Shown here piece by piece: positions 1 to 20,280 of a stretch of 20,280 bases of DNA. The notes beneath the pieces are model-generated. The model was not told the DNA's origin, did no database searches, and saw nothing but the letters and a program-made list of their open reading frames with translations. The position numbers and the translations under genes are program-made. Position 1 is the first letter of the stretch, and each line of letters begins with the position of its first letter. Source of the DNA: a virus; the IMG/VR virus record IMGVR_UViG_3300008516_000223, positions 1-20,280 of that record. One strand, 5' to 3'.

Positions 1-1946
1 ACGACGGGACCGGGATATATATCGATAGTCTGGAGGTCAAGAGGCTCGACACTGTCGGCGTCGTCGGCAGGCTCGGCAACGTGCTCACTCCCGATGTCGG
101 GTCGGACCAGGTGTTCGGCGCGTCCGAGGTGCTCATGCAGCGGGTTGGGACCGGGCCTGCGGGGCGATGGGGTCTTGGGCTGGGCGGGGACGATGACCTT
201 TTGGAGAGGGCGGACGACGACACGTTCGATCCGGTGACTTGGGACACGGGCGGTAGCTTTACGGTTGGATGTAGGGTGATGACGGATACGATTGTTGGGG
301 TACATTATATGATTTCTAAGCATCTTGCCGCCGGGCAATTCTCATGGACATTTTATACCAATGTAAATAGTGTTTATCTAAATATAAGTAATGACGGGAT
401 TAACCAAACAATACTTGGAAGGGGAGGATTCGGAGTTGATCGTCTTCATACTGCTATTGTAAGATATAGTTATGATGGTATAAATTTGAGCGCTGATGCG
501 AACTTGTATTTAGATGAAATTGCAGTTGCGGCAAGCGCCGTTATGAGGGGACCGCCATTCAATTCTTCAGCAAATTTGAATATTGGAGCATACGCTTCAG
601 GAACTAGTCAATGGGACGGCATAATCGGCCACTGCACCATCTGGGAAGGCGACATCGGAGCGATAGACGCGAACAAGTGGCGCAACCCATATTTTCCGGG
701 CAATACTCACGGCGACGGTTTCTATGTAGACAACTGCACGCAGGCCGCGAGCCACGCGACGTGCAGCCACAAGAAGTGCAGGGACGGGACGCCAGTCGCC
801 TGCCAAGCTGAAGGCACAGGTGTCATGCCTATTTTTGGTCCTGGTACTGAGTTATGCGAAGATAATTCTTTTGAGAATTTTACAGGAGACGATAGCAATC
901 CCGATTGGGCGAAGTGGATAGAAACTGAAAGTCCTGGGGATGGAACAGCAGAGCTAACTGCCTATCGTGCCGATGTGTTCCATAAAGACATTGCTGTTCG
1001 TATGAAGACAACGGGTACGACTTCATACACTAGGCTGGATACACTTTGTATGACTACAAGTGTCGGCTCTCCACTTTACGTATATCTCAGAGCAAAGAAA
1101 ATATCTGGAACTGGGCTGATGGTTTACGTCAGAGAGTACAGTGATGCAGGTTGTACTTCTTACACTGGCTCAACTTTGTTAGTCAATGAACCAGAGGTAG
1201 AAAAAGTTTGGACAGTTTACGGAGCAGCATTTGATGGATGGGACGGTGGAACGAATAGTTACAAGATCAGAATTCAGCAATTTGCAGTAGAAGTGGATAT
1301 GTTGATTGATACAGTATCAGTGAGAGCAGGATCTTACTTTACGCCTTGGGGTGAGAATCCAAGTGGTTCGACTTCATTTACAGCAAGAGATTACAGGCTT
1401 CATAATGTCTTGAGCGATTATACTGAATCAGAAGCCAAGCTTGGGTTCGAGGATGGTTTTTGTATTGACGGCTGGCTCTATACCGACTGGGCAGGTGGGG
1501 ATTCTGTACAAAGATATGCATTCGGAACACCAACGGCCACCGATGATCAGTTCTATTTGTTGGCTAACGACGGTTCTAATAATATCTCATTCACAGTCAA
1601 TCATCCTGTTTCCGCAAACTGGCGGGCTGTGTACGCGAGCATCAATGCTACCTCATGGTCGGCAGGGGAACACTACGTTGAGATCTGCATGGACAACTCG
1701 ACTCTGCTCAAAGGTCGTTGGTACAATTCGGCAAACTCGACCTGGTATCAGATGAGTAGCACAAGCGGAGCGGGCGCTTTCTCCATGACGAACATGTCTA
1801 ACGAGTTCCACTTGGGATCCCTCTCGGGGGCGGGTCACATTGACGGGTACGTGAACGCTGTGGAAATCTCACCTTACTCCGCAATTTGGCCGATGAAAAG
1901 TTGGAACAATGGCAGAATGCCGATGAATGGTAGGAAACCATATTGA
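1..1946 (+). CDS. LamG-domain tail fibre / receptor-binding-like protein, 5' end outside window
   Basis: The frame is open from the left edge; the first in-frame start is a GTG at 81, so the true start probably lies outside the window. Counting from that GTG, residues about 57-205 and 454-600 each look like a concanavalin-type LamG jelly roll. They contain alternating beta strands and phrases such as GGSFTVGC and FCIDGWLYTDW. Between them, residues about 245-430 resemble a carbohydrate-binding-module-like beta sandwich. A cysteine-rich linker (C-x8-C-x4-C-x7-C from residue 219) follows the first LamG unit. LamG and CBM-like modules in phages usually sit in fibres, spikes or other adhesion proteins, so binding of a surface glycan is the inferred role. 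No enzymatic motif was seen. Base composition changes sharply inside the gene: GC-rich at 1-290 and 610-820, AT-rich at 300-600 and 830-1400, as expected for a domain-shuffled adhesin. Assignment to an adhesin is by domain type only. Confidence 0.75.
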   Translation, partial: DGTGIYIDSLEVKRLDTVGVVGRLGNVLTPDVGSDQVFGASEVLMQRVGTGPAGRWGLGLGGDDDLLERADDDTFDPVTWDTGGSFTVGCRVMTDTIVGVHYMISKHLAAGQFSWTFYTNVNSVYLNISNDGINQTILGRGGFGVDRLHTAIVRYSYDGINLSADANLYLDEIAVAASAVMRGPPFNSSANLNIGAYASGTSQWDGIIGHCTIWEGDIGAIDANKWRNPYFPGNTHGDGFYVDNCTQAASHATCSHKKCRDGTPVACQAEGTGVMPIFGPGTELCEDNSFENFTGDDSNPDWAKWIETESPGDGTAELTAYRADVFHKDIAVRMKTTGTTSYTRLDTLCMTTSVGSPLYVYLRAKKISGTGLMVYVREYSDAGCTSYTGSTLLVNEPEVEKVWTVYGAAFDGWDGGTNSYKIRIQQFAVEVDMLIDTVSVRAGSYFTPWGENPSGSTSFTARDYRLHNVLSDYTESEAKLGFEDGFCIDGWLYTDWAGGDSVQRYAFGTPTATDDQFYLLANDGSNNISFTVNHPVSANWRAVYASINATSWSAGEHYVEICMDNSTLLKGRWYNSANSTWYQMSSTSGAGAFSMTNMSNEFHLGSLSGAGHIDGYVNAVEISPYSAIWPMKSWNNGRMPMNGRKPY

Positions 1947-1975
1947 TCAAATTAACCAATGCTCCCAGCTTCCAT

Positions 1976-1994
1976 TTCGAGAAGAAAGTAGAGA
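1976..1994 (+). repeat. 19-bp direct repeat, left copy
   Basis: This is identical over 19 bases to 2182-2200. The left copy ends inside the purine-rich ribosome-binding region of the zinc-ribbon gene. The right copy encodes the FEKKVE part of that gene's C-terminus. The two are read in different frames if the left copy is translated at all. Confidence 0.8.
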
Positions 1995-2007
1995 GGAGAG
2001 AAAGAAG

Positions 2008-2226
2008 ATGCAAAAGCAAAGAGGCATGGGTGGCCCACCCGAAAGGCAAGGCGGTAAAGCAACTTGCGAATGCCCGAAGTGCAAGACCGTGATTGATCAC
2101 ACGGCAAGGGGAACTCCTTGCAACAAGATCAAGTGTCCCAAGTGTGGTGCTATGATGGGTCCACCTGGAGGCAAACACGGATTCGAGAAGAAAGTAGAGA
2201 AGGGTTTTTGGAACGGTGTACTTTGA
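2008..2226 (+). CDS. Small zinc-ribbon protein (72 aa) with VEKGFW C-terminal peptide
   Basis: The start is the ATG at 2008, preceded by a purine-rich SD (GAGAGGAGAG) at 1991-2000. An upstream in-frame ATG at 1927 overlaps the fibre gene and has no comparable SD. The 72-aa product has a compact zinc-binding core: a CPKC pair, a central TPC cysteine in HTARGTPCNKIKC, and a second CPKCGAMM. This is the CxxC...C...CxxC pattern seen in small zinc-ribbon proteins. The C-terminus ends KKVEKGFWNGVL, which closely matches the end of the scaffold-like protein at 13118-14287 (RVEKGFWGGILGN). From the fold it may bind nucleic acid or protein, but no specific function can be assigned. The shared tail suggests a link to head assembly. 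Placed between a fibre gene and small virion genes, it could also be a moron-like insertion. Confidence 0.72.
   Translation: MQKQRGMGGPPERQGGKATCECPKCKTVIDHTARGTPCNKIKCPKCGAMMGPPGGKHGFEKKVEKGFWNGVL
2182..2200 (+). repeat. 19-bp direct repeat, right copy
   Basis: This is the second copy of the repeat at 1976-1994. It lies within the C-terminal codons of the zinc-ribbon gene. The centre-to-centre distance of 206 bp is close to the length of that gene, so the two copies almost bracket it. Confidence 0.8.
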
Positions 2227-2320
2227 AACCAAGTTCTCCAGTGCTCATGTGAGTACAGGCTCGACATCCAAGTCAGTGTCGCGGCTGTCAAGAGAACGAT
2301 ACCCATAAAGGAGGTATGTT
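2227..2320 (+). other. Structured leader before the tandem paralogues
   Basis: This 94-base spacer has several short complementary segments: GTTCTC at 2233 with GAGAAC at 2292, ACAG at 2255 with CTGT at 2285, CGACA at 2262 with TGTCG at 2277, and a competing hairpin at 2241-2256. It ends in a strong SD (AAAGGAGG) before the ATG at 2321. No T tract follows any stem, so it is not an obvious terminator. It may be a stabilising or regulatory 5' UTR. Short stems of this kind can arise by chance. Confidence 0.35.
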
Positions 2321-2623
2321 ATGGCTTCAGGAGTTGACAGAGTAGTAGTAGGAGCAGTGATCGGCACAGGGTTGGCCATGAACATTGACACGATAGGCTT
2401 TCGCCCGAAACTCGTTCGTGTTGTGAACGTGACAACTCTGTCTCGCCACGAATGGTTCAAGGGCATGGCTGATGCCGCTGCTGTCAAAACAGTTACTGCA
2501 GGCGACATCACTGCAATCTCCTCGAATGGCATCACGCCAAGAGAGAAAGGATTCACGCTTGGCGCAGCGGCGGGTGGCGTGAACATCGACGGTGAGAAGT
2601 GTCACTACGAGGCCCACGAGTAG
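2321..2623 (+). CDS. Small virion-like protein, tandem paralogue 1 (100 aa)
   Basis: The SD AAAGGAGG precedes the ATG at 2321. The protein is beta-rich with a recurring skeleton: an N-terminal ASGVDRVVVG, then GFRPKLVRVVNV, EWFKGMADAAAVKT, GITPREKGFTLG and a final glutamate-rich YEAHE. The two genes immediately downstream encode proteins aligning along their whole length. Similar short proteins with a GITP...GFTLG...N motif occur in tailed-phage structural regions, so I infer a virion surface, decoration or appendage protein. Nothing resembling an enzyme active site is present. A 32-base stretch (2396-2427) is identical to the third copy but not the second, pointing to recombination within the cluster. 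The gene cluster sits between the fibre gene and the packaging genes. Confidence 0.85.
   Translation: MASGVDRVVVGAVIGTGLAMNIDTIGFRPKLVRVVNVTTLSRHEWFKGMADAAAVKTVTAGDITAISSNGITPREKGFTLGAAAGGVNIDGEKCHYEAHE
2396..2427 (+). repeat. 32-bp perfect repeat, copy in paralogue 1
   Basis: This is identical to 3045-3076 in paralogue 3. Both encode the GFRPKLVRVVN segment. Paralogue 2 encodes nearly the same peptide with many synonymous differences. Confidence 0.9.
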
Positions 2624-2638
2624 GGCAGGAGGTGCGAG

Positions 2639-2944
2639 ATGGCTTCAGGAGTTAATCGAGTTGTGACAGGTGGGGTCGTTGGGACTGGCGCAAGTTTGAA
2701 CGTTGACACCGTGGGCTTTCGACCGAGGCTGGTGAGGGTGGTCAATGTGGACAGTGGCGGTTACAGTCGTCTGGAGTGGTTTGATGGCATGGCAGATGCT
2801 GCAGCAGTCAAGACAGCGATAGCCGGTGACATTACCGTGCTGACTACTCTTGGCATTACCCCAAGGGGCGAAGGATTTACGCTCGGAGCAGATACTGATG
2901 TAAATGTGTCTGGCGAACTAGCGTATTTCGAAGCGTTTGAGTAG
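2639..2944 (+). CDS. Small virion-like protein, tandem paralogue 2 (101 aa)
   Basis: Begins at ATG 2639, 15 bases after the stop of paralogue 1, with AGGAGG upstream. It keeps the family skeleton: ASGVNRVVTG, VGFRPRLVRVVNV, RLEWFDGMADAAAVKT, GITPRGEGFTLG and VNVSGE...YFEAFE. It differs from copy 1 by a two-residue insertion after the VVNV strand (DSGG) and a one-residue shortening near the end. At nucleotide level it is clearly more diverged from copies 1 and 3 than those are from each other in the central strand. The role is inferred as for its neighbour; three non-identical copies may form a hetero-oligomer or supply antigenically different versions of a surface protein. Confidence 0.85.
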   Translation: MASGVNRVVTGGVVGTGASLNVDTVGFRPRLVRVVNVDSGGYSRLEWFDGMADAAAVKTAIAGDITVLTTLGITPRGEGFTLGADTDVNVSGELAYFEAFE

Positions 2945-2963
2945 GGGAAAGGGAGGTGTAATT

Positions 2964-3275
2964 ATGGGTTCAGGAATCAACAGGATAGTAGTCGGCTCGT
3001 TGATCTGCTCCAACCCGGCAGTAGCTGTGAACATTGACAGGGTGGGCTTTCGCCCGAAACTCGTTCGTGTTGTGAATGTTGGGGCCACGGGAAAAAGCAG
3101 ACTAGAGTGGTTCAAATCGATGGCTGATGATTCGGCGATGAAGACGATCACCAATGGAACTATTAGCTTGGTTGTCGCAGATGCAATCACACCACGTGCA
3201 AACGGTTTCACACTCGGTTTGGATACGAATGTCAACATCGCAGATGAGCGGGTGTACTGGGAGGCACACGAGTAG
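2964..3275 (+). CDS. Small virion-like protein, tandem paralogue 3 (103 aa)
   Basis: I chose the ATG at 2964, preceded by GGGAGG, because the product then starts MGSGINRIVVG in register with the other two copies. A GTG-type start at 2937 would overlap the previous gene and add nine residues without homology. The protein carries the family skeleton with some drift: VGFRPKLVRVVNV, RLEWFKSMADDSAMKT, AITPRANGFTLGLDTNVNI and VYWEAHE. Two extra residues (AV) sit before the NIDRVGF segment. It is the last gene before the long inverted repeat at 3282-3386, so it probably ends a transcription unit of small virion genes. Confidence 0.85.
   Translation: MGSGINRIVVGSLICSNPAVAVNIDRVGFRPKLVRVVNVGATGKSRLEWFKSMADDSAMKTITNGTISLVVADAITPRANGFTLGLDTNVNIADERVYWEAHE
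3045..3076 (+). repeat. 32-bp perfect repeat, copy in paralogue 3
   Basis: Partner of 2396-2427. The identity includes third codon positions, unlike the rest of these two genes, so it is better explained by recent gene conversion or unequal recombination than by protein-level selection alone. Confidence 0.9.
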
Positions 3276-3281
3276 GTGGCT

Positions 3282-3386
3282 AGGGTTAGGGCAACCAGAG
3301 GCTTGACAGTTCTCGGTCCTGTTTTCCCGGATTCTCCTTTCACGGGACTTGGTAGACCTCAAGCTTTTGGTTGTCCTACCCTTTTT
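3282..3386 (+). terminator. Long inverted repeat with T tract (24 bp stem) before the packaging genes
   Basis: The arm 3282-3306 pairs with 3359-3382: 24 base pairs counting three G-U pairs, with one bulged base at 3286. The right arm runs directly into TTTTTCTTT. The 52-base apical region (3307-3358) holds further nested complements, GGTC with GACC and TCCCG with CGGGA, so the RNA would form a long rod. It lies seven bases after the stop of paralogue 3 and ends just before the SD of the next gene. As RNA this is a strong intrinsic-terminator or processing structure. As DNA it lies upstream of terL, where phages often have pac or cos signals, so a packaging role is possible but unproven. Confidence 0.7.
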
Positions 3387-3404
3387 CTTTGAAGGAGAAT
3401 AAAC

Positions 3405-3785
3405 ATGTCAGAAGAACTCACTGGATCCCTTTCTCACACACCAGTCTATGCCTATCATCGGTATTTGTCTGGTGCTAGCGATACTCCACCTGAGACTGTG
3501 AAGAGACACGGACTGAACACAGCAGGCTTTCAGTTTGCGCACGTCCAGGTGGTGCCGGTGGATGGAGCGAATCCAAACGTGAAAGTATTGTTTTGGTCTG
3601 AGGAAGCTGCCAAGTTCGTCGAGAAGCATTCGTCTCTTTCTTTCGCAAGTAAGGGTGTGGATACTCCTTACGAGTTTGATGTCGAGTGCAATGGCAGAAC
3701 GATGTTTGTGTCTGTTCCAAGCGGTGTGACTGCTGGGCAGAAGTGTCGTGTGTACGCGGCTGGATTCAACATCATGAAGGACTAG
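3405..3785 (+). CDS. Hypothetical beta-rich protein upstream of TerL (126 aa)
   Basis: The SD GAAGGAGAA precedes the ATG at 3405. The sequence is mainly beta-strand-like, with repeated short hydrophobic strands such as FQFAHVQVVPV, VKVLFWSEEA, YEFDVECNGRTMFVSV and CRVYAAGFNI. No helix-turn-helix is visible, which argues against a small terminase subunit even though the gene occupies the usual terS position. A structural role (decoration or capsid fibre-like) fits the fold impression and the neighbouring small virion genes. The stop at 3783-3785 is eight bases from the terL start, so the two are probably co-translated. I do not recognise the family. Confidence 0.75.
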   Translation: MSEELTGSLSHTPVYAYHRYLSGASDTPPETVKRHGLNTAGFQFAHVQVVPVDGANPNVKVLFWSEEAAKFVEKHSSLSFASKGVDTPYEFDVECNGRTMFVSVPSGVTAGQKCRVYAAGFNIMKD

Positions 3786-3793
3786 GTTGTTTC

Positions 3794-5275
3794 ATGGCAG
3801 AGGCAGAGGCAGAAGTCTCATTACTTGCAAGCAGTCCTTTGGTGCTTGCTGAAGCAAAGCGAGAGGACTTGCTTGACTTGTTGCAGCACTACAAGTCGAT
3901 GGGTAATGAGCTCATACGGCGCCTTGTGCTAGAGAAAAACAGGATAGACGTGCTGGCCAAAGTGGTTCTTGGGTACGAAGTCAAGCCTTTCCACCTTTCC
4001 ATGATGCAGTTTCAATTCAAGCATGTTGATAGTTTGCAGCTTGCTTACAGGGGTTGTGGAAAGAGTACTTTGTGTACGGTCACGAAGACGATTCATTACC
4101 TACTCAAGAACCCAAACTTGAGAATTCTCATTGCGAGCAAAACAACGAAGAACGCAAAAGACTTTTTGAAAGCAATCAAGAATCATTTCGAGAATAACGA
4201 ATTGCTTGAGGAGATATTCGGAACTTACTATGATCCGCACAAGGTGAAGAAGTGGGATGAAAGTGAAATTGAAGTTGTGCCCCGTACTCTGATATCTATA
4301 GAGCCTTCGGTTCTTTGCATTGGTGTTGATGGCACAATTGTTTCTAAACACTTTGACATCTTACTCAACGATGACTTGATTGACGAGGAGAATTCCCGTA
4401 CCGAGCACATGAGAAGTAAGACAAAGGTTTGGTACTACAAAACCTTGGAACCTTGTCTTGAGCCACCAGACAATGAAGTAGAGCACCGAGGAGAGCACCA
4501 CAGACTTGGAACGAGATACCACTACGAGGATTTGTACGGCCATCTCATGAAGAGCGAGCTCAAGCATTCACATCAAGTCATTGAAGCACACGACAAGAAG
4601 GGGAGAGTTCCTTGGCCAGAAAAACACTCCCATAAGTGGTTTATGACAAAGAAAAAGAAATCCGGTGTTATCATCTTCAACGCTCAGTACCTCTGTAATA
4701 CCGAGGCCATGAAGGGACAAGTCTTCCACTACGACGACTGTCAAGTTATAGAAGACAGGTTGATACCTTCAGACCTTCGTATTTTCATGGGAGTGGATCT
4801 TGCCACCAGTGAACAAGATCAGAAGGGCAACGCGCAGTTTGCGATAGTTGTGATAGGTGTGTGTGGCGAGGGAAACATTTATGTGCTCAGCCGATACCTG
4901 AGACATATTGGATTCCCGAAACAAATCCAAAAGGGGATTAACTACTACGAGAAATACGATCCAATCAGGGCAGGAGTTGAAGCGAACGCATATCAGCTAG
5001 TGTTCTACCAGCAGATGAAGGAGTTGGACAAAACTTACAGGTTTGTCCCTATCTATACAGATAAGGACAAGATGACTCGCGCTCTGAAGCTAACTCCTCT
5101 TTTCGAGGGAAAGAAAGTTTTCTTCAGGAAAGACATGGAAGATTTGATTGACCAGTTTGTGCTTTTTCCTGGATACGAACTCAGAGACGGATTGGACGCT
5201 TTTGATCTGGCTTACAGAGCCAGCAAGATCAAGAAAAGAAAGAAACCTCCACGCGAAGAGCCTGGGTTGCTATAG
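3794..5275 (+). CDS. terL: Terminase large subunit (493 aa)
   Basis: This is the ATPase-nuclease motor that pumps DNA into the prohead through the portal and cuts it. The N-terminal ATPase has a Walker A segment RGCGKST at residues 86-92 and a Walker B segment FDILLNDD ending in two aspartates at 193-194. The C-terminal RNase H-like nuclease shows the expected acidic residues: D335 in MGVDLAT, E396 in GVEAN, and D465/D468 in DGLDAFD. The length of 493 aa is normal. I chose the ATG at 3794 (product MAEAEAEV...). The frame is open further upstream, but there it overlaps the 126-aa gene out of frame. SD is weak, so coupling to the preceding gene is likely. No small terminase gene is recognisable beside it. 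Confidence 0.95.
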   Translation: MAEAEAEVSLLASSPLVLAEAKREDLLDLLQHYKSMGNELIRRLVLEKNRIDVLAKVVLGYEVKPFHLSMMQFQFKHVDSLQLAYRGCGKSTLCTVTKTIHYLLKNPNLRILIASKTTKNAKDFLKAIKNHFENNELLEEIFGTYYDPHKVKKWDESEIEVVPRTLISIEPSVLCIGVDGTIVSKHFDILLNDDLIDEENSRTEHMRSKTKVWYYKTLEPCLEPPDNEVEHRGEHHRLGTRYHYEDLYGHLMKSELKHSHQVIEAHDKKGRVPWPEKHSHKWFMTKKKKSGVIIFNAQYLCNTEAMKGQVFHYDDCQVIEDRLIPSDLRIFMGVDLATSEQDQKGNAQFAIVVIGVCGEGNIYVLSRYLRHIGFPKQIQKGINYYEKYDPIRAGVEANAYQLVFYQQMKELDKTYRFVPIYTDKDKMTRALKLTPLFEGKKVFFRKDMEDLIDQFVLFPGYELRDGLDAFDLAYRASKIKKRKKPPREEPGLL

Positions 5276-5283
5276 GAGCTGAC

Positions 5284-7017
5284 ATGGCAGAAGAAAAAGA
5301 CTTCAACGAACGCAGTGCGAGCAAGAATCAAGCGAAGGTTCGGGCGTTGATACTGCCGATCAAGAAAGCGCAGCAAGCAGAGCCAGGGAAGTCGAAGGCA
5401 CTCCCGGAGGATCCTCTTGAGGCGATGGTAGAGACGGGTGAGATTATCGAGCCACCTTTTGACTTACTCTCGCTTTCGATGTTGAGCGAACACAACTCTG
5501 AGTTAGGGCCGGCCGTCCAGGCCATGGAGATCAACATAGAGGGATTCGGGCAGAGATTAGTTTCTCGGTTGGATGTTGATAAGGTAAAAGAAGACAAAGA
5601 TCTACTCAAGAAAGTGCAAGAAGAAAAAGTCAGGTTGGATAACTTCTTCGCCTACGCAGCTCTTGATGTTTCGTTTACGAAGTTCAGAAGGATGTTGCGG
5701 GTTGATCTTGAGTTGACAGGTAATGCCTACTTTGAAGTTGTCAGGAACATGAAAGGAGAGATCCAGGGGTTCAATCATGTCCCTTCGTACCAGATTCGAC
5801 TTGGTAGGCAGCAGAAAGATGCTGTCGAAGTGGATATGTCGGTTTACCAGTTGCAAGATAAGGGTGTTGTTGCCATTGAGAAGATGAGGGTGTGGAAGAG
5901 ATTCAGGACTTTTGTTCAAGCCAAGTATCTTTACCGCAGGGATCTATCTTACGTGGGTACGTTCTTGAAGAGATACTTCAAGGAGTTTGGGGATCCGAGA
6001 GTCTATGACAACGAGACAGGCGAGATTGTCAAGGACGCAGACAAGCTTGCTAAGCTTCCATCAGACAAAAGAGCAAACGAGATGGTGCATCTCAAGATTT
6101 ACAGTCCTAGATCTCCCTACGGCTTACCGCGATTTGTCGGGGCCATGCTTTCGATATATGGCGACAGAGCATCAGAAGAGATCAATTACATCACGATTAT
6201 GAATAACAATGTTCCCTCGATGGTAGTGTTGGTTTCGAATGGGCAGATTACTCAGGGTTCGATAGATAGAATCAAGGACTTTACAGAGAGTTTGATTCAA
6301 GGTTCGGACAACTATAGCAAGTTCTTGCTGCTTGAAGCAGAGCCTGCAGAAGTTGAAGGGGAGGAACCTGGTCAAGTCAAGTTTGAGATAAAACCACTTA
6401 CCCAAGTGCAGCACAAGGACGCTTTGTTTCAGGAGTATTCAAAGAACAATCAGGATAGAGTGAGAAGGCAATTCAGATTACCGCCACTTCTGGTGGGCCG
6501 CGCTGATGACTATGTCCGTGCCACTGTGGAGGCTGCTCGTCGTGTGGCGGACGAGCAGATATTCGCACCAGAGCGAGATGAGTTTGATAACCTGATCAAC
6601 CGGGTGCTTTTTCCTCACATGGATGTGCTGTATCACAAGTTCAAGAGCAACTCTCCTAACACGACTGACAACACGGAGCTTGTCAAAATACTTGCCGGCG
6701 CAGAGAAGACAGGCGGCATGACACCTCGAATAGCGCGGGTGATGCTTGAAGACATACTTGGGATCGAGCTTCCGCCATTCCCAGAAGATTTCCCTGCTGA
6801 CAGACCGTTTTCGGAGACAATGGCAGAGGCAGTAAAAAACATGGCCTCACCCGTAGAACCGGGACAGCAGGTTACCGCCTTGAAAATGATCGACCAGCTT
6901 ACCGAGTCTGACATACCTCTCTTCGAACAGACTGAAGATGAAATGGTTGAGAAACTTCTCAATGTCAGAAATAAGCTTGAGCAGAAGTGGCGTGAAGATG
7001 TGGAGGCAGAGGAGTAG
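5284..7017 (+). CDS. Portal protein, PBSX/P2-like family (577 aa)
   Basis: The portal forms the dodecameric ring at the capsid vertex through which DNA enters and leaves. The protein shows hallmarks of the PBSX/P2 gpQ-like portal family. An N-terminal segment reads DLLSLSMLSEHNSELGPAV, the central part has HLKIYSPRSPYGLPRFVGA, and the crown/stem region has FRLPPLLVGRADDYVRATVE followed by APERDEFDNLINRVLFP. The C-terminal 100 residues are helical and acidic. AGGAG lies four bases before the ATG at 5284, only nine bases after the terL stop. The order terL, portal, minor head protein is the classical packaging order. The length is within the family range, perhaps slightly long at both ends. Confidence 0.93.
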   Translation: MAEEKDFNERSASKNQAKVRALILPIKKAQQAEPGKSKALPEDPLEAMVETGEIIEPPFDLLSLSMLSEHNSELGPAVQAMEINIEGFGQRLVSRLDVDKVKEDKDLLKKVQEEKVRLDNFFAYAALDVSFTKFRRMLRVDLELTGNAYFEVVRNMKGEIQGFNHVPSYQIRLGRQQKDAVEVDMSVYQLQDKGVVAIEKMRVWKRFRTFVQAKYLYRRDLSYVGTFLKRYFKEFGDPRVYDNETGEIVKDADKLAKLPSDKRANEMVHLKIYSPRSPYGLPRFVGAMLSIYGDRASEEINYITIMNNNVPSMVVLVSNGQITQGSIDRIKDFTESLIQGSDNYSKFLLLEAEPAEVEGEEPGQVKFEIKPLTQVQHKDALFQEYSKNNQDRVRRQFRLPPLLVGRADDYVRATVEAARRVADEQIFAPERDEFDNLINRVLFPHMDVLYHKFKSNSPNTTDNTELVKILAGAEKTGGMTPRIARVMLEDILGIELPPFPEDFPADRPFSETMAEAVKNMASPVEPGQQVTALKMIDQLTESDIPLFEQTEDEMVEKLLNVRNKLEQKWREDVEAEE

Positions 7018-7019
7018 AA

Positions 7020-8069
7020 GTGCAGACGGCGGTAGACATTTTGTATGACCGAACCGTGGTTGTTGATGACTTGGTTGCAAAAGCACTCAAGCTTACCGAG
7101 ATAGCTCGAATAGCGAGAACAGAAACCACTCTTCGGAGGTATATCAACTCGAAGTGGAACGCAAGGTTGAGGAAGGCGACGGAGAAAGCAACTTCTATGG
7201 CAAGAGCTTTGAAACCTGCCTCGCAGATAGCCAAAGCAATTGACAAGGAGATGGGGAAGTGGGCGGGGGATGTTGAGAAGAGATTTCTTGAGTCAGTAGA
7301 GAAGATGTATCGAAATGCTCGCATAGCTGGTTGGAAGAAAGCAACCAAGCAGACGAAGGCGAGCCTGTCTTATACCGTTCCCAGCTTTACCGAAGAAGTG
7401 AAAAAGCAGAGGGCGGTCGCAGAAGCCTTGCCAAGTTTTGATCTTGTGGACGAGGAGGCAATAGAGGCTTTGCAAGATCATCAACTCTTTTGGATAGGTA
7501 AACACTACGAAGAGAATGTGTCTGGTTCGATAGCAACAACGACAAAGGAAACGATGGTTGAGGTTGGCAAGGATAGAAGGGTAGCAGGCAAGCTCATGTC
7601 TGCTCGGGTTAGAGACACTCTCAAGCATGTGAGAACACCAGGAGGTTGGCACGGGAGTTCGAAGCAATACTTCGAGGGCCTAGTTGCGAATTCAGCTACG
7701 GTTGCCAGAACTCATGGACAGACAAAATCCTTCCAAGCAGCAGGTGTTACGAGGTATGAGCTGATCAACCCTATGGATAGAAGAACATCGGAGCAATGTA
7801 GCCATTTGAATGGAAAGGTGTTCACTGTGGAGAATGCTACTGAAATGATGGAGGCAGAGCTTGATGCTGAGACTCCTGACGAAGTTAAGAAGGTCCATCC
7901 TTGGCTAGGTATAAAAAAGCTGAAAGAGATTTCACCTCGGGCAGGTAAAGTAAGTTTGGAGGATTCCAGAAAGCTAGCAGAAGCAGGTGTTAGTTTACCC
8001 CCATTTCATTTTAGATGTCGAACGACAGTTGACATTTCAGTTGAAGCTGGTTCATGGGAACCGCTATAA
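7020..8069 (+). CDS. Minor head protein, Mu gpF / SPP1 gp7-like (349 aa)
   Basis: It starts with GTG at 7020, two bases after the portal stop, with GAGGAG just upstream inside the portal codons. The N-terminal 130 residues are helical and basic. The C-terminal domain has the signature of the phage Mu F-like head morphogenesis family. That signature is ATVARTHGQTKSFQAAGV, then NPMDRRTSEQCSHLNGKVF, and finally LPPFHFRCRTTVDI with the conserved PPFHxxCR end. Members of this family are minor capsid proteins associated with the portal vertex and, in some phages, with DNA delivery. It directly follows the portal and precedes the giant protease fusion, as expected for a head operon. Confidence 0.88.
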   Translation: MQTAVDILYDRTVVVDDLVAKALKLTEIARIARTETTLRRYINSKWNARLRKATEKATSMARALKPASQIAKAIDKEMGKWAGDVEKRFLESVEKMYRNARIAGWKKATKQTKASLSYTVPSFTEEVKKQRAVAEALPSFDLVDEEAIEALQDHQLFWIGKHYEENVSGSIATTTKETMVEVGKDRRVAGKLMSARVRDTLKHVRTPGGWHGSSKQYFEGLVANSATVARTHGQTKSFQAAGVTRYELINPMDRRTSEQCSHLNGKVFTVENATEMMEAELDAETPDEVKKVHPWLGIKKLKEISPRAGKVSLEDSRKLAEAGVSLPPFHFRCRTTVDISVEAGSWEPL

Positions 8070-8078
8070 GGAAGAGAG

Positions 8079-11000
8079 ATGCCCAAGGTTAGACGTGCTG
8101 CTAAGAAGCCTGAAGAGACATCGGTTCCGGTTGTCAAGACGATATTTTCTGAAAGTCTTGACGATGGGAAGTTATATCCCTTGCGAGGTTTGCCAGGTGG
8201 GAGTGGAATAATCAGCGAAGAGGACAAGGGCAAAGTTGTTTTTGTCGAGATAGGCAGATATGAAAAACAAATTTTGCGTCCTGATTCTGATCCTGGGGAG
8301 ATGACAACTGGGGAGCTCAGGGAAGCTCACAGCCAGCTACACGAGATGTTTGAGCAAGGTGAAGTAAAAGGATTCTCAACTGAGGATATTGTGAATCTTC
8401 ATGCTTTGGTTGTGGATGAGTTGATGGACAGAGGAAAGACTCATCCTGCTCCACCTGACAACGGGCTGGACGATGTGTCAGAAGAGTTCGAGAGACATGA
8501 GAAGGTAGAGAAGAAGTATGCTCGTATTCAACACTCAGGGGTGAAGAGGGGTGAGAAGATTCAGCTTGCAGATGTCTTGCGGCACTTCGAGACATTCAAG
8601 TTGAGGAAGCCTTACATCTATCTGGTGGGAGGACTTGCTAACAACGGATCGACAGAGGGTGACATAGACATTTTGATCCAAGATACTGTGGAATTGCCTG
8701 AAGAACTCAAACATGCAATTCACTTTCGTTTGGGTCGGGCTCTTCCTCCTGAGTTGGCCGAGCGGTTGGAGTTTCATTTCAATGAGTTTCATACCCCTTT
8801 TACAAATCATGTTGAGTTGTATGACTTGACTTTTGAGAGAGTAAATCCTGAGAACGAAATCAAGTTGATGCGAGATGAGGAGACCGAGAAACGAGTCAAG
8901 CCACTTTGGTCTTCTTCAGGTGGTAAGACTAGACTTGCTCCTAAGCTTGTCGAATTGTTGCCAGAGCACAAGGTCTACGTGGAGCCGTTTGCTGGTTGTG
9001 GTGCTGTATGTCTTGCAAAGGAGATCGTGGACACCGTAGTGCTCAGTGATTCGGATCAGGAGATTGTAGACGCATTCAGGTTAGTCAAGAAGCTGACGAA
9101 ATCTCAGTTGGAGGAGTTGAAGAGGAAGAACTGGATTGGCATTCCAGAACGCTATTACAAGTTGAAGAAGGAATCACCAAAGGGAGATGTGGAGCGTCTC
9201 TATAGATTTTTGTATACTTCTAGCTTCGCATACGGTTCGGATCGCAAGGGAGGGTTTGGTTATTACAATAAGGGTCGCGATGCGAGTACCCGACTGGCTA
9301 GATTTGAATCTGTGCGTAGTAGGTTGCAGGGCGTGAAGATAGAATCAGGTGATTATCAGAAGGTGGTTGAGAAGTACGATAGCAAGGAGACCCTCTTCTA
9401 TTTTGATCCTCCCTACGTTGGTTACGACGCTACTCTAGGAGAAGGAAAGTTTGACGAAGAGCGATTTCTGAAAGTTCTTTCTGGTTTGAAGGGCAAGTTC
9501 TTGCTCACTTATGGAACGCGAGGTTCTTTGCCAAGTAAACTCAGGAAGGCAGGATTTCAGATCAAAAAGCTGAATACCCCACGGCATGGACTTGGCTTGT
9601 TTGCGAACCATGCAGAGCAAGAGAATCGACAGCTCGCTACCCTGATCGTTACCAATTACATCTTGGCAAAGAAGGATGACGCTGAAGAGTTGTTGGTGGA
9701 TATCTCTGAGAAGGAGATTGGAGAGATAGCAAAACAAGAACCACGAACAGCTCCATCCAAATTCATAGAGCAAGCAGAGAGAGCCGAGAAGAACGACAAG
9801 CTTACTCTTGGTGAGTTCTTCTACCAACCAAAGCCGACCAGACCTGCTTTTCCAGAGGAGCTTCAGACCGTCGAGAGATTGCTTTCTCTTTTCAAAGAGA
9901 GGCTAGAGTGGTTTCCAACTTTCGTGCAGAAGAAGCTTGATGGAGCTCGACATCAGATCCACGTTGATGGAGACAAGGTAAAGATTATCTCCGAGGACGG
10001 CGAAGACAACACAACTCGACTTCCTGAGACTGTCAAGGAGCTCCAAGCACTCAAGGTTGACAAGTTGGTCTTCGATGCCGAGATCGAACAGTGGAAAGGC
10101 GGGCAGCACCTTCCTCGCGAAGCTGTTGCTGGCTATCTACACTCGAAAGACGAACCAGACGACTCTGACATTGTAGTGAACGTGTTTGACGTGCTTTATC
10201 ACGGAGAAGATGGCGACATCCACAAGTTACCTGTCAGGGAGAGACTTGAGAAGTTGAAAGAGCTTGGCATCAAGCAAAGCACAATGAGCGCTCCCAATCT
10301 GGAGTACAGATTGAACGCGGTGCCGGGTGTTGAGGTGAACGACTTGGCAGAGTTAGAACGCTCAGTCAGAAAGATCAGAGAGCTTCCGGGCTCGGAGGGC
10401 ATAGTTGCAAAGCGGTCAGATGCAGACTATCCACTCAAGCTTACGACTCCTGATAGTTGGATCAAATTTCACAATGCAACTACTATCCGAGGGATTGTAT
10501 ACGGAAGTGAAAAGACGAAGGGTGGAGTTTGGGTCTACCAGTACGGCATGCTTCCTGGAAAGGAGAAGTCGCAGAAGACCATCGAAGTGAAGGGCAAGAC
10601 AATTGTTCCCGTAGGAGACACGTTCGCAACCAAGAGGGACTTTGAAGACGGTGATGGGATACTGATCGAAGGCGAGACCGTCAACATAGAGAGAAGTCCC
10701 AAGGGATTGAGAATCAGTGTTTGGGTGCCTCGTGTGATCGGACCTTGGGAAGGCAAGGCAGACACGGTTGACACAGCAGCAACAAGAGCGAAGAAGAACC
10801 TTGTTCTGCAAGAGAAGGTGATCGACGAAGAAGGCAACATTGAATACCTGCCAACCAAAGCGATTGAGAAGCAAGCTGATCCTTACATGGAAATTCCATC
10901 GGAAGAAAAAGGACCATACGATTACACCTGTCAGTTTCATTGGCGAGGGAAATCACTACATACGGATTTTCGAATTGCATTTCGACCTGGAAAGTTACTG

Positions 11001-12824
11001 ATTGGTTGGACCTTGAACAATCAGATAGCGGGAGCCGTCAAGGATCCTGTTGTGACTCTCAAGCAAGCGCGTTCTCTGGCTAAGAACCGAATGGATGAGA
11101 TTAGTAAGATCAATTTTAATACGGGAAAATGGGCAGAGCGTCCCAAGGCAGGCACAACCAAGCTGGTCAGAACAAGCATACTTTCAGAACGCAAAGCGGT
11201 CGAACCTTACGCTTGGTTGAATGTGGAAGGCAAGACTAAAGAGCCAGAAGAAGGCAAACCTCCTCCAGTTGGCGGGACCAAACGGTATCCCGGTGTGTTT
11301 CAAATCGTTGACAAGGGAAAGGTTGAATTTCTTGCTCAAAAGCCGTGGTTCCACGAATATGCAGTTCGTGGCCGTGCCATGAACTACCGGTTGATCTTTC
11401 GTCAGCTCAAGTTGCCTGCGAGGAAAGCGGCGTATTCAAGGAAGCTCTGCATGTACGATGGCTGCATGATGGATCCTGAAGTTGACGTGCTGTGGGCTGA
11501 CGGTAGAGGCAGGGCTTGGTTTTGCAAAGAGCATCTCAAGAGATGGAAGCAAGGATTTGTAGATAGGGGAAAGGAAGACTGGCTTGATATAGTGGACGAG
11601 AAGAAAGTCACCACCGGTGAAGTACCAGAGAAGTGGGCTGACATTCACAAGTCGATAGGCGACCTTGATGTGGAGGTGACCGTCACAAAAGAGATCGTGC
11701 TCCCTCCTTCTGAAGAGCAAGCTATGCCTGGCCCTGCTTGGCTTGCCATGCAGCCAGATGACTTAACTCCCTACGTGCTTGACAGAGAAGCCGTCAAGAA
11801 GGGTTGGATGCCTCCTGTGGGTGTCTCTGCTCTTCCTAAAGCAGTCAGAGATCAGGTCCCCAGTGAGTGGCAGTATTGGAAGAAGAGAAGCGCCTCAGAG
11901 GCCCGCAAAACAAGAGATGGGTTGGTTGAGGCAGTAAAGGCCAAAGAAGTGAGGTTGGACTACTCCGCTCCATACAAGAAGAGTGTATCGAAAGCGTCTA
12001 TGCTTGACGCTGATTTCGTCTTGCAAGAGCAGACTTGGAAAGGACCGGTTCAGATTCGGGTGGGCCCTTCGAGAACGCTTTGGTGGTTGAGGTTGGATGT
12101 GGGTAGACCAGAGCTGGTTGCTATTGAGATGTATCTGAATCCTCTTGACAATGCGAAGTTGGCTGTTAAGCCAGGGGCAGATCCTCATAAAGACTCGATG
12201 GAGTTTCAGGGAGCAATCAAGCCAGGTCACTATCTGAACCCGACAAAGGAGACTCCTAGCAACATTGAGATTTTGGATTCTGGCAAGGCTTCTGTGCTTG
12301 CATACAGCAAAGACTTAATCAAGGTCGAGCTGAAAGGCAAGAGGCTCAAGGGATTGTACCAAGCGAAGAGAAGTGATGGGGACTGGTTGTGGTCTCCTAT
12401 TGAGCCAGGGCCAGTGGTGAAGGAGGGCGATATGCGAGCGCAGATCAGGCTAGAGATGCCGATTGCCAAGGTGGACAAAGAAAAGCAACTTGTGACTGGG
12501 ATTGTGCTTGAGCCAAATGAAGTAGACGCGCAGGGAGACATCATAGACGCCGGTGCAATAGAAAGAGCTGCTCATAGGTTTCTTTCCAGATACAACAGTG
12601 AGACGAGGTTGGGTTTGCTTCACAAGATATTTGGTGAGAATGGTGTGGATCTTGTGGAGTGTTGGGTCTCTCCGCTTAATTTCAAACTGGGAGGCCAAGA
12701 TGTTAAGAAAGCCACTTGGCTAATGACGGTTCATGTGACAGACAATATTCTCTGGAAGAAGGTTAAGTCTGGAGAAATAACCGGTTTTTCGATTGGCGGG
12801 ATGGCGACTGTAGTTAGTGGGTGA
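8079..12824 (+). CDS. Giant fusion: nucleotidyltransferase, adenine methylase, DNA ligase, two LigD-PE-like domains, XkdF-like protease (1581 aa)
   Basis: The start ATG at 8079 has AAGGA six bases upstream. Domains by residue: 80-135, helical segment; 175-275, nucleotidyltransferase fold with GGLANNGS then GDIDILI (D195, D197); 278-525, D12-class adenine methylase with GGKTRLAP (281), FAGCGAV (304-310) and DPPY (443-446); 605-798, ATP-dependent ligase with KLDGAR (K619 nucleotidyl acceptor), FDAEI, EGIVAK (773-778) and WIK (794-796); 799-890, OB fold; 940-1110, LigD phosphoesterase-like with H954, H961, D963 and R965; 1124-1152, C-x4-C...C-x2-H zinc site; 1313-1445, second phosphoesterase-like domain lacking H-x-D-x-R; 1452-1581, XkdF-like prohead protease with likely H1515 and S1571. 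The fused parts could process, seal and methylate DNA in or near the capsid; that is inference. An internal start at 12432 may release the protease alone. Stand-alone XkdF-type proteases are far smaller. Confidence 0.9.
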   Translation: MPKVRRAAKKPEETSVPVVKTIFSESLDDGKLYPLRGLPGGSGIISEEDKGKVVFVEIGRYEKQILRPDSDPGEMTTGELREAHSQLHEMFEQGEVKGFSTEDIVNLHALVVDELMDRGKTHPAPPDNGLDDVSEEFERHEKVEKKYARIQHSGVKRGEKIQLADVLRHFETFKLRKPYIYLVGGLANNGSTEGDIDILIQDTVELPEELKHAIHFRLGRALPPELAERLEFHFNEFHTPFTNHVELYDLTFERVNPENEIKLMRDEETEKRVKPLWSSSGGKTRLAPKLVELLPEHKVYVEPFAGCGAVCLAKEIVDTVVLSDSDQEIVDAFRLVKKLTKSQLEELKRKNWIGIPERYYKLKKESPKGDVERLYRFLYTSSFAYGSDRKGGFGYYNKGRDASTRLARFESVRSRLQGVKIESGDYQKVVEKYDSKETLFYFDPPYVGYDATLGEGKFDEERFLKVLSGLKGKFLLTYGTRGSLPSKLRKAGFQIKKLNTPRHGLGLFANHAEQENRQLATLIVTNYILAKKDDAEELLVDISEKEIGEIAKQEPRTAPSKFIEQAERAEKNDKLTLGEFFYQPKPTRPAFPEELQTVERLLSLFKERLEWFPTFVQKKLDGARHQIHVDGDKVKIISEDGEDNTTRLPETVKELQALKVDKLVFDAEIEQWKGGQHLPREAVAGYLHSKDEPDDSDIVVNVFDVLYHGEDGDIHKLPVRERLEKLKELGIKQSTMSAPNLEYRLNAVPGVEVNDLAELERSVRKIRELPGSEGIVAKRSDADYPLKLTTPDSWIKFHNATTIRGIVYGSEKTKGGVWVYQYGMLPGKEKSQKTIEVKGKTIVPVGDTFATKRDFEDGDGILIEGETVNIERSPKGLRISVWVPRVIGPWEGKADTVDTAATRAKKNLVLQEKVIDEEGNIEYLPTKAIEKQADPYMEIPSEEKGPYDYTCQFHWRGKSLHTDFRIAFRPGKLLIGWTLNNQIAGAVKDPVVTLKQARSLAKNRMDEISKINFNTGKWAERPKAGTTKLVRTSILSERKAVEPYAWLNVEGKTKEPEEGKPPPVGGTKRYPGVFQIVDKGKVEFLAQKPWFHEYAVRGRAMNYRLIFRQLKLPARKAAYSRKLCMYDGCMMDPEVDVLWADGRGRAWFCKEHLKRWKQGFVDRGKEDWLDIVDEKKVTTGEVPEKWADIHKSIGDLDVEVTVTKEIVLPPSEEQAMPGPAWLAMQPDDLTPYVLDREAVKKGWMPPVGVSALPKAVRDQVPSEWQYWKKRSASEARKTRDGLVEAVKAKEVRLDYSAPYKKSVSKASMLDADFVLQEQTWKGPVQIRVGPSRTLWWLRLDVGRPELVAIEMYLNPLDNAKLAVKPGADPHKDSMEFQGAIKPGHYLNPTKETPSNIEILDSGKASVLAYSKDLIKVELKGKRLKGLYQAKRSDGDWLWSPIEPGPVVKEGDMRAQIRLEMPIAKVDKEKQLVTGIVLEPNEVDAQGDIIDAGAIERAAHRFLSRYNSETRLGLLHKIFGENGVDLVECWVSPLNFKLGGQDVKKATWLMTVHVTDNILWKKVKSGEITGFSIGGMATVVSG
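12420..12434 (+). promoter_or_regulatory. Internal in-frame SD and ATG at the protease domain boundary
   Basis: AAGGAGG at 12420-12426 lies five bases before an in-frame ATG at 12432 inside the giant gene. Translation from here would give a 130-aa protein starting MRAQIRLEMPIAKVD, which is the XkdF-like protease domain and nothing else. Sequence and spacing are as good as for any start in the window. Whether ribosomes use it is not shown by sequence alone. Confidence 0.6.
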
Positions 12825-12839
12825 GGAAATTCTTGACAG

Positions 12840-13037
12840 ATGAACGCTCGGTTGCAACAATTGAAGCAGAATGACAAAGGGAACCAAGAGCAAGACATCA
12901 AACTCTTCATTGAATTTCTTGAGAGATGTCATTTCTACGGTGAGATTCTTTTCAAGTTTGAGGACGGACGGATTGTGCATATTGAGCAATCTCAATCTCT
13001 CAAGCCTGAAGAGTTGAGGAGGTTGGTTCGTAAGTAA
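12840..13037 (+). CDS. YezD / DUF2292-like small protein (65 aa)
   Basis: The 65-aa product has the arrangement of the YezD (DUF2292) family: an N-terminal helix, then HFYGEILFKFEDGRIVHIEQSQSLK. This matches the family pattern of a short strand containing YGS-like residues followed by a DGRIVQIE strand and a basic end. Members are about 55-65 aa and their function is not established. Start ATG 12840 has only a distant GAGGA at 12823-12827 overlapping the stop of the giant gene, so initiation may be weak or coupled. It lies between the protease and the scaffold-like gene, just before an intrinsic terminator, an unusual place for a non-structural gene. Confidence 0.72.
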   Translation: MNARLQQLKQNDKGNQEQDIKLFIEFLERCHFYGEILFKFEDGRIVHIEQSQSLKPEELRRLVRK

Positions 13038-13067
13038 GAACATTCTGTAGTAGGTGTCGGATAAGCC

Positions 13068-13100
13068 GAAGCCTCAAGCATTTGCTTGGGGCTTTTTGTC
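13068..13100 (+). terminator. Rho-independent terminator after the YezD-like gene
   Basis: The stem AGCCTCAAGC (13070-13079) pairs with GCTTGGGGCT (13084-13093) over ten base pairs with one G-U pair. The loop is ATTT and TTTTGT follows directly. One or two further pairs can form at the base. It lies 30 bases after the stop of the YezD-like gene and ends 17 bases before the next start codon. It splits the head genes into an upstream enzyme/packaging unit and a downstream scaffold/capsid unit. Confidence 0.85.
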
Positions 13101-13117
13101 GTTTCAGGGAGCAGGAG

Positions 13118-14287
13118 ATGCCAGACATAGATGAGGACAAACCGAGAAGGATGTTAGACGTTGACGTGAACGAGGTTTCTCTTGTTGATCGAGCAGCGAA
13201 CCTCAGAAGATTTCTAGTTATCAAACGACTGACGAAGGAGGAGACAATGCCAGCTTTCGAGATGGACGAGAATGTTCCCAAGGAACTCGAAGGATTCTAC
13301 ACGGAAATGCAGGAAGTCGAAAAGGCTCTGCCTGACGACGTTTTTGATCCGCTCGAGGATTCCGAGATCGAGGAGATCCAGAAGGCATTGCCAGAAGACT
13401 TGGCAAAGGCCCTCAAGGAAACCATTGCGTGGATGAAGCGCATGGGCAGGATGAAAGGTGCCCCGAGTGGAGCAATCAGCCGAGTGCTGACTTTCCTCGG
13501 GAAGGTAGCCGGCGGAAGGTATCCAGAACCTGCGGCCAAGACAGAGAAAGATGTGAAGAAGGGCTTATCTGCCGACATCGCAACTTCGGTTCGTCGGGTT
13601 GTGACGTTCTTGGAAAAGGCAATCGAAGAATATCCGAACCTGAAGCCGGTCGAGAAGTCGGAAGACAGCAAGGTGGATGAGTTCGAGATCGAGAAAGCTC
13701 TGCCTCCTGATTTGGCAGCGGCCATCCGTATGGTGGTTTCTTTCTTGGGCAAAGTGCTCGGGGGCAAGTACCCAGAGCCTGCTGCCAAAGACACGGCAGC
13801 CAAGATGGTATCAGCCAAGAAATCAGAGGATGATCCCGACGCGGAAATTCCAGCCATGCAAGTCATGGCAGATGGAACCGTGATCGTGAGTGGTCAGCCT
13901 GTGATGAAGGGAAAGAAGTTCACCCAGGGCAGGATAACCGCTCTCAAGGATGCGAGCTTGCAGCTCCTGAAGTTGATGGCTGAAGTAGGAGACGAAGCCA
14001 CCATGAAAGCGTTCGAGGAGGCCATGAAGGGATTCTCGACCTACACACAAGGAGTGCATGCAATCGCCCCGACTCAGAAGGCAGCAGATGCAGAACCCGA
14101 GAAGGACGAAGAGAAAGAGGAACTCAAGAAGCAGCTTGCCGAGGTGACGAAGCAACTCACCGAGGTGGCCAAGCGCCTTGAGACCGTGGAGAATACGAGG
14201 TCTGTCTCGACATCCGTTGATGGTCAGGGCGGCACTGACAAGGAGAGAGTCGAGAAGGGTTTCTGGGGTGGTATTCTAGGAAACTGA
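13118..14287 (+). CDS. Scaffold-like head assembly protein with XkdF-type SLVDRAAN motif (389 aa)
   Basis: I chose the ATG at 13118, with AGGGAG six bases upstream; earlier in-frame starts fall inside the terminator. Residues 8-30 read LDVDVNEVSLVDRAANLRRF, the motif that follows the protease in XkdF-like phage proteins. The middle contains KALPxD-type elements at residues 69, 89, 148 and 193, and three copies of an RVVxFLxK...YPxxxP unit near 122, 160 and 204. A predicted coiled coil follows (EELKKQLAEVTKQLTEVAKR). The tail ends RVEKGFWGGILGN, shared with the zinc-ribbon protein. Charged, helical, coiled-coil proteins between protease and capsid genes are typically scaffolds, so it probably guides capsid assembly and is removed later. 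A second SD-ATG at 13247 may yield a 346-aa form. Confidence 0.8.
   Translation: MPDIDEDKPRRMLDVDVNEVSLVDRAANLRRFLVIKRLTKEETMPAFEMDENVPKELEGFYTEMQEVEKALPDDVFDPLEDSEIEEIQKALPEDLAKALKETIAWMKRMGRMKGAPSGAISRVLTFLGKVAGGRYPEPAAKTEKDVKKGLSADIATSVRRVVTFLEKAIEEYPNLKPVEKSEDSKVDEFEIEKALPPDLAAAIRMVVSFLGKVLGGKYPEPAAKDTAAKMVSAKKSEDDPDAEIPAMQVMADGTVIVSGQPVMKGKKFTQGRITALKDASLQLLKLMAEVGDEATMKAFEEAMKGFSTYTQGVHAIAPTQKAADAEPEKDEEKEELKKQLAEVTKQLTEVAKRLETVENTRSVSTSVDGQGGTDKERVEKGFWGGILGN
13235..13249 (+). promoter_or_regulatory. Internal in-frame SD and ATG in the scaffold-like gene
   Basis: AAGGAGG at 13235-13241 lies five bases before an in-frame ATG at 13247. The shorter product would start MPAFEMDENVP and lack the SLVDRAAN segment. 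The SD sequence and the five-base spacing are the same as for the internal site at 12420-12434. The purine run could instead merely encode TKEE, so use is uncertain. Confidence 0.5.
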
Positions 14288-14336
14288 GAAAAAGCAACTC
14301 AACCAACCTTTTTTTTGAATGAAGGAGGATTTGAAA

Positions 14337-15536
14337 ATGCCAAGCGTGAGCAACGAAGAGCTAGTCAGAAAGGCGGTCATCGTTTCTGGTGACCTCGCCA
14401 CTTCTGGAAAGCTGAACCCGAAGCAGGCCGACCGTTTCCTGGATTACATCATTGACGAGTCAGTCCTGAAGAACAACGCACGGATCGTTCGGTTCCGAAA
14501 TGAGCAGTTGATCATCGACAAGATCGGGATCGGAACGAGAGCAGCCGTACCGAAGACTGAGGCAGTGGATCCCGGAGTCCGTCGGGGTATCTCTACCTCA
14601 AAGGTAACTCTGACTCCGCAGAGCATCATGGTTCCTTTTGAGATCGGAGATGAGTTCAAGGAAATCAACATCGAGGGTGATGCTGTAAAGGATCATCTGA
14701 TGAAGATGTTCGGAAGGCAGCTCGCCAACGATACCGAAGAACTTGCCTTGAACGGAGACACGAACGGTCACGCCGTGCTGGAGAGTGAGTATGTCTCTGG
14801 TGGCGATGCAACCAAGTACGTCAAGGACGCCTATCTAGGCATGTTTGACGGTTGGAACCGGTTGGGTGACGGTGCGAACGTGTATGACGCAGCAGGCGCA
14901 AGCATCGGACTGGGTGTGTTCGGCGGAATGCTTCGAAAGATGCCAACCAAGTTTCGGCGGGACAAGAGAAATCTACGGTTTTTCATGAGCCCTGATCTGG
15001 CTCAACTCTACATTGAGAAGCTGGCGACCCGCTCGACTATGCTGGGTGACAAGTCCGCAGAGGGAGCCACACATACTCCATACGGTGTGCCCATCGTTGA
15101 GGTTCCTCTGTTTGACCTTCTGCCTCCCATCGTACAGCATGTTACCTTGACGGGAACAACGGCGGCAGCTCTGCGGTTTGGCCCGGTTTCTTCTGTGATA
15201 GTTAACACATCGACTCTGGGAACGACTCCCGAGGCTGCTTATATCGAGACGACAGACTACGTGGTTGACTACACAGCAGGCACAGTCGTTCGTTCTGGTG
15301 GAGGTAGCGCAATCACCAGTGGTCAGGTGGTCAAGGTGACCTACAAAGCAAACCCGCAGATTCTGCTTACCCACATGAACAACTTCATCCTGGGCATAGG
15401 TCGAGATCTGCGATTGGAGACCGACAGGGACGTGTTTAAGTCGGTCGATCAGATCGCAATCACCTTGAAGCTCGCTGTGGAATTTGAGGAGCTTACGGCC
15501 ATCGTGAAGGGTCAGAACATCGCGACGACCATCTAA
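14337..15536 (+). CDS. Major capsid protein, HK97 fold, with inserted beta domain (399 aa)
   Basis: I chose the ATG at 14337, eight bases after AAGGAGG. The ATG at 14319 lies upstream of that SD. The N-terminal region (FLDYIIDESVLKNNARIVRF), the SIMVPFEIGDEF strand and the long helix HLMKMFGRQLANDTEELALNGD are typical of an HK97-fold capsid subunit. The later parts SPDLAQLYIEKLATRSTMLGD and YGVPIVEVPLFD, then ILLTHMNNFILGIGRDLRLETDRD, are the usual P-domain end. Residues about 262-341 interrupt this end with a beta-rich segment (for example TTDYVVDYTAGTVVRSGG and GQVVKVTYKANP), probably a surface-exposed insertion domain. It follows the scaffold-like gene as in most phages and should be the most abundant product. 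No covalent crosslink residues can be assigned from sequence. Confidence 0.9.
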   Translation: MPSVSNEELVRKAVIVSGDLATSGKLNPKQADRFLDYIIDESVLKNNARIVRFRNEQLIIDKIGIGTRAAVPKTEAVDPGVRRGISTSKVTLTPQSIMVPFEIGDEFKEINIEGDAVKDHLMKMFGRQLANDTEELALNGDTNGHAVLESEYVSGGDATKYVKDAYLGMFDGWNRLGDGANVYDAAGASIGLGVFGGMLRKMPTKFRRDKRNLRFFMSPDLAQLYIEKLATRSTMLGDKSAEGATHTPYGVPIVEVPLFDLLPPIVQHVTLTGTTAAALRFGPVSSVIVNTSTLGTTPEAAYIETTDYVVDYTAGTVVRSGGGSAITSGQVVKVTYKANPQILLTHMNNFILGIGRDLRLETDRDVFKSVDQIAITLKLAVEFEELTAIVKGQNIATTI

Positions 15537-15605
15537 GGTTGTCGGTTGGGGTTTGGGTCTTGTGAGTTGAGCGAGGCCAAGCCTTCTATTTGAAGGAGGT
15601 AAGTA

Positions 15606-15941
15606 ATGACCGCTAAAGTCGAACTCAAAGAAGGCGTGACTTACGGTCCTGGCCCGGACGGCAGAAGCTGGCAGAAAGGCATTCCGCAATTTCTGGTCGA
15701 CTCCAAGGCAATTCAGGACTACAAAAGCAACTCTCGGTTTTCCGTGGCCGAGTTGGAGAGTGCTGGTAAGGTGAAAGCAGCTCTGGTTGAGCCTGTGGCT
15801 GATGAAATTCCCGAGAAGGCGCCAGAAGCGGAAGACGACGAGAATGCCGAAGGGTTCAAGTCCGAAGACGGCGAGAAGGAAGTCAAGACGATTCCGAAGA
15901 AGGACAAGAAGCCGTCTTCCAAACGGAAGCGCAAGGGCTAG
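15606..15941 (+). CDS. Hypothetical small head-region protein (111 aa)
   Basis: AAGGAGG lies six bases before the ATG at 15606. The N-terminal half (GVTYGPGPDGRSWQKGIPQFLVDSK) looks folded. The C-terminal half is acidic, rich in E, D and P, and ends in a lysine/arginine stretch (KKPSSKRKRKG). Such low-complexity tails suggest a flexible segment contacting nucleic acid or another capsid protein. It lies between the capsid and connector genes, so a head accessory role is likely; the family is not recognised. Confidence 0.75.
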   Translation: MTAKVELKEGVTYGPGPDGRSWQKGIPQFLVDSKAIQDYKSNSRFSVAELESAGKVKAALVEPVADEIPEKAPEAEDDENAEGFKSEDGEKEVKTIPKKDKKPSSKRKRKG

Positions 15942-15950
15942 AGGTGTGCG

Positions 15951-16265
15951 ATGAATGTTCGAGTGTTGGTTCATCACAGTGTTCGCCCTGTGCAGATCGA
16001 CAGCTTTGGTTCCGACGTTGAGCGTTCCGTAAAGGGAGCTGTTTATTTCTGGTCGAACTCTGTCAAGGAGATCACAGAGGCAGAGTTGGAGCATATCAAG
16101 GTGAAGCATCCTTGGCTTGCTGCGAAGCTGGCCCCTGTCAAGGTTGAAGTAAAGAAGCCGGTACAGGCGACTCCCGAGCCAGAGAAGCCACGAAAGCCAG
16201 AGCCAGAGAGAAGGTCCTACAGGAGTTCTCGGAAAAAGTCGAAGGACGAGGAAGGCGAGGACTGA
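15951..16265 (+). CDS. Hypothetical small head-region protein with charged tail (104 aa)
   Basis: The ATG at 15951 is nine bases after the previous stop, with GAGGTG overlapping it. The first 65 residues look like a small folded domain (VRVLVHHSVRP, VYFWSNSVKEITEAELEHIKVKHPWLAAKL). The last 40 are a proline-, glutamate- and lysine-rich tail ending RSSRKKSKDEEGED. Its tail resembles in composition that of the preceding gene, so the two may work as a pair. The EAELEHIKxKHPWL phrase occurs in small phage proteins next to connectors. No function is assigned. Confidence 0.75.
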   Translation: MNVRVLVHHSVRPVQIDSFGSDVERSVKGAVYFWSNSVKEITEAELEHIKVKHPWLAAKLAPVKVEVKKPVQATPEPEKPRKPEPERRSYRSSRKKSKDEEGED

Positions 16266-16294
16266 TTTGTCCGGGACAAAGAAACGAGGACCGG

Positions 16295-16642
16295 ATGCTG
16301 AGAGTCCACTTGAAGGACGGACAGACGATCTTGGTAGACACGGAGAACGAGAAGGAAGCAACAAAGTGGTTAGAACGTCTCAAGGAGCCTGGATTCCAAT
16401 CGAAGATTGCGGGATTGACTGTCCGCTACAACGGAGTGGATTTTTCTTTCCCGAGACCGGAAGGCTTCCGCCGGGTGTCGTTTGCAGTCGAGGCGGTCAA
16501 ATCGAGCAAGGGAGGGGAACGCATCTGGTGTTTCTCGGACAACGTGAGAGTGGGATTGATGATTCACAAAGAGCAACGAGCGACGGCGAGAGTGACTCTG
16601 AGGAAGACTGGCAGTCAGAGATACTCTCCGTTCTTGAGGTAG
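16295..16642 (+). CDS. Hypothetical protein (115 aa)
   Basis: The ATG at 16295 has GAGGA four bases upstream. This frame gives a natural-looking protein (MLRVHLKDGQTILVDTENEKEATKWLERL, with a beta-rich second half). The overlapping frame from 16267 gives a low-complexity, arginine- and serine-rich product that looks like a shadow. The stop is four bases before the connector start. The protein has no recognised family. Its position between capsid and connector genes suggests a head or neck accessory. Confidence 0.7.
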   Translation: MLRVHLKDGQTILVDTENEKEATKWLERLKEPGFQSKIAGLTVRYNGVDFSFPRPEGFRRVSFAVEAVKSSKGGERIWCFSDNVRVGLMIHKEQRATARVTLRKTGSQRYSPFLR

Positions 16643-16645
16643 AAT

Positions 16646-17746
16646 GTGGGTGATTACATTACCATTCAGAAAGTCAGAGATGAAGGAGTCACAGTTGCTA
16701 TTGCAGCAGATTCTAAAGTTTCTGACTATATCAAGACTTGGCAAGCTATCCTCGAGCGTGTGTGCCGGCAGTGGTTTGAATCGAGAACTCTTACTCTGAA
16801 TATCAATGGAAACGATTCTGATACTCTTTTCTTTGGCGTTCCAATCATCAGCATTACCTCTTTGAAGATCAACGGATCTACTACCGCTCTTGATTCAACT
16901 CTGTACAAAGTCTACAGCGCAAACGGGGTTTTGAACGACAAGAAGAACCCGAAGATCTCTCTCATTGGGCCTGACAGCTATCGAGACATTTTCGCGGCTC
17001 CTGTGATCATGGGTAGGTTAAGGTTTCGCAAGGGTAGACAGAACCAGGAAGTCAAGGGCGCGTTTGGTTACATCGAGACCGACGTTGTGGCTCAAGGCGC
17101 AATTCGGTTTGTTACGAAGGCCGAGTTGATTAACGGCGAGACTTTTGTGCTGGACGATGGTGCCAATCCTGCTGTGACATTCTACTTTGATGTATCAGGT
17201 GCATATGTGCCTCCGAGTGGGTACGACGCAACCAACGTGCGCGTGAATGTGAGTACAGACACAACTGCTGATAATGTGGCCTTGACCGCTAAGACCGCAA
17301 TCAATGGGGCAACTACTTTGGATATCACAGCGGGTGTGATTGACACGGGAGGGTTGCTACGGTTGGAGAACGATACGGGAGGGGTAGCTGGTAACCAGTT
17401 AATCACAGAGACCGTGGCAGATACAGACTTTATAATATACGGCATGGCAGGCGGCGGCGTTCCGTATCCGATAACAAGGGCTCTGCTTAAGTTGGTGATC
17501 GAGAAGCTTACCAAGCCGATATATGATCCGGGTGGGGTAGTAACTCCTGTTCCTTCTGTGCTGGGGAGTCTTCTGGAAGAAAAAACTGACGGCCATAGTC
17601 TCCGTTATTCACCATCAGGGGGTGGATTCACAAAACGCAGAGGCGGGTTGTCCGGCATCACAGAAGATCCAGAGGTGCTAGATATACTGAAACTGTTCAG
17701 GGCACCGCTTGGGATTGCTTCGCCCGAACAATGGTCGTACGTATGA
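16646..17746 (+). CDS. Head-tail connector (adaptor) with inserted beta domain (366 aa)
   Basis: GTG start at 16646 with GAGG seven bases upstream. The N-terminal part (residues 1-150) reads like a head-tail adaptor. It has a helical KVSDYIKTWQAILERVCRQWFESRTLTL segment followed by GVPIISITSLKI, and a strand region ending VKGAFGYIE. The adaptor end resumes at about 272 (VPYPITRALLKLVIEKL). The two halves are separated by about 120 residues of beta-rich sequence that reads as an autonomous module (INGETFVLDDG...VTFYFDVSG...RLENDTGGVAGNQLITETVA). Without the insert the length would be close to the usual 200-240 aa for such connectors. It would bind the portal underside and prepare for head closure. 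Confidence 0.75.
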   Translation: MGDYITIQKVRDEGVTVAIAADSKVSDYIKTWQAILERVCRQWFESRTLTLNINGNDSDTLFFGVPIISITSLKINGSTTALDSTLYKVYSANGVLNDKKNPKISLIGPDSYRDIFAAPVIMGRLRFRKGRQNQEVKGAFGYIETDVVAQGAIRFVTKAELINGETFVLDDGANPAVTFYFDVSGAYVPPSGYDATNVRVNVSTDTTADNVALTAKTAINGATTLDITAGVIDTGGLLRLENDTGGVAGNQLITETVADTDFIIYGMAGGGVPYPITRALLKLVIEKLTKPIYDPGGVVTPVPSVLGSLLEEKTDGHSLRYSPSGGGFTKRRGGLSGITEDPEVLDILKLFRAPLGIASPEQWSYV

Positions 17747-17759
17747 CTAGGAGACTCTA

Positions 17760-18173
17760 GTGCCGCTTCCTAGGCTTTTACATGCTGTGCCTTGCGTAAT
17801 AGAACGCATTGATCGTGCTTCTACGATATACGACGATGACGCGAGAGAGGCTATCTCTCAAGCGCAAAGAAAACCTCCTGTTACAATCCCCGGTCAAGTT
17901 AAGTGGGCTTCACAGTACAGTCTGGAGATGACCAAGGCAGGCGCGAGAGAAAACTCAAATGGATATGTTTTGTTCAGAAAGGTGGATCTGGACAAAGCAG
18001 GTGTAACTCTCCAGGATAACGACCGCATCGCAAAGATGGGGCATGTCGAGTGCGATTTGTATGTTGATCGTATGGAATGGACGGCACATTATGCCGACCA
18101 GGGCGGTCCCTCTTTGCTCAAGGCTTTCTTCTCAGACCGTCAGCCTGCGAAGCAAACGCGGGGGGTGGCGTAA
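17760..18173 (+). CDS. Putative head-closure protein (137 aa)
   Basis: GTG start at 17760 with TAGGAG six bases upstream, 13 bases after the connector stop. The protein is compact and beta-rich (ARENSNGYVLFRKVDLDKAGVTLQDNDRIAKMGHVECDLYVDRMEW). It has the size and position of head-closure or stopper proteins that follow connectors in tailed phages. The phrase YVLFRKxDL...L...DRI is the kind of strand pattern seen in that group. The stop overlaps the next start (TAATG), implying translational coupling. The function is inferred mostly from position. Confidence 0.65.
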   Translation: MPLPRLLHAVPCVIERIDRASTIYDDDAREAISQAQRKPPVTIPGQVKWASQYSLEMTKAGARENSNGYVLFRKVDLDKAGVTLQDNDRIAKMGHVECDLYVDRMEWTAHYADQGGPSLLKAFFSDRQPAKQTRGVA

Positions 18174-18799
18174 TGGCTACTACCGCGTTCAAGATGACCG
18201 GCGATTGGAAGAAACTACAGAAGGCATTTGATCCGAGAGTCTTCCAGGCCAAGAACAAGAGGCATATCGAAAGGGCAACAGAGTTGAATGGTCTGCTGGG
18301 TGTACGAACAGTGCGAAAGACCATGGATGATCCGAGTCTGTACAAAGAGAATGCACCTTTGACGGTTGCAATCAAGAGAAGTACCAAGCCGCTGATTGAC
18401 GACGGAGACCTTCGAAAAGCGATAACTCACAAAGCAGTTGATGCTTTCACGGTTTTTGTGGGCGTGTTGAGAACACATGCGTTTAGCAACATAGCAGAAA
18501 AGCTGCATGAGGGAGTAGTGATTCCCGTCTCAAGAAAGATGCGCAACATGTTCAGACTGCTTTGGCTGAAATATCAGCTTTTTTTACGAGGCAAAGATGC
18601 TGAACTCAAATTGACAGGCAGAGCAGAAGATTTGTGGGAAGATTACAAAGGTCCTTGGTATCGAATCAGAAAGCCCAAGATTGTGATCAAGCCTAGACGG
18701 TTTTTCAAGTTTGCTTTTGACGATCCAGAGTTGCAGAAGAAAGCAAAAGAGAACTGGGATTTAGCAATAGCAAGAACACTCAGGGAGTTGGCAAGGTGA
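18173..18799 (+). CDS. Putative tail completion / virion morphogenesis protein (208 aa)
   Basis: I chose the ATG at 18173, which shares a base with the preceding TAA; an open frame upstream of it overlaps the head-closure gene. The N-terminal region has the form of neck or tail-completion proteins (GDWKKLQKAFDPRVFQAKNKRHIERATELNGLLGVRTVRKTM). PLIDDGDLRKAITHKAVDAFTVFVG corresponds to the usual L-x-DTG-x-L-x-x-S/A-type stretch of phage virion morphogenesis (Mu gpG/HK97 gp10-like) proteins. The C-terminal part is basic and aromatic (RIRKPKIVIKPRRFFKFAF). It ends within the start codon of the next gene (GTGA overlap). Assignment rests on weak sequence resemblance plus position. Confidence 0.65.
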   Translation: MATTAFKMTGDWKKLQKAFDPRVFQAKNKRHIERATELNGLLGVRTVRKTMDDPSLYKENAPLTVAIKRSTKPLIDDGDLRKAITHKAVDAFTVFVGVLRTHAFSNIAEKLHEGVVIPVSRKMRNMFRLLWLKYQLFLRGKDAELKLTGRAEDLWEDYKGPWYRIRKPKIVIKPRRFFKFAFDDPELQKKAKENWDLAIARTLRELAR

Positions 18800-20040
18800 G
18801 GCTTACGAATCTCATAAAAGAGTTTCGGTTTCTGGAAGAAAAGAGATCCGTGATCACTCTCGGAACGAATGTCAGGTTGAATCCAGACAAGCATTGGTTG
18901 CAGCTCAAGGAAGATACAAACGATGGATATCCGACTACTGCGGATCTCTATGCAAAGACATGGGTAGCGAATCCAGACAGTTTGAAGCAGTGGCTTGGAT
19001 TTGAGGCTGAGGCTGTCCATACCACGATAGATAATGTGGTAGTGACCAGCTTGGGGTATCGTTTGTCTGACGGAACAGACCAGTATTGGTGGAATACCAC
19101 AGCCTGGGTTGTAGACACGACACATTGGAATACAGAAGAAGATGTTGCTGCTAACATTTCTGCTTTTCCTGTCACATCAAAGAAACTTCAAGTTGTGATC
19201 AACCTGAAGACAACAGACAAGACAGTAACACCCAAGTTGAAAAGGCTCAAGGTGCTTTACTCCTCGAACGTGAAATTTCAGGAGGATATTGTTTTCCGGT
19301 CGCTGATTCCAATGCTTCGAGACAGTCTCAGACCGATAGGCAGGCACGTGCTTACAATGTTGAGTACGTCAAGCACGATTGATCTGAAGAATGATTATCC
19401 TCTTGAAACGCCTTACAACATTGTCGGGATAGACGCTGTCTTCAATCACACAGACGATTCTGGTCATGCAACAGATTTGTATAGCTCATTCAATGCAACC
19501 ACCAAGGTTATTACTCTAACGGGTCCTGTGACTACGGGCAAGGTTGTCTGGGTTGATTTCCTTTGGGAGCCAGAGGTTGTGGTTACGACAAGCCAGGACT
19601 ACGACGAGATTGAGAAGGTGCCTGTTGTGATTCTGGACGATATCAACTTGGTGGATGCTTCAGAGAGAGGACCAGACGATGGCATAGTCAATCGGTCAGA
19701 TGGAACGGCTGTCAAGATCTACGCGCCTATACGAGGCGATCTAGATATTCTCATGCATCTAGTCACTGACAAGGCAATAGATCAGATTCGACTTGCGGAT
19801 GAGGTAAAGAGGTTTTTTGGCAACAACCAATTTCTCACATCGAAAGGTTTGGATGAGGAATATAGGTTGTGGTTGACAAGCGAGTATGATCTCACCACCA
19901 CTGCGAATCGAGAGGATTTGCATTCGGGAAGGGTCAGATTTCGAGTGGTTGATGTAAATTACTTTGAGAGAGACTCTGCTGACATGTATGCAGTCAAGCA
20001 GTTCAAGCTCACAGGCGATATGAGCGTGACAATTTCTTGA
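18796..20040 (+). CDS. Putative tail terminator with extra N-terminal and central modules (414 aa)
   Basis: GTG start at 18796 overlaps the previous stop by four bases. Residues about 60-185 form a beta-rich module (SLGYRLSDGTDQYWWN...KKLQVVINLKTTDKTVTPKLKRLKVLY). Residues about 200-265 contain a second one (VITLTGPVTTGKVVWVDFLW). The C-terminal 130 residues (RGDLDILMHLVTDKAIDQIRLADEVKRFFG...HSGRVRFRVVDVNYFERDS) look like the alpha/beta core of tail terminator proteins. The gene sits exactly where the terminator gene is expected, after tail completion and before the sheath. Typical terminators are 130-200 aa, so this one would be about twice as long. Alternative: an unrelated baseplate or neck protein. 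Followed after 13 bases by the sheath gene. Confidence 0.6.
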   Translation: MRLTNLIKEFRFLEEKRSVITLGTNVRLNPDKHWLQLKEDTNDGYPTTADLYAKTWVANPDSLKQWLGFEAEAVHTTIDNVVVTSLGYRLSDGTDQYWWNTTAWVVDTTHWNTEEDVAANISAFPVTSKKLQVVINLKTTDKTVTPKLKRLKVLYSSNVKFQEDIVFRSLIPMLRDSLRPIGRHVLTMLSTSSTIDLKNDYPLETPYNIVGIDAVFNHTDDSGHATDLYSSFNATTKVITLTGPVTTGKVVWVDFLWEPEVVVTTSQDYDEIEKVPVVILDDINLVDASERGPDDGIVNRSDGTAVKIYAPIRGDLDILMHLVTDKAIDQIRLADEVKRFFGNNQFLTSKGLDEEYRLWLTSEYDLTTTANREDLHSGRVRFRVVDVNYFERDSADMYAVKQFKLTGDMSVTIS

Positions 20041-20053
20041 GGAGGTTTGAACG

Positions 20054-20280
20054 ATGGCACTAAGACGAATTGGACCAATCAGAGGTGCGGGTGTTGGGGT
20101 GGTTGAGAAAGAAGGTGAGAAAGCAGTCGAGCCTGGTGCTCTAGGTTGGGCGGCTTATCCGGGCATTCTGGAAAAGGGTGATGTTAGTGCAATGATTGTT
20201 TGTCAGAACCGAACGCAGTTTGAGAAAAAGTGCGGTTCATACATTGCAGATTCTTTGCTTCCAGATGCTTGTTATGATTA
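20054..20280 (+). CDS. Tail sheath protein, N-terminal fragment cut by window edge
   Basis: GGAGG at 20041-20045 lies eight bases before the ATG at 20054. The frame stays open for 75 codons to the window end. The visible part starts MALRRIGPIRGAGVGVVEK and contains SAMIVCQNRTQFEKKCGSYIADSLLPDACYD. This matches the N-terminal pattern of phage contractile sheath proteins, in which a strand is followed by a segment like SWxxFxxxFGGYIADSYLP. If correct, the phage has a contractile tail. The call rests on about 75 residues, and the usual phenylalanine before GG is a cysteine here. Confidence 0.65.
   Translation, partial: MALRRIGPIRGAGVGVVEKEGEKAVEPGALGWAAYPGILEKGDVSAMIVCQNRTQFEKKCGSYIADSLLPDACYD

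Follow-up and report, generated by a model that had tools for sequence, protein, structure and literature searches.

A position-conserved intercistronic RNA hairpin downstream of a virion-type gene in uncultivated phages

The window analyzed here, meaning the whole stretch of 20,280 bases, is an IMG/VR virus record (IMGVR_UViG_3300008516_000223). On its + strand, three tandem copies of a gene for a protein of about 100 amino acids, B100 (2321-2623, 2639-2944, and 2964-3275), are followed by a gap of 129 nt and then by A126 (3405-3785), which encodes a 126-aa protein. The gene for the terminase large subunit, terL (3794-5275; phrog_38, E 1e-75), comes next on the same strand, followed by the portal gene (starting at 5284) and the head genes. 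Both B100 and A126 are confidently predicted (pLDDT 92-93) to be small beta-sandwiches. Structure comparison likens B100, a beta-rich protein of virion type, to phage tail-fiber and DUF7483 domains. The best PDB comparisons for A126 are the prophage proteins XepA (Z 9.6) and YomS (Z 9.2), and its Foldseek matches are weak. Could A126 be a small terminase? The predicted beta-sandwich fold, nearest to XepA and YomS, argues against this, and B100, too, is predicted to be unlike one. Across the window (2321-3275) and its relatives, B100 and A126 each occur in one to three tandem copies, which suggests rapid duplication of virion surface genes. A terL search for prophage relatives in bacterial genomes found none.

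Farther along the window, a single frame of 1,581 aa (8079-12824) has a phage head maturation protease of the XkdF type at its end, fused to a D12 DNA adenine methyltransferase and an ATP-dependent DNA ligase domain. Such a fusion of enzyme domains ahead of a capsid protease is unusual. In addition, the otherwise unlike products of 1927-2226 and 13082-14287 carry near-identical end peptides, VEKGFWNGVL and VEKGFWGGILGN. Since the product of 13082-14287 is a scaffold-like part matching a maturation protease family, the common peptide may be a capsid-targeting tag.

The gap between the last B100 copy and A126 is largely occupied by a hairpin. Its long stem is formed by a 5' arm at 3282-3306 and a 3' arm at 3359-3382: the 5' arm pairs along its whole length except for the bulged T3287 (3282-3286 and 3288-3306 with 3359-3382), for 24 pairs in all, three of them G-U. 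The intervening 3307-3358 folds into inner stems topped by a C/U-rich apical loop (TTTCCCGGATTCTCCTTTC). Immediately 3' of the stem lies a terminator-like U tract (TTTTTCTTT; TTTTT-C-TTT at 3382-3390), and a Shine-Dalgarno-like AAGGAG for A126 (3392-3397) follows 10 nt past the stem. The sequence-only reading had described this stem, its three G-U pairs, single bulge, nested stems, and T tract, and the RNA fold reproduces them to the base; its placement of the element upstream of the packaging genes is also correct, with one gene, A126, intervening before terL. The folding calculation that it proposed gives a minimum free energy of -52.0 kcal/mol for the + strand RNA of 3282-3386 (z = -6.59), and none of 200 dinucleotide shuffles (mean, -29.5 kcal/mol) is as stable. 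Extending the fold to the flanks of the whole gap gives z = -4.8, folding the hairpin as DNA gives z = -4.7, and the opposite-strand RNA is weaker (-41.7 kcal/mol; z = -3.0). When all + strand segments of 105 nt in the 20,280 bases are ranked by fold stability for their composition, the hairpin comes first. A gap-free repeat finder misses it, since the stem contains a bulge and G-T pairs, and a terminator scan with a loop limit of 8 cannot report it because its loop is larger. Elsewhere, at 13068-13095, near the start of the scaffold-like reading frame, the window also holds a short hairpin resembling an ordinary terminator, GAAGCCTCAAGC-ATTT-GCTTGGGGCTTT, with a T run.

Is the hairpin peculiar to this phage? 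About 165 related loci were gathered by searches with A126, B100, and TerL, and in profile searches about 139 of 171 loci have the genes arranged as B100-A126-TerL. Among 90 nonredundant loci, the gene following B100 was located in 83, with a gap of at least 60 nt in 67 and a shorter one in 16. The 67 longer gaps, together with a 140-nt region from each of the 7 loci where the next gene was not located, make up 74 test regions, and most of these contain a long hairpin downstream of the B100 stop codon. It starts a median of 12 nt past that stop and ends a median of 22 nt ahead of the next start codon. Most of the 16 short gaps are too small to hold it, and the hairpin is therefore dispensable in some lineages. 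The stem score after the B100 stop has a median of 38, versus 23 for 1,849 control segments drawn from these loci (P 1e-29), although these controls are mostly coding and the contrast may partly reflect intergenic versus coding sequence. In 64% of loci, a fixed segment of 110 nt after the stop ranks among the top 5% for that locus. Size varies, with many relatives having stems of only 13 to 18 bp and loops of 4 to 6 nt.

The sequences of the stems are unrelated among distant relatives. The sequence-only reading had looked beforehand to conservation of the arms in relatives, and what is kept there is pairing and position, not arm sequence. Between the window and its relative L004, 13 of 15 changed pairs can still form, 3 of them through a double change. 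Over all pairs of relatives, 59% of double changes remain pairable, only moderately above the 41% in slid controls, because sequence alignment breaks down at such divergence; these compensatory counts are not the main evidence.

Wobble pairs offer a comparison free of the coding-versus-intergenic weakness noted above. In the + strand RNA, G pairs with U but A does not pair with C. At the DNA level the two mismatches should be equally frequent, and for the opposite transcript the preference should be inverted. The stem finder used was strand symmetric and gave no preference to G-T over A-C mismatches, yet the hairpins contain 143 of the former and 56 of the latter; the control stems have 2,353 and 2,515 (P 6e-11). 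Shared ancestry means that the loci are not independent in such counts; taken by locus, the split is 47 favoring G-U against 11 favoring A-C. Because G-U is tolerated far more than A-C, the structure is kept as + strand RNA rather than as DNA, and it is on this RNA form that selection acts. The RNA function suggested by the sequence-only reading, a terminator, RNase III site, or stabilizer, is thus supported, with position and pairing persisting while the stems differ.

To which gene does the hairpin belong? Four relatives (L019, L022, L088, and L110) carry a gene for S-adenosylmethionine (AdoMet) decarboxylase at the same place, between the hairpin and A126, and in all four the hairpin still adjoins B100. 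Where B100 is duplicated, the copies lie merely 14 to 29 nt apart, so that only the last one bears the hairpin. By its placement across these loci, the hairpin goes with the upstream gene B100 and not with terL.

In a TerL tree, the window and L004 group together inside a clade of 24 loci (support 90/91), and the hairpins of this clade have two further properties. The first is a U tail, defined as at least 4 U's in 8 positions near the stem end, which is present in 18 of the 24 clade loci and in 15 of 43 others (P 0.002); conversely, 28 of the 43 hairpins outside the clade have no U tract. The mirror-image A tract 5' of the stem occurs in only 6 of the 24. The second is a run of 6 to 8 C's, found in 13 of the 24 members where 0.16 would be expected from the remaining loci (P 9e-21). 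All 13 runs sit in the apical loop, on stems that are unrelated in sequence. In the window's own subbranch the loop is rich in C and U but lacks a run of this kind. On the TerL tree, the C run requires several gains or losses.

What might such a hairpin do? Most likely it is a 3'-end element between two cistrons that terminates, processes, or stabilizes the message before it. As its best explanation, we give about an even chance to the following account. The hairpin would close the B100 message on a late + strand transcript. In the window and its clade it would have two roles, stopping transcription as a leaky intrinsic terminator and shielding the 3' end of the B100 mRNA. Two hallmarks of an intrinsic terminator, a stable hairpin on the transcribed strand and a U tract immediately after the stem, are both present in the window. 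Polymerase would often halt at the U tract, and the fraction reading through would provide the reduced expression of A126, terL, and portal. Read-through is the expected source because the hairpin lies only about 22 nt from the start codon, which leaves no space for a second promoter. The hairpin would in this way separate the B100 mRNA from that of A126-terL-portal; termination, its leakiness, and the resulting ratio of expression are what we infer from the sequence. Termination cannot, of course, be the function common to all of these hairpins, because most of those outside the clade have no U tract. Where the U tail is absent, processing or stabilization would be the likelier mode, and the two modes can coexist.

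Processing or stabilization without true termination could also be the whole explanation, a possible but rather doubtful reading. RNase III or another endonuclease would cut in or beside the stem, leaving the upstream fragment with a protective 3' hairpin and giving the downstream fragment a 5' end just ahead of the A126 ribosome site, so that one transcript would yield unequal amounts of two proteins. The window's 24-pair stem with its one bulge amounts to about two turns of double-stranded RNA, enough for RNase III, and long stems without a U tract occur in many relatives. There is also a precedent in the cip-cel operon, where intercistronic stem-loops are documented to set stoichiometry through cleavage and stabilization (PMC10311766). 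Not all relatives would suit RNase III, however: the many stems of 13 to 18 bp with loops of 4 to 6 nt are short for this enzyme. Processing also leaves the U tract of the window's clade unexplained.

Neither termination nor processing explains the conserved C-rich loop, and conservation of a C6-8 loop is not expected of a plain terminator. One way to accommodate it, which we consider unlikely, is that a phage RNA hairpin kept for its shape ends a virion gene and presents its C6-8 loop to a specific, putative phage or host partner that would switch transcription or mRNA fate between virion-surface and packaging genes. Slightly different, and quite unlikely, is the proposal that the apical loop is itself the working part, binding G-rich RNA or a protein, e.g., an antitermination or regulatory partner, so that the element would act as a regulated switch or give rise to a small RNA. 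The recurrence of the C run at the apex of unrelated stems does suggest a putative partner, and the C-rich loop of Caulobacter GsrN binds a G-tract in katG mRNA (PMC5869019). On the other hand, no conserved or consistent G6+ partner was found within the relatives' loci examined, and the window's loop has no C6 run. Nor were further C-loop hairpins found elsewhere in the five relatives' genome records examined; in the phage record L017 (about 95 kb), no hairpin but the one after B100 has a loop of this kind. Another candidate, a pseudoknot in which the loop would pair with the Shine-Dalgarno sequence and sequester the ribosome site, was rejected: the window's loop matches AAGGAGAAT well, but over 55 loci, own pairs average -7.7 kcal/mol versus -7.3 kcal/mol for swapped ones (permutation P 0.096).

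The remaining suggestion of the sequence-only reading, a pac or cos packaging site, falls, and this or any other DNA-level element such as a cruciform is very improbable: the hairpin does lie about 0.4 kb upstream of terL and its inverted repeat is strong in DNA as well, but the strand-specific excess of G-T over A-C weighs most heavily against either, the arm sequences vary whereas a protein-binding DNA site would need conservation, contig ends show no significant pile-up at the site (three contigs start within about 100 nt upstream of A126), A126 is predicted to be no small terminase, and the hairpin follows B100, not terL, when a gene is inserted.

A hairpin between two phage genes is usually written off as accidental or as nothing more than a terminator. 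A comparison of about 70 uncultivated phages, deeply diverged from one another, shows one that has been kept as + strand RNA in the same location despite complete turnover of its sequence; its C-rich loop recurs within one clade. The element offers a testable case of how tailed phages might obtain virion and packaging proteins in different amounts from a single late transcript, and the C-rich loop provides a motif with which to seek an RNA-binding partner.

How does the hairpin compare with known elements? No Rfam family scores above its gathering cutoff in the window and 15 relatives, the only match, to mir-879, being at chance level (22.7 bits versus a cutoff of 90), and a literature search found no description of this hairpin element. 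Intrinsic (Rho-independent) terminators are known between late phage genes, e.g., T7 Tphi after the capsid gene. The window's hairpin resembles these in having a GC-rich hairpin and a U tract right after a structural gene and in lying ahead of codirectional genes. It differs in that its compound stem is much longer and its apical loop is large and C/U-rich, and in that many relatives lack the U tract while one clade conserves a loop motif. The cip-cel stem-loops, described as sites of selective RNA processing and stabilization, likewise occupy gaps within an operon and can set the ratio of flanking mRNAs. They belong to a bacterial operon rather than a phage, their abstract describes neither a C-rich loop nor a U tract, and cleavage at the phage hairpin is putative. 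With GsrN, the hairpin shares a C-rich single-stranded loop, conserved more strongly than the variable remainder; unlike GsrN, the phage loop tops an intercistronic hairpin within an operon and is known here from sequence, with no G-tract target found in the loci examined. The kind of element, an intercistronic terminator or processing hairpin, is thus known, and what appears to be new is that uncultivated phages have a version that is conserved in position and, in one clade, carries a C-rich loop.

Follow-up and report, generated by a model that had tools for sequence, protein, structure and literature searches.

One gene of the virus record IMGVR_UViG_3300008516_000223, whose 20,280 bases make up the window (the whole stretch of DNA analyzed here), encodes a giant fusion protein, which is probably a head-targeted polyprotein for DNA end repair and DNA modification acting on the viral genome. 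The protein unites DNA-processing domains with a prohead protease, its catalytic residues are near-invariant, its sequence is under purifying selection, and its family occupies a position in the viral head module, the fusion to the protease being found in one clade. The original prediction had presented it as a set of repair enzymes packaged through their protease; this reading held in respect of the domain content, the gene slot, the unusual character in comparison with ordinary phages and the lack of an assembly error, while packaging, cleavage, injection and the virus's own genome as the substrate are steps that we infer.

Domain architecture and authenticity of the giant gene

The frame runs through 1581 codons without a break, as predicted, and the sequence motifs that had been pointed out in it were all located at their places in the protein. 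The N-terminal segment is followed by a nucleotidyltransferase-like domain (NTase), a D12 methyltransferase, an ATP ligase, an OB domain, a first phosphoesterase (PE1), a zinc-like insert, a second phosphoesterase (PE2) and the XkdF protease (Table 1). Pfam searches recovered the D12 methylase, the ATP ligase and the XkdF protease, all above the curated cut-offs.

Table 1. Segments of the giant protein and neighboring head genes in the window.
Feature	Residues	Position in the window	Strand	Evidence
Terminase large subunit		3794..5275 (probable start 3794; longest ORF from 3686)	+	phrog_38 E 8e-76, PF17289
Portal protein		5284..7017	+	PF04860 E 5.7e-19, phrog_12
MuF-type minor head protein		7020..8069	+	PF04233 E 3e-5 (below curated cut-off); phrog_115 E 2e-12
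Giant fusion gene	1581 aa	8079..12824	+	uninterrupted ORF, Pfam and family profile searches
N-terminal segment	1-140	8079..8498	+	helical from about residue 77; matches no known family
Pol-beta-superfamily nucleotidyltransferase-like domain	150-255	8526..8843	+	motif and conservation
D12 class N6-adenine DNA methyltransferase	270-532	8886..9674	+	PF02086 E 5.6e-23; phrog_13242 E 3e-100
ATP-dependent DNA ligase adenylation domain	613-797	9915..10469	+	PF01068 (DNA_ligase_A_M) E 3.3e-21
OB-fold-like ligase C-terminal domain	801-913	10479..10817	+	family HMM
PE1, LigD-type 3'-phosphoesterase	946-1112	10914..11414	+	fold match, weak sequence match to 3p43, conservation
Putative zinc site (C..C / C..H) between PE1 and PE2	1124-1152	11448..11534	+	
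PE2, LigD-PE-like, degenerate metal site	1215-1446	11721..12416	+	profile and fold match
XkdF-type (Peptidase_S78_2) prohead protease domain	1462-1578	12462..12812	+	PF14550 E 8.6e-29
Scaffold-like protein		13082..14287	+	matches C-terminal part of phrog_3017 head protease family
Major capsid protein		14319..15536	+	phrog_1623 virion structural protein E 5e-69; tblastn matches to annotated phage MCPs

That such a chain results from an assembly error, or from a chance fusion of adjacent genes without any joint function, is so improbable as to be negligible, the sole point in its favor being that the window is a virus contig of unestablished completeness. The record L002 (loci are designated here by L numbers) carries a 1582-aa counterpart with 88% identity over residues 1-1579, and L003 is 100% identical across residues 1-783, where its sequence stops; the same domain order is encoded as a single long ORF in each of L034, L035 and L040. 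It is because of L002, L003 and the wider family that an artefact was rejected. The dN/dS values between the window and L002 are as low as 0.04-0.09 in every segment, linkers included (rough ratios, since dS approaches or exceeds 1 in most segments), and every domain of the giant protein is under purifying selection.

Nucleotidyltransferase, methylase and ligase domains

Residues 66-140 of the N-terminal segment are kept in L009 and L011. The predicted nucleotidyltransferase stood at the level of the motif: the GG..DID signature was found at residues 184-197, with the first G and both D invariant in 29/29 homologues, and the relative L015 matches PF01909 with an E-value of 0.019. Fold support was weak, as the AlphaFold model of this domain is poor (pLDDT 61) and gave weak matches to MNT/Pol beta; identification from structure was dropped for this reason. 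The NTase alignment was also too variable to serve in the locus scan. The D12 methylase, expected from its motifs, possesses both of them (PFAGCGAV at 303-310 and DPPY at 443-446) and was supported by the profile match as well, the Pfam MethyltransfD12 hit spanning residues 280-452.

The same applies to the ligase, in which, in addition to the Pfam match, KLDGAR (619-624), EGIVAK (773-778) and WIK (794-796) are present. The catalytic positions, represented by K619, D621, G622, E668, D704, E773, K778 and K796, are near-invariant in the alignment of 33-34 homologues. Profile search matched PDB ligases with an E-value of 5e-24, and the alignment to the ligases 4eq5 and 9dfa runs on through the OB-fold-like domain.

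Tandem phosphoesterase domains and the zinc-like insert

The window sequence taken alone gave no Pfam match in the region behind the ligase. When the family alignment of residues 925-1450 was used as a profile against PDB sequences, it matched only archaeal LigD 3'-phosphoesterases (3p4h, E 1e-4; 3p43, E 1.5e-4), chiefly in its second half, the first half matching the same fold weakly. The AlphaFold model of this region has a pLDDT of 75, mostly above 80 within its two barrels, and a comparison of the model with known structures returned only five LigD-PE entries at E<1e-3. On the basis of the profile match and the fold match of the model, the phosphoesterase domain appears to be duplicated. 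The LigD-type phosphoesterase features noticed originally are thus borne out by profile and fold, and the tandem copy goes beyond what had been claimed.

PE1 carries the motif HWRGKSLHTDFR at residues 954-965, where H954, H961, D963 and R965 correspond to LigD His42, His48, Asp50 and Arg52, i.e., to the metal triad (His42, His48, Asp50) and the Arg52 of the LigD PE active site (PMC8656161). These four residues are kept in nearly all of the 37 homologues; for LigD His84 and Tyr88, a clear counterpart in the giant protein could not be mapped. PE2 is devoid of the metal-site residue pattern of PE1 and may serve in DNA binding. The zinc site noted originally was located as a C..C/C..H motif between the two domains and is treated as putative; this insert was seen in the window and L002, the other rows of the family alignment being without it.

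The protease domain and its head-gene neighborhood

The XkdF-like protease anticipated at the C-terminus is matched by both Pfam and PHROG, with a Peptidase_S78_2 score of 100.5 against the cut-off of 24 bits and an E-value of 6.7e-34 for the phrog_3017 head maturation protease, and its GFSIGG motif lies at residues 1569-1574; the scaffold and major capsid protein (MCP) genes are located directly downstream. The Ser of the E-S-W motif, presumed to be the nucleophile, is present in 20/22 aligned sequences. At this position the window has Cys1528, encoded by TGT (12660-12662) versus AGC (Ser) in L002. The cysteine might still serve as the nucleophile; alternatively, the protease would be inactive here, or the difference a mere variant of the sequence.

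As proposed, the giant gene takes the slot between MuF and scaffold in an otherwise normal head module (TerL-portal-MuF-giant-scaffold-MCP), where TerL is the large terminase subunit. The assertion that ordinary phages have just a small protease there agrees with PAK_P3, in which a 139-aa protease lies between the portal and scaffold/MCP. In the vicinity, residues ~283-348 of the capsid protein resemble phrog_807, a major tail protein with an Ig-like domain. Positions 81-1946 of the window encode a LamG/concanavalin-like domain protein (match just below the cut-off), which is perhaps a receptor-binding or decoration protein, and three tandem paralogues of about 100 aa, the middle one without a Pfam match, precede the terminase gene (2321-3275).

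The main rival explanation is a purely intracellular role, namely that of a late-made ligase/methylase which finishes, repairs and marks progeny DNA ahead of packaging or in its course, the protease fusion merely tethering the protein near the packaging motor and no injection taking place. Adjacency of the terminase and portal genes suits action at packaging, adenine and C5 methylases (see below) suit the marking of progeny DNA, and a search of 13 records detected no PF01068 ligase beyond that of the giant gene in any of them, so that its product could simply be a general ligase acting in the cell. We nevertheless regard this explanation as unlikely. According to the established course of head assembly, prohead proteases work only inside the prohead. 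Since the protease must be inside to work, a giant protein fused to it would be drawn into the prohead; besides, the uracil-DNA glycosylase and EndoV-like glycosylases of the relatives suit damage during storage better than the finishing of fresh DNA.

Distribution of the family and its association with head genes

A search for the same domain order, one of the checks suggested with the original prediction, showed that NTase-ligase-OB-PE1-PE2 recurs in some 30 viral or proviral loci after removal of redundancy, ANMV-1 being one of them. Alignment scans gave 14 and 38 viral loci, as well as four archaeal genome contigs (Methanosarcinales, Methanophagales, Euryarchaeota); as these scans relied on short conserved patterns, members were missed and the sampling is partial. 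According to the window-family profiles, the order holds wherever the locus is complete, the core being split over two adjacent genes in L013, L016, L051 and L055. No description of this protein family was found in the open literature, subscription journals being outside its scope.

The tree of PE1 and PE2 was built from the 32 loci in which both domains were good enough, after removal of duplicate records and protease-only matches. Protease-fused members form one group in it, with support of 89/81 when the divergent L042 is included and 100/100 without L042. The sole seemingly unfused member inside this clade, L030, ends before the protease would begin.

Within the fused clade, the complete arrangement TerL-portal-MuF-giant-SCAF-MCP was found in the window, L002, L009, L011 and L040; L034 has portal and MuF upstream and SCAF and MCP downstream, and SCAF and MCP also follow the giant gene in L027-L029, L031, L035-L038, L041 and L049. 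For unfused members, PHROG scans of the neighbors revealed TerL and portal upstream and MCP downstream in L015, L043 and L052; portal upstream with protease and MCP downstream in L021 and L051; protease and MCP downstream in L048; TerL upstream and MCP downstream in L046 (TerL-?-giant-..-MCP); MCP downstream in L018; and portal upstream in L060, the neighbors of L054 yielding only a marginal protease match. Thus, the portal-to-capsid position was observed at every locus with resolved head neighbors and no tested locus spoke against it, the count leaving out L014, L016, L022, L024, L045, L055 and L057-L059. Distant viruses without the protease fusion show the same block position, so that the association with head genes is not contingent on the fusion; as judged from these gene orders, the location in the head block is older than the fusion or independent of it. 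Such a gene position suggests that the particles of viruses in this family carry a kit for DNA repair.

As regards the hosts, matches were found in 5/295 genomes of the phylum around the Methanosarcinales MAG G022, in line with contigs of viral or proviral origin that turn up only now and then. Among the larger records, TBP was detected only in that of L048, and neither PCNA nor bacterial SSB was found; MCM matches above the cut-off occurred in the records of L040 and L051, but the MCM family also matches bacterial controls.

Variable modules and inteins

The D12 methylase precedes the ligase in the window and follows the OB domain in L013; it also occurs elsewhere in the giant locus in L009, L034, L046, L051 and L060, and no methylase match was obtained in ANMV-1, L021 and L048. 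A C5 methylase is fused to the ligase half in L009. L012 possesses a uracil-DNA glycosylase (UDG) domain between OB and PE1, whereas T4 EndoV-like pyrimidine-dimer glycosylase (Pyr_excise) domains were detected in L014, L015, L043 and L052, MBL-fold domains in L016, L051 and L060, and 2H phosphoesterases in L009, L011 and L040; radical-SAM and DUF6884 segments are present in L014 and L052. By these assignments, DNA-repair and DNA-modification enzymes make up most of the variable modules, and the majority act on DNA, bases or nucleic-acid ends.

Two of the loci are interrupted by additional genes. In L009, a Vsr mismatch-endonuclease gene (10718-11146, minus strand, i.e., opposite to the giant gene) separates the half with the NTase from that with the C5 methylase and the ligase, an arrangement that looks like the invasion of the giant gene by a dcm-vsr unit. 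In L011, the halves are separated by QueD-type, radical-SAM (QueE-like) and GTP cyclohydrolase I genes (9719-11293), a set which suggests 7-deazaguanine DNA modification; a DpdA/TGT-like reading of the N-terminus of the L011 ligase ORF, made by eye only, received no support from Pfam and was discarded.

Some of these modules might be taken as signs of a counter-defence effector of the polyvalent type, shielding the incoming DNA from restriction and nucleases and repairing lesions only secondarily. D12 and C5 methylases together with the QueD-type, radical-SAM and GTP-cyclohydrolase genes fit such a role, and ligation with healing of 3' ends could reverse nicking defences; DarB of phage P1 (PMC5512222) would be a precedent for it. 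We hold this alternative to be rather improbable, as restriction evasion alone leaves unexplained both the UDG and EndoV-like modules and the members in which no methylase was matched (ANMV-1, L021 and L048).

Two relatives contain inteins in the giant gene (L031 6641-11848 and L051 4983-9941), that of L031 being inserted exactly after ligase motif I (KYDG) and carrying LAGLIDADG, that of L051 being located at ligase motif V. Inteins typically insert in active essential enzymes. An intein-like insert with weak Hint/intein Pfam matches was also observed in the MuF gene of L002 (5269-7989; boundaries ..ERT|CFCENT.. to ..VHN|C), the MuF gene of the window being without it. In another frame, this insert harbors an ORF of 470 aa (6197-7609) that codes for zinc-knuckle-like repeats and a nuclease of the DUF559/Vsr type.

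Proposed function and its significance

For a head-targeted repair and modification polyprotein, the following course of events can be envisaged. The C-terminal XkdF protease would bring the giant protein into the prohead alongside the scaffold; at maturation it may release the enzymes, which would remain in the capsid and travel with the DNA. DNA enzymes that are virion-borne and cis-acting have precedents in DarB of phage P1 and in MuF-fused effectors (PMC5512222). On the viral genome, 3' ends blocked by a 3'-phosphate or a 3'-ribonucleotide would be restored by PE1 to 3'-OH, and the nick would be closed by the ATP ligase; for the NTase, the addition of a nucleotide or a regulatory part is conceivable. 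The front end would be an interchangeable part which marks or excises bases, presumably by adenine methylation in the window and, in the relatives, by C5 methylation, nearby 7-deazaguanine genes, excision of uracil or pyrimidine dimers, and 2H or MBL enzymes. In a broader sense, we tentatively put forward, as a plausible extension, that tailed viruses of archaea, and possibly of bacteria, may carry in the virion an all-in-one repair machine with a fixed ligase-3'-phosphoesterase-NTase core and swappable front ends, delivered with the genome.

Tailed viruses are usually viewed as handling damage to the stored genome by host repair or by enzymes made after entry. A repair core residing in the head block, and welded to the protease in one clade, would mean that the particle itself supplies the repair kit, and, if true, a virion-borne machine which mends and marks the genome on arrival would count as a novel type of system for the maintenance of viral genomes. 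The importance of a kit brought by the particle would be greatest where the host grows slowly, e.g., for viruses of the methane-cycling archaea tied to ANMV-1 and its kin. The variety of front ends (UDG, EndoV-like, methylases) would provide a natural series on the damage or defence which each virus faces, while the protease fusion would represent a route for targeting to the head, and the ligase-phosphoesterase a compact tool.

Comparison with known systems

Large eukaryotic DNA viruses carry repair enzymes in their particles. The idea is alike, but theirs are separate proteins of unrelated viruses, as against a single polyprotein of a tailed virus of prokaryotes in the window.

LigD, the multi-enzyme protein of bacterial NHEJ (reviewed in PMC8656161), resembles the giant protein in that an ATP ligase, a 3'-phosphoesterase with its metal triad kept and a nucleotide-adding domain (in the giant protein the NTase, at the motif level) are combined in one chain. 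The "LigD-like set" of the original prediction is to be narrowed to a likeness in function, through the ligase and the 3'-phosphoesterase. In contrast to LigD, a Pol-beta-type NTase motif occupies the place of the AEP polymerase, the phosphoesterase is duplicated and C-terminal to the ligase, and the gene belongs to a viral head block. Pfam search of the giant protein gave no match to a polymerase family, including AEP-type domains, and the NCBIfam LigD model scored 61.9 bits, far below the cut-off of 373; membership in LigD is ruled out by the absent polymerase and these scores.

The protease domain and its slot before scaffold/MCP are shared with prohead proteases of the XkdF type (PF14550), e.g., those of PAK_P3 (YP_008857638) and HHTV-2 (gp38), whose genes (139 aa and ~540 aa, respectively) are smaller than the giant one and have no DNA enzymes annotated. 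A PAK_P3-like "DNA methyltransferase", considered as a precedent for a methylase-protease fusion, was rejected, being really a misnamed 139-aa protease; in L025 (NC_022970, 2919-3335) the name "DNA methyltransferase" has been given to such a prohead protease of 139 aa, apparently through an error common to related records.

ANMV-1 (KP703175), described from methane-seep sediment as a putative virus of archaea (PMC4372165), possesses a direct homologue (AJP62006) with the order NTase-Lig-OB-PE1-PE2, located between the portal and a MuF-related gene. Unlike the window protein, it comprises 866 aa and has neither the methylase nor the protease fusion, the prohead protease being a separate gene. 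It is annotated just as "ATP-dependent DNA ligase", and the word "ligase" is absent from the text of the ANMV-1 paper (PMC4372165).

Polyvalent proteins, which occur in phages and conjugative elements (Iyer et al., 2017, PMC5512222), are giant multi-domain proteins encoded in portal-terminase regions of phages and predicted to be packaged and injected, with a peptidase proposed to process them. The likeness lies in the many enzymatic domains per chain, the late/head region, and the methylase, Pol-beta NTase and 2H types. The expression "DNA ligase" does not occur in the text of that paper, and passages of it on ligases concern RNA ligases. The zincin-like metallopeptidase, a frequent but not universal polyvalent hallmark, gave no Pfam match in the window protein. 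Unlike the polyvalent proteins, the giant protein has an invariant core composed of a DNA ligase and the tandem LigD-PE, and its peptidase is not a zincin but the virus's own prohead protease.
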